From the NCBI GenBank assembly GCA_905221615.1, contig CAJNDT010006141.1, forward strand, positions 248,001 to 312,000: a DNA stretch of 64,000 nucleotides. Reading direction: 5' to 3'. The first letter of the stretch is position 1; every line of letters starts with the position of its first letter. This DNA is from Symbiodinium sp. CCMP2592 (Eukaryota; Sar; Dinophyceae; Suessiales; Symbiodiniaceae). Shown in pieces: positions 1 through 64,000 of the stretch. The translations under genes were made by a program, and so were the position numbers. The notes beneath the pieces were generated by a model. That model ran no database searches and was not told the origin of the DNA. It worked only from the letters and a program-made list of their open reading frames with translations.

Positions 1-769
1 AAAGCCCATGTGACACGACACGTACTTGCAAGGAGCAGCATGTGTAGAAGAACGATACATATATATATATATATACACATATATATAATACATATCGAGC
101 AATGGGATTCAAGGCAAAGATTGAAAGGCTTCGCAGGGGCTTTGGAAGCGTGGCATTAAGGGTGCTAGGGCTGAGGTTTGGGGGGTTTCGAGCTGTGGCT
201 TGTGTAGAATTCTGGGTCGAGGGGGATTATTCGGGTTTAGGATTGCTACACGTAAGTCGAGCTTGGGATCAGCTAGTGTATATCTTACCCTCGGACTTCT
301 GAGTAGTGCAACGGGTTGAGACGACGCCTCCTCTTCCAGCATGCCAGACTTCGCGTAGTCCCAAACCCTGAGGGGCGTGCAACGGTATGCTCAGCGTGAA
401 GAGGACCCATTAGGTAGATCACATCTCCTGACAAATCCAAGGGTAAAAGGACCCTTAATATAGCCCTTATATACCCACTATATAGCCCACTATAGGTAGG
501 GGTCCCCACTAAGGGTCCCTCCTTTTCCCTTTTGAGACCAAGATCTTGGGAACTGGGGCTCGAAAGGAAGTGTAGAGCCCAATACCGGGTTGGCTTAAAT
601 TGGGACCCCTGTTCTGGCTTGGAGTCTTGGAGTTTCATGTCCTGCTTCGTAGAGAGCCAGAAGCAGTAGGAAAGAATGCCAAAAGAACTCAAGTACGATT
701 AGCTCACCCTGCTGGGATCCTGAGTGCACACTTGTTGGGGTGCCGGGAAAGTTTGCTGAGGCATCTGGT

Positions 770-3700
770 CAGCTGGTGGGGAGAGTCTTGCGCAGGATGC
801 ACTGCACTGCTGCCACAAAGAAAGACTAAGACTTTCCAGAGGAACCAAAATTGGCATCTTGGCTGCTGTCGGGTTCAGCGCTTAGGCCAGAGTGGAATCT
901 GAGAGCACATGTGTCGGATTGAGGGCTTGGCCGCCACTGCAGCCGTCTAGTTCGCTTTTACTTGAACACTCGGGGGTTGCTAATATTAATTAATAAGGTA
1001 GTCCAAAGCCCTTTAAGCCAAAACGCATAATTCCGAAAGCCCGAATCCTCAACCTTGAGGTGTTAAACTTCGCACCACACGTAGGAAAACCTCAAGTCTG
1101 TGCATCAAAGGCCGAAATTTAGAAACACGATGTCTGGGCAAATGTCTTCTCCATTATCTCGCTGAAGAGAGCTGCCAGGACCTCAATGGCGAGGCTTCAG
1201 GTGTTTTGAGATCTTAAATGCAGGCCTGAAGATAAAGGAAACTCAGGATGGACAGGAGACTGCGTTCAAGCTATCGGAACTATGTTAGACTTTAGGTCCT
1301 AATATATCTATGTTTTGAATATGATTCAACTACTACTGAGTCAGGGCCGTACCCAAGTTAGACTTGAGGTTTCGGGGCTTCGGATGTTGGGTGTCTCGTT
1401 GTGGGGCATTCGCGTCAAGGCCTTTAAGGGTTTCTCAAGGGTTCTTTACGAGTTCATTAAGTGTGGCACCGTGAACCACGGGAACTCCAGCAAACTGTTG
1501 GGTACGGATAATGATGGCACTTGTCCACCAGCCATCTGAAAGAGAAAGAAAGGTACTTATAGGGCTAAAGACTTTACAGTAGAAGCCAGAAAGTTGGAAT
1601 ATCATTATCGTAACCCTTTTAAGGTAAATTATAGGGGATCCTACCATTAATCCATATTCCAACTTTCTGGAGTTCCCTTTAGGGCTAAAGATTTTAGAGC
1701 ATCAAGGTCTAGATACCACCACAATGTGCCCGGACCAGGACCGACCTCTGGCAAGCGGACTTTGCCACAAACTTCAGGAATTCCCAGAAAGTCTCTATGT
1801 AGGTTACCTCGTGTCAACTGGATATATGGGAGTTTCCGAAAATAGGGGACCCTAATATAGTACCCTATATGGTAGGATCCTCATTTTCGGAAACTCCCAT
1901 GTGTGAAGCGAATCCTTTCCTGGCCGGAAAGCGGCCCATCTGTCAGTTCAAGTTGAGAGAGTTTCGTGGGTCTGCAGTTGGGGACTTCGTGATTTTGGCA
2001 TGTGATGCAGCCTGCTTCTTTACAAGTATCAGGTTGATGAAATCCTCATGTGAACCTGCTGTATGTGAGTTTGGGATGTAGGGCCGGTCTTTCGATGGCA
2101 ATATAGGGGCATTTCATTATCATTACCAATATGTTGGGGGTTCCTGTTTATACTTATAGAATAATGGGCCCCAAAACCCTATTCTAATTATTAAGGCCCC
2201 TATAATAGGGGTTGCAGAACTTTGAGGCTCGCGGCATAGTGTCTAAACTGAAGAACCTACTTGGAGGTTTCCGAAAGTAGGGGACCCTGATACAGCATCC
2301 TAAATACTAGGACTAGGATCCGTATTATAAGGACCCCAAATAAGAAGGTTCCCCGAATTTCGGAAACTCCCGCAAGTTGTAGGACTTTGCAAAGCCATCG
2401 CCAGCGCCCGTAATCCCGATAGCTCCGAAGCCGGAAGACAAGAAGCCAAAAGCTCTTAAACAGAAAGCCCAAAGCTCTTAAACTGCAAGTTCTCCAGCTT
2501 GTTGCCCTAATTACCTAGATCCTCAAAAGTAGGTAAAATAATGGCCCAAATTCTACAGAGTTTTGGGGGTCCAGGTACACCCTAAACCCTAATCTCTAAA
2601 CCCTCATCCCCAGACTCTAAACCCTAATCTCTAACCTTCATTCCCAAACCGTAAGTAAAGTCAACCACCCCAGACCCTAAAACCTAAACCCTTCTTCATT
2701 CCCAAACCCTAAACCACCCTAACCCCTAAACCTAAACCCTAAACCCTAAAAACTGCCATCATCCAAGCTGGCCGCTTTTTCCGAAGCGTCTTTTTCGGCC
2801 ACAGCATGCAGAAGGGCCTGAGCCACAGACGGTACAGTATCGTATCGGGTTTAGGCTTTAAGGTTTGGGGTTTAGGGTTTGAAGTTTGGGGTTTAGGGCG
2901 TGGCGAAGTGATTTTTTTCTCGCGGAGAGGTTTTGGAGGGCATGAAGTGACAATGTTGGTGTCAGGCCGTCTCTTAGTATCAGGTCGTCGCAAGGTTGCG
3001 TGGCATAGGTTTTGGTGAGAGTGGACGGTCCTTGCGATTTCGTGATGGTGCTTCCGATCTCTTAAGAAGGACTTTTAGACGGGTTTCCAACAAGGCTTGC
3101 TCAAGGGTTTGTAGCAGGGCTTTATAGAAGAGATTTGAAGAGGGGTTTATAGAACGGGTTGGCAAGGGTTTACAGAACGGTTTACAGGAGTTCTGGAATG
3201 ATGCACGGCTGGTAGATGAATGCATGGATCGATGAATCCCTGCAAGGGAGGGATGGATGGATGGATGGATGGATGGTGGAAGATTGAACGCATACAAATA
3301 AGGAAAGATGGATGACTGGCTGGATGGATAGACTGATTGATGAATGAATGGCTGGCTGGCCGGATGGCTGGCCGCATGGGTGAATGAATGGACAATATAG
3401 GGACCCTACTGATTAGAATAGGGTTATGGAGGTCCACTACACTATAGCTATATTAAGGATACCCGAAAATAGTATAGGCAATTATTTAGGCCGCTATTTT
3501 GAATGGATGGATGAGATCACATTCGGTGTTGTCTCCCTGCTCCGAAGGCTTTCGGGGCACTCGCTCTCTTGCAACATTACATGTCGCACTTTCGGAGAGT
3601 CGGGTTCCCAGGCCGTTTAGGGTTCGGAGTCGATTTCTGCCAGCTCCCTGGGCAAAAGCTTCACAACATCCAGCAACCCTGCAACGAGCTTACCAAATAA

Positions 3701-5278
3701 AGCTTGATCCGCACCCTACTTGAAATCCTCTCTGGTAGCCGAGCACATCAAGGCCTTTGCGGGTTTAGGGTGCAGGGTTTTAACAAACTCTCAGCCTTAC
3801 CTGCCTGCCTGACCCGAATGAATGTGCCTCTACATCCAACTCCCACAACCAATGCCTTGGCTTTCAAACTCCTAACTCCTAACCCTAAGCAAACCCAAAC
3901 CCGAGATCTTGAGAATCCGAACATGTGCGGAGCGCAAATACGCCATACAGACACACCCGACTGCTGGAAGGCCTTCGCAAAAAGCGCTGACGAAAAGCCA
4001 CACCGAAAGTCGAGAGCCCTGAATCAGCCTGAATCCTACTTGGAGGTTCAGCGGTAGTAAAAAACTGGTCATGAGTAGGGTAACTATACTTACAAGCCAT
4101 GTTAGCGGACTTATAACCCTACGTATAACTACCCATGAACCTCTAAGTGCCCTGCCCTAAGCTCGAAACCCATAGTTGGACCGTAACCCCTCGTTCACTT
4201 CGCTCTTGGGCTCCGGCTGAGTCCAACATGCCGCGTAAGATCTCAGACTTGGCTTCTACGACTGCCTTCGGCTGTGTACATGGGTGGTTGTCAAAATTAT
4301 GGTCCCTTCTTGGGTACCCTAAATATTAGGTGCCGTACTATAGTAAGGACCCAAAACGGAACCCTAATTTTGACAACCACCCACATGTATGATATTTATT
4401 CGCAGCATGTCTATCGTAGTTTCGATCTGACGAGTACGACGGGTATCCCACTGTCTGAACCCGGGTAGTCTTCTTGCTGGTGCTCGTGCTGACGACGGGC
4501 GAGTCGGCTTAACATGACTGCGCTCACCGCGTCGTCATCGGTATGTTCGTCATGTTACATGTATATGTACGTGAATAACGTGTATAGTGCATGTAGTATA
4601 GTAAACCCCAAAAAGTTCGAAACCGGATTAAGGACAATTAGTGCTGGGATTCCCTATACATTACTCTTAAAATTTGAGGCCATCGGGTTTTCAACTTTTG
4701 GGCTTCTACTGTATGCATCATGCTTAGCTTTACTGCTGCCGTTTAAAGTCGAAAGACCTCCTTCGAGAAGTCAGGTGCTGCCGTTACAGCCAACACTGGT
4801 CGTAAGATCACCATGACAATCTTGGGGCCTTAATGATTGGAATCGGGTTCCTTTCATGGGTTCCTCAAAGGGTTCTTTCGGGGCTATTCTAAGGATGCAA
4901 GAATCAGAAAGGACCAGAAACGGTACAAGAAAAGACATGACCAAACGCCAAGACGCATGCTGAAGGTCCAGAAACCTATCCCAAAACCCTATTCTAATTA
5001 TTAAGGCTCCCATACTATAAGGGTACTATATGATAGTACCCTTGATTTATAGATGGTAAGCTGAGAACCCTGAAGCTTCGAAATCGAGACTGGGCTGAGG
5101 GCACACAAAAAGCTTGGTTGACCCAGAATAGAATACAATATAGTATAATATAAGGTAAGACAAAAAGGATCATCATATAGATATAGGATACAATACAAAA
5201 CAATCCTAAAATATCATACATATACTATATACATATACTTTATACATATATATATATATATATACACATAGATCTATA

Positions 5279-5340
<62 letters not shown>

Positions 5341-5449
5341 TATATGTACATGCATCAGCAGCCTCTATTGAACTCTCGGCTTTATGGGACACACGACTGG
5401 CTGCCTTGGCAGAGACCAGAGTTTCCTCGTGGTTGTTCAGCCTCTGCCT
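770..5449 (-). CDS. Dispersed short helix-rich minus-strand exons, gene not identified
   Basis: In DNA otherwise made of foldbacks and telomere-like motifs, six short minus-strand stretches read as amphipathic helical protein with AG acceptors at their 5' sides. They are about 5352-5449 ([20 protein letters not shown]), about 4190-4265 ([18 protein letters not shown]), about 3626-3688 ([20 protein letters not shown]), about 2753-2817 ([20 protein letters not shown]), about 1131-1194 ([20 protein letters not shown]) and about 770-822 ([15 protein letters not shown]). Another possible piece is 2368-2460 ([18 protein letters not shown]). By analogy with the PP2A subunit gene in this window they could be micro-exons of one HEAT/ARM-like gene. 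Order and phase between them are not demonstrated. Confidence 0.4.
1576..1672. mobile_element. Foldback element, family H (AGAAAGTTGGAATATCATTA)
   Basis: AGAAGCCAGAAAGTTGGAAT pairs with ATTCCAACTTTCTGGAG around CCCTTTTAAGGTAAATTATA. Related copies: 9288-9366, 17175-17266 and 45771-45880. Confidence 0.78.
1825..1902. mobile_element. Foldback element, family A (TTTCCGAAAATAGGGGACCC)
   Basis: TATGGGAGTTTCCGAAAATA at the left is matched by ATTTTCGGAAACTCCCATG at the right. The inner part is GGGGACCCTAATATAGTACC. It is about 78 bases with no open frame, the size and form of a MITE. Other copies of the family: 2262-2372, 9054-9161, 9673-9783, 15772-15896, 55079-55172 and a half copy at 5457-5502. 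Confidence 0.85.
2100..2213. mobile_element. Foldback element, family C (AATAGGGTTTTGGGGCCCAT)
   Basis: TATAGGGGCATTTCATTATC is matched by the reversed end ATTCTAATTATTAAGGCCCC. The hallmark interior is ATAATGGGCCCCAAAACCCT. Other copies: 3396-3492, 7816-7932, 16448-16553, 50028-50104, 53308-53420, 58218-58326, and a broken pair at 4817-5012. Confidence 0.78.
2262..2372. mobile_element. Foldback element, family A
   Basis: GGAGGTTTCCGAAAGTAGGG pairs with ATTTCGGAAACTCCCGC. The interior has the family hallmark GGATCCGTATTATAAGGACC. Confidence 0.8.
2575..2752. repeat. Degenerate CCCTAAACCC tract
   Basis: CCCTAAACCCTAATCTCTAA and variants, partly regular, end at the micro-exon 2753-2817. A mirrored TTTAGGG-like tract (2845-2900) lies on the other side, so the exon is flanked by inverted telomere-like DNA. 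Confidence 0.85.
3181..3400. repeat. Degenerate GGATGGAT/GGCTGGCT repeat
   Basis: GATGGATG and TGGCTGGC steps repeat from about 3245 to 3395, after a GGGTTTNNAGAACGGGTT-type repeat at 3060-3190. Open frames here have Ser-Ile-His-Pro periodicity and are not genes. Confidence 0.8.
4040..4142. mobile_element. Foldback element, family D (GGTTCATGGGTAGTTATAAG)
   Basis: GGAGGTTCAGCGGTAGTAAA pairs with TATAACTACCCATGAACCTC around GCCATGTTAGCGGACTTATA. Other copies: 10903-10998, 57790-57868 (short) and 60341-60452. Confidence 0.78.
4280..4388. mobile_element. Foldback element, family B (GGTTGTCAAAATTAGGGTCC)
   Basis: TGGGTGGTTGTCAAAATTAT pairs with ATTTTGACAACCACCCACAT around GGTGCCGTACTATAGTAAGG. 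It is about 108 bases without an open frame and sits 15 bases outside the micro-exon ending at 4265. Other copies: 7614-7724, 58404-58526, 59296-59402 and a decayed one at 59478-59573. Confidence 0.87.
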
Positions 5450-5683
5450 CAGTCTGGGAGTTTCCAAAAACAGGGGACCCTAACATGGTACCCTAAATAG
5501 TAGGCCTCTGCCTCAGTCAGCCGGTGAAAACCCCGACACCTTCTGGCGAAAGGCCGTGGATCTTGAACCATATTTTCAAGCTTCGAAGGCCTTGCCTAAA
5601 ACCCTAAATCCTATAGCACTTTGGCTTCGGTTTGGGAGCGATCTTGCCCTGCGGCATCTCCTGTCTCACACTACGATGCCCTT

Positions 5684-5780
5684 ACCCATAGGCCCCAAAG
5701 TAGTTCTTTTTTGGGGGTTCATTTTTCGAATCCTACATGGTATTCTCAACAAGCAACTACTTTGGGGCCTATGGGTAGCC
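5684..5780. repeat. Foldback, CCCATAGGCCCCAAAGTAGT ends
   Basis: CCCATAGGCCCCAAAGTAGT at the left pairs with ACTACTTTGGGGCCTATGGG at the right, perfectly. The interior AATCCTACATGGTATTCTC shows no other copy in the window. Confidence 0.85.
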
Positions 5781-6322
5781 TGTAAACCCGGAATCTCACG
5801 ACCCTGAGCCTGAATCTAAGCCTGTGCGAGGTCAAACTGTCAAGGCCCTAGTAAGACTTCGAGCCTTCCAGCTGATAATTGTTCCTTGGCTGGCCCCTTA
5901 ATGCTGCTGAAACATATTCCGACACGCTGAGCTGAAACTCACTAACGAAGTACAGATATGCTACGTACTAGTTTGGGGTTCAGGATTCCATGATTTGGGG
6001 TTGGGGATGGGTGGCTGTCGGATTTAAGATCCAAGGACCCTAAACGGAGTCGTATTTAACGATATTAACTCAAAACTCACCGAAAAGCGATACACGTACG
6101 CTGCTATGCATGGCTTTTGGACCCGAAAGTTTTAAGCCATGTATCTTCAGATCTCATGTTGTTCTGGACAGCTCTTTTCCCATCTAGGGGGCTACTATAG
6201 CTCGGTCTAGGGTTCAACAGACATCCTGCAAAACAGGCTGCAGGTTAAGGTAAGGCTTGTAGGGGCTTTTAGGGGATGATTCAGGTTAGAGTTTCGTCTA
6301 CGCGCCAACCATCGAGGAGTGT

Positions 6323-7399
6323 TCAGGGCTGAGGGAGCGCAGGACGGTAAAGGGTGTGGAACTGCAAAGGGCACAGCAAAGTCCTTGTGGCACCGGCGTG
6401 TTGCAGCAAGCGCGCAGCTTCGATGTGACCTCCAGGACAAGCGACCACCGCAGTCAAGCCGTTGTTGTCGGCAAATCCTTGTCGACCGCGGCTTCTAACT
6501 CTAGCAAGCGCGCAACTTCAACATGGCCTCCTTGACAAGCGACCATCAGGGCAGTAAAGCCACTATTGTTGGCAATGTGCTTGTCGGCTCCGGCTTTCAG
6601 CAACAAGCGGATAACTTCAACATGGCCTTCTTCACAAGCGAGCATCAGGGCAGTGAAGCATTCGTTGTCGGCAATGTCCGGGTTGGCTCCGGCTTCTAGC
6701 AGCAAGCGCGCAACTTCAACGTGGCCTGCTTCACAAGCGACCATCAAGACAGTAATGCCCCGGTTATCGACAATGTCCTTGTTCGCACCGGCTTGTAGCA
6801 ACAAACGTGCAACTTCAATGTGGCCTGCTTCACAGGCGAACATCAGTGCAGTGACGCCGTTGTTGTCGGCAATGTCCTTGCTCGCACCAGCTTCTAGCAG
6901 CAGACTCACCACTTCAAAGTGGCCTTCCAAAGATGCTGTCATCAACGGACTGTTGCCGTCTGCATTGGTTGAGTCGGGGTCCAGCGGCTTCTGCAGCACA
7001 GCCTCCACCTGGCGGCATTCAAGCTGGAAGTTCGAACATGTCTACCCAAACTTCGTAGAGAGAAGGGCTACTTCCGGGTTCGAAGGTGCATTATGATATA
7101 GGAACACGAGCCTCGTTCTCGATCCCGTTCCTGGCGGCAGTCACCAGCTCATCTGCTGAGGCGACAGATGCAGGATGATACGAGACTAGGAGCAGCTCCA
7201 GGTCCCGAAGCGAGTCCAGCTGGGCAACATCTTCTAAGAGACGGCCTTCATGAAACAGTCTTTGCCTGAACCGCGTAGGCAAGCCATGCAGCCGATGAAG
7301 CCACTGCTTTACTGACTTCACATCGCTCAACTCCTCCGAAGGTATGCTCGCCACCAACTCCCCCGAGAGCATCCTGACGTGCAGCATCGCCGTCGACAT
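6323..7399 (-). CDS. Ubiquitin-like plus ankyrin-repeat protein, last repeat frameshifted
   Basis: Exon 1 (7112-7399) encodes a ubiquitin-like N-terminus: MLHVRMLSGELVASIP and LPTRFRQRLFHEGRLL, matching the usual start of symbiodiniacean ankyrin proteins. A 103-base GC-AG intron (7009-7111) joins it in phase to exon 2, giving ENE then VEAVLQKPLDPDS. Exon 2 carries about five ankyrin repeats of 33 residues (DNNGVTALMFACEAGHIEVA and close copies). One base is missing from an A run (plus strand, 6473-6475), giving a stop at 6454; in the shifted frame the ankyrin sequence continues (NNGLTAVV, HIEAARLL) to 6323. The lesion removes only the last repeat, so the product may still fold. A sequencing error in the homopolymer is possible. 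Partners are unknown; ankyrin repeats bind proteins. Confidence 0.88.
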
Positions 7400-7613
7400 C
7401 TGGCACAGCCGATGGCTATCGGGCAGAGACCTAAATCACCAAATCTTAAAAGCCAAGGGGCCGGGGGGCCCTAAACCCCACATCCCGAAAACCCAAATGC
7501 CCTCAAGGACCTTGAATTCTCCACACCTTGCTGAAACATGATGCACAGGTCAAACTTACATGCACGGAGGATGATACTGGCCTGTCAAAGCTTCGGAACC
7601 CGAGAGGATCCTA

Positions 7614-7724
7614 TATGGGTCGTTGTCAAAATTAGGGTCCCTTTTTGGGTACCTTAAACAATAGGTGCCGTATTATAATAGGGACCCAAAAAGGGGCCAC
7701 AATTTTGACAACCACCCATATGCC
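7614..7724. mobile_element. Foldback element, family B
   Basis: TATGGGTCGTTGTCAAAATT pairs with AATTTTGACAACCACCCATA. It lies upstream of the ubiquitin-like/ankyrin gene. Confidence 0.87.
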
Positions 7725-7815
7725 TCTATGGGGTGATACTTACACAAAACTATGACAGCAAGTCCGAGGACGGAACCGCTTTGCAGAATGTATACACTTA
7801 AGACCAAGACTGCAT

Positions 7816-7932
7816 GGTCTAGGGGCCTTTATCATTAGATTAGAATAGGGTTTTGGGGGGGGCCGTTATACTATATCTATAATAACGCACCCCCCCAAAA
7901 TAGCATAGGTAATGGTTAAGGCCCTTATATTC
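7816..7932. mobile_element. Foldback element, family C
   Basis: GGGGCCTTTATCATTAGATT pairs with GGTAATGGTTAAGGCCCTTA around CCGTTATACTATATCTATAA. Confidence 0.8.
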
Positions 7933-9050
7933 TACACTTAAGACCAAGAATGCATGCGCTCCTTGAGCCCAGCTTCTGGCAGGCAAAAAAAAGCAAGGTT
8001 GCAACTAGGATTGGGATACCGCCATGAGAGTTTGGGGGTTTAGGATTTAGGAATACTAATACGAACCCTAAACCCTTAACCCAAGTAACCCCTATACCTA
8101 CTACCCTGGCCATGCAAGTAGGCCCGAAGCAACCCAATCCCTCCTCATCCCTGAACCCCCAAACTTCTTATGGGGTTGGGAGAGTTTGAGTTCAGACCTC
8201 GATGAATGAATCAAAGGGGAAAAGGAGGGACCCTGAATAAGGACCCCTACCATATAATGGGCTGTATAATGGGTATATAACAGCTATGTTAAGGGTATAT
8301 ACCTAGGGGTCCTTATTAAGGGTCCCTCCTTTTACCCTTGGGATGAAGATGGCACCGACCTCTGATGACCGATTCCCCTGTCCATTTAGCGGTCAAGGAT
8401 ACAAAAGTGCACTTACTGGGTCCTCGGTAACTCTAAACCCTACATGGGTTTAGGGCTTAGGAGTTTAGGGTTTCGGGTTTCAGGGTTTAGGGGTGAGGGC
8501 TTGGGGAGCCCAAGACAGAAGCTAAACACCAAAATCACAATGCTTATGTCTTTCTTGGGCCCAGCTACAGTGCTCTAGGGGCTCCAGGGTATCTAGGTAC
8601 CTATGCAGCATTTTGGATTACTGTAAGTACCTGGTCGAGGGTAGAGGATGAGCGGCAGCGGCTTTACCGAGTAACAACATATCAGCGCACCCAAACTCTA
8701 AAACTCAATAAACCCTACACCCATCTAAGGTGTAGACTATCATTTGTTTAATCTTGCTTGCGCAGGGTCCATAAACCCTGAAGCCAAGAAAGCAGCCAAA
8801 ACCCTAGGCAGAGGGTGACCATGGAGCCCGCAAGCCTCAACACGGCGCCTCAACCCAAAGACAATCCCAAACAAAAGAACGGAAAATCACAATTAACTTA
8901 ACATATACATGAACCCTCCGAAACCCTCGCAACACAAAACAAACGCAACCCTAAACCCAAAAACCTTAAACCTCTACATCCTAGCCCCGACAGGCTATGT
9001 AACAAATGACCCTTCCAACCTGAAAGCCTGGCATCCTGAACCCTACAAGC
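7933..9050. other. Spacer of decayed telomere-like repeat, no gene seen
   Basis: CCCTAAACCC and TTTAGGG variants alternate, with one foldback (8214-8342). Short open frames have the composition of repeat. No exon with conserved look was found. Confidence 0.6.
8214..8342. mobile_element. Foldback element, family I (AAAGGAGGGACCCTNAATAA)
   Basis: AAGGGGAAAAGGAGGGACCC pairs with GGGTCCCTCCTTTTACCCTT around GGTATATAACAGCTATGTTA. A relative lies at about 430-536 (ends AAGGGTAAAAGGACCCTTAA and GGTCCCTCCTTTTCCCTT). Confidence 0.82.
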
Positions 9051-9053
9051 CAT

Positions 9054-9161
9054 GTGGGATTTGTCCGAAAATAGGGGACCCTAATATAGTACCCTAAATA
9101 GTAGGATCCTTATTATAGGGACCCCAGAATAAGGTACCCCGAATTTTCGGAAACTCCCATG
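9054..9161. mobile_element. Foldback element, family A, near full length
   Basis: CATGTGGGATTTGTCCGAAA pairs with TTTTCGGAAACTCCCATG; the interior carries CTAAATAGTAGGATCCTTAT and the mirrored GGGACCCC. Confidence 0.85.
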
Positions 9162-9374
9162 TAAAACAGAGTAAGCTAAAACCCGCCTGCCAAACCGCAC
9201 AAACTATGCAGAAACATAAAGAGAACCCTACAACCGTGCATCCTAAACCCTATAAACGGTTTAAACAAACCAACTGGAGCTGAAGGCAAAAGTTGGAACA
9301 TCATTACTTTAGGTAAAGCATAGGGAATCCTAGCACTACTCCCCCTGAACCCGTGTTCCAGCTTTCTGCGTAGA

Positions 9375-9912
9375 GGGAGCTCACGAGGCTCCGGCTTGAG
9401 AACGGATCTCGCCGCCCGAGCTTGAAAGAAAATCTGAAGGCCTGGGCTCAGGGTTTAGGATTAAGGGCTTAGGGTCTTAGGGTTAAGGGTTCAGGGTTTA
9501 GGGTGTAGGGTTGTAAGGGCTCAGGGCTAATGGTTTAGGGTCGAGGGTTCAGGGTGTAGGGTTAAGGGTTGAGGGGTTTAGGGTTTTTAGGGGTTTCGTG
9601 CTTTTGGGCTTAGAAAGTACATCTCAAGGCCTGGGCACTCCGGGAGAGGGCTTCTGGTGCTCTTTGATGGCTCTATATGGGAGTTTCCGAAAATGGAGAC
9701 CCTAATATAGCAGCCTAAATAGTAGGATCCTTATTATAAGGACCCCCAAATTAAGGTACCCCTAATGTTCGGAAACCCCCATATTGGGCCTCAACCCTGA
9801 TCCCCACCAGACCGAAAAGGTCGCTGAATGGATCCACATCAAGCAGTCCGAGGTCTGTGCCAGATGCTACAAGCCATGCCACTGCAACGACCACCTCAGC
9901 GGCTCCAGCTGA
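9375..9912 (+). CDS. Two plus-strand exons ending in a Cys/His-rich tail
   Basis: The second exon (9811-9912) follows a CCAG acceptor and encodes TEKVAEWIHIKQSE, then VCARCYKPCHCNDHLSGSS and a TGA. Four cysteines and two histidines in 14 residues suggest a metal site. About 9379-9450 encodes RLRLENGSRRPSLKENLKAW and could be an upstream exon. Between them lie telomere-like repeats (9450-9600) and a foldback element (9673-9783). The link between the two exons is inferred from strand and spacing only. Confidence 0.38.
9673..9783. mobile_element. Foldback element, family A, near full length
   Basis: TATATGGGAGTTTCCGAAAA pairs with TGTTCGGAAACCCCCATAT. It lies 27 bases upstream of the acceptor of the plus-strand exon at 9811. 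Confidence 0.85.
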
Positions 9913-10289
9913 GGCTGTAAGATTTGGGGGTTTCCGGGGTTCAAGGCCTGTCTAAGCTAAGATTAGATAAATGCCTGAAGTAGCCTGAAGTAGAAATTAC
10001 TAGCTAATACTATACGCTAGGGTTCCCTGTCATGAAACTAATCAAGCCCGTATACATCGCCGCAGAGTGCTTTTGTTGGACCTTAGACAAGTAGGATGCG
10101 GTTCTGAGTTTCAGGTCCTGGGTACAGGCTGTCAGGTTTCAGGAATTGTCAATGCTTGGGCGCATGTTATCGCTTTCGGGTTAAGGGTGCCCCGTTCTGC
10201 TTTATGGCAGCCTGCATCTACATAGGAGTGAGGACCTGGAGGACCCTGAAGACCCAATCAACTTGTGCAAACTCGCCGACTGCAGCCCG

Positions 10290-11212
10290 TAAGACTACAA
10301 AGCACGGAACAGATGCAAAAGGAGCCCAGTACCTCTGTCAGAGTTGAAAACTCCGACTTTGCGGCCTTGGATGTAAACATAAGACTCAGCTCAGAATACC
10401 ATGTAAAGCAAACTGCTATCAGAATTAAGTATTCCTCTCAAGTCTTTGCCAGTCTGATTATGGTTATGATTACCAGATTATAAGGTTCTTATTATTTCAA
10501 ACCCCAATCTTAGCGCCGAGAGACCATGGAGAGGGCAACAAGGAGCATCAGGAGGCGCTGCTGGCGCCAATCTCGGTGCGGAGGGTTTGGGGGTTTGGGG
10601 GGTAAATCCAAAGACAATACCATTGACAATACCTTCACCCAAAACACGTGCATGCGCAGCGCGACTTGTTGCGATTTCCCTCCATAGTCCTTAACGAGCT
10701 AGGTTTCGGGGTGTTTCCCTAAACCCTAAACCCTAAACCCTAAACCCTAACCCCTAAACCCTAAACCCTAAGCCTCTAAAGCTAAAAGCAGAGTCATTCC
10801 GCTTCGGAGTGCTCACGGTGTAGAGCCTGAAGATTCAAGGTTTGCTGGCTTTGGAATTTCGGGATGGGGGCTTGTCATGCACGGATCGGATACTTTCAGG
10901 TTCATGGGTACTCCTCAGTAGGATTTATACGTCCCATAATATGGGTGATAACTCTAGTTACCCTACTGATAACCCCACTTTAGCTACCCATGAACCTGCA
11001 GTTTGGCTTCAGGGTTTCCGAGTTAGGGTCACACACACACACATGGATAGAGTTTCTGGATTCACGATCCAGAATCGGAGGCTCATGTCCTAACTCAGGC
11101 TGTGGATGTCAGACTGAAGAAAGCGCGCAATACTCGAGCACTGACTGTGCGCAGGCTGCTGCTCACATGCATCACCGACGGAGGTCGTGTAGCTGGAGCT
11201 GACATCAACTGA
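10290..11212 (+). CDS. Plus-strand exons ending at 11212
   Basis: The last exon runs 11099-11212. It is preceded by CTAAC and a TCAG acceptor and encodes AVDVRLKKARNTRALTVRRL, then LLTCITDGGRVAGADIN and a TGA. It is basic and helical with no stop for 38 codons. An upstream candidate at about 10290-10375 encodes STEQMQKEPSTSVRVENSDF in the same strand. Between them are a CCCTAAA array (10718-10771) and a foldback (10903-10998). No family is recognised. Short length makes each exon individually weak; the branch-point-like CTAAC next to the acceptor strengthens the last one. Confidence 0.4.
10718..10771. repeat. Interstitial CCCTAAA array, opposite strand
   Basis: About seven units of CCCTAAA with one CCCCTAAA step. 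Its orientation is opposite to the array at 46509. Confidence 0.93.
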
Positions 11213-11918
11213 AAACCAGTCAGCACTTCTAACACGCCCAGTTGTTGAGTTCCCTCCCTTCTATAACCCATTTAGTGCGGCACGATTGCGTATAACCCAG
11301 CAAGGGATCGGTATAGCTACCCCGCTACCAATTGCATAGAAACCTGGGTGATGCCAGAATTGAAGCATTAAGCCGAAACCTGCAAGGCCTAGCACTTTGT
11401 GAGTTACGATGTCTCAGTTAATTGAGGGCTGTCAGGCTTTAGGCTTTTCAGGGTTCAGCGTTCTGACATCCTATACCCCCGTGGCGACGCACAGTTTCCA
11501 GTGACTTCCTGAGAGGAACACTCAAGGCAGGGAAGAGCTTCGAATGTGCCGACCTCAGTATCCGACTTGGGCATACAATGGGGGACTACAGGATTTAGGG
11601 TCTCTGCTTCGTAAGGCCAACCTTTTCAGGAAATATACGAGAAATTCTTACAACGCGACTAGGTTTGTGAGGGGGGGATAATTGTGAATACGAATCATTT
11701 ACGCTCCTGGGCTTCCCTGCGCCCACAACAACCTTTGGCTTTAGGGTTCCTTCTGGTGATATCCGTATCATAGGTTTCTCTTGATGCAGGAAAAACGTAT
11801 GCTTTGGTAGGTCGAAGTATCCTAAACCCAAAACCTCATACCCTAAACTCTAACTCCTGAACCGTAAGGCCTACATGCGCCCGAGGCCTTCAATCCTCAA
11901 CCCTGTGACCCCAGACCC

Positions 11919-12323
11919 GTGCTCAAGGAGCCAGGTCGACGTCGAGTTCCCTGGTTCACCAGCCCTCCAGGCTGCTCTCGAGACTTTAGTAAGCAGAAGG
12001 ATATGGAGCTTATAAGGGAGAATGTTGCATCTTATTCAGGCTCCCTGTTTTCTGCCATGGCAACCTCAGGGTTTGCAGCTTTCGTGGAGACTTACGGGGT
12101 CATACCGCCACCTCGACACATTGAACAGGTTCTCGGGATAAGTCATACCTGGGCTGGTTAGGAACTACTCGCGGTCCAACGGCGGAAAACGTAGTGTGTT
12201 GTGGCCAGCTTCCCCTAAGAAGGCTGAAGGGTCCTCCTTGCGGAAGCCACCAAGTCTTCCAGAGATCTTTATGCAGTCCACCGAACAAGCCTCTCTTGTG
12301 AGAACTTCAAGCTTCACGTAAGA
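11919..12323 (+). CDS. Possible plus-strand exons, unidentified
   Basis: The frame 11919-12161 includes KDMELIRENVASYSGSLFSA, then MATSGFAAFVETYGVIPPPR. About 12210-12323 reads PASPKKAEGSSLRKPPSLPE and IFMQSTEQASLVRTSSFT before a TAA. Composition is protein-like and both lie on the plus strand near the exons ending at 11212. There is no recognised domain and no proven splice junction. They could also be chance open frames in GC-balanced DNA. Confidence 0.25.
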
Positions 12324-12329
12324 CCTGTT

Positions 12330-13500
12330 CCTCGAGTCCAGCCTCTTTTGGGTCGTCTGACGAATTTAGCCCGCAATGCAGTGCGAGACGGGCATGGCAG
12401 ACCAAAAAGCTGATTGGAACGCGGCCCCTCTACGGGAAACTCTAGGTGTGAGAATTGCGCTTATGAGCTGGATGCAAGGCTGCAGACTGAACGTCGGGTT
12501 GTGAGCAGAGCCAGCGAGCCTTAATGCGACCCCACATGCATTGCTGGATATGCTTCACGCAGCTTCCTAGAAGAGATGTTGCCGCAGATTCCTGTGTGCT
12601 CCTCCGAAGTATCATGTAGGTGATGACACCAAACCCGGTCAAAACCAACGGAGCCTTGAGCGCAAACCCTCCGAGACCGAAAGGATCAGCTGAAGCGGCC
12701 GATCGATCTTCAACATTGAAAGTCCTGCTCGGCCTTTAAAGGCAAACGTTCAATTTTCGCGGTAAGAACCCAAAACAGATAGCAGCTACACCTTGCAGTC
12801 ATCGTGATGTTGACGATACTACTGGCATTGGTTCAAAGGGTTTAGGGTTCCTCTTGGTTTAGGGCATAGGATTCTTGACGACAACCGCAAGGACGGGTGC
12901 TACATGGAACCCATGCCCAAACCCTAAATATTAAACGTATTGACATGGGTCTCCTACGATGCAAGTTCCGAGACTTGGCTCCGTACGGCGGGCTCGTGGC
13001 GCCTGCGCGCACGAGCTTTCGTGAGGGTTAACGGCACTGCTGGGCTTGGGGGGGGGACTTTGCCAAGGTATGTAGAGTTCTCCTTTCATCATAACTTTTT
13101 GGAACAAAAAGAATCGTAGAAGAGCGGTAGATATAGAGCAGCCAGAATGACTAGCATGCGATCTCAGGCTTCATTCATGCGATGGAATCCCTGAATATAC
13201 CGATGCCCTAGACCCGGCCCACAACCTCAGCATCCAAAGACTCAAACTCGAAAACGGAACAGCGAAGCAATCCATGCTGCTGCTTCTGCTACAGCTACAG
13301 CTACAGCTACAGCTACTAATTATTATTACTACTACTACTACTACTACTACTATGCAATAACCTTGCTTCTACGGAGTCCACGACTCATACCACCGCCAGC
13401 ACGGTTGTGGGCTTCTATTTCCAGATTCCGTCGTCCGCTCACAGCTGCCCAAGTCCCCGCATCCTTTCTCCAAAAGCTGCCTGACAATGTTGGTCAACGA
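12330..13500. other. Spacer, mostly unassigned
   Basis: It includes a short CAG/CTA repeat run (13279-13352: TACAGC then TACTAC units) and telomere-like snippets near 12840 and 12920. A plus-strand stretch at 12958-13045 (SSETWLRTAGSWRLRARAF) is open, but too weak to call. Confidence 0.5.
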
Positions 13501-13506
13501 TGTGGC

Positions 13507-13612
13507 CCTAAGGGTCCATGTACCCATATAGAGATACATGAGCCCCAAAGTACCTGTTTAGGGACTACATTAAGGCCAATGTATATACTATATGAGTACA
13601 TGGACTCTTAGG
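13507..13612. mobile_element. Foldback element, family E, abutting the MYND/RING pseudogene
   Basis: CCCTAAGGGTCCATGTACCC pairs with GAGTACATGGACTCTTAGGG. Its right edge is about 30 bases from the stop of the MYND/RING sequence. Confidence 0.82.
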
Positions 13613-13644
13613 GTGGAACTGTGGAACCTGGAGGACTTCACAGA

Positions 13645-14270
13645 TCAAGTGAACCCACTGTGGATTGCGCAGATGCCTCCAGTAACTGCTGCACGGCAAA
13701 TCGGACAGCCATCCAGTGTCTGCATCGTCCTCCCACAACTCTGGCAAACAGCAAGTATGTCCACACGGAATCAGCGTCCACGAGGCGGTTGCCGCACAAC
13801 AAATGATGCACGTAGTCTTCAGTTCCGCCAGCCTGCTTTCCAACGATTGGTTTTCTTCCGGAGCTCACGTACCATTTTCTGCCTCTCCTCCAGCTCTTCC
13901 AGGATATCGACACAATCGAAAAATTCACCGGAATCCGTAATGGTATTAGCCGATCGAGTGGCCGCCAAAACCTCAGCTTTGCGATGCAATGCAGAGCGGC
14001 ATTCTGCTTTGTGCACCGGCCAGTGCTGAATTTGACAAGCCCGGGAGCATCGCGACTTTGCACCTGCGGCAAAGATGTTTAGCCTTGCGACCGCATGTGA
14101 AGCAGCTCCCGGCCGGGCCGCTGCTGCTCATGGACTTGTGTTCCACATCTGCTTGGGCCCACCAACGGCTCTGGTCGGCCTACGCAACATAACAACGCGC
14201 AGACGGCTCTGGTTCTTGCATAGAGGCTTCGGGCCATCTCATGGTCTTTCCTGGTCTTATCTGCCATCAC
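13645..14270 (-). pseudogene. MYND plus RING finger gene with at least three frameshifts
   Basis: Reading across frames on the minus strand gives an ordered protein. Near 14131 it starts with SSSGPAGSCFTCGRKAKHLC and CRRCKVAM, then QHWPVHKAEC, which together form a MYND zinc finger (paired CxxC, then C and H-K-x-x-C). A helical stretch follows (ILEELEERQKMVREL, SLESRLAELK). The end is a C3HC4 RING of the IAP/MDM2 type: CIIC, IPCGHTC, CQSCG, CPICRAA, with a stop at 13645. Frame breaks fall near 14050 (inside the MYND), near 13850 and near 13755 (inside the RING). Upstream reading (KDHEMARSLYARTRA, to 14270) suggests more N-terminal protein and a further break. RING proteins of this type are ubiquitin ligases. 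No intron is seen, which would fit a retroposed copy. Confidence 0.72.
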
Positions 14271-14299
14271 CGGTGGATGAAGCTGACCCCTACAACTAG

Positions 14300-15412
14300 G
14301 CAGATCGCTCTACACCTGGTCGACTATTGGGTGCGTCGAAGCTACCAGTACTTTCAAGCTAATGGTGCTTTCAAGGCCAAGGGTTTGCAGGCAAGAAAAT
14401 AGACTGTCCAGCACTTTGCAACTTGGAGACAGACACCCATGGAGCAACCTTACTTGCTGAGCAGGGGTTCTTCCAAATTTCTAACACGCGCCACGGGAAC
14501 CTGCCGTCTCAACGCCCGCTGGCAAATGCTTCCTGAGTGACGGGCATCCGGCCACATGACTCTTGAAGGTACTGGTCCTCTACTTGTCCAGTACACCAGA
14601 AAAACTAAAGGTAAACGACATTTGGGATAAAATGTGGATTATAGGAACCTGCCAAATTTACTACGAATAAGATACATTATAACACGATGCAACCCACATG
14701 GTAATTGAAGCCAAAACCCGTTCACGGTACACGTCCTTCAGAGACCAAGATTTGTGGCCACCCTCCCGGCATGAAGGGCTTAGGGTCTGGAGTCTAGACG
14801 TGCCTGATTTAAGTTCTGGGTTAGGTTTCATGTGCAGGCCCTAATAGTTTTAATCGGAGCCTGGGGGCACATTACCCTCACTTCATACAACTGAACCCGA
14901 AGGACTAGTGTCTTGTTTTTCATTCAAGAAGTAGAGAGCAGTCTCGTAGGTTCTCCAGTCCGAGCTGGTTGTGCAGATGGACATCTTCTCAAAGGGTCCC
15001 CAGTACCCACAAAATACAAGGTAGGGCTTCTATACTAGTAGGAACTATCATTGATTAAGGTTTCGATGTAATTACCTATCTACCATTTACGTACTTATGA
15101 CTCGTTCGGCCATTGGGCTCGTGCATGCAGGTCAGTGCTGAGCCGGGAACTGAGCAGTGAGCGTTGCATTGTGCTCCTGCGCCTCGCAAGTAGCGCGGTA
15201 AACGCCGAACCCTGTGCAGGGTTTACGGGCTGAGGACTTAGGGCTCATAAGATATAGGGATTAGAGCCCTAGCCCCACCTAAACGTGAATCCCTGAACTG
15301 CTGAAATCCAAAGACCTACTGCCCACATTCTAAACCGGCACTGGTGACACAACACTGCGTCTCTCTGTTAAGTATCCCCGCATACCCTCTATAGAAAATC
15401 CCAAACTCCACC
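14300..15412. other. Spacer, no supported gene
   Basis: Mixed unique DNA with few repeats. It contains no long frame and no conserved short exon that I can recognise; upstream exons of the MYND/RING sequence could be hidden here. Confidence 0.5.
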
Positions 15413-15771
15413 CTACTCACCCTGCTGACTTGGCCGAAACGAGCTATTACACCGTTGTAACTCTCTTACAAAACTGCTAAGCCCCAATACCCCAGCGATC
15501 GAATCTTCACAGCCCGGGTCATGAAGTTTTGATTTGTTGCGGTCCCCCATGGTTTTGTTCTTCGCATGTAAGTTTCGGTTTCTAGTCTGTGACCGCCAAA
15601 ACGCAATAAGCACAGCAAAACTGGCCATTACAATTACGAACAATGGCACGGTCACAGCAAAGACAACCATGCTAGCGGTAGTTACCTTCCTCAAATCCCA
15701 AGCCTGCGAACTCAGGCCTGCATTAGCCCTGTGGAACGATTCTGAGGCGACCTCTTTCTTCCCAAGTGGCC
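15413..15771 (-). CDS. Possible single-span membrane protein fragment
   Basis: A minus-strand frame is open from the edge of the foldback element at 15772 down to a stop at 15413. It reads KKEVASESFHRANAGLSSQA, then a hydrophobic segment of about 25 residues (MVVFAVTVPLFVIVMASFAV), then a basic stretch (RSQTRNRNLHAKNK). That is the layout of a signal-anchor or single-pass membrane segment with positive residues on its cytosolic side. No homologue is recognised. Upstream sequence is cut by the foldback element, so the 5' part may lie in another exon or be lost. The ATG at 15694 is only the first available start. Confidence 0.35.
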
Positions 15772-15896
15772 ATATGGGAGTTTCCGAAAAAGGACCGGTT
15801 CCGTATTTTGGGGTCCTAGTCCTTATAATAAGGATCCTACTATTTAAGGAAATAAATTAGGATTTAGGTCCCGCATTTTTTCGGAAATCCCCATAT
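15772..15896. mobile_element. Foldback element, family A, inverted interior
   Basis: CATATGGGAGTTTCCGAAAA pairs with TTTTTCGGAAATCCCCATAT. The interior CTTATAATAAGGATCCTACT is in the opposite orientation to other copies. It cuts the 5' side of the membrane-protein-like frame at 15413. Confidence 0.85.
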
Positions 15897-16447
15897 ACAG
15901 TATACAGTAGGAGAAGGTATGCGGAGGCATCGGCAACTCTGGCGACTCGAAACCTTAGGCCCTAAACTATAACCCGAAACCCCAAACTCTAGACCCTATC
16001 TGTAGCCGAAAAGACCTGCCTTTTTAGGGTTCCATGTTACGGTATCTCTATATATAGTTCCTGAAAAAAGTAGGTCTTTTGTGCCACAGGTAGACCCTAA
16101 ACCCCAAACCCAACTCTGGACTGGCATCCAAGCGCACAGGTCCGACCATCGACCCAATCCGCAAGCCTTTAAAGCCTTTAAACCCTAAAGCCCTAAACCC
16201 TGCCTGAACCCCAAATGGGCTTATAAGTCTCCTAACATGGGTTATCAAGCATAGTTACCCTACTTATACCCCTACTTAAAACTACCCCTAAACCCTAATC
16301 CCTAAACCCTCTAGAACCCTTAAAAGTAACCCTAAACCCCTCATAGCCCTACTTATAACTACTCATGAACCTCCAAGTATCACTGACCACGCGAGCCTGC
16401 CAGGCCTTGAAATTTCGGCGCTTAGGAAGCTTTAGCGTTCAGTATGT

Positions 16448-16553
16448 AATACAGGGGGCTTAAGAATTAGACTGGGGTTTCGGGGCCCATTATACTATAC
16501 TTATGATGAGGAACACCCACAGCAGTATTGGTAATTATTTAGGCCCCTCGATT
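16448..16553. mobile_element. Foldback element, family C
   Basis: GGGGGCTTAAGAATTAGACT pairs with TAATTATTTAGGCCCCTCG around CATTATACTATACTTATGAT. Confidence 0.75.
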
Positions 16554-16569
16554 AAGGGCTTAGGATGTG

Positions 16570-16672
16570 GATTCCTCGGGTGTTTTGGGCAATCCAAGCC
16601 ACTCGACAACCCACCTCAGCTGAGTGCACGACGGCTTCGTCTGTCTCACTTCCAGTGATTCGGGCAGCCGAG
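16570..16672 (-). CDS. Short minus-strand exon candidate
   Basis: The minus strand reads EASAARITGSETDEAVVHSA, then EVGCRVAWIAQ, between telomere-like repeats and a foldback at 16448-16553. It lacks stops, has a charged, protein-like composition and sits at the spacing seen for micro-exons elsewhere in the window. No family is recognised. A GT donor follows GAG (…HSAEV region), so the exon may be shorter than listed. Confidence 0.28.
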
Positions 16673-18198
16673 GCCTCAGTTAGGGGTTTGCTTAAACTCC
16701 GTTAAGGATCCGTGTACCCAAAATAGCGTTCCGATAAGGGCTCCTATAAGGGTTCTATAAGAGTTCTATGAAAGCGTTCTAGGATTATAGGGTTTAAGGT
16801 TAAGGGTCCATGTACCCACATCAAACAGCAGATACTTTGGTCTCAAAGCACCTCTATAGGGACTACTTTAACGCCACAGTATAATATACTCTTTGGGTAC
16901 ATGGACCTTGAGGGCTTAGGGCTTATTCTAGGGCTTAGGGGTTAGGAATCAGGATTGTGGGGGAAGGGTTTCACGTATTGGGCTGTAGTGTGTAAGGTCT
17001 AAAGTTTAAAGGTGCTGAGGTTCAGGAGTGAAGAAGGAGACTCAACAAGGACATGAGCAACATAATTTTGCAAAAAAACATCTACCTTTATAGGCTTCTT
17101 GATTATGCGATATGTTATGGGATATACCTAGCCTTGTTTTCGCTTGCGTGCGTTTCACGGGCCCTAGACTAGAAGCTCAAAAGTTGCAAACCCAATAACC
17201 TCAATCCTTAAGAGTAACGTATAGGGCATCCCAGCACTATTTGGCCTTCATTCGGTTTCCAACTTTATGGGGTTGACTGTAGGGTTTAGCGACTTCGGGC
17301 TTTAGGGCCTAGGGTCTACCCGTGACCCAAGACACCTTCCTTTTTCAAGGAACTTTAAATAGAAACCAGAATAAAGAGCCCGAAAAAAGGTAGGTCTTTC
17401 CGGCTACAAGTAGGGTTTCGAGCGTTACGGCTCTAGGACGTAGGTCTTACGGGTTTACCATAGAGTGATTCAAGATGTGCAGGGTGAAGAGTCTTCGAAA
17501 TCTTTCAGGGACCCGGACCAGAACTGCAACACCTAATTACCAGGCTTAGGTTTGGGGGGGTTTGGGGGCTTGATTATAGGGTTTAGGGGCTTAGGGTCTA
17601 GGGCCCAATTTCATTTTTATGTGAGAATCACCACAGGTTCCTTTCTGGCGGAGCAACTCAGTTGATCCCTTCAACAAACCTCAAAACGCGCAAACCACCT
17701 ACACCTTCAACCTGAACCCGTAAAGTCCCAACAAGTGAAACCTGAAACCACAAACCAAACTGTGATCCTTCGCCTAAAGCCCCAGACCCCGAAACCACCA
17801 AACCGCAACGATCCCTGTTGAAACTACAAACAACAAATGCCACAGCCCCCAAACCCACAACCCCGTTGCTGCTGAGTTCTTTTGCCTTCCTACATCAGAA
17901 TAGGGTTTCGGGTTAGAGCATAAACGGAATACACGGACATGCTGTTGCTAATTCAGACCACCAGATTTCCTCGCGAACCGAAGCCACCCCTCTGGGCAAA
18001 CGACTTGCTGCGAATGCAGCAGATGAATGATGAAGACCTGGCTCTGAACGCTTGAGGGTTTAGGGCTTAGGGTTTGGGTTTAGAGTTTAGGAGTTGCTAA
18101 GCCAAAGGCTAAAGGAATCATCTGAACAGGAGTCTGAGATTGCACAGGGCCTGCTTGAAATAAAAATCCTATGAGTCTTCCGAGCCGTGCACCACTGC
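16673..18198. other. Spacer with repeats and one weak plus-strand exon
   Basis: Holds foldbacks 16803-16910 and 17175-17266 and telomere-like tracts. Two related inverted pairs have ends GACCTNCCTTTTT and AAAAAGTAGGTCTTT (16010-16100 and 17330-17410). Around 17967-18053 the plus strand reads RFPREPKPPLWANDLLRMQQ and stops at once after; a second frame is also open, so it is not listed as a gene. Confidence 0.5.
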
Positions 18199-18395
18199 TT
18201 AACCGAATTTCTGAGCCACTCGAAAGCACGACACTGGGTATCCTATCAGGCACACATACGTAAGGTAGATATTGAAAATCAGTCGCGAGACCCAATGCTC
18301 ACAACGATGGTTCCCAAATCCCTTGCACATCTCGAAATCCTTTGAGCTTGCACTGCTAGGCATTGTTTCACTACCCTCAATGCCCCTCAAGCCAC
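18199..18395 (-). CDS. Short minus-strand exon candidate
   Basis: The frame from ATG 18390 reads RGIEGSETMPSSASSKDFEM, then CKGFGNHRCEHWVSR, after which it becomes hydrophobic and low in coding character. Cys and His spacing (C-x7-C-x-H) may mark part of a metal site. No family is recognised. A splice donor probably lies near 18290. The opposite strand also has an open frame here, so orientation rests on composition only. Confidence 0.25.
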
Positions 18396-18970
18396 TCGAC
18401 TTGTTGGAGATCTTTCGAAATGCCCTTCCGAGATTTATACTTTATACAGTTCCGATTCCCACTTCTAAACTCTAAGCAGGATCAGGTTGAGGGAAGCTTG
18501 CAGACACGCACGCGAAACAACATGCACACGCTCGTGAAACCCGGGATCCGGATGCGACAGCATCCCCAGCCCTGAACCATAAACTAAACCATAAACCCTA
18601 AACCCTAAGCCCTAAACCGCAGACACCAACACGCTGAGTGCCGTGCTACAAGGAATGAAGAGGCCCACCTGGACAGCCCAACCTCAGCGTACCGGATGCA
18701 TCCGAGCCGTGTCGTCTGCAACCCCGAATGTGCAACCCAGTACCACTTCAACATCTTCAACTTTCGTGGCGGATAGACAGAGAACGTATTGCTTACCATT
18801 CGTGATCGACAATCCGCGATACTACTATAACACTGCCAGTCCACTGCCACTATACTACTGTCCTATTTCGGTTGAGGTTCCAGGGCGAAAGGTTTAGAAT
18901 ATAGGTTCTGTCCTAATCCCTTATCCCTACATCGCAGGTTGGTCAGGGTTTAGGGCTGAAACCCATATAC

Positions 18971-19186
18971 TCACAAGCACTTTGCGCGGTAAACAATAAC
19001 CTCTTCTCCGTTATAACTCCAAAAGGCGCTGAGCCGACGGAAACCAAAAACTCCCATTCCACCATCCGCATGTTCACTTCGGAAAATCTTAACCGTTGGC
19101 GTGCCGTCGTCAATGCCGGCGCGCCGGCGTCGTGGTCGCAATATGGTTGCAATAGAAGGCCGAAAGTTGAAAATCGGCGACTGCAC
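18971..19186 (-). CDS. Unidentified small open frame
   Basis: Seventy-one codons with ATG at 19186 read SIATILRPRRRRAG, then PTVKIFRSEHADGGMGVFGF and FWSYNGEEVIVYRAKCL before a stop. The second half has balanced, protein-like composition. No domain is recognised. It could be the last exon of a gene whose upstream part is not identified; telomere-like DNA lies on both sides. Confidence 0.28.
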   Translation of the reverse strand: MQSPIFNFRPSIATILRPRRRRAGIDDGTPTVKIFRSEHADGGMGVFGFRRLSAFWSYNGEEVIVYRAKCL

Positions 19187-19290
19187 CCTAAATCCTAAAT
19201 CCTTAAGCCGGTAACGGCATCATCTTCCAGCTGTCGATTTAAACACGCTCCCCCGCATCCGGTGCCGCGATGCACTTTGCCACCTGACGG

Positions 19291-19291
19291 T

Positions 19292-19344
<53 letters not shown>

Positions 19345-19357
19345 TAGCAGTAGTAGC

Positions 19358-19413
<56 letters not shown>
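19291..19413. repeat. (AGC)n-(AGT)n trinucleotide repeat
   Basis: About 16 AGC units pass through a GGAGTAGC step into about 18 AGT units. Both strands are open across it (poly-Ser and poly-Leu), but nothing outside the repeat looks coding. Confidence 0.93.
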
Positions 19414-19661
19414 CCCAACCCTTCCCAAGGGCCCGTTATTTAGGTAACTGGGGGTTGGTTCCAAAAATGTTGGGAACCGATACTTTGGTTCCTACTCGAT
19501 CTTGCTGTTTTGAGGAGTTTGGGAACACGAATCCAAGAAAGATGATGTACTTCTTGGTGTGATTGTCACTTTTCAAAGGATTATGTTGAAAAGTATGCAC
19601 AGCACAGGGAAACCCAGTGCATCGCAAAGGGTCGCTCCATTTTTCTCGATGCCGGAAACGT

Positions 19662-20057
19662 CTAATCCATAGCCTCTAGATTCACAGCCGGTGCAGTTGC
19701 ACGCTGCACGTTCACAAAACTGCCCATCCTCCATTGACAGCCTGGGGTATGCTGCTGTGCCCCTGGATTCTCCCTGCAAAGGCTGCAGCAAAACGTGTGA
19801 TTTGTACCCGGGAGCAACATACGACTGCAATTCGGACAGGTGGGTGTCATGCCATCACGTCGTGTGTGTGCAGCTTGTCGGCGGTAGCAATGGTTGCTGT
19901 GTTCCCCACCGGCACCATCTCTGCAGATGCGACAGCAAAACTTATGTTTGCCAACCACTTCCACAAAGCACTTCCGGCAGCGACGAGGCTGCTTCAGTTG
20001 CTCCAGGTCTAGCCCAGCTGATGCCATAACTAGGATTGGACAAAAGAACTGAATCAC
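19662..20057 (-). CDS. Small protein with tandem Cys/His knuckles
   Basis: The frame has ATG at 20057 and at 20024 (MASAGLDLEQL). The second seems the better start, because the first eleven residues have no homologous look and overlap a plus-strand coding block. Two knuckles of about 35 residues follow. The first is CRKCF, HKFCCRICRDG, then HSNHC; the second is CPNCSR, HTFCCSLCREN, then HTPGC. The arrangement C-x2-C, H-x2-CC-x2-C, H-x3-C is a recurring symbiodiniacean motif that presumably binds zinc. The C-terminal tail is short and unremarkable, with a stop at 19662. The protein is 121-131 residues. Function unknown. Plus-strand frames opposite it are shadows. Confidence 0.72.
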   Translation of the reverse strand: MIQFFCPILVMASAGLDLEQLKQPRRCRKCFVEVVGKHKFCCRICRDGAGGEHSNHCYRRQAAHTRRDGMTPTCPNCSRMLLPGTNHTFCCSLCRENPGAQQHTPGCQWRMGSFVNVQRATAPAVNLEAMD

Positions 20058-20775
20058 CGTTTAGGTGCTATGGATGCTGAAACTGCTGCGAAGGTTTTTC
20101 ATCATCACATGCAGGATAGGACTTTAAAATGGGAGCATATTCGTAACTGGCAGTATAGGGCTGGTGCAAGGTTTTCGGCTATAGCGAGTGGCCATGGATG
20201 CTTGGATTGGCTTCGAAGGAATTGATCAGGCTAGGCTCTTTAAGGGATTATGGGGTTTAGTCCGTTCAACACTCCGACTATTTGCACAGGATGAATTTAC
20301 AGCAGGGATTATCCATGTCTGATTTGTTGTCTTTTGGGGCTTATAGGGGTTCGGGGGACTTGACGGAATTGGTTTTTCTTTGCAAGCTTAGCACGGTGGC
20401 TTGTAATCAACATACAGGGGCCCACGGTTTTGCTACTAAGTTCCTTGAAGCCAATATGGGTCTTAGGCTTCAGTTCTTTCGGGGTACAGGCTTTTAGGGA
20501 AGTAGGGGAGATACAGGACTCAGAGGGATATTCAAGGCTTTCGATTTCATGGGCCTTCAGCACTTCAAGAAAGGTGTTTGGCATCTCCGTTTCGACATTG
20601 CATATTAGCGAGGTGTATGAACTCTAGAATTTCTTTTGGTGAGATGGGGGCGGCAAGCTTCAATAGTTTTATTGCGAGGGCCGGGAAATTAGTCAACCCT
20701 GATCAATCCGAAGCCCCTCAAGGCGTTAAGCTTGCAGCTTCGGCTTGCCTACGTTTGCAACAGCCTCTGCCCTAA
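20037..20775 (+). pseudogene. Decayed plus-strand coding block with T-rich third positions
   Basis: Several abutting plus-strand stretches read as protein in different frames. From 20037: LNHRLGAMDAETAAKVF, WEHIRNWQYRAGARFSAIA, HGCLDWLRRN. Then, after a shift: QARLFKGLWGLVRSTLRLF. Then from 20282: SMSDLLSFGAYRGSGDLTE. Then IFKAFDFMGLQHFKKGVW and, from 20641, GAASFNSFIARAGKLVNPD. Codons mostly end in T, A or G (GCT, GAT, TTT, GGT, TTG) with few C endings, unlike the GC-ending codons of neighbouring genes. I do not recognise the family. Frame changes and stops between segments point to a broken copy or, less likely, a gene with unseen introns. The different codon habit suggests an outside source such as a retroposed, viral or organellar sequence; this is inference. 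Confidence 0.45.
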
Positions 20776-21249
20776 AACCCTTATAAGCGCTAATTAGCTT
20801 CCTATAAAAGCCAATATAACTTCATTTCTCTAGTAGGAGACCCGTACACGTGAAACCCAAACGAAGCCTCACCTTTGAATGAAGTTAAGCAGCTAAGCAC
20901 CTGAATCCCCCGAGGCCCATGGCCAGTACTAGTTCACTACACCGCGCTAAATCCAGCACACTAAACTTGAGCATCTGGTTTCCGGCCGTCGATCTCATGC
21001 ACCAGCTGCTCAGCTGCGACGGAGGCCAGCCTTCTTGGCCCATGCTAACCTGGCCAGGTCGTTGTTTAAGGTGCTAGCTGGTTAAATAACTAGGCACCTT
21101 AAGGAGTTCAGCCCCTGGATGACTGAAGCTAGGCCTGGATCACGAGTTTAAGGACTTATGCACATGTACACTATTATATATATATATATACCCACAGACA
21201 CAAACACAAGGATACACACGTGTACATGTCTGTCTGTCTACGTACATCG

Positions 21250-21805
21250 CAAAGTCTTTGAAAATCTGCATTTGGTCGTGCTGCCTCAGCAGCGAAGCAC
21301 GAAGCATCTTTCGCTCAAACGCTTTCCCAGCATTTCTGCGTGCTGCTGCCTTCAGAACACCCATATGGTCTTCTTCAGAGAAGCAATGATAGGCTCTGCA
21401 GTTCCAGCAGCTTGCCTTCATATCGTCGTTCATCTCCATCATCACCTGCGGATTTTGATATGTATGGACCCAGACCATCATAAAATTCATATGTACATGA
21501 GCGGTCGTATTTGGAGTCTACATTACCAGAAAAAACAATACATATACTCCAGCCCAGAAACGTGCATCTTGGGCAGCAGATGCCAGTGCAAAGACTTGTT
21601 GCGAAGAGCATCCAAGGATGCTGCTTTGGCCAGTCCCAGATACCGGTATCCCTCCTTGCAAATCGCGTCCGCTTGTGTCTGCTCCAAAATCAAAGGGAAT
21701 CGCTCGACCAGGTTTTGCCACTCGGCCAAACTGCACCTGGACATTGCATGCAGTTGCCAGCATACACATACATGTATGTCATGTATGTACATGTTTCGAG
21801 TCATG

Positions 21806-21846
<41 letters not shown>

Positions 21847-24139
21847 ATGCAGAGGTAGAAGATAAACAAACAAACGATATTGCGGCGGGGAACACAGTTG
21901 CCACCGTCAGGTCCGCTGTTTGTTTGTACCGATGAAAATCCACCTCGGTCTCCCCTGGAAGTTGTTGGATGGAGGAGGAATCCACCACACGACTCAATGC
22001 ATCCTTTGTTGCTGTGTTCCGACTGAAACCATGCCAGCTTTGCAGCGGCAGGAGTACACACAAGCATATCTACAATGTACATGTTAACATGGCCCAGATT
22101 CGGCAGCCCAGCCAAGCACACATCTGCTGTTGAAGGCTTTGCAGTTGAGCCATGGATACTCTGTCGGTTGTGCCAGGTCATCGCCACAATGGAACGACCG
22201 AACGCTCCAGGGTCGTTGGGAGCATCCAATCTTGTTGTCTTTGCACCAGCGCCTAAAATCATGATAATGAAGTCTCAAAGCTTCCGGCCAAGACGTTGCT
22301 TTGCCCAGCCTCAATGTCAAACCAGCCAGGAAAAGGATGGCCTCGCCATTGGCGACGAGGAACAATCCCAGCTGACAGGTGTGCATAGCACACCACCGCC
22401 TCATGAGAGTTTCATGATCATTTCGGGCCAATAAAAGGAAAACCCGTAGGCCGTAAAAAAAAATACTGGATCACTGCAATTTGGAGGTGCAGGCATTTCA
22501 CATGGAATCCAATCAGGCATATGAGGGGACATGGTTGCGCAGGAAGGCCGTGGACGATGAAATCGAGTGTGCTCACATTCTCAAACTCGCTGTCGAAATT
22601 TGTATATGGCACGCCGAACCTGCCAAAAGAATCGATGCCAACAAATGCATGTATACGAAACCTAGCGTTTTCTAAGGTGCCAGTATATGTCATATACATA
22701 TATATAGAGAACACATGCACACAGCCTCGCCTTGAATCCTGGGATGCATTGCAACGGTGGCACACATACCGACATTTCCAGTTGTACCATTGCTTCATCC
22801 TGAAAAGCAATCGATGCCAAGCCCAGTCCCCTTTGATGCACGTAACTGCGAAGGTGGGTCTCTCAGGGTTGGTCGAGTTGAATGCCACATTCAGCGACCA
22901 GGTTGCTCGCACAAGGATAGGCCTCAATGTGCGCGTGCCGAAGGCTGTAGCAGAGCTCACGATGAAGAAGAGGAAGTGTCTCAGAAAAGCGTTCACTCCT
23001 GAAAGAATTCTCGTATGTACACATGTCGTATATATATATATATACATATGTACACGTGTGCATGTTGCAATATACATACATGTGTTTATAGCCATCGGGC
23101 AGAGCTTTCAAATTGTTTACACTATATAGGGGCTCAGGGATTAAAGGGATTAGCGGTTTAGAGGACAATTTTGTGCCCAAGCTAGACTACATCATTCCAA
23201 ACAGGAGTGGGTCCATGTAGGTAGCCCCTTCGTGTGTCGTCGCCAATGTGGGTCTATCTCTAGTCCAGGTTCTATCAATGCTACTTAGAAGGGCAGGGGA
23301 ATTAGTAAGTAGGTTCTATAATAGCAGGGTTATTATAATTGGGGCAACTCCATTTAAGGTATTTATAACTCTACGACTTATAACCTACTTACTAAGTCCC
23401 CTGCCCTTTCAAGTAGCGGGGTTTATTTAGGGTTTATGTTCTACAGCAATTGTCGCAGGGAAGGTGAATAGGTACAGGGCTTAGGGTCTTTTAGGATGTA
23501 GTGAATTCAGAGCAGTCGCCACTTGGGCGATGAAGCGGTGACCCCAGCGATAGGGCTATGAACTTGTCGTGGTTCTTGCTGTACTCGGCCTCGTCGCCAT
23601 AGACCTAAGATAGTTGGGCATGACTATGGATGGGTGGGCTAGAAGCAAGGGCAGGGGTTTTGAAGATACAAGATCACTTAGATTAAATAAGCATAGCCAC
23701 CGATACCGGGATCGCTCGGTCGGAAGCCGGGTGCTGCGTAGCCCAGTCCACATTCAAGCGTCTGAAGTGTTGCCAGAAAGCCCTCGATTGGGTTGTTCAT
23801 TTCGTATTTACACACTCACTTGCATTGGGTTTGCATTATATAACAATGCACAGCAATAAAAGTAGCACTGTACTTGTGACCCTAGTCACTCCACATCTTC
23901 GTTGCTAAATTGGAAGTGGCCAGTGTCATACAGGTATGCAAGGAGCTCGTGTGGATATATCATTGGAAGTTCTCGCATCACTTCCTCGTCCTCGTCCGGA
24001 CGAGCTCTGCACGGACACTCCACATAGTGTAGATCCTCACATGTTCATCGCATGTAATAATTGGGTATTTTGGAAAATACCCTTGATGATAGAAATCCTG
24101 CATTATTTATTAATTTTTGTAGGGTCTTATAATATGATC

Positions 24140-24177
<38 letters not shown>

Positions 24178-24587
24178 GTTGCTACTACGGAGTGCAGGAT
24201 TTGTATCATCAACTCTAGACTCTAGATCAGACGAACCATGAAAGGCCTAAAGAAAACCAGCCCAGACCGAGGCACAAGAGGCAATCGAACAAACCGGAAC
24301 AAATCCCGGGAGGCGTTCTTCATGCCGGTGCCGCCAAGCTTGCTCAGCATCGAGGTGGCCGGTGCCACATTCGAATGACCAGCCTCCTCATGGGGTTCCA
24401 GGAGTCTGTGTGGGCGGTATATAGCTAGGGACAACCCAGAACACCCAGAATTTTAGACTAGAACTCTCCTCCACAGCTGCCTGCGCACGTAGGATTACCC
24501 TTTCAGCTGACGTTTGACCTTCTGCTAAATCTACGAAAGCTTGTTGGGCAACGGCTGAATCGGTATCTCGTCTCGTAGTCGTAGCAC
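21250..24587 (-). CDS. Eleven exons of the conserved C-terminal domain (GDW/DED family)
   Basis: Exons 24467-24587 through about 21250 encode the ordered motif set that defines this family. Introns are 61, 261, 107, 96, 524, 69, 91, 56, 193 and 116 bases. Several contain (TA)n runs (24144-24173, 23029-23044, 21806-21843), and the 524-base intron contains a foldback element at 23288-23408. A CxxC pair (CHRC) follows KGDW, and a His sits in AMHTCQLGL. Acidic pairs occur in YGDEA and SEEDHMG. Spacing of P-x-x-x-Y-G-D-E, then a C-x-x-C, then a M-H-x-x-x-L-G segment loosely recalls RNase-H-fold transposases of the CACTA/Plavaka type; this is inference from motif order only. The last exon's end is unclear because the frame runs on into a TA-rich tract to a stop at 21140. 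Confidence 0.8.
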
Positions 24588-26322
24588 CTGCGCTGTGGCA
24601 TAGAGACATCGAGTAGGGTCTACAACATTCGGTTGGATGCACACTTATGCAGATCAGGAACACATTTTTGAGCACACGTGGAAGCCTTCCTCGAAGCATT
24701 CGGAGAGGTTCCTAGACTAGCCATTCGGAAGCCGCATGTAGCATCGGCTCACAGCATTTATAAGCTGAAGTGCCCGAGCCTTCCGAGGAGGGCTCAGGGT
24801 CGGAACTAGAGGGCATCGCGCACACCCTCGACCCAGCCGGATTCAGCATGCTAGTGTTGCAGAACAGAACTGTCCGAAGTATGTACAACCTGTATAACCC
24901 CTAAACCATTATGGCCTAAACTAATCCGAGACATATACATATATGCACATATACATATAGAGAGTCCCTTAACCCTGCACCCTTTTAAACCGTAGTGTAA
25001 ACCCAAAACCCTAATAACCCGCTACCTGGTTGTGATTATCCTCGCAACTTTCATGTTCTGCAACCGGCCCCTTGCATGCATCGGAATCCCATCATAACTG
25101 CCTGTCCTTGCAGGCATCGGGCTGCGCAGATCCGGTGCTCCGGACCCAGGGAATTCAGGGTTATTGGGGCTGCTTCCGGGGCTTGTTGCCAAGGGTTTCT
25201 TCGGGCTTCAAGGGGTTATGGGCCCGTCCTATGTACAGGGTTCGAAGCTTGCACCCGAAATAAGACGGATTGAGGTTTAGGCCTTTAGTGGATTTATCTC
25301 GTGATAGTTGGCGCTAGACAGACAAAGCTACGTGTTGGGGATTTCCCGGCTTCGACAGGCCTTTCTTAGAAACTCTCCTGAATCCTGTGGTTGTATTAGA
25401 ATTGGTAAACCCCAGATCTCTCCTGCACCCTTAACCTTGACCATAAACTTATAAACTCTCATAACTGCTATCCCTACCTAGACCCTATAATACCCTAATT
25501 CAGGGTTTGAGCTTTAGGGATCTTTAGGGCTTCAAACTTGGGTATTGGGAAGCTCTCGGAGGTCCAAGCCTCTAGATCTTGTATGTACCATTACTGGGCC
25601 TTCCATAAGTACCTAGCTAGGGTTTAGGGTTTAATGTTTTTGGGGGCGGGTCCTGATTGTATATTCGTATTAGTTATAATTGTATGTACATATTATATAT
25701 ATATATATACACACACCCAAGCCCTATTCTATCGCTTGGATCCACACTTGGAGTTTGGGGGCTTGGTTCAGGGTGGCATTAGGGTTTCGGTTCTGGGCCT
25801 GGGGGTTAGGGTGTTGGCTTTCTTGGTTGGAGTTGGATACCAAGTAGAGTTCCTGAATCGCAACACCTGGAACTGCGTTTAGCCTTGAGAGGAAAATCTA
25901 AATCACTTTTTGGCCCTGCTCTTCTTGATCTTAGGACCCCCAGTTTCAGCTTTAGGCGGCTTGGCAGCAGCCTTAGCCGTAGCCACATTCTTCCTGATCG
26001 TGCCGTTCTCCTTCTTGTAGTTTTCGATGCAACCCTGGGCTTCCTCACAGGGCCAACACACCATGGAATTAGTTATGTTTGCAATATTATAATAGGACCA
26101 AGGTTGCTCAGGTTTGGGCCCCACCCCGAGTCTCCGAGCCTGAAATAACCCCAAACCTCAGAAACCTCGAATCTTCATTACAAGCCTTCATCCCCCAAAC
26201 CCAAGTAGACCTTTAAGCTGTAACCCTATAAAGCCCTAGCTAGAGCCCTAAACCTTACACCACTGCAACTACAGCAGGCTATATATGTATATATGCTGGG
26301 TTCTTGAAAGCCGGAACAAATT

Positions 26323-26360
<38 letters not shown>

Positions 26361-27668
26361 TATATCAATTTGTTCCGGCTTTCAAGAACCCAGCAAATGC
26401 TGTCCAGATTCGACCGGCTAAGCTAGTATCGTTCTAAGCAGGGTTTTTAGCGGGATCTATTCTTGCAGGACTAAAAGATAAGCCATCTCAGCCCTAATTT
26501 TAACGACTCAGATCCCTCGCCGTGTGTGGCGTGCAGCGCTGGTGTCACGCAGCTGGGCTCCATATTAGATAATTATCATGGGGTTTACTTAGGGCTTAGG
26601 GGTTTTATCTTATGGCCACTGCGAAGATGCGGAATGGTTGCGTCTCAATGGGACAAGAATACCTATGGAACTTCGAGGGGGTTTATCGGGGTCATTCGGT
26701 GTTGTGTCTGCTGCATCTGAATCCCTCAGACCCTGATCCGGTTAGCGTTGGGAAGAGGAAACTAGAAGACCCTGCGAATCACTGGAGACCCCTAACTAAG
26801 ACTGGGCTTCTAGTGCAGGGTTGTTGGTACAAAATTCTGCTGTGTCAGATACCGACATTGTAGCTAATAATAAGACCGGCCAAAACCTGAATTCCAGTCC
26901 TGCAGCAAGTGGGTAAGCTCCTGATCCGTCACGCCCTGCTTTTCGATGTCGGATTTGATGCTGTTGAGGCTGATGTCCATGGCATCCAGCACAGGCTGGG
27001 CATCCATAAGCAGGGCATCGCGCAGCCCCTTCTTCCTGGGAACTGTTGGGATTGCTTTAACTAGCGGGGTCTAGGTGACGTAAGGGCTTGGGGTTTGGGG
27101 CTTGTAAGTTGTTATATGCCGACCTGTATAAGAGCCTGGGCCCGGTTACAAGGCAAATAAGAACCACTATATACCTGAGAATTTGAGTTCACACGTCACA
27201 ATAAGTCTAGCGGCACTCCAGCTTCGAGCAAGGCCCCTTCCCACTTTTCCCCATCCTTGATAAACTTGGCCATGTCCTTCTGTACCTGGCCGGCTGCATA
27301 GCATAGCTTATAAAGGGGCGGAGTTCACATGTGTTTAGGCTGCTCACCTGCTGCAGCAGCTGCTTCGTCGTTTTACGCTTGTTGGGCTTCTTGATCTTTG
27401 CAGCAGCCAGGCCCCCCTCTTCTGCCTCCTCCATCTCCAGCTCCCTCGGGGCACTTCAGGGCTTTGTAAGGTTTAGGAGGGTCTCCTTAGATACATGTCA
27501 GGGCTTTGTAAGGTTTAGGAGGGTCTCCTTAGATACATGAGATTCTGGATGTACGAGGGCCTATATGGGTTCTACTACTACCATGGCCATGCTGTGAACA
27601 CGTGTATCTCGTATGATATATGTGTATCGTAGTATACATATATGTATAGTAATAAATATATTCATGTG

Positions 27669-27699
<31 letters not shown>

Positions 27700-29198
27700 G
27701 ATAACTATATATATAATATTATGATTAGATGTGTATACTCAATATATGTTATATTACCACAGAAGGATATTAAACTAGCCCCATAGAAAAAATTGCCATC
27801 TGCATGCTCGAAACATAGCCTCCATGGCATCGTCGGCATCCACTGAGGCTGTCATTGCAAGGGAAGCAGAGCTCTCTCTCTCCTTCTCCTTGATCTCGTT
27901 CATGCTCAGGAAGCAGCGGTAGAGCCACATATCTTTCCGATCCGGAAAGTCCGGATGTTTCCGGACGAACTTGCCCGGAGACTTCTTCTCCGCCTTCTTC
28001 TCCTGCTCCTCAAGCCTGGCCTTGAGGTCCTGTGCCAACTCCTCTCCGTACTTGGCGACCATCTCGTCGTAGCGAACGAAATGGTACCACTCATCGGCTT
28101 TGTTGCGAACTTTTTTCGAAACCGTGATCATCAAGATGGACTCCTTCCAATTGCCCTTGCATTGGAGGTAGTGCTCGTAGAGCGCGTGCAATTTGGCGCC
28201 GCCGCTGTCTTTCTCTGCCTCTTGCACCTTTGCGATCACTTCATCTGGGGGTGGGTTGCGTACGGACCTCAATCCGCGGTAGAACCGCATGTACAATGCG
28301 GCCGGAGTGAGACTCTTCCCCATCTTATCCAACCTCCATTCCTCGTCCTCGGGCTTCTCCACCTTCTCCTTCTTCTGCTCCCGCTGCTCCTCCGTGCTAG
28401 CCTTTTCGTCAGCCTTGATTGGTACCTCTTCCTCCGTCGTAGACTTTGGCAAGGCCGCTGTTCCATCCTTCTCGGCCTCCTCGGATTCCTCTGGGAGCAT
28501 TGAAAGCTGACGGGTTGGTTGCCTTTCATGTAGCTTCTGGGGCACAGAGGTCCAGGAGTCCTGCCGCACAGGCTTCCAAGCATGCTCCTGCCACACAGGC
28601 TCCTGCCACGCAGGCTCCTGCCACGCCCAGCCGTTGCCGTACCAGGAGTGGTGATCCTTCCAACCCTGCCAGCGGTTCGTAGACCAGCTCCAGTCGTCGT
28701 CATTGCCCCATCCTTGGTTCTTTGAGCCGAACATATGTAGGTTATTCTTGACTATCGATATATATATATATATATATATCATATATATATATATATGTAC
28801 ATGTATTAAACAGATATATGTATGTATGTCCTCCATGCTTGGCAGCACAGCTTCTAAACTAGCGTGTCGAGGGCCCGTGGTCACGGTGGGAATGCTGATC
28901 GTGTGTTTTGTAGGGGTGTAGTTGGGGCATCGATAAATGGTGGTGCTAATTGGGATTGGAGTTCAGATTCGGGGTCTGGGGATGTAGGGGTCTGAGGGGC
29001 TTAACTCATCACACTGGATCCACCTAGTACTTTCTAGGTACAGGAGGCATTGTGTTAGAAATACGGTTCTTAATATACAACTTCATATATCGTTAGTTTA
29101 CTGGAATATAGTATATTGTATTATAGGTAATATATATATATATATATATATATATGTACCCATGTGTGTGTCCTACTAGTACCCTACCTACTCGTATT

Positions 29199-29253
<55 letters not shown>

Positions 29254-30813
29254 CATATATATGTATACACATCATGCACATATACTAGTACTAACCCAGC
29301 TTATAGGTACTATCGTAGATAGTCAGGTTCTATAGTGCCGGTGACACGTACTGCCCAGACTCCGTCCGCGAGGTTGCCTTCAGCCTTGCCGGCGGCGCTG
29401 TCGGCATCAGGCCTCCACCAAGGGGTCATGGCTAATTATCTAGGCTAGGCTTATATTATGGTGTGGGTATAGGACTAATGGGGTTGGGTTCGCAGGATGT
29501 GGCCTTTTCGTGTATTTCTGGGGCGTCGCAGCTTAGGGCCTTAGGGTGCACAAATTATGTAAGGATCCAATAAGAAGCTTATTACAAAACTAGATATGAA
29601 GTTGTATATTTCTTAGGTGATGATCATAGGTTCCTTGAGACTATATACTAGGAAATTCTGGTGATAGGCGAGGCTCGAGAGTGGCTCCTCGAAGAGCACT
29701 TTCTTGGAGGGGGTGGCAGGCATAGGTGGTTTCGCCTTCTTCGTGTGCGGGCTGCGAATCGGGGTCCTGGTCTGCATCTTTGTTTATCATGCAAAACCCC
29801 CGGGTACCCCTAACACCTCAACAAAGATATATACATATACTATTATATGTATAATATAACTTCTGGTTGGATGCTATTGGGTTCAAGATAGCATGACTCT
29901 TTCGAGGCTAATGGTACTCATGATTCCAGCAAGCCAATTTTCGGCCCAGTGTCGACTTCGGAGTTTGCTGCATCCAGCTGTGACAATCTCGAACAGGGGT
30001 CTCTGAGATGGTTGATGCTTGGCTATCCAACATCTCGGACGGGGGCTTTGCATCAGGGGTTACCATTGTCCTCGGAGGGCTGGGACCTGCGGCAAGATCC
30101 TCTGTGTCGGTGCCAGCAGCTTCGGGAACTGTTGCTTTCGATCCAGCTGAGTCGGGTTTCTCGGCTTCTGCGGCTTCGGGGACTTGTGCTGCCAGACTGG
30201 GATCATGATTCGGAGCTCCAGCTGAGTCGGGTTTCTTGGCTTCTGCGGCTTCGGGGACTTTTGCTGTCAGACTGGGAGCATGATTCGGAGATCCGGCTGA
30301 GTCGGGTTTCTCGGCTTCTGTGGCTTCGGGGACTGCTTGCGCCGGGGGTGCCTCGTTTGGAGATCCACTCGAGCCGGTGACTTTGGGGGCTTCTGCTTTG
30401 GCAGGGGGGTGCTTCATAGGAGATCCTCTCTGAGCTTCTGTGGCTTTGGGGGCTTCTGCTTTGGCAGGGGGAGGCTTCATAGGACATCCACTCTGGGCTG
30501 CTGTGGCTTTGTGGGTTTCTGCTTTGGCAGGGGGAGCCTGGACAGGGCTCTTGGCTGCTGTGGCTTTGGGGGCTGCTGCTTTTGCAGCAGGGGTTGCAGC
30601 GACTATGCACCCATTCACAGGAGCAGGCAAAGCTGCAGCATGCTGCGATACAGCTTTGGGTGGGGGCGGTGGGCCCATCTTCGCAGAGCACTGCTTTGCT
30701 TTCGGAACAATTCCAGCCTTCGAGGCCATTGCCTTGCCCTGTGCCAAGATTCGCTGCAAATCCTCCGAATTCTTATCCGCAGCCACACACTTGGCAACGT
30801 TGCCCTTGACCAT
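21250..30813 (-). CDS. Large dinoflagellate-family protein, about 19 exons, function unknown
   Basis: This minus-strand model joins a Pro/Ala-rich first exon to a C-terminal domain of about 550 residues. Exons: 29912-30813; about 29660-29779; 29352 to about 29430; 27797-28719; 27348-27444; 27200-27285; 26887-27035; 25938-26039; 24467-24587; 24268-24405; 23890-24006; 23701-23782; 23523-23604; 22731-22998; 22491-22661; 22094-22399; 21930-22037; 21562-21736; about 21250-21445. From 28719 downward every exon length fits the phase of its neighbours. Most introns are GT-AG; four are GC-AG and one looks GA-AG (24406-24466). Motifs in order: KNASRDLFR, YPHELLAYL, EAFWQHF, VYGDEAEY, KGDWAW, CHRC, AMHTCQLGL, CSQR, KAFNSR, CSLAEW, LLPKMH, FSEEDHMG. 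I recognise this order from multi-copy dinoflagellate proteins of unknown function. The first three exon junctions and the 3' end are unresolved, so two adjacent genes remain possible. Product length would be about 1,400 residues. Confidence 0.72.
23288..23408. mobile_element. Foldback element, family G, in an intron of the large gene
   Basis: AGGGCAGGGGAATTAGTAAG pairs with CTTACTAAGTCCCCTGCCCT around TTATTATAATTGGGGCAACT. A second copy with the same ends lies at 53768-53883. This one occupies part of the 524-base intron 22999-23522. Confidence 0.88.
25938..27444 (-). CDS. Four charged helical exons of the large gene
   Basis: Exons 27348-27444, 27200-27285, 26887-27035 and 25938-26039 join without phase conflict through GT-AG introns of 62, 164 and 847 bases. 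They give a Lys/Glu-rich helical segment: KTTKQLLQQ, VQKDMAKFIKDGEKWEG, LLKKGLRDALLMDAQPVLD, VTDQELTHLLQDWNS, AQGCIENYKKENGTIRK. The last exon then continues through a GT donor at 25937, phase 1, into an acceptor at 24587. Unspliced, the last frame would stop at 25903 after a basic tail, so a short separate protein of 152 residues (start ATG 27434) is the main alternative. Length and charge pattern match the middle region of the recalled dinoflagellate family. The 847-base intron holds a 100-base perfect hairpin. Confidence 0.68.
26295..26394. repeat. 100-base perfect hairpin with AT core
   Basis: GCTGGGTTCTTGAAAGCC at the left is exactly matched by its complement at the right (ending CAAGAACCCAGC), and the arms continue through AACAAATTGATAT into a (TA)n centre. 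Both arms are about 50 bases with no mismatch outside the TGTATA at the middle. It lies inside the 847-base intron of the large minus-strand gene. Confidence 0.9.
27797..28719 (-). CDS. Main Trp/Gly-rich and helical exon of the large gene
   Basis: This is the longest single coding exon in the window, about 307 codons. It opens with a Trp/Gly/Asp-rich stretch and repeated WQEPAWQEP-type units. An acidic Glu/Lys-rich linker (REQKKEKVEKPEDEEW) follows, then a folded-looking segment with TPAALYMRFYRGLRS, LYEHYLQCKGNWKESI and KHPDFPDRKDMWLYRCF. I know this last segment as a recurrent dinoflagellate sequence of unknown function. The acceptor is read at 28719; an in-frame ATG at 28734 could be an alternative start if this is a separate gene. 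The donor is read as GC at 27796, phase 2, fitting an acceptor at 27444. Unspliced, the frame runs to a stop at 27775. Plus-strand frames opposite it are shadows. Confidence 0.82.
29352..29779 (-). CDS. Two short exons linking the N-terminal and Trp/Gly-rich parts
   Basis: Two stretches too short for an ordinary open-frame list read as protein on the minus strand. About 29660-29779 encodes a basic Pro/Thr-rich segment containing TRTPIRSPHTKKAKPPM and KKVLFEEPLSSLAYH. About 29352-29430 encodes TPWWRPDADSAAGKAEG and NLADGVWA and ends exactly at a strong donor (GTACGT). That donor is phase 0 and matches a phase-0 acceptor at 28719, where the next exon opens with NQGWGNDDDWSW. The 5' boundary of each exon is not settled. 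Their place in the model rests on composition, strand and the phase match at the last junction. Confidence 0.55.
29912..30813 (-). CDS. First exon: Ala/Pro/Lys-rich N-terminal region
   Basis: An open frame of about 300 codons starts with ATG at 30813 and would hit a stop at 29908 without splicing; a GT donor lies at about 29912. After a short ordered start (KCVAADKNSEDLQRILAQGK) it consists of imperfect repeats built on PPAKAEAPKAT and on PEAAEAEKPDSAGSPNHAPS. These give a disordered acidic/Ala/Pro-rich tract of about 200 residues. The end, around QQTPKSTLGRKL, is again non-repetitive. The opening segment resembles the start of other dinoflagellate proteins of this composite family, as I recall them. 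The long plus-strand open frames opposite this exon are antisense shadows of the repeats. Bases upstream of 30813 hold no further recognised exon, so this is taken as the translation start. Confidence 0.7.
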
Positions 30814-31062
30814 GCTATGGCGTGGCCTGATGCAAGAGAGGGACCCCTACACATGGCTGGGCTGTTGAAATATGCAATCCGGCCTGGCTGTATATAGTGC
30901 AGGCTTCGGGGTTTTTTTTTCGGGGATAAGGCATATATATAGCAGGGGCCTGGGCTAGCTAGCGAAATATAGGAATATATTGCCTAGCTAGCCTAGCTGC
31001 AGTTTTAAGGGGGTCGGGCTCGTGCGGGGCTCCTGTGGGACCTGGAAAAGAGGGCCTGGCCT

Positions 31063-31250
31063 CATGCGGGGTTTCTTTGGGGGGCTCGCCTCATGGGGGG
31101 TTTTTCTGGGGTCCGGGAAAAGGGGCCTAGGCTCATGCGGGGTTTCTCTGGGGGGCTCGCCTCATGGGGGGTTTTTCTCGGGTCCGGCAAAAGGGGCCTA
31201 GGCTCATGCGGGGTTTCGGGGCGGGTCCTGGGAGCAGCGGCTGGGGGCCT
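31063..31250. repeat. 71-base tandem repeat, about 2.6 copies
   Basis: CATGCGGGGTTTCTNTGGGG starts at 31063, 31134 and 31205. Each unit also holds GGCTCGCCTCATGGGGGG. It is GC-rich compared with its surroundings and lies upstream of the large minus-strand gene. Confidence 0.88.
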
Positions 31251-31407
31251 GAGAAAGGGTTCTAGGCTCATGCGGGCTTTTTTTTTGTGGGGCCTGGGCC
31301 TGGGCCTTTGCTGGGCTGATGTGGGGCCTTTCTGCGGGCCTGGCTAGGGTTCGAAGCACGTGTGGCTCCACAACGGCAGTCCCGAAACTAAGCAATTTGG
31401 CTATTAC

Positions 31408-31502
31408 GGTTCCCACTCGTTCTGTTACGGTTCCGACTCGTTCTGTTACGGTTCCCAATCGTTCTGTTACGGTTCCCACCCCTTCTGTTACGGTTCCCAG
31501 TG
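31408..31502. repeat. 21-base tandem repeat, five copies
   Basis: The unit is TTCTGTTACGGTTCCCACTCG with small changes. Because 21 is a multiple of three, the minus strand reads as a heptapeptide repeat (GTVTERV). Coding use is unlikely. Confidence 0.88.
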
Positions 31503-31539
31503 GCCTCCCGGACAGCCCTAATATAGGCAGCCCCCAGAA

Positions 31540-32033
31540 TCTGAACACAACTGGCTCCAACCACAAAATCCTTTGTCGCCTCAGCTGGTGGCTGGCTCTG
31601 CTGTCGAAGCGAAGGCCTTCGAGTCGGAGTCGTTACATAGCTATAGGTTTGTGCGTTCAGGGTTTCAAGTGTTTGACAAAAGCTTATCGGGGTTTGTGGG
31701 TTTGGCTAGGTAGGGTTCGAAGTGTAGAGGGGTATTGTTATAGGCTCATGCGAACCATCTATAGCCAATAGGCCTTCCTTGGAGTTATTACCTAGCTAGG
31801 CTTGGCCATGGGCGTTCAGGGTTCAAGGGTTATCGGGGTTTAAGGCTTAATTTATAAGGGCTTCAGAGAAGTAGAGATAAGGTAGGCTGAGCTGAACCAT
31901 CTATGGTGATTTCAGCATGGCTCTGGAAGCTTTGGACTAATACAACTGCAATATATGCGTTTGCGAGGTTATAAGTAATGGATCCAAACATAATAGCCGG
32001 GTAGCCGTGCAGATGTAGGACCCCGAGATGATA

Positions 32034-32064
<31 letters not shown>

Positions 32065-32478
32065 ATATGTATGGAACAATATAAATATATATATATATAT
32101 ATGTATGTATGTATGTATAGTAATTAGTACTATATAACCCTGGAGCTCGCTCTAAACCCCCTATATCTTTTGTACATATATTGGCATGGGACCTTGCGAA
32201 CTCGATCCCGCAGCGGCATGAACCCAGAACCGGAAGGGACTACTTGGCGTACCCACGTGTACGGCCCCGTTCCATCAGATGGCCCTCGAAGCCATGGACT
32301 CCAGAAACACAGATGGTCCTTAGAAAACAACGATGGGAGGACCAGTTTTACTGGTGCCAAGAAAACAACAAGCCTCTGGTGGGAGAAAGCAAGGATCTTG
32401 AGAAGATCGATGTGGAGACTTGGAACGCGATTTCTTGGGCACATCGCACTGGAGCCCCACCCCCCCCCTGAAGCCCAA
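31540..32478 (+). CDS. Plus-strand exons between two minus-strand genes
   Basis: The frame 32181-32471 (in the third forward frame from ATG 32181) is charged and stop-free. It encodes SIRWPSKPWTPETQMVLRK, QRWEDQFYWCQENNKPLVG and ESKDLEKIDVETWNAISWAH. About 31562-31660 encodes NPLSPQLVAGSAVEAKAFES and may be an upstream exon; a (TA)n-rich stretch lies between. A later plus-strand candidate at about 33326-33410 encodes PETLDDEARAKKLLAREV and ends at a GT donor. No family is recognised. The orientation is opposite to both neighbours, so this would be a divergent or convergent insert in an otherwise minus-strand block. Confidence 0.4.
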
Positions 32479-32518
32479 GACATCCCAAACAAAACATCCT
32501 AAACCCCCACAAGTAGAT

Positions 32519-32636
32519 TCACCTCCACCCTCAACTCAGATCCCAATCTATATAATAAATAATAAATATACATATATATATATATATATATATTGACCTT
32601 TACACGCACTAGATTAGGATCTGAGTTGGGGGTTGG
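32519..32636. repeat. Imperfect inverted repeat around a TA microsatellite
   Basis: CCACCCTCAACTCAGATCC at the left pairs imperfectly with GGATCTGAGTTGGGGGTTG at the right; the centre is ATAAATA and (TA)n. It follows the plus-strand exon candidate at 32181. Confidence 0.7.
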
Positions 32637-32789
32637 GGTGTAAGGGTTTGGGTACAGGGTGTCGTTGGGTGTGTTTCGGCCGCAGGGATTTGCATGGGTT
32701 TACAAATACCTGGCTGCTGTACATGGACTTTGATTATCATTGGAGGCTTAAAAGCCCGACTCCAAAGTTGTGCAGGTTAAGGGTCTTGG

Positions 32790-33075
32790 AGATCTAGGAT
32801 TTCCCAAAAAGAAGAAAGCTAAACCCCAGACACCTGAACCGACGAAGCCCGACCCCCGACTCCAATTTACCCTAATCAGGGTCAATTATTATAAGGGTTT
32901 TAGAGATTTCTAATTTAGGGGTTCCCGGAGATAAGTACAGGAAGCTAAACCCCACACACCTGAACCGACGAAGCCCGACGCCCGACTCCAATTTACCCTA
33001 ATTAGGGTTAATTATGATAAGGGTTTTAGCTGAGATTTCGGAGATAAGCTGAACCCCACACACCTGAACCGCCGA
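32790..33075. repeat. Three imperfect direct repeats of about 110 bases
   Basis: The segment GCTAAACCCCACACACCTGA, followed by ACCGACGAAGCCCGACNCCC and TCCAATTTACCCTAATNAGG, occurs near 32818 and 32945. A shorter third copy lies near 33046. No coding sense is seen. Confidence 0.75.
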
Positions 33076-33537
33076 TTTAGCCCAGAGTCTACACCCAAAT
33101 ACTAACCCCGACTTAGAGTGTAGGGTCAACTAGGGTTTAGGTTCATATATATGTAAATATATATATAGCGTCATATTTGGGGAGTGGATGTAGAGTATAG
33201 AGGGTTGAGGTATATATATATGTTTAAAACCTTCAACTCCCAACAGCCAAAAGCTACAGCGCTACACCCCAACCTACGCCTCGACACCCGAACTCTAAAC
33301 CCCCGAAGCCAAACCCGAAACTGCTCCCACCAGCGAACCTGCGCACTGGAGGCTGCCCCAGCCCCGAGACCCTCGACGATGAAGCCAGGGCCAAAAAGCT
33401 TCTGGCAAGGGAGGTGTCGCTTGGGAGGTCATAGATTTGTTTGGGTAGGATCCAGCAAGCTTACTGCACAATCATAACCCAAGATAGTAACTTACACATA
33501 GGGAGGACAAGGGCCTTCCAGGGCTTGGGGTTTCAGA

Positions 33538-33678
33538 TTGCCGGGACCTATATTGACCGAGGGATTAGCTAAATAAATATATATATATGTACATATATAT
33601 ATATATATATATTTTTTTATGTGTATAGATATATACATATATTCAGCTAATCCCTCAGTCAATATAGGTCCCGGCAAT
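33538..33678. repeat. Inverted repeat with AT-rich loop
   Basis: TTGCCGGGACCTATATTGAC at the left pairs with GTCAATATAGGTCCCGGCAA at the right; the match continues through GAGGGATTAGCT with single mismatches. The loop is (TA)n. This is a recent-looking foldback in the intergenic stretch 33.4-34.0 kb. Confidence 0.85.
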
Positions 33679-34080
33679 ATTCGTTTGGGTTTCTTGGAGA
33701 CCTGGCTTCCGTGTACTTGTGGGGGATCTGGACTTCGGAGACTGGTTTCTTGTTCTGTGCATACTAGCTGCTGCCTCGACTGCTCGTCTGCCCTACTCGA
33801 CTGAAGATGCTATGCCCACATGTACAGCGCGACTCCTATTTCTCTCTGGAGGGAATCATCGCATGCTCATGCATGGTCGCCCACAAGTTGAAATGGATCA
33901 ACTCATGATGCACCGGATTCCTAATTGGATCACGCCAGTGCAAGCAACGTAATTTCTTCGATCGATGCTACAGCAACCTACAGGGTAGGTGAATTAGAAT
34001 GCTATTTAGTGTGCACATCAAGCCACGTATCCATGAATTGTCCCGAAACCCTTATAAAATTTAATTAGATATGGTGGTGA

Positions 34081-36345
<2,265 letters not shown>

Positions 36346-37125
36346 GAGCGCTGATGCTGCCACTTGCTCGCAGAATCCACTAGGCGTTTGCCCTCACACA
36401 ATACCCTGTGGAGCCTTGCAGCTTCTCTATATAATTATGTTGAGACGACGCCATATAAAGCGCACCAAGCACACAGACCTCACTCTCGGCAGGATAAGAC
36501 CCGAAGCAGAACCTTCATTCCACTGATCCCGTCCCCAATCAAAGCCGATTCCCAGCACTGCTTTCTGAGTGCACAGACACACACGTGATATCACGTGTGC
36601 CAAAAGATGGAAGGACACATGGCCCACAGCCACACACACATCTTGGCATTGGATGGGTTTCTAAATGGTTTCGAAATCTATGTGGTCTTGGTGTATATTT
36701 GTATTGGCCAGCGGCATTACCTATCTTGGGTTGATCCTGCAGGGTTTGGGGTGTTGGATTAAGGATTCCTGTTGTCTGCTCATAACATATACCCACAGAC
36801 CCAGACCATATAGACCCATGGCCATTATGTGTCTATCTGATCTAGCTTATATATTCTTCACAAAAGGATTACTCAAGTTAATATATAACATAATATACCC
36901 AGAAACCCTTAAACCCTAAACCCATTATACATCTAGAAACCCTTATTAAACCCGAAACCCATTACATGTCGTAGCGTATATTTTTTAAAAAATAAAGTAG
37001 TCTTATAAGGCCGGATGATGAGAGAAGCCTTCTGGAAAATGGGATCTCTTAGTGGTGCATGCTGGGCTAGCCTATAGGTGCTAGGGTACGTATGAAGTGG
37101 GACTCTCCATGCTTCCATCCTGAAA

Positions 37126-37541
37126 CTAGCTGCCGACCGAACTGTCGGCTTTGGCGGAGGCTTTCAGCTCCCTTTTGCGTTCTTTGAACTTAGCAAGAGC
37201 CTCTTCGGTAGGCGTTCCACTCTGCAGATCACGGGCCTCAGCTACTTCGAATCTGGTTTCGAAACCACCTCATAGCTACGTAAATGCACTGTACCGTTTC
37301 TGTAGCTCAGGACCCTGCAGCATCAGCACACGCTTGAACCACTTGGGTGATGGTGCAGTTCTTGGGCTTAGCAAAGAAAAAGCCGATCTTCCCCTTAGCA
37401 TAATAGCAGCGGATAACATAAAGGACCCCACACACACACACACACATCGTCGCACACACGTCTGCTGTCAAATCCCAGGTGACAAGCGGCATGGACCTTG
37501 TGCTCGACACCGGCCTCCGCGCGTGAGTAGTAGATGTTCAC
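37126..37541 (-). CDS. C-terminal three exons of a dinoflagellate-family protein
   Basis: Three short exons join in phase: 37458-37541 (VNIYYSRAEAGVEHKV), 37314-37393 (GKIGFFFAKPKNCTITQVVQ) and 37126-37252 (TPTEEALAKFKERKRELK), with a TAG stop at 37126-37128. Introns are 64 and 61 bases, GT-AG. Together they give 96 residues ending in a basic, helical tail. The pattern Y-Y-x-R followed by I-G-F-F-F-A-x-P and a Lys-rich end matches the C-terminus of a recurrent dinoflagellate protein family as I remember it; its function is unknown. Upstream exons on the same strand probably include 38526-38593 and the RGG exon near 39.5 kb. The only longer open frames here run across introns and are not real. 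Confidence 0.62.
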
Positions 37542-37670
37542 CTCCGTCCGGGCCACTCCAGTACGTTAGCTTAGCTTCGGGTTCATGGTTCGATGTGGCA
37601 GGGAGATCCAATGCAAGGGGATATTTTTCGAAGTCTTGTAAGTTTCTAGCTATCCCTATTGGGATGGGTT

Positions 37671-37797
37671 TAGGTTGGGTACTGCCCCTGTGCAGTAACA
37701 GGAGAACACTGTATTTTAAATATATATATATATATAATAACATAAACTAGTACCCAAGCTGTATATAGTCTGTTACTGCACAGGGGCAGCACCCAAG
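37671..37797. repeat. Inverted repeat with AT loop
   Basis: TACTGCCCCTGTGCAGTAAC at the left pairs with GTTACTGCACAGGGGCAGCA at the right across a loop with (TA)n. It lies upstream (minus-strand sense) of the exon at 37458-37541, probably in an intron. Confidence 0.8.
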
Positions 37798-38031
37798 CAT
37801 TAGGCAAATCCACATACTTCACCCCATCAGTTCCAAACCGCAATGACTCCATAGTTTACATAGGTTTCTGGCTTCAAGCTTCGTATCTACTTCTCCTCCA
37901 GAGCACATGCAATGATCTGTGTGCAATGTGGTGCTCCGGATGAAGACGAGGAACCTTACAGGATGCCTCGTTTAGCGTTCTAGTGCATGATAACACTCCT
38001 AATTAATGACCCCTTCATTGTTGCTCTCAGG

Positions 38032-38245
38032 GTTTATATAGGGTTTATAGGGTTTAGGGTTTATTAGGGCTTAGGGTTTTTTGGGTGTGGGTTTATAGGG
38101 TTTAGGGTTTATCGGGTTTAGGGTATACAGGGTTTAGGGTTTATAGGGTTTGGGGGGCTATAGGGTTTATAGGGTTTATTGGGGTTTATAGGGCTTTTAG
38201 GGTTTATTAGGGCTTAGGGTTTTTTGGGTTTAGGGTTTATTAGCA
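38032..38245. repeat. Telomere-like degenerate array
   Basis: Runs of GGGTTTATAGGGTTTAGGG and TTATTAGGGCTTAGGG repeat with changing period. It lies in the probable intron region between exons 38526 and 37541. Confidence 0.88.
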
Positions 38246-38525
38246 GCGGGGCGGGACCTGGGGCCTGCAGTCTGTAGCGAGGAGACTTAGTAGTGCCGGG
38301 GTTTGCGAGGTGTATTGTATCCAAACCCAATCCCTAAAGTATGAAGCCCCCAGTATATTGGGTGAACCTTAATAAAACATAACGGCCTGACCCCTAACTA
38401 GCCCTCAACCCTGGAGGATCCTGCAGGTGTTTATCCGGACAAATTCGATGATGTCAAGTAGAGATCTAGATCTGGATCCGAACAAGTTTGCAATGGAAGC
38501 CAAAGAAACAGTCTGCGATTGATGC

Positions 38526-39790
38526 CTTGTAGTCTGGCAAGTCAGGCTTTAAGTCGAAAAGGGCTGCACGCTCCTCCATCGGGATGGCAAGTCCTGAACA
38601 TTGAGTCTTGTCATTGCTTCGCTACCTAGCTAGGGATCAAACAGCTGGTGCAGCAAATCTGGGTTTGGCAGCAGCACTTTTCCAGAATCCCTACTCGGCC
38701 ATTAACGGGGAAGCACTGGGCCAAGCAATCATGAAATCTCTATCGCACTGTCCCCAAACCATCGCAAGCGACTGGCCAATCCTTGATCATCCTTTGCATT
38801 CCGAAGCTTCTTCTCAGCCGGCTTCTCCGTGGCCACACCTGGTGCAGCCTGTGAGCCCTTGGAAACCCGAGGCCTGCGCTTGCCTTTGCTAGGATTCCCC
38901 TCTTCGGCTGCCATAGGTCCTTCACGAGCCTCGCTGGCTCCGGACACTTCCTGGGTTGCCTTTCTCTCCTGCGACTGCAGGCCCTTGCTCTTGGAACGAG
39001 GCTTCTTCTTCACGGGGGAAGTCCTCAGCTCCGTCTCTTGCTGCTGTGGATTCGCAGCAACCTGTACTGCATCATCCTTGCGTGCCTTCTGCTCAGCTGC
39101 GTCTGGCTCCTGCTCGCCTTTTCCTGAACCCTTGCAATTGCGCTTGGAGCGAGGCTTCTTCTTAACGGGGGAAGTCCTGGGCTCCGTCTCCTGCTGCTCT
39201 GGATTTGCATCAACCGCTGCTGCATGCTTGTTCGCACTGCTTTCCTGCGACTGCTCAGCTTGATCTGGATCCTGCTTGCCTTTTCCTGAACCCTTGTTGG
39301 TCTTGGAGCGAGGCTTCTTCTTCACAGGGGAAGTCTTGAGCTCCGCTTGCTCCTGCGGATCTGCAGCACCCACCTGCGGATCATCCTGCTGCGTGCCACT
39401 GCATTCCTTCTTCTGCACAACCGGATCTGGACCCTTCGTGGCATCTCGTGAACACTGCTTGCTTTTGTCCCTTCCCCGTCCCCGGCCCCTTCCCCGGCCA
39501 CGGCCCCGGCCAGGCTGGACAGTAGCATCTTCAGGCAATTCCTCTTCTTGCATAGCCCACTTCCTCACCGTGTCGCATAGTACATGTACACTCAAACTTG
39601 ACGGCATTGTGGCACATTCTACAAATGTACACATACATGTGTGTGGAGTCAAGGCACATCTTCTGCTGAGCCTTGACGAGATCGGTATCCTCTGAGGAGG
39701 ATCCCCGGGCAAGGTGCAGGTCCAAGGATGCAACAGTTCGTTGGAGATTCGGCGGCTTCTTCACAAGTGGCTCCCGATCCTCCCACAATC
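38526..39790 (-). CDS. RGG-box exon with three TSPVKKKPRSK repeats, plus flanking exons
   Basis: The main exon (about 38745-39560) encodes an acidic start (QEEELPEDATVQ), a pure Arg/Gly run (GRGRGRGRGRGR) typical of RNA-binding RGG boxes, and three copies of a segment of about 60 residues. Each copy carries the basic motif TSPVKKKPRSK after an ETE/ETEL-type acidic lead. An upstream exon (about 39655-39788) encodes PPNLQRTVASLDLHLARG. A downstream exon (38526-38593, AG acceptor and GC donor) encodes LAIPMEERAALFDLKPDL. The basic repeats suggest nucleic-acid contact; this is inference from composition. The boundaries of the large exon are not fixed; unspliced, it ends at a stop at 38729. Its antisense frames are shadows. 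Confidence 0.6.
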
Positions 39791-39879
39791 ATACAGGAAT
39801 TGCGGTAAACTACGTTGAAAACCATGCCCAGGCTCCTTGTCACACGAGCGACTAAGATGCCCAGCTGAAACCTCGCAGT

Positions 39880-41735
39880 GCAATTACAAACTTCTCACAG
39901 CTACTGAAAGCGAGCACTTCAACACAAGATGTGTCCTCTGTTGGCTCAGATGACTTCGCAGCAGCTTCACAGAAATCCTCAATAAACTTCTCACAGCTAC
40001 TGAAAGCGAGCACTTGAACACAAAATGTGTCCTCTGTTGGCCCTGATGACTTCGCAGCAGCTTCACAGAAATCCTCAACAGACTTCTCACAGCTACTGAA
40101 AGCGAGCACTTGAACACAAGATGTGTCCTCTGTTGGCTCTGTTGACTTCGCAGCAGCTTCACAGAAATCCTCATCTCATGCAAATGCAAGTGTCCAATCA
40201 AGCCTTCATGAAACATGTGTCCTTTGTTGGTTCTGCAGACTCCACACCAGCTTCACACAGCTCCTCATCGCAACACAAAGCAACTTCCTTGCACACTGCC
40301 AACAATGCCTTACGAAGCTTTCGTCCTCTGTGGGCTCTGCTGAAACCACTCCAGCTTCACGAAGATCCTGTAGGAATGCAAGGCAGTATACACCTTCCTT
40401 CAATACAACTATTGCACTGCTAGTCTTCATGAAACATGTGTGATATGTGTCCTCTGCTGCCTGCGCCGCAACCACTGTAGCTTCACCCGAATCCTCTTGA
40501 CCACGGTTTGTAAAGAATCCAAACAAGGCTCCATGACAGTTGTGTCCTGTGTGGGCTGTGCTTCAACCACTCCAGCTGCATCAGGATCCTCGTGGTATAG
40601 AAAGGATGCATACAGGGACATTCACAACAAGGCTTCACTGAAACACGTGTCCTCAGTTGCTGCTGCGACCAATGCAGCTTCACCAAGCTCCTTGTCGGAA
40701 TTCCCGAAAACAAAATCTAGGAACACTCCAGACAAGGCTTCATGACACATGCATCCTTCGTTGGCTCTGCTGCAACCACTCCATGGCCAGTTTCATGAAG
40801 ATCCTCGCGGCAGTGCTAGTAAATTTTATATATACATGTGTATGGATATATATATATATATATATATATATACCGGAACAGGCCAAACAAGCCTTTCCTT
40901 GCAACACATGTCCTGAGCGTCCTCTGCTGTCTCTGCTGCAACCACTCCAGCAGTGTCAGGAAGATCCTCACCGGAATGCGCAACACAGCTTAGGGAAAGA
41001 AGTCTTCACGAAACAAGTGTCCTCGGCTGGATCTGCTCCCACCAACATGGATTCACCCGGATCCTCACGGGAATGCAAAAAGCAGCATGTGTGTCAACAC
41101 TCGCAAACAAGGCTTATGAAACGAATGTCCTCTGTGGGCTCTGCTGCAACGACTCCAAGTTCACCCGGATCCTCACCGGACTGCCACTGCAAATCAATCC
41201 CACGAGCAAGCTTCTGTGAAACGGGTGTCCTCTGCTGCCTGTGCTGCTAGCGCTCCAGCTTCATCATGATCCTGATCGGGACAAAACATGTGTATATGTA
41301 TTATGTCTATTGTATGTACCGACGAGCTCGGACCTCATGTGCTGGCACTCCAGCTTCAACAGCATCCTCGGCAAAGGACTTAGCTAGCTGTTCATCGATC
41401 AAACATAATGGCACTTCTGTCCTCCGGCGTCTCTGCTGAGGGTTCTCCAGCTTCACCCAGATCCTGCTCAGAATGAACAAAAAACATGCAACGTGAGCCT
41501 CATCCCAAACATCTGTCCTTCAATGGCTCGTCGTTGGACAGACCAGCATCAAAGTCCTGGCCACACAAGACATTTCAACCCACCTTTCCTAAAGAAACAC
41601 ACCTCCCGAGCTGCCACTTCTGCAAACTCCTGAACTCGAAAACCCAACAAAAGGCAATGTTACTCCACCCTGTGTACCCGGGCGAAATCTCTGTCCTCAA
41701 CTGCCTCAGAAGCAGCTTCTCCGGAGTCCTGACCA
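39880..41735 (-). CDS. Array of about 15 reiterated short acidic exon-like units
   Basis: Units of about 45-50 coding bases recur every 90-160 bases on the minus strand and encode variants of E-D-x-x-E-A-x-V-V-A-A-E-P-T-E-D-T. Units start near 39937, 40030, 40125, 40212, 40325, 40447, 40543, 40650, 40755, 40917, 41018, 41123, 41225, 41417 and 41697. The three units nearest 39.9 kb are almost identical, with a period of about 93 bases, and form one open frame with the linker VLAFSSCEKF between them. In older units the linkers have diverged and hold stops, while the acidic core is kept. That fits either reiterated exons with short introns (AG before GATCC-like starts) or repeated decay. They lie between the 41.8-42.2 kb exon and the RGG exon. 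Confidence 0.55.
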
Positions 41736-41809
41736 GGACAACTTATACACGTACATGTTCCAAGCACAACCTCGGATTGCGTACTAGTTTGCACATGCAT
41801 GTGTGGAAA

Positions 41810-42551
41810 GACTGCGCATCCTGCACCTCATCACCATCCGGCGCGTCATCCAAGGGCTCTCCATCGAGCACCGGGTCCCTGTAGGGCCCACCAAGCACCA
41901 ATGTCGTAGCATCCGACAATGCTACCTCCTCTTCTTCTTCGTAGGCAGCATCCATCATGTCAACAGCAATCTGCGTCTCCATGTTATCGGTATAGATGAC
42001 TGCAGGATGCAGCGGCGGCTCCGGCTCGGCTGGCGCTGTGAACGCACCAGCACCTTCCTCCGCGTCAGTCGCAGCCGAAGGAGCAGCTGGAGTTGCTGCA
42101 TCCCCTTCGTCATCTGTGTTGCCAGGCGTCCTTCCACCGGCTGGCTCACCGCAAACATGTGTCAGCAAGTCCTTGAGGAGCTGTATCTTGCCGCTCCTGG
42201 AAAGGTGCATGCCAGGGATGTGTTATGTGGGTACGTTCTAGCGGCACAAGTGAGGGCAGGCACCACATATATGTATCCTGGAACGATGTGGAGTTTTTCG
42301 CCACAACCGCACCGCGTAGCAGGCTCGCATTCGCAAACACCCGGCGCAGAGATCAATCCATTCCTGCAGTTGCATGCAGTGTTGTAGATGAACATGCAAT
42401 ACATATACCTCTGTTCACATGCATGGCAAAGGAAAAGTGGTCCTGGACGACTTTCTTCTTCGTTTTGCTGGGCCATATGCCGATCTCGTCGTTGACGGTT
42501 TTGAAAGCATCCTTTGCTACCAGCTGCTACCATATGATAATTATTGTACAT
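41810..42551 (-). CDS. Upstream exons: acidic region and Cys-rich region
   Basis: The frame 41810-42210 encodes an ordered start (SGKIQLLKDLLTHVCGEP) and then a strongly acidic Ala/Pro/Glu region with MMDAAYEEEEEVALSD and LDDAPDGDEVQDAQ. Its 3' end must be a donor near 41810 because the frame then runs into AT-rich DNA. Upstream on the same strand, 42245-42375 reads as Cys-rich sequence (for example VCECEPATRCGCGEKLH in one frame), and 42420-42535 encodes QQNEEESRPGPLFLCHACEQ. These could form a small zinc-binding region; the reading frame of the Cys-rich exon is ambiguous. All are probably 5' exons of the gene holding the acidic unit array. Confidence 0.5.
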
Positions 42552-42881
42552 GCATGAGATGAGATGTGCACCTTCAGGAATCGACCATGTTTTCTAGCCC
42601 AGCTGCTCGGAATTTCGAAATCCCAGGAATCTTACAGCCATGAACACAGAATAAGTGCGACAAAGGAGTGAAGACATCCTCCACGGCCTCGTCGCACATG
42701 AATCTGTGGTGGACCATCATTGGGTGCTCCTGATCATGAGTCTAGCTAGCTAGTACTGTATATGTTCACCAGCAGCGCCGAACAACAGCACGACAACCCC
42801 TAGGGGGCTGCCTCGGTTTCCCGAGCTACTCGGCCACGGCTTCTTTCATGTTCGTCCCCCGGGTAGGGCTGTGCTTGCCAT

Positions 42882-43090
42882 TCAAGCAACAGGCCCACGA
42901 GGAACTTGACCCTTGGCTGGCGACCATATTGGGCTTTCTGGGGAAAAGATTCGGCTTTGCGGGCTGGGTTTTGGGGCTAAATTAAGGCAGCCATGAGTCT
43001 CAGAATCTCCCTCCTGATCATGAGATCCATCATGGGGCTCCGGCTCAACAGAAGCCATGGTGGCTTCAAAACTCTGCTGCAACGCCTGCT
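42882..43090 (-). CDS. Acidic Ser/Pro-rich exon candidate
   Basis: A minus-strand frame open through the start codons at 43082 and 43058 reads MASVEPEPHDGSHDQEGDSE, then LNLAPKPSPQSRIFSPESP and IWSPAKGQVPRGPVA. It is disordered in character with repeated SPxSP-like steps. It could be the first coding exon of the gene at 37-42.5 kb, or of a gene of its own. Cys-rich frames on the same strand just upstream (43090-43336) are too ambiguous to call. Confidence 0.32.
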
Positions 43091-43711
43091 AAAGCAAAGC
43101 TGTGCCAATGCCTGCAGTACAGCACAGCCCTCGTCTGCATTTGATTGCAACACGACGACCCCTATCAGCTCTTGCAAGTTGCAAACACAGTCAAGATGCA
43201 ATGCACTGCAATGACACAGCAATCTACAAGCACGGGTCGGGGTCGCACCACAAGCACTCTGCTTCTTGCCCAGAAAGATGGCACGGCGCATGCCAGGACA
43301 GGTATTACAGCTATGTAATATACGACTACTTCTCAAACGTCATACAGGACAGGTGGATCTGCTTCTCATGCAACTTGCAACCACTGCTAATATGTGACAC
43401 ACATGCCAGCTTGATCAGTCCTGCAAAAGCAGAAAACTGGCAGCTTCGCCTCGAATGAAGCTCAAGAGTGTACATTGCCAGGGCAACTCCAGGCCAACAT
43501 GTATGTAATTTGGATATCTACTTGCTAAAGCCATACAAACACGTACTGTTTTAAGCTGTTGCTTGCAAGAACTCATGAAAACAAGCCATCAGGAACCACC
43601 TAGACCTCAAACAAGCCAAAATGACATATTGGTTCCTGGACATTTGTTTCGGTTACTGACCATCTTGGTTCTTGACCTGGTTGCCCATATATTGGGTAAC
43701 CGGACGACTTG

Positions 43712-43985
43712 GGTAGTAGTAGTAGTAGTACTCGTCGTCGTAGTAGTCGTACTAGTCGTAGAGTAGTCGTTGTAGTAGCAATAGTAAAAGTATTAGTAGT
43801 AGTGGTCGCACTAGTACTAGTGGTAGTGGTAGCTGTAGTAGTACACTGTAGTAGTAGTTGTTGTTGTTGTTGTTGTTGCTGCTGATTGTTGTTGCTGTTA
43901 TTGCTGCTTGTGGTGGTGTTGGTCTTGTGGTGGTGATCGTTGAGTATGTAGTAGTAGCAGAGCGGTAGTATTGGTATAAGTACAT
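43712..43985. repeat. Compound GTA/GTTG microsatellite
   Basis: GTA runs, interrupted by GTCG steps, pass into (GTT)n and back. The minus-strand frame reads poly-Gln, poly-Asn and poly-Thr here, which probably marks an intron of the gene starting at 44562. Confidence 0.88.
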
Positions 43986-44399
43986 AGTAGCTCAGCAGCA
44001 GTAGTGGCTCAACCCTCAGCTGAGGTCTCCGCCATGACTGCCGAGGCACGCCGTACACCGGGAAGACTTCCCGAAACGCTAAACCGAAAGGCAACATCGC
44101 AGGATAAGGCGAGTTTGGGCAGAAATAAATAAGGTAGAGCAAGCGGCTTACTTCCTTAGGTGCCTTCTGGATTGCATGCATGAGTTGACAGCTTCCGGAC
44201 CCTTTGCAGCGTGAGCTCGCATGCGACCTTTTTTCGTCGACCAGCCAGTGCAGGAGAACGAAGGTCGATGCAGATGTGAATTTGAAGACTGATTGACACA
44301 GATTTCGGCTGCGAAGAACAACACCACAGCCAAGATATTGCTGTGAAGACAAGGGCCTCTCCAAACGACTTCTTATGCACTGAAAACTCTCGTTTGAGA

Positions 44400-44562
44400 T
44401 GTGGGGCTTAGGGCATCCGGTTATATAGTTCAAGTATTCGACAGCAGATAGTGTCGCAGAAGAGGCCCATGTTGAGTCAGGCATATTGGGCCAAACCTCT
44501 CGTTTCTTGCGTAGGAAACGTGCAATGGATGTGAGCGCCTCCCTGATTCCATCCAATGACAC
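44400..44562 (-). CDS. Possible first exon of an unidentified gene
   Basis: From ATG at 44562 the frame reads SLDGIREALTSIARFLRKKR, then EVWPNMPDSTWASSATLSAV and EYLNYITG, protein-like and helical at first. The same frame continues through 43600, but from about 43990 it passes through a (TAC/CAA)n microsatellite giving poly-Thr and poly-Gln, so at least one intron is expected. No homologue recognised. Other minus frames at 44150-44380 contain a hydrophobic segment (FTAISWLWCC) and compete for the region. Confidence 0.3.
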
Positions 44563-44911
44563 TTTACAGGGCGCTATAAACAGCGGAAGCCAAAGAAGAA
44601 GCCCTGAATCAACCTTGAACTGTTCAATCGTGGTTAAGCAAGAGGTTCCGCGATTAGGGAACCCTGTGTTCGGGATGTAGGGTCATAACTCAAAGGGGGT
44701 CGAACAAATACTTATACTACAGGGGGTGGAGGGCTCCGCCAACTAGAGGTAGCTTGGTAGAGGTCCTGAGAATGAGGATCCCCTCGTTGAGGATCTATGT
44801 CCTTCATTTTCTCAGACTCCCAAAAACTGTTCACTGGCGCGGGCAGTGTCAAGAGAAAACAAGGTGTTTAGGGCTTAGGACCCGCGCGTGGTGAAAGCTT
44901 TCTCTGGACAC

Positions 44912-45020
44912 GTACCTCCCAAAAGGTCGGACAACTTGTTTCTGCGAAGTTGCACCACATCCCGCCGGCAACTACGTGCGCCAGGGCCGTGAACACAACA
45001 ACACGTGGCCACGTCTCTGG
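44912..45020 (-). CDS. Exon candidate with strong GT donor
   Basis: Reads ETWPRVVVFTALAHVVAGGM, then WCNFAETSCPTFWE, and ends at GGGAG followed by GTACGT, a near-ideal donor. The first half could be a membrane helix (VVVFTALAHVVAGG). The acceptor side lies in the sequence around 45020. No family recognised. The frame runs on past the donor to a stop at 44868. Confidence 0.35.
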
Positions 45021-45457
45021 CATTATTGACCAAAATAGGGTCTGGGGTATACTAACTGAAGTAATTATACCCAGCTGCAGGACGCTGATAAGGAATACTG
45101 GTAGTAGCTTATCCGCCCTTAGGACCAACACCAGAAAACCAGACTAATGCAGCTCACTCCTACGTCGGCGAACGGAGGTTTGCTCATGCGCGCGTATGAA
45201 CGGTGATCCAGTTGACACTTCAGGAACATACCCATGTCTCGACTTTATAGTCAGCTCAAGAAGAGAGCACCACCATCGGCAAGTGACTCAAACAAATCCT
45301 TAGGCAGTGGGAATGTAAGCTCCCACATCCTTTCGGCAAAACCCCCAAACCTCCTCTGACTAGCGGTATAGCAGCCTAGCACTTCAGACACTTACCTGGG
45401 AACTGACCCTGAGACATACACCCACAAGCTGAAACTGTACCAAGCAGTCAACATCAT

Positions 45458-45600
45458 TCACCGTTCATACACTTTGCCCAGATCTCCCCGGCACCCCTGC
45501 TGGCAGAATTGGCAGGGGACTTGCAGAAAATGCCGCCTCGTGCGGCACGCTGTGAAACACTGTCCTAGACAACCACCACGAAGCTTCAAATAGACTTGTT
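45458..45600 (-). CDS. Cys-rich C-terminal exon candidate
   Basis: Reads GGCLGQCFTACRTRRHFLQV, then PCQFCQQGCRGDLGKVYER and a stop at 45458. Six cysteines in 30 residues, in C-x3-C-x3-C and C-x2-C-x3-C spacing, resemble other dinoflagellate Cys knuckles in a general way. The frame upstream (to 45739) is made of decayed repeat and is probably not coding. It could belong with the exon at 44912-45020, on the same strand. Confidence 0.3.
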
Positions 45601-45770
45601 GGGGGATTTTAGGGTTCACCAGGAAGTGAATTGAGACTAAATTCGGGCATGGGTTAAGGGTTTTGGTCCCAATGAACTGTAAGCTATTTTCGAAGAGCAC
45701 GCCCCATCCACATCCGAACCGAAGAGCTTCAAACCTCAAACCCAGAATCCGTAGCCCTTATAGTGAACCC

Positions 45771-45880
45771 CAGAAAGTTGGAACATGGATTTAGGAGGAT
45801 TAGTGCTAGGATCCCTTATACTTTACCTTAAGGGCATGGGGATTATGATGTTCAAACTTTCTGGCTTCTACCGTAACTGG
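45771..45880. mobile_element. Foldback element, family H
   Basis: CCCCAGAAAGTTGGAACATG pairs with ATGTTCAAACTTTCTGGCTT around ATCCCTTATACTTTACCTTA. Confidence 0.78.
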
Positions 45881-46370
45881 CCCTAACTTAGAGGATCAGG
45901 GGACTTAGCTAGTAAGTAGGTTTATGCTCACGAGGGTAACTGCACTTGGAACTTCCTATATCCTATATCACTTGTAACTTGTAATCACATAAGGAACTAC
46001 CCACAAACCTTCAAGCACAAGGCCCTACTTAACCCCCAACCCTCGACCCCGCAAGAACATAAGCCCAACCAACCCCCTCTAGAAAACCTGCAGATGCTGC
46101 GTGGGACACGAATCTTAATCGAGCAGCCCTAGCAGCCTACACCAAGAATAGATTGGGCTCATCTAAAGACACCTCCTGAAAACGGGCATGTCGCGATGAG
46201 CTTCAGGCAGGAAAATTTGGGCTTTGGGTGTAATTACCAAATCCTGCCTTGGAACCCCTACAAAGACATTACCCAGACCCTCAATTGTAACACCTGTTTG
46301 AGAACCCTTTTGCAAATATACTCAGGGCCAAGATCTTGTATGAAGTCGCACCCAGACCCTAGCACTGAAG

Positions 46371-46491
46371 CGTGCCACCCGGCGGCCGCCTTCATTTCAC
46401 CTTTGCGTCGTGCATCTCCTTGTGCAAGAACCCGGTGGGGGCTCAAGCTCTGGGAAACTGGAGGGCTTCATCGAAGATCCCACCGATGTAA
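46371..46491 (+). CDS. Plus-strand exon candidate
   Basis: After CTGAAG the plus strand reads VPPGGRLHFTFASCISLCKN, then PVGAQALGNWRASSKIPPM and a TAA at 46489-46491. It is stop-free for 39 codons and GC-ending in codon choice. No domain is recognised. A second plus frame is also open here. It directly precedes the perfect telomere-type array at 46509. Confidence 0.3.
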
Positions 46492-46508
46492 CTGAAATTG
46501 TTGTGTTG

Positions 46509-46557
46509 TTTAGGGTTTAGGGTTTAGGGTTTAGGGTTTAGGGTTTAGGGTTTAGGG
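46509..46557. repeat. Perfect (TTTAGGG)7 telomere-type array
   Basis: Seven uninterrupted TTTAGGG units, the telomere repeat of plants and many dinoflagellates, sit inside the window and not at an end. Flanks are ordinary decayed repeat on both sides, so this is an interstitial array. Confidence 0.95.
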
Positions 46558-47673
46558 CATAAACCCTCAACCCATGCAGTAAGGTGCCGGATGTGGTTTT
46601 GTGGAGTTTCCAAACAAGAAACCTGTAGGTGTGAAAAGGGATCCCTCCGAAGGCCGCATTCGACTGGCCCGGGCTTAGAGTGCTTGTTGAGGTTCTGTGC
46701 GGGAGTAGGATCTGGGATTTTGGGTTCTAGGGTTTAGGGCTCTTTCAAGGGTATGAGTATGAGGGTTCTATGAGAGCTACTTAGGATTATAATATAGAGC
46801 CTGTAGTGTTCAGGCCGGGGTTGAGTTGAGAGGGCAGCAGCCCTGTATCGAAACCGAAAACTCAAAGCCTGAAACCCCAAACTACAAGGCCCAATCGCCT
46901 CACCTTTTTTTGCGCTAGAGCGATACATTGGGATTCGGAGACTTAGATTAGGGTGTTTGCGGGATGTATTACACCATAATTGAAGTAAGGACCGCTGAGG
47001 AACAGTAGTACTAATTAGTACTATGTATTCAGCTGTCAATCCCATGCTGCCAAACATCACCAGCTGGACTCTTGAGCCACCATGGGGGGTTTGGTTAAAG
47101 AACATAAGCAGGGAACCGCCTTTCTTCGAAATCTCCTCCACGAGTAGCCTGCATCGGGGACCTCAAGAATGACAGCCCTGATTCGAAGTTTAGGATTGAA
47201 GCATTAGAGCACGAAACCTCGAACCCTAAACCCTAAATTTCAAGTCTACGATTGCCGATATAGTCCTTTTATGTCCTCTTGAGTTCATGCTAAGGGTCAA
47301 GGAATAGAATTCGCAGTGCTGTTCAGTTAAGGCTCTCTGTGAAAACTCGACTAGTGGGACATCGTTTATAGTACTTAGGGTTCACGTGACACTGTCCTTG
47401 CGAAAACCTGAACCGCAAACCACAACAACGAACGAACCGAAACACCCTAAACTGAACCCAAACCCGAATTCAACAAGGTCAATCCCCCGAGCCCCACACC
47501 TTACACCCTTCGCGACCCCCACACACAGACAGGCCTCAAGCCGAAACACCCTAAAACCACCAAACCACTACGACTCTGAAGGCCGCAGCCTCAATAAAAC
47601 CATAGAGCCTAAGTCTAAAGCTAAACCTAAACCCTAAACCCTAACCCCTAACCCCTAAACCCAAAGCCTAACT

Positions 47674-50600
47674 GGATTCTCCTGGAGAACCTGCCATTTG
47701 CGTGTTCGCTCCTGGTGCGGAAGGCTGACGGCATGGTCGGTTTGGGGCGTCGGGGTCTTCCCAGAGAGCCCAATACCCCTTAATTAAGGAATATACCTAA
47801 AATCATTAGGGCCATTAGGGGCTTCATAGTATGATTTAAGCTATATTCGTTAATTAAGAGGTATTGGGCTCTCTGGGTACCTAGAGGGGCATACCCACCC
47901 CTGTTGTAGCGGCACCTACGTCTCTATACACGAAATCCTAAAAAACTGTTAGGCAAGGGGGAGGGGCCGGTTATGATCCTCCAGGTAATTTCAGGCTTCG
48001 GGCGGCGTCGAGTTTTTTAGGCTTTAGGCGTACATGCCACCTTCAGGGCCTGCGTTGTTGGAGTTTGGGGATTTAAGGATTTAGGGCTTAGGGTTCAGCG
48101 GTTTGGGGTGTGGTTAGTTAGGGGTTTAGGTGTTATGGGTTTAGGGATTTGGGGTTTAGGGTATCGGGGTCTGCTCGTGGCATATCCTGAAGTTCAGATT
48201 CAGGAAGGGTATGTAAGTAGATTGGGTGAAGGATCTGGGATTCGGGAACTGGGTATTAGCTTCTTCACAGTTAGAAGCATGCTTCTACAACTCTTAAATA
48301 ACATCTTGCAACTGCAAATATTAATGCCAGCGCCTTGCTGCCTGCTGTGTCACCTCATCCAGAAGCCGACTCGTTGTTTGACGTCAGGCACAACCCTGCT
48401 TAAGACTGGTATCTTTCCAATCGCATGATTATCCTGAGTTTTGCATCAATGTGACTTACCTGGCTAAACCCCAAACTCTGAACCCTGCACGCAAAGCCCT
48501 ATATCCCAACCGAAGCAATAGCCCTAGAGATCTACTTCATTAAGACCGTAAGATCCGGCATGCAAAATCAAACGTGGCAGGATTTTGATGTCCTTAACTA
48601 CACTACGCTAAAGAACCCTAAAGGCTAGCCGTTTAGGAACACATGCAAGAACCCGTATAGAAAGCTTTTTAGGAACCCTTCCAAGGGGTACTATAGGGTT
48701 CTATACTAGGGTCCCTTCAAAGGGTACTATATAGTCTCCCTTTCAACACGTACTATAGGCTCCTATAAGTTACAATGTAGGGTCCCCTATAAATCCTAAA
48801 CCCTCAACCCATAAACCCCCTTTCGAGAGCCGGTCCTGCTCACGCCGACCTTCTTCTTCCTCATCTGCTCGATGCTTCGCTGAGCATTCGTCAAAGAGCT
48901 GCGGGTCGGCCTTTACTCGAATTTTTATAAGAAAACCGAGGGTTCTAAGATTTAGGAACTTCGGGCTTAGGAGTTTAAGGTTTAAAGTTTAGGGTTTCAG
49001 GGGTTTAGCGTTTAGGGCTTTAGGGGTTTAGGGCTTAAGGGCTTAGGGCCTAGGGTCTGCAGAGCTTAAGGGTTTCGGAATTAGGAGATAGGGTTTTAGG
49101 ATTTACGGCTTAGAAAGGCCTTTACTCGGCTTGAGGGCCTGTGGCCTTCAGTCCAAATTCGGATTGAGGAGTTTAGGGATTACGGTTTAGGGATAACCAG
49201 GACCCCCCAATGGCCCTTTAATGGAGCCCTAATGGCCCTTAATAGTAGGTATTTGGGGTTTATTAGAGGGTAGTTGGGGGGTCTAGGAAGGGTAAAGGGA
49301 TTAGAGATTAGAGTTCAGGGTTTAGGATAGTTTAGATTCCAGGCCCTCTAGCATTGGCGGATTTGGTGCTCTTTAATTTCTGGTCCTGAGGTCTTCAGGA
49401 AGTTTAGCTGCTATCAGCATTTGTGGATCTTGTTTTCATCTGTGCTCACTTGGTGCTGTTGGTTGGTGCATCAGTGCTATGAGTTTTAGTGTTTCCATGT
49501 GGGTTGGCCTTACCCTGGGGATAAAAATAGCCCAAAAGCCTTGGATAGTATGGTCTTTGGGCCCAAAAGCCTTAAGATATGAGGCCTTAGAGCCCGAGGG
49601 TCAGACATCCTGAATGCTGCCACTATTCTTGCTGTGGCGTATTGTCTGAGCGCCATTCGGTTTCCACCGGGGCACAGCCCATCAGTTGCACGAAGACGCT
49701 GGCTTAGGAATGCTACGGCAGTGAAGCAACAAAAAGACACAACTATGCCAAACGGGGCAGTGGGGTTCAGACTTGCAAGGGGTAGTGTTTACGGTGAAAT
49801 ATAGGAGTGGGTTAACGATGAATGTTGGAGGCAACGAGCTTAGGGTCCAGCGAGGGCTTCGGTTACAGAACTTAGGCTCTTGGGCTTCGATTTTGTGCTT
49901 TTTGAAACATATGTGGGTTACTCCTGTAAATTAGGGTCCCATTTAGGGTCCTGGTTATTAAGGGTGCCGAAAGACCCTTAATCTAAAGAATTAACCCATG
50001 TCATGAAGCAGTAAGTAATACAGCACCCCTGCTACTTTAGGGGCCAAATATACCTATAATACAATTGGCCCCAAACCCCTATTCTAATTATTGCGGCCCC
50101 TACAGGGATCTATAGTAACCCTTAGAGGGAACCAACCCTTAAAGGGAACCCTTTAAACAAACCCTGCATTTATGTGACCCTTTTAGACCCCTTTACAAGG
50201 AAATCTAGTCGAATTCTTCAGGACCCCTATAGTACCCATGGCCGCCACCTCCATGAGCAGCTTCAGCACATTGAATGTCAAGCCATGCACCTGGGTTGTA
50301 CAACAAAGGTTTTACTAGGGCTCTGTAATTAAGAAAAGTAGACGAAGGCATCTGAGCATGCAGAACCTGCAGCACTTTTGCAACTGCCCATCATTGAAAA
50401 CCGTGCCCTCGTGCATTCCAAGCCAGGTTTGCATCTACGATCGAACGTGCAAGCACCCTCAACGACGAGGACTTCCCGGTATCATACAACCTTGCATAAG
50501 CTTCACGTAGAAGACTGCCTGAGACGGAGCATGAAGACGTTTTAGCCAGCATGCAATCTCAAGCACTGTTGCACACACACACACACACACACACATGCTT

Positions 50601-52500
50601 CTGAAGTAACATGGCTGCTATGGGAGCTTCGAGAACGGTCCCAGCAATGAATACTTGGGTTTTGCGGCTGGGTTCATGTAGATTCCTTGAGGCAGTGAGG
50701 TTGGGGGATTGTTGCTCCTTGGCTTCAGGGATGGGGAACTCTACAATATATTTACCCAGGGCATATTGGAAGAGGAGGGAGGGGTAGAGCTATGCGGATT
50801 ATGTGAGTTGGGAATGCAAGAATGCAGATGCTCTGGGGCTTGGAGTGAAGCTTAAGAGCTTCCAAAATTCAGAGTGCTTGTGAGGGCTTCTTCTTAGAAG
50901 TAGTGTAGGAACCTGATCAAGAAACCTTGGGCCTTTATTCGGGTTCCTCATATGAACCCTACTAAATTAGGGTGATGGGCCAAGGGTTTCTTAATCAGGT
51001 TCCTACATTAGCTGGGACGCTATGGGGCGTGAAGACCTGCAATCTCACCAGGGATCTCTGATGGGTTCCGGCTTTGGTTCAGCACGGGTCTCTGAGGCCA
51101 GGGCCGCGCTATTCCAGTGCTGCTTTGAGTTCTTGTAAAGGGCACCGATAATGATCGGGAACAGCTCCTGCAGATGCATCGCAAAGTCGCGTGCTTGAGT
51201 CTTTTAAGTCTTTGTTTCAGGGTCCGAGATGCCACGCTTCGCCAAGACGCTGAACAGTTTTGCTGCACCGAGGCCCTTTAGAAACCATGTCGTGAGCAAG
51301 CGGCAAATTAGCCCAAAAAGGAGCTATCCTGCTTACCCCAAGGTTCCGTATACCTACACGCAGTTCAGTATGGAGGAAGCCCGTTTAATACCTCAACCCT
51401 AAGAGTAGAGCCCTGAGCCCGAGCACCAAACTCTAAACCCTCAATTTTCAAGGTAAGGCAACTACCCCTAAAGTCTAAACCCTTTAGGACAAATACACCA
51501 ACCCGACCTTCCGCGGACTCTTTTCGGGAGCAGCAAAAGCAGCCGGGAGTCTGGGTTCTGGTTAATCAAGAAGTTTTGAAAGACTCTGTTCAGCCAAAGG
51601 AGCTGGCTCTGAGCACCATACTAAGGGCTGCAGTTCCAGATTGAATGATATGTTCCCCTAAACTCTAAACCTTCAAGCCCTAAAACGCACCCAGAAGTGG
51701 ACACAGTGCTTCCTGCCGGTTCGCGTTGATCAACTTCACGATGTAATCCTCAACACCGCGCGGAGGGAAACCCAGAACCATCCTAACACCGGAACCTCAA
51801 GTTTTGAAGCATCCTAGGTCCTAACCCTCGGCCGAAAGTCAGGGGCATAGTGCAAGCCCTGGCTTCCCCAACAAGATGGTAAAGGTTTAGGGTTACTCGG
51901 GGTTGCTCAGTTTAGGGTTTAGGGCGTGATCAATGCCATCAGAGGATTGAAAACAGCACGCGCGCCAGATCGTTAACACACCACTCATGTTGCGGCCATA
52001 GCAATTGGCGTTTCACCCAAGTTTGCCGGAGGGATGTGCATGCATATACATGCAAGTAATACATACATGCGTACATGCATACATGCATCCATAAATACAT
52101 ACATATAAACTTACATACATACATACATACATGCATACATACATACATAGGTAAATAGACATAGACATAGACATAGACGTTGACGTAGACACATATACAT
52201 ATAGATATATATATATATATATGTATGTATGTATACATATGTACATACACAAATAAAATGCCGTTGTTTGACATCGACATAGGCACATACATACACATAT
52301 GTGTGTATATGTACACGTATAGATGTACGTGTGTGCGTGTGTACATGTGCGTGTGCGTGTACATGTACATATACATGTGTATGTATATATACATGTATGC
52401 AAATCTATATCTTCTCATATGTAGAGCTATATAACAACAAGGCTCCCTATATATGTATATAAATACATACATACATACATACATACATACATACATACAT

Positions 52501-52547
<47 letters not shown>

Positions 52548-52549
52548 TG

Positions 52550-52584
<35 letters not shown>

Positions 52585-55500
52585 GTATATATAAGTATTT
52601 ATGTGTTTATGTGTATATATACACACACTTGTGTGTTGGTTTTGCACACACACACACAAACTTACAGGCATGCATGGTGCATGCTGTACACGAGCCCACA
52701 TTTGTTTGGTCTATCTGCTTATTCAGTGAGCCTGTCCCTTCTGGGGAATCCTACCAACTCGAACCCCAAAGCCCCTAAATCCTTAAACCCCTAACTCATC
52801 CTTCATCAGCTGTCAGCCAAGACTCTGTGTTCCAAAAGAAAAGCGTCCTCTCGGCTACCTGGCACCCAACGAGACATACTAAGCTGCTGCTTTTGGGAGC
52901 TACGGCCCCCCGAAAACCTAAACTCTAAACCGTTGCTAAAGCTGTAGGATTTGTTTACTTGGTTTTTGCGTTGGTCTTTGAGCTAGGCTTGGGTTTGAGG
53001 TTTAGGGTTTTGGGCCCTGGGCGCTGGGCGTAGGTTAACAGCTAGGGCATAGGTTTGCGGGTGGGAGTTTAGGAGTTTCAGGTTTGCGGTGCTAGCTGTA
53101 GATCAGGGGATTTGAGTTTGCGGTTCAAGCCGAGTTGTACTACAACCTGAACCTCAGCATTTGGGTGTATGAAGGCATATGCTTCGACCGGCAAACATCC
53201 GGAGAAAATGACGGAGCTCAAGATTCCTGACGCTTTCCCTAGCCCGGTGGGGCTCCAGGGTTCGAGAGTTCGGAGTTTGCCGCATCTGCCTTAACCCCAA
53301 AACTAAAGGGGCCGTAATGATTGGAATAGGGTTTTGGGGCCCATTATACTATAATCAGAATAAAGAACTCCCAAAATATCCCCAAACAGTATAAGCAAGT
53401 ATTACGGCCCACAACAGTACCCTACCTTGTTTATTGACTTGTATATATGAATCATATTAAGGAAGCCTAGGAAAGCAGGTTTCTTAGGCTCCCGGTCGTG
53501 TCTGGGGATTTCAGGCTTCGGGGCTGAGCCCAATACCCCTTAATTAAGTAATAGACCGTCAATTGTAAGGGAAAATCATGTTATGATTTAAGCTACATTC
53601 CTTGATTCAGGGGTATTGGGCTCTCTGTCTTAAGGGCAGTTAACCTCAAACCCTACCTGCCCTATCTTAACCCCCGGAACAAGAACATAAGAAGGACACT
53701 TAAAATGGCGGGCTTAAGGTAAGCCCTAAACCCTAAACCCGAAACCCAAAAAATAATCTAAACCCTACTTGGAGGGCAGGGGACTTAGTAAGTAGGTTAT
53801 AAGTAGGGTGTAATTGGAGTAAGTCCATTTAGGGTACTTCTAACTCTACTTATAACCTACTTACTAAGTCCCCTGCCCCTCCGAGTAATCCCTTCAACTC
53901 TGAAGCCTAAAAGCCCTAAACTCCATGACCCCCTGTAGATCCCTTCAAAGGGACCCTTAAAGGAACCCTGGAATTGCATCTCTGGCCTGGAAGTGGGGGC
54001 AGGTGATGCACAGCGCAAGGCGCCGGAAGAGGACGTCCTGGCAGGGGATTTACGGGTTTAGGGGTTTAGGGTTTAGGGCAAGGGCTGCGGGGGTCGAAAG
54101 AATTGTCGATACCATTTTGTTTGCAAATTTTGGGCTGCGTCCCGATGGACTCGACAAGCCATTCAGAATCAGAATCAGAATACCATTTTGGGGTTCCTCT
54201 GTATAACTATAACCATAGTACTGTAAAACTTTATATAACTCACGAAAAAGACGAATATCCGAATATCCATACCCAATGCCCTGGTTTGTGTAGGTCTTCT
54301 AGGGTCTGGGGCATATACGGCTTAAGGCTCAAGGTCCGTATCGTATCAACCTCCAGGAGTAGAGGCCTGAATACGAAGTAAGCCTGCCCCCTCCTAGTCT
54401 AGGATACCCAGTAACCTAAAAATAAAAAGGCCCCTCTTTTTGGTATAAGGGTACTACTGGGCATCCTAGTAGTCCCCAAGGCCAAAATCAAAGCCTGAAG
54501 CTCCGAATCCGGGGAACTCACTTTCTTAAGAACAGGAGACAAGAGCCCAACAACCCCAGGTTCATGGTCCCATAGATACGGCATGCTGAGGGCTTGGGCT
54601 TCTGTAAGGGTTCAGGATGGGAATCAGCAAGCTCCAATGCAGCAGGAGCCAAGATGCAATCTTCGGGAGCTTACTTCCAGAACTCAGAAACATTCGCAGA
54701 ATCTCGAACCCAAGCCCGATGCAAACCTTTAGAACCCATTCAGGACAACAATGCACTGTCAGCCCGGAACACGAATTGCTATATGACGAAATCCCAGCTT
54801 ACGAGTCACCGGTCCTGCATGCGGTGGAACTCTGGCGGCTGGGTCAGTTCGAGCGTCTCCTGATCACAGGCGTTCAAGTTTGCACACGTTAAGTCACTGA
54901 CTTAGTCTCAGAACACACTTCTTTAGGTTGTGTATATGTGCAGGTGTATATACATACACTAGTACACGATGAGTCACCATCAAAGCCGCATCGAAGTTCG
55001 CAACAACCAGGACGAAGTTGGGAATTTCATCTGCCCTTAGGGACTTGTCTGGAATTCCTTGTGGGCTTCAGCCTCAGCCATATGGGAGTTTCCGACAACA
55101 GGAGATCCTAAAATAGCACCCTAAATAGTGAGATCCTTACTATAAGGACGCCAGAATACAAAAACTCGCATGGTTGATGCTACTGTATTCTCAGGCCCTC
55201 ACCCTAAGGGTCCATTTACCTAAATAGTATATACATTGGCCTTAAAGTAGTCCCTACATAGGTACATCGGGGTCAAAGTACATACTATTTGGACCCTTAG
55301 GGTCAGGCATGCACAAAGCACCGTCGAGGCTCTGGGGCGTAGGGCGCCTTAACCGAGCCTTCCCTGTCGCCCTAAGCACCAACTCTAAATCGAGAACCAG
55401 AGGTGCAAAATTCAACCCGCTTTGTATTATGATTTCCGTTTACAAGTCCTGAAAGCTTCAGGTTTTAAATCCCTCAACATGCCTCAAGAGCCAAAACTCT

Positions 55501-58500
55501 GTAAGAATGGTATCCCTAAATCCCTCAAAGACCTCTGCACTGCCTCCAACTCATTGAGGAACAACACCTGCTTAGAGGTGATCGACACCTGCAGAAGCCG
55601 GGCTACTACGGCTCAGAGTTCAGATGTCAGGGCTTATAGGGCTTAATGTTAGGGCTACAAGTGCACCAGATGCGTGACCTGAAGTTGAAGATTGGCCCGG
55701 AGAAGGGGACGCAAAACATAATTTCGTGATATCGGCTTTTGAACTGCTTGTTTCAGCTGCCTCTGGTGAGCATCTACGCTCGGAGAGATGTCTAAAGACA
55801 AGCCTAAGCCTTGCCGAACCTGAAGGGTCCATATCCATATATTACTATTGTGGAACCAGGTTCCCAAAAACCACAATAAGGATGGTCTTTGGGAACCAAT
55901 TCCATAATCGTAGTATATGCGTGGACCCTCTGGTGACGTTTCAGCACCTTGCATCTTCTCTTTCTAGCATCCAAGGTTTATAGGGTTTAGGGTAGTACGT
56001 AGCTCCCACACCGAGCAGTCTAACGAGCTGACCCACCCAAAGCTGAAAATCTAACCTAAAGACTATAGACTGCAGCCTATGGCCTATGCGCGATCTTTTG
56101 AGGCTCTAACCGACAGCCCTGAGCACCTCTCTGGAGTTGTGTTTTCGATGTGGTGATTTCAGAAAATGGAAAGCTTCATACTTGCAAGGACCCTGAAATT
56201 GGGGTTTAGGGCTGAAGGTTCGGGGAACCCTAAAACCAAGGTCCACCACCCGGCGCAGTGCTACAAGAACAAGCTGTGGGCCTGACATTCGTTCTGAAGT
56301 CTGAGGGCTGCGCGGGCCAGTAGCGCAGCATCGAGGTTATGATGTCATACGCCAGGCGCGGGTCCTTGCCACGAGCTGGATCTGTGATTTCATATCTGGG
56401 AATCACCGAACTGTAGGTACGGTGGCGAGGAAATGTGAGGACTATGTGAATTCTTGTTTTGTAGCGAGCATGTCCCAAAAAATTGCAAAGGAGCCTTTTC
56501 TACTCACCAATGCCAGCAAAGTGTCCATTAGTCCTAGTCTTCTATGGCTGACCGCCGAGATGCGGATGAACTTCTTCTTGCGAGTGTTGAGTGCTGGTTT
56601 GGTGGCTAAGTTTTGCGCTGCTGCGGTTTGTCTGGTTTCAGGGCTTACAAGGTTCCATGTAACGACGAAGCAGTTTAACAGTTTAAACAGGTGGCCAACC
56701 AGAATCTAGGAGCAGAGCAGACCTGTAATCCAGGGATGCGTGAAAAAAGTACTACACTAGCACATCTACAGATTCAAGGTCACGCTCCGAAATGTATTGC
56801 ACTCCAAGGGTTTAGGGCCGCATGGTTTAGGCTTTGTTTTTACTGGACCTTTTTTCTCCGGCCCGGCAGATTAGGGGCTTCGGATTTAAGGGTTTGCAGC
56901 CAAGGAGTTTAGGAATAGCAGGCAATAGCAGGGGTTCAAAATTGAGGGTTTCTGTGTTCAGGGGCTCGGGTGCTTCCGGGTGTTGAGGTTCGGGGGTGTG
57001 GGCTAGGGGCTTAGGGGTTAGGAGTCTTCTGTGGTAGCCTTTGTCTGCTGCAGAACAACAGGGAAGTCTTATCCGTGATACGTGCACGGGGAGTGTTCTC
57101 TACCATCATTTGTAGGCCTCTACTACGACAGAAACCCTGGCGACTCCGTGCCGGCAACGGGGCTTACGGCGGAAACTGTAACGGAACGTAGTGGAGCCGT
57201 AACGGATTTGTCGCGGAGCTGTAACGGACCTGTAAAGGAGCTGTAACGGAGCTGTGACGGAAGCTGTAACGGAGCTGCAGAAGCTGCAACGGAGCTGTAA
57301 CGGACCTGCTACGGAGCTGTAACGGAGCTGTAACGGAGCTGTAACGGAAGCTGTAACGGAGCTGTAACGGAAGCTGTAACGGAAGCTGTAACGGAGCTGT
57401 AACGGAGCTGTAGCGGACCTGCAACGGAGCTGTAACGGACCTGCAACGGAGCTGTAACGGAAGCTGTAATTGAGGGCCCAGGGTGGGTAGCGCAAATCCC
57501 ATAGTAAATGATGGTAGAGAACACCCCCAACGGGCTTCGAGTCTAGATTTCAGCGCCGGCAGAAGAGATGAATGCGAAGGGCAAGGGGTAAACTGGAAAC
57601 AACCACGACGTGTCAAGTCCTTCTCAACATATTGCGCCATGCAGTAGGACAACTGCTGGTAGAAGGAAGCCAGGGACTTCACCTGCCAGCATATTCTCTC
57701 AAGATGAGTACGCAGGCATGCCTTCTATAACCGTCGACTGCTAAATTGCAACCCAAGTGCCTGAAATGCCGCGATGCCCTAAAGCCTGAACCCTACTTAG
57801 AGGTTCATGGGTAGCTTGTAACCCATATCATGGGACTTCTGCCCCCGCTTATAACTACCCATGAACCTCCCAGCGAACCCTCAGCCTTTCATTGGTCACC
57901 AGGGTTTAGGGTTTAGGGGTTTTGGGTTTAGGGTTTTTGGGTTTAGGGTTTAGGGGTTTTGGGTTTAGGGTTTTTGGGTTTAGGGTTTAGGGGTTTTGGG
58001 TTTAGGGTTTTTGGGTTTAGGGTTTAGGGGTTTTGGGTTTAGGGTTTAGGGGGCCAAACTCTCCAGATTGAGCCCTATGTACCGACCCGGACTCAGAAAC
58101 TCCCAAATTACTCTGGAGTTTCTAATGTGAAACGGCAATATAGGAGCCTTAATAATTAGAATAGGCTTCCTTTTAAAGGGTCTATGAAGGCCACTAATTA
58201 TGAGGGCGGTTATAAGGATGTAATGTAGGGGCCTTAAGACTTAGAATAGGGATTTGGGGCCCGTTATGCTATATTTTATAATCAGGAGCCCCCAAATATA
58301 GTATGGGTAACTATTTAAGCCCCTGTATGGTGTCTGCGGTGCTTAAGCATTAGGAAACTGTGGCTGATTGCCCGCTCCGACTGCCTAACCTCCGGCTAGA
58401 ATATTGGTAGTTATCAAAACCCTAAACCCTTTATGGGTACCCTAAATCAATAATAGGTGCCGTATTATAATAGGGACCCAAAAAGGGACCCTTAAAGGGA

Positions 58501-61500
58501 CCCTTACTTTGACAACCACTCATGTGCATTTCTACTAGGGACCGGTATCAGAAAACCGTAACCATCATAACAAGGAGCACAAAGCCCTAAACCCATCCCC
58601 AAATCCTAAACAGAAAGGAACCCTAGAAAGGTAGTTAGGTTGAAATGTTTGGGATGGTTTCGGGCTCAGAGCTACGAACATGGAGCCATAACTTCGAACA
58701 ACCCTTGATTTGAAGGGTTGGACTCAAAACAGGACTCGGCTTGATAGGTTTAGGGCGTCGGGCGTTAGGGTTTAAGGTTTAAGAAGAAACTTCTGCTAGT
58801 TGCAGAGCTGAACATCTTTGCTGTCGGCTTACTAGATCTTTTCGTCTGAAAAAGCTGAAACCTTCTGCCTTACACTGCTTGGAGCAGTCAGACCGCCCAT
58901 AGAGACCACATTATTCCAAGGGTTTAGGATCCAGGGCTTGTATCTAAGCACCGGAATATTACATATTGGAGCCTGCATGGCATACTGGGATATCAGCTTA
59001 TGCAGCTTATGCATTGATGCCTCAGAAGCCCAGTATCCTGCAAAATGCGGTGCTCCTTTAAACCGAAGCCCTAGTCTCCTTCGTAGTTCTATTTTTTGGC
59101 GAACCAGCTTTACGTATAGGGTCCTGTAATACATACACTTGGCTTGCAAAAGCGGAGCTACATTAGCTGCATGCATTGGGTTCTATAATATATTGGGTTG
59201 TCTATCAAGAGAAGGAGCTACGAAGGGTATCCTAAGACCCTAAACTGCGCTTTCTGCAGTGCGACATGAGCTTTCCCTAAGGGTCCATGTGCTCATATGC
59301 GTGGTTGTCAAGATTAGGGTCCCTTTATGCGTCCCTATTATAGTACGGCACCCATCATTTAGGGTACCCAAAAAGGTATCCTAATCTTGACAACCACCCA
59401 TAAAAACTCGTACAGTATATGCTTTGTCCTCGAACAAGTCGCTATACAAGCACTTCAGGGCCGAAGTATCTGCCTGGGTAGCTCTCTACATACGGGTCCC
59501 TTTTTAGGTCCCCCAAACAGTACGGCACGGCACCTTTATAGGAGGGACACGAATTTAGAGAACCACCCACATGGGCCCTTAAAGGTTTGACAACCCTCGA
59601 CCCGGATCTGTGGGAACCCCATGAAGCCTTGTGCAGTGGGATGAGAGCTTTGATCAGGAAGTCTTTGTGCTCTTCTTTCAGCGGAAGAGCAAAGCCTCTG
59701 TTTTTGGGGCTTCAAGGTCAAAAACAGAGGGTTTGGGGCTTAGCGGTCAAAAACAGGGGGTTTGGGGCTTAAAGGTCAAAAAAAGATGGTTTGGGGCGTA
59801 AGGGTTGGATTTTAGGATGTCGGCTCGGAGCAGGCGGCTTCGGAGAGCAGGGCTTGGGATTTGGTACTGCGGCCGACGATGGGTGATGGGTGCAAGCTGT
59901 GGGGTTTGGGCCTTGCGGCCTCTTGGATTACAGTCTCGGGTTTAGGGTTGAAGGGCCAGAACCGTGGCATGCTCATCTCTCCAAGCCATGACAAAAAGAT
60001 GGTCCCTAAACCCTGAACCCTAAACCCGAAACATGACTGGCATTCGGCATTCCAGTGCAGTCCCGGCGCAGTTGCAGTCTGCACTACCCATTAATCGAAA
60101 ACTATTCAATCCAGGGCCTTAGACAAAGCGTATACTATACTTGTATTCTGTTGTACCAGGTTCTTATACTATGAGCATTACCATTCAGGAGCCCTAAACG
60201 TCAATTAACGATGAAACTGTTTAGGCCCCATTTTGGACCACTGCATTCCTTTATGGGCCTTATACTATTCGCATCGCCGATGAGAAGCCGTTGATGGCTT
60301 GGGGATGGAGGGACCCTTGGTTTAGGCATCTAGGGCTTGCTTGGAGGTTCATAGGCAGTTATAAGTAGGGTGTTATAAGTAGAGTAACTATACTTAAAGT
60401 CCATATTAGTGGACTTATAACTCCACTTATCACTACCCATGAAACTCTAAGTAGGGTTAAGGGATTTAGGATTTGGGGTTTATGGTTTCGGGGTTTAGTG
60501 CTGAGGGATTTTAGGGTTTAGGGCTTGGGGTTTAGAGATTTAGGGCTGCAGACAAGAAACCGTTGATGATGCTGCCCAAAATCTCGAGCAACTCGCCAAC
60601 ACCGTTGTGAGTCTCAGATTCGTAGATGACCTGTGCCGACCGGCGGAAATCTTATCGCTACATTACTATGCCATAAGTATGCGTCTATAATTTCTAGTAT
60701 GCCGATCACGTCAGTTAGTTTAGTGTACAAAAAGATATCTGATGCAAGGTTCATAGTTCTTAAGACTATAGCTACATTGTGGTAGAACGGCGGAGCGGCG
60801 GACATCTGCCTCCTACACGGGAGCTCCTATCATGATGGCAACTGCCCGAACCATCCGAGACCTTATAGGCAAAACAGATCCTCACCGGCTCTTAACCCAT
60901 CTGAAATACCCTATTTCTTTCGGGCTCCTTAGTCTGCTCTTCTTCTCTTATCTAACCCTGAGGGTCCATGTACCCAAATAGTAAGTACTTTGGCCCCAAT
61001 GTACCTATATAGGGACTACTTTAAGGCCAATGTATATACTATTTGGGTACATGGACCCTTAGGGTATGTTCTTTAAAAAGCAAATTCTTTAGGGACCAGG
61101 TAGGCCCAAAACGACAGCAAGCAAGGCCTTGAAGAAGACGTGCTGAATAGCCCGTCGGATGAAGGATCGCAAGGCCATGAATTTGCCTGGCTTAGGGTTC
61201 AGGGTTTAGTTTAGGGCTTAGGGTTTAGGGCCTAGGGTTTCGAGGTTAGGTTTTAGGGTTTAGGGGCGCCGCTGCAAGAATAAGTGCAAGAGGGCAACAA
61301 GAATAGCCAACCGGATCTGTACGGACACCTTCTTCGTGGGGCGGTATTGCCCGTATCATCGAAAGCGGCAGTGGAAATATCACGACTAAGTACGGCTTTT
61401 GGTCGTGTCAGACTATCAGTGCTACAAGCAACACTGATATTCTCATGGTGGGATGGACTTTTGATCTTTTCTGTAGGTTCCGCGAAGAAATGTTGATATT

Positions 61501-63499
61501 TCGGATAACTGGACGAGTTCACCGTGGAAAGCCGGGCAGACGACGAAGTTCTTAGTCTTTAGTCGGCATTCCAGGGTTTAGGGCCTGAGGCATGCTAAGT
61601 TATAAGCTACTTTCAACAGACCAACTCTGAACCTGGCAAGAACCCAGAGAGCCCAATACCCCTTAATTAAGGAATATACCTTAAATCATTAGGGGCTTCA
61701 TAATATGATCTAAGCTATATTCCTTAATTAAGGGGTATTGGGCTCTCTGGGAACCTTTAACAACGCGCAAGATCAAGTCAACAGCACAGCAAATGTCCCT
61801 AAACCCTAAACCCCCCCTCCGGCCGTAGATGCGGTGCAAGATCGTCTTCAAGTAATCCCGCTCCCGTGGATCCTGGCCAGGACAGCCCGGGAGACTGCCA
61901 GCTGGTCAGATTCTGTAGGGTCTAGGGGTTCGGGGTTGAGGGCTTAGGGTGTAGGGTCTAGGGGTTCGGGGTTGAGGGTTTAGGGTGTAGGGTCTAGGGT
62001 TCGGGGTTGAGGGTTTAGGGTTTAGGGTGCAGGGTCCAGTGGTTCGGGGTTGAGGGTTTAGGGTGTAGGGTCTAGGGGTTCGGGCTTGAAGGTTTAGGGT
62101 GTAGGGTCTAGGGGTTCGGGCTTGAGGGTTTAGGGTGCAGGGTCCAGTGGTTCGGGGTTGAGGGTTTAGGGTGTAGGGTCTAGGGGTTCGGGCTTGAAGG
62201 TTTAGGGTGTAGGGTCTAGGGGTTCGGGCTTGAGGGTGTAGGGTCTAGGGGTTCGGGGTTGAGGGTTACTTAGCTTCGATGACAGGCTCCCAGTCGCCAC
62301 AGCTACCACTAAAAGGGCATTTACTACGCTTATGTCTAAGGCAGAGGATCTGGACCATGCAGCGCGAGCCTGCTAAGACCCCGCTAACTGTAACTCACTC
62401 CCCCGATAGACAATGGAGGAGAGAGGCTACAGACAAGCCACGGAATCGATGTATTGGTTAGGTATTGGGAACTAAGCCAAGACTCCATTCAACCAGAGGA
62501 AGTGAAGTGTCTGCCAGCCCTTGAACAGAAAAGCCATGCTCGCCCAGAGCCCAAAACCGTTTAATGAAGCAATGAAGTGCAACCGTACGAAGCTTTCATG
62601 TGCGCTCTAGAACAATGCATGTAAGCATCAAAATGTGAACCTGAAGCACCAACCCCCCGAAAGTTTAAACTGAACAAAGCTCGCAATAGCAGCAATGTAA
62701 TTGTCTTAAACTGCACCAAACCCTACAGTAATCTTTTCCCCACTGAGGAGAAGAACGACCTGACGAACGAGAACAGCAAAGGTGGTCAGTAGTCAGGGTA
62801 TATCCTAGCATGATCAGAACGGGGCTCTGCGAGGATGAAGGGTCACAAAAGACCCAAAAATGCAATGCTGCTGAAGCCCCACAGCCCCAAAGTTTGAACC
62901 CGTCGAGATTCAGGGACCCTGAGCCAGAAATACGAACCAATCGAACATCCCCTTGCACTCCTGCAAAAAGGCTACCGTAAGGGTACCATAATGAAGAGAA
63001 CCCCATGTTAATATGGTTGTGAAACCTGTAATATACCCTCAAGGCCTATTCTAATTACGAAAGGCTGTCGAGTAAATCCTGTAAAACCCGACTGAAATAC
63101 ACCCATAATAAGGGCACCGTACCGGAATCGCTAACCTTAACCCCTTCAAGCAACCTTTATAGCAACAAGTACAGTTCACCTTATAGAGCCCCAAAGCAGG
63201 CCTAATTCGTATGTAACCGATAATCTCTAACCGCTCGTAATCCTAAACCCCTGTCAACCCGAAATCCTAAACCCTAACAACCTAAACTTTAAAGCCTAAA
63301 TCCGAAACCCTGACTAAACCCTCACAGCCTAAACCCTAAGCCAAAAATCCTCGAACCGGATCCCTCAGAGTATCCCCTAAGGACCCCTTAAAGGAACCCT
63401 ATTCTATTTGTTTAGGTCCCTTTTGTAGAACCCGGAGACCTCGGAATCGAACAGCTCCAGGAGCTTCAGCATGAAATTCTGATCGACGAAGCGCTTGGC
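47674..63499 (-). CDS. PPP2R5: PP2A B56-family regulatory subunit, partial, at least 15 short exons
   Basis: This encodes the regulatory (targeting) subunit of protein phosphatase 2A, a HEAT-like helical scaffold that binds the A/C core and substrates. Fifteen minus-strand exons carry successive conserved B56 segments in correct order: 63440-63499 (KLLELFDSE), 61824-61872 ([16 protein letters not shown]), 61128-61186 ([12 protein letters not shown]), 60561-60630 ([12 protein letters not shown]), 59628-59695 ([13 protein letters not shown]), 57620-57682 ([16 protein letters not shown]), 56314-56364 ([14 protein letters not shown]), 55533-55588 ([12 protein letters not shown]), 55002-55035 (tentative), 53987-54037 ([15 protein letters not shown]), about 52823-52858 ([10 protein letters not shown]), about 51108-51194 (YKNSKQHWN), 50249-50290 ([14 protein letters not shown]), 48850-48910 ([10 protein letters not shown]) and about 47674-47711 ([10 protein letters not shown]). 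Phases agree at nearly all checked junctions. Donors are GT, GC and one GA. The N-terminal exons lie beyond the right edge. The C-terminal end is uncertain: either a stop follows at once or another exon does. Known from the family: segment order. Seen: the segments and junctions. Inferred: that all belong to one working transcript. Confidence 0.9.
47762..47876. mobile_element. Foldback element, family F (AGAGCCCAATACCCCTTAAT)
   Basis: AGAGAGCCCAATACCCCTTA pairs with TTAAGAGGTATTGGGCTCTC around ATTAGGGCCATTAGGGGCTT. Copies at 53527-53626 and 61646-61752 have the same ends; all three lie in the PP2A subunit gene. Confidence 0.87.
50905..51008. mobile_element. Foldback element, single-copy type in this window
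   Basis: GTAGGAACCTGATCAAGAAA pairs with TTTCTTAATCAGGTTCCTAC around TTCGGGTTCCTCATATGAAC. It lies in the PP2A gene between the exons near 51108 and 50249. Confidence 0.82.
52050..52640. repeat. Long compound (TACA)n/(TA)n/(GTGC)n microsatellite region
   Basis: About 600 bases of ATACATAC, TATATA and GTGTGCGT steps. Open frames of 80-200 codons on both strands are tyrosine/isoleucine or methionine/cysteine repeats and are not genes. It lies in an intron of the PP2A subunit gene. Confidence 0.95.
53308..53420. mobile_element. Foldback element, family C, in the PP2A gene
   Basis: GGGCCGTAATGATTGGAATA pairs with AGCAAGTATTACGGCCC around TATACTATAATCAGAATAAA. It lies in the intron between the exons at 53987 and about 52858. 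Confidence 0.82.
53527..53626. mobile_element. Foldback element, family F, in the PP2A gene
   Basis: GAGCCCAATACCCCTTAATT pairs with GATTCAGGGGTATTGGGCTC. The interior is diverged (AGACCGTCAATTGTAAGGG). Confidence 0.85.
53768..53883. mobile_element. Foldback element, family G, in the PP2A gene
   Basis: GAGGGCAGGGGACTTAGTAA pairs with TTACTAAGTCCCCTGCCCCT around GTAATTGGAGTAAGTCCATT. It lies in the intron downstream of exon 53987-54037. Confidence 0.87.
55079..55172. mobile_element. Foldback element, family A, decayed right end
   Basis: The left end CATATGGGAGTTTCCGACAA is clear; the right end is reduced to AAAAACTCGCATGG. It lies in an intron of the PP2A subunit gene (between the exons at 55002 and 55533). 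Confidence 0.75.
57175..57470. repeat. Tandem array of GAGCTGTAACG-type units
   Basis: More than 20 units of 11-12 bases (GGAGCTGTAAC, GGAAGCTGTAAC, GGACCTGCAAC). Translation gives only periodic low-complexity peptide in every frame, so the open frames here are by-products. It fills part of the GA-AG intron between exons 57620 and 56364 of the PP2A gene. Confidence 0.92.
57901..58052. repeat. Telomere-derived minisatellite, 37-base unit, about four copies
   Basis: The unit alternates TTTAGGGG, TTTTGGG, TTTAGGG, TTTTTGGG and TTTAGGG. Copies are almost identical, so expansion was recent. It lies in the PP2A subunit gene between exons 59628 and 57682. Confidence 0.9.
58218..58326. mobile_element. 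Foldback element, family C, in the PP2A gene
   Basis: TAGGGGCCTTAAGACTTAGA pairs with GTAACTATTTAAGCCCCTGT around TTATGCTATATTTTATAATC. It follows a partial related copy at 58140-58210. Confidence 0.8.
58404..58526. mobile_element. Foldback element, family B, in the PP2A gene
   Basis: GGTAGTTATCAAAACCCTAA pairs imperfectly with TTACTTTGACAACCACTCAT; an extra GGGACCCTTAAAGGGACCC has been gained near the right arm. It lies in the intron between exons 59628-59695 and 57620-57682. Confidence 0.8.
59296..59402. mobile_element. Foldback element, family B, in the PP2A gene
   Basis: GCGTGGTTGTCAAGATTAGG pairs with CCTAATCTTGACAACCACCC. A second, decayed copy starts about 75 bases further on (59478-59573), so two insertions lie side by side in one intron. 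Confidence 0.85.
60341..60452. mobile_element. Foldback element, family D, in the PP2A gene
   Basis: TTGGAGGTTCATAGGCAGTT pairs with TCACTACCCATGAAACTCTA. It lies in the intron between exons 60561-60630 and 59628-59695. Confidence 0.82.
60959..61068. mobile_element. Foldback element, family E (GGGTCCATGTACCCAAATAG)
   Basis: GAGGGTCCATGTACCCAAAT pairs with ATTTGGGTACATGGACCCTT, with a mirrored interior CCTATATAGGGACTACTTTA. It lies in the intron between exons 61128-61186 and 60561-60630. Other copies: 13507-13612, 16803-16910, 55196-55303. Confidence 0.87.
61646..61752. mobile_element. Foldback element, family F, in the PP2A gene
   Basis: CAGAGAGCCCAATACCCCTT pairs with AAGGGGTATTGGGCTCTCTG with nearly perfect ends. 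It lies about 70 bases from the exon 61824-61872, on its downstream side. Confidence 0.88.
61915..62268. repeat. Telomere-derived minisatellite, about 38-base unit, nine copies
   Basis: The unit contains TAGGGTGTAGGGTCTAGGGG followed by TTCGGGGTTGAGGGTT. Variants (CAGGGTCCAGTGG, TTCGGGCTTGAAGG) alternate, showing a higher-order pattern. It lies about 45 bases upstream (minus sense) of exon 61824-61872. Confidence 0.9.
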
Positions 63500-64000
63500 C
63501 TTGCGAGGTTTTTGGGCCTTAAGGTGCTCTCCATAAGGGTTCTATAAAGGCTTTATTCAGAAGAGTTCTATTTATGTCCTGTACGAGTTTTGGGTGGAGG
63601 CTTAATGTTTGGAGGGGGGTAGTGCTTAGGTAATAATCAGGTTACTGCAGAAGAGGAGTAGGTCGGTACTAAATGCTCGTAAAAATGCAAGGCCTACTCC
63701 GGAATGCAAGAAGCCATACTATACTAAATGTAGAAACCAGATTCTTGGCGCTTGCTATAGTTTTACGTGGGGCCTTGGGAGCTTGTGTCAGGAACCCCGA
63801 CGGCGAGCGACGGCAACAAGATGTTGGCTGTCGTAAACGACCGAGGGCTCAAAGACCAGAATACCGTGCGCAAGTAAGGAAGAAACTGCCGATGATGATG
63901 TCTGGCCCATGATGCCCATGACGATGACCGGGACGATGATGATGGTGATGATGATGATGAGCATGATTACCATGGGATGATGATACTGAGGATGATACTG

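Follow-up and report, generated by a model that had tools for sequence, protein, structure and literature searches.

Introduction

Dinoflagellates must recognize very small exons by weak splice signals, in a manner that is not known to have been explained. The tabulated gene statistics of one survey (PMC10666404, Table 2) give Polarella donors of 28.8% GT, 52.7% GC and 18.5% GA, AGG acceptors at 96.9%, a mean exon of 105.7 bp and a mean intron of 1408 bp, with exon means of 99-120 bp in three Symbiodiniaceae. Some dinoflagellate introns are described as insertions: an introner insertion of Symbiodinium microadriaticum is reported in which a 4-bp target duplication supplies the 5′ splice site (PMC9860276), and the introners of Amoebophrya are reported to be of an inverted-repeat type (PMC7789003). 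The criterion published for introners, as quoted in that literature, is an inverted repeat of 8-20 nt together with a direct repeat of 3-5 nt, both no more than 30 nt from the two intron ends.

The DNA analyzed here, hereafter the window, is a stretch of 64,000 nt corresponding to bases 248001-312000 of contig C5279 in a genome of 1.098 Gb. It holds most of a gene for a B56 protein, a family whose members bind the A and C subunits of PP2A and LxxIxE ligands. We describe the gene, its tandem copy and the arrangement of repeats within their introns.

Results

A B56 gene in 17 window exons

A sequence-only reading of the window had placed a PP2A B56 gene on the minus strand, and this assignment was borne out. 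All ten of its B56 motifs were found on that strand in the order given (motif search, window); VAER was the sole motif also present on the plus strand, as a single isolated occurrence at 43954. Joining exons under the rule G[C/A/T]...AG gave 17 exons, running from 63499 to 46392 on the minus strand and encoding 288 codons plus a stop, with no internal stop. A homologue search with the first-draft window protein returned 5368 proteins; the best among the 120 matches listed was P0001, a transcript-derived protein of 485 aa (source labels jgi and mmetsp). The corrected window protein is identical to P0001 at 287 of 288 positions, ungapped. Exact 7-mers of P0001 residues 197-484 cover 281 of 288 residues on the minus strand, and in the controls, the plus strand and the reversed sequence, they cover none. 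The draft protein, which is 282 aa long, comes from the window exons alone and has one junction wrong, matched the Pfam B56 family PF01603 at 6.2e-119 and 398 bits (cut-off 25; profile positions 131-411 of 413) and human B56 chains of solved structure with a best value of 1.7e-111 (B56 delta). The exons are as follows.

63440..63499, minus strand: exon 15, first in the window; 20 aa; donor GT
61824..61872, minus strand: exon 16; 17 aa; donor GC
61128..61186, minus strand: exon 17; 19 aa; donor GC
60561..60630, minus strand: exon 18; 23 aa; donor GT
59628..59695, minus strand: exon 19; 23 aa; donor GC
57620..57682, minus strand: exon 20; 21 aa; donor GA
56314..56364, minus strand: exon 21; 17 aa; donor GC
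55544..55588, minus strand: exon 22; 15 aa; donor GC
54815..54859, minus strand: exon 23; 15 aa; donor GA
53987..54037, minus strand: exon 24; 17 aa; donor GC
52826..52858, minus strand: exon 25; 11 aa; donor GA
51713..51748, minus strand: exon 26; 12 aa; donor GA
51105..51167, minus strand: exon 27; 21 aa; donor GC
50249..50290, minus strand: exon 28; 14 aa; donor GT
48836..48910, minus strand: exon 29; 25 aa; donor GA
47682..47711, minus strand: exon 30; 10 aa; donor GA
46392..46418, minus strand: exon 31, last; EMHDAKVK and stop TGA; beyond the interval of the sequence-only reading

Several details of that reading had to be revised. Its fifteen exons of 34-90 nt become 17 of 27-75 nt, and its interval, which ended at 47674, stops one exon short. 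Comparison with P0001 places the TAG at 47668 in an intron and the last exon at 46392-46418. The exon share, put at about 5%, was measured at 5.07%, and the phases do agree, given GC and GA donors, with the frame unbroken.

The whole gene and its tandem copy

The B56 order had been called complete and collinear. It is collinear, but the window contains only part of it: residues 1-196 come from 14 further exons upstream, within 15 kb, at 64776-78556 on the scale of the window. These exons align with P0001, which itself carries PF01603; the PF01603 score above covers the window part only. The whole gene (copy 1) thus comprises 31 exons of 19-75 nt (mean 46.9, median 45) encoding 484 aa, and 30 introns with a mean of 1024 nt, over a span of 32165 bp that is 4.5% coding. 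All 484 codons are free of stops. Exons 2-4 have less secure junctions, the protein there diverging from P0001 by about nine differences counted by eye.

A tandem copy (copy 2) lies upstream, at 107981-89404 on the same scale, with 26 exons identified, the first ones not among them, and with a run of N near its start at 109501-114500. The protein of copy 2 equals P0001 residues 65-485 with zero differences, so that P0001 is the product of copy 2 or of an identical gene. Although 147 of 421 codons differ between the copies, only two of these changes alter what is encoded, one being the stop of copy 1. Over the 421 codons dS is 0.91 and dN 0.006 (dN/dS about 0.007), which means that both copies are constrained; both are old and under strong purifying selection. 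Intron positions are common to the two copies in 25 of 26 comparable cases, intron 30 being present in copy 1 only. That the locus is a pseudogene or an assembly artefact, as the 4.5% exon share and the N run near copy 2 might suggest, is hardly credible in the face of 484 stop-free codons over 31 exons, AG/G at 30 of 30 acceptors, a dN/dS of about 0.007 and one residue in 288 that differs from P0001. Transcripts that skip these segments had been named in advance as a sign against the gene; transcript-derived P0001, whether from copy 2 or from an identical gene, contains all of them. Another such sign was to be an intact B56 gene elsewhere with stops accumulating here; other B56 genes do exist, and neither copy on C5279 has an internal stop. 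Judged by its sequence, the predicted gene is therefore an intact PP2A B56 (B′) regulatory subunit gene. With human PPP2R5 and PF01603 it shares the domain match, here spread over collinear exons, and no novelty was seen in the protein.

Two other B56 relatives were found in the genome, one on contig C471 with mostly short introns and one on C1178 as a single-exon frame of 1003 aa. No relative of P0001 turned up in viral contigs, and none was confirmed in bacterial and archaeal contigs. The expectation that such a gene would be poorly visible to mechanical search proved correct: a six-frame PF01603 search of the whole genome gave four matches and none on C5279, despite its two B56 copies. The practical point is that this search missed both of them. 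Scanned frame-wise, the known B56 stretch scored 22.2 bits (one frame), under the cut-off of 25, which marks this kind of Pfam scan as weak for such genes. On the minus strand of window positions 1412-46390, the same kind of scan returned ankyrin-region matches and one sub-threshold match elsewhere, and an Rfam search of the window returned no match. Self-comparison of the contig was dominated by a minisatellite.

Splice signals and gene form

The 55 introns of the two copies have GC (31), GT (12) or GA (12) donors, and the acceptors are AG/G in 30 of 30 introns of copy 1 and 25 of 25 of copy 2; all 55 thus qualify as dinoflagellate noncanonical spliceosomal introns. Together with the 1.1-Gb genome and the nearest transcripts, the splice sites mark the organism as almost certainly a dinoflagellate. 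The donor consensus (-4 to +10) carries about 4.9 bits and that of the acceptor (-20 to +4) about 7.7, most of it contributed by the last G of the exon, the G at +1 and AG/G. No +5G was visible at donors, and no pyrimidine tract at the acceptors of the window introns (56% versus a background of 52%). Over the span of copy 1 there are 677 AGG for 30 acceptors. Among coding AG/G sites, 11 of 17 in the window part and 16 of 26 in the whole gene bear an intron.

Tiny exons in repetitive introns had been put forward as a striking gene form, a view that the published dinoflagellate values and a second gene do not uphold. In the survey data, nuclear genes of Polarella, Symbiodinium and Prorocentrum share the donor mix, the AG/G acceptors and the short exons, and the intron length of this gene is nearest that of Polarella (PMC10666404). 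Relative to the same tabulated values, the present gene differs in that its exons average 47 nt, versus 99-120 nt in Polarella and the Symbiodiniaceae, and in that all 30 introns end in AG/G (PMC10666404). A CCT gene on contig C352 of this genome packs at least 22 exons, some 67 nt in length, into 4.4 kb; the exon borders are approximate. Given these values and the CCT gene, tiny exons and mixed donors are normal in this group and the form of the gene is mostly ordinary for a dinoflagellate. What distinguishes the locus from the C471 B56 and CCT genes is its long, repeat-filled introns.

Introns antisymmetric in repeat orientation and GC skew

The introns of both copies (55 introns, 171-2895 nt) carry TTTAGGG-type tracts toward the 5′ end and CCCTAAA-type tracts toward the 3′ end. 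One such array, with its partner, is the following.

61914..62267, minus strand: array of CCCTAAA type ahead of the exon 16 acceptor; the TTTAGGG-type partner lies after the exon 15 donor

In the 16 window introns, telomere-like words (overlapping count) number 99 G to 40 C in the first third and 6 G to 269 C in the last. Compared with circular shifts, the orientation of tracts in these introns gave p 0.003-0.006 in three runs, and p 0.025 when the three introns that prompted the test were left out; a plain two-half Fisher test of the tracts gave p 0.13, and 0.045 for tracts of at least three words. Since six kinds of statistic were tried on the window introns, weight is placed on the sets of unseen introns, of which there are 39 (14 from copy 1 and 25 from copy 2). 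For these the orientation sum was 13.86 with a null s.d. of 2.65, and 0 of 3000 shifts were as large; 28 introns were positive, 6 negative and 5 zero. Within 100 nt of their donors lie 15 G and 3 C tracts, and within 100 nt of their acceptors 4 G and 17 C tracts.

GC skew follows the same course, starting at +0.195 in the first decile of the 55 introns and reaching -0.237 in the tenth. It is +0.176 at donors and -0.167 at acceptors, with agreement in 47 of 55 introns (p 3.7e-8); when the two halves are compared, the fall is seen in 29 of the 39 unseen introns (p 2e-5) and in 13 of the 16 from the window (p 0.005). Stretches of equal length cut at AG/G decoys have a mean skew difference of 0.013, versus 0.204 in introns. 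The first half of an intron resembles the reverse complement of the second in 4-mer content (r 0.86; 0.45 unreversed). Masking the telomere-like words left the reversal in 41 of 55 introns. By length, the pattern is seen in 26 of 32 introns of at least 700 nt, where the skew reaches 350 nt inward, and in 16 of the 23 shorter ones (p 0.012); limitation of the antisymmetry to long introns was accordingly rejected. The average intron at this locus is thus antisymmetric: its 5′ end is of TTTAGGG type, its 3′ end of CCCTAAA type, and its GC skew crosses zero between them. Of the 25 paralogous intron pairs, 7 retain some similarity; the common ancestry of the tandem copies is a point that we counted against our own best explanation.

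One way to produce such an order would be by old DNA joins, in which telomere-healed fragments fused head to head and left TTTAGGG followed by CCCTAAA between exons. Exons here do tend to have CCCTAAA before them and TTTAGGG after them, the order of a telomere-capped fragment, and telomere-like words are patchy, with densities of 28.3 and 41.4 per kb over the two gene spans. In the three further parts of the contig that were analyzed the average is 11.8-19.2 per kb, falling to 0.3-0.6 beyond 120 kb, and on five other contigs 11 of 12 stretches have 0-1.5 per kb and the twelfth 15.0. We nevertheless regard such joins as improbable: the 25 of 26 intron positions common to the copies predate the present repeats, G..AG/G is kept in all 55 introns, and the skew remains without telomere-like words.

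The two comparison genes did not show a significant reversal of skew. For the C471 B56 copy it was present in 5 of 12 usable introns (p 0.30; 5 of its 17 introns, without a clean junction, were excluded) and for the CCT gene in 15 of 21 introns (p 0.17). The introns of these genes are short and hold 0 and 1.0 telomere-like words per kb. As both are poor in repeats, the pattern may be confined to the repeat-rich locus, and antisymmetry may be a trait of repeat-rich regions rather than of splicing at large.

Foldback elements and intron 30

At least nine window introns contain imperfect palindromes of 83-122 bp, 67-86% self-complementary and of several families, three of which recur elsewhere in the window.

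61643..61751, unstranded: palindromic foldback, family 1, intron 16; 86% self-complementary
60955..61065, unstranded: palindromic foldback, family 2, intron 17; 82%
59296..59402, unstranded: palindromic foldback, family 4, intron 19; 77%
55824..55929, unstranded: palindromic foldback, intron 21; 73%
55197..55307, unstranded: palindromic foldback, family 2, intron 22; 67%
53766..53887, unstranded: palindromic foldback, family 3, intron 24; 79%
53526..53627, unstranded: palindromic foldback, family 1, intron 24; 69%
50901..51010, unstranded: palindromic foldback, intron 27; 69%
49201..49283, unstranded: palindromic foldback, intron 28; 67%
47760..47877, unstranded: palindromic foldback, family 1, intron 29; 82%

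As imperfect palindromes of this size they are like foldback (MITE-like) elements, with the difference that they sit within introns, which they lengthen without supplying the splice sites.

Intron 30, present in one copy only, has a structure of its own.

46419..47681, minus strand: intron 30; 1263 nt; copy 1 only; flanked by the direct repeat AGGAGA (6 nt)
47626..47671, minus strand: 5′ arm of intron 30, telomere-like (TTTAGGG sense), with 91% complementarity to the 3′ arm across 47 nt
46510..46556, minus strand: telomere-like 3′ arm of intron 30, CCCTAAA sense; ends 91 nt before the acceptor

From sequence comparison, this intron would be either a gain in copy 1 or a loss in copy 2, the C471 paralogue being ambiguous at this place. 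It resembles the introner insertion of Symbiodinium microadriaticum (PMC9860276) and the inverted-repeat introners of Amoebophrya (PMC7789003), as those elements are outlined in the two reports. With the dinoflagellate introners so outlined, the locus shares inverted repeats able to bring exon borders together, direct repeats at the borders and an intron present in a single tandem copy; it differs in having long, telomere-like inverted parts that mostly lie away from the intron termini (PMC7789003, PMC9860276). An exact inverted repeat of at least 8 nt within 30 nt of both ends was found in 4 of 55 introns, with about 1 expected from mismatched ends, and for this reason the introns are not classed as introners. 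Direct repeats at the junctions were barely above those of mismatched pairs. Among the 16 window introns no family of full-length introns was found, their similarity being limited to foldbacks and telomere-like tracts.

Predicted folds bring intron ends together

In minimum-energy folds the ends of the window introns lie closer than those of rotations (p 0.0008), AG/G-cut rotations (p 0.0019) and AG/G decoys (p 0.0001), and so do the ends of the unseen introns: p 0.0008 against rotations, p 0.0014 against AG/G-cut rotations (20 of 30 testable introns below the median) and p 0.0001 against AG/G decoys (24 of 34 below the median). These tests cover introns of up to 1400 nt, namely 14 of 16 window and 34 of 39 unseen introns (two and five omitted), and the AG/G-rotation test further leaves out 4 of the 34 unseen introns, which have fewer than four AG/G cuts. 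Exchanging the final 40 nt for the corresponding stretch of a different intron had an effect in the window set (p 0.003) and none in the unseen set (p 0.32), and intron-specific end pairing was rejected on that basis; local complementarity of own versus other ends in the window introns gave p 0.13. Given the null result of the swap in the unseen set, the closeness of ends in these predicted folds is more readily taken as a feature common to intron ends than as a pairing peculiar to each intron.

The predicted closeness is a likeness to the noncanonical introns of euglenids and diplonemids, for which folding that brings the ends together is likewise predicted (PMC4770533, PMC12621601). As those introns are described in these sources, the present ones differ in having AG acceptors throughout, in lacking enrichment at fixed pairing positions and in a pairing that is not intron-specific in the unseen set (PMC4770533, PMC12621601). 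Pairing of the euglenid type, +4..+6 with -8..-6, occurs in 4 of 55 introns, versus 3.9 expected from mismatched ends.

These results bear on the proposal that selection acts on the pre-mRNA, complementary ends of any source being retained because pairing defines the intron where splice motifs are weak. The proposal would account for predicted-fold ends that are closer than those of AG/G decoys and rotations in two intron sets, for a skew that survives masking of telomere-like words, and for its extent, 350 nt inward in introns of at least 700 nt and present in shorter ones too (16 of 23); the noncanonical introns of euglenids and diplonemids, which are reported to pair their ends (PMC4770533, PMC12621601), offer a precedent. 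It fits poorly with the finding that the 3′ end of another intron serves equally well in the unseen set (p 0.32), with the two other genes, whose introns lack a significant pattern, and with euglenid pairing positions that are not enriched. We consider selection of this kind to be rather unlikely as the source of the antisymmetry.

Discussion

The notable feature of this locus, one that lay outside the claims of the sequence-only reading, is the strand arrangement of its repeats relative to the splice sites. Among the listed titles and abstract openings, largely outside subscription journals, in the literature on dinoflagellate introners, telomeric repeats associated with introns, interstitial telomeres and intron GC skew, we found no paper on telomere-like repeats oriented by intron ends. 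The strand antisymmetry of the introns looks unusual, whereas tiny exons are normal in dinoflagellates.

The reading that we favor, and hold to be somewhat probable, is that of a tandem B56 gene whose introns became antisymmetric through insertion of inverted repeats and whose transcripts fold so as to bring splice sites nearer. Introns would have begun, or been enlarged, by insertion of inverted-repeat elements, whether introner-like or foldback. Such an element would read alike in either orientation, so that antisymmetry would arise regardless of the strand of the gene. Folding of the transcript would bring the two splice sites of an intron nearer to each other, which may help the spliceosome with a splice-site consensus of low information. 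Insertion is supported by intron 30, which is present in one copy, has telomere-like inverted arms and is flanked by a 6-nt direct repeat. The position of the 3′ arm of this intron, 91 nt inside the acceptor, and the presence of terminal inverted repeats in just 4 of 55 introns were both counted against this explanation. Antisymmetry that is independent of strand is accounted for most simply by inverted-repeat insertion, with selection for closing of the intron and telomere-end joins as possible alternatives.

About 5 bits at the donor and 8 bits at the acceptor must pick 30 acceptors among 677 AGG. Strand antisymmetry of introns is easy to measure, and the assemblies already at hand would allow it to be examined across whole genomes; if it holds beyond this locus it would link intron growth, telomere-like repeats and splicing. 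Tentatively, and as a speculation more than an expectation, introns in telomere-repeat-rich parts of this genome may be reverse-complement-symmetric units in which telomere-like sequence points inward from each of the two splice sites. Their symmetry would record their origin or growth, by insertion of telomere-ended inverted repeats or by telomere-to-telomere joins, and would also serve to close the intron, allowing exons of some 45 nt to be recognized despite splice sites that are nearly free of signal.

A tandem B56 copy and related genes in the genome

A second PP2A B56 gene lies upstream of copy 1, the minus-strand gene of 31 exons that is partly in the window, on the same contig (C5279); copy 1 also carries a minisatellite in one of its long introns.

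window-scale 89404-107981 (window numbering extended beyond 64000; G000:C5279:337404-355981), tandem B56 copy, product identical to residues 65-485 of the transcript-derived reference protein P0001
window 57176-57469, minisatellite inside intron 20 of copy 1, 11-bp unit of CTGTAACGGAG type, about 26 copies

The two copies have intron positions in common, and sequence likeness between their introns is mostly undetectable, with some found in 7 of 25 pairs. Further B56 relatives, together with genes for CCT-type chaperonins, were located elsewhere in the assembly (G000).

G000:C1178:65106-66428, B56-like gene, single open frame, 1003 aa
G000:C471, about 165857-174472, B56 paralogue
G000:C5051:1023267-1027412 and 128155-129663, CCT-type chaperonins, three frames of 542-597 aa

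The C1178 frame, whose main pieces match P0001 at 37-55% identity, is possibly a paralogue derived from a retrocopy. Modelled introns of the C471 paralogue measure 51-827 nt, one unresolved gap excepted, and telomere-like words are nearly absent from them. Each of the three C5051 frames is stop-free and spans nearly the whole profile; in contrast, C352 carries a CCT delta-like gene split into at least 22 exons.

Other frames in the window

window 6457-7435 (-), weakly ubiquitin-like frame followed by an ankyrin-repeat frame, perhaps a single gene with a short intron
window 13568-14127 (-), MYND and RING-type zinc-finger matches in adjacent frames, weak and under their cut-offs

Distribution of telomere-like repeats

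Across adjoining 5-kb bins at 120 kb (window-scale 115001-125000), the density of telomere-like words falls from 19.6 to 0.4 per kb, and a stretch of C352 (L019) is likewise rich in them. Telomere-like repeats therefore occur in this genome as patches.
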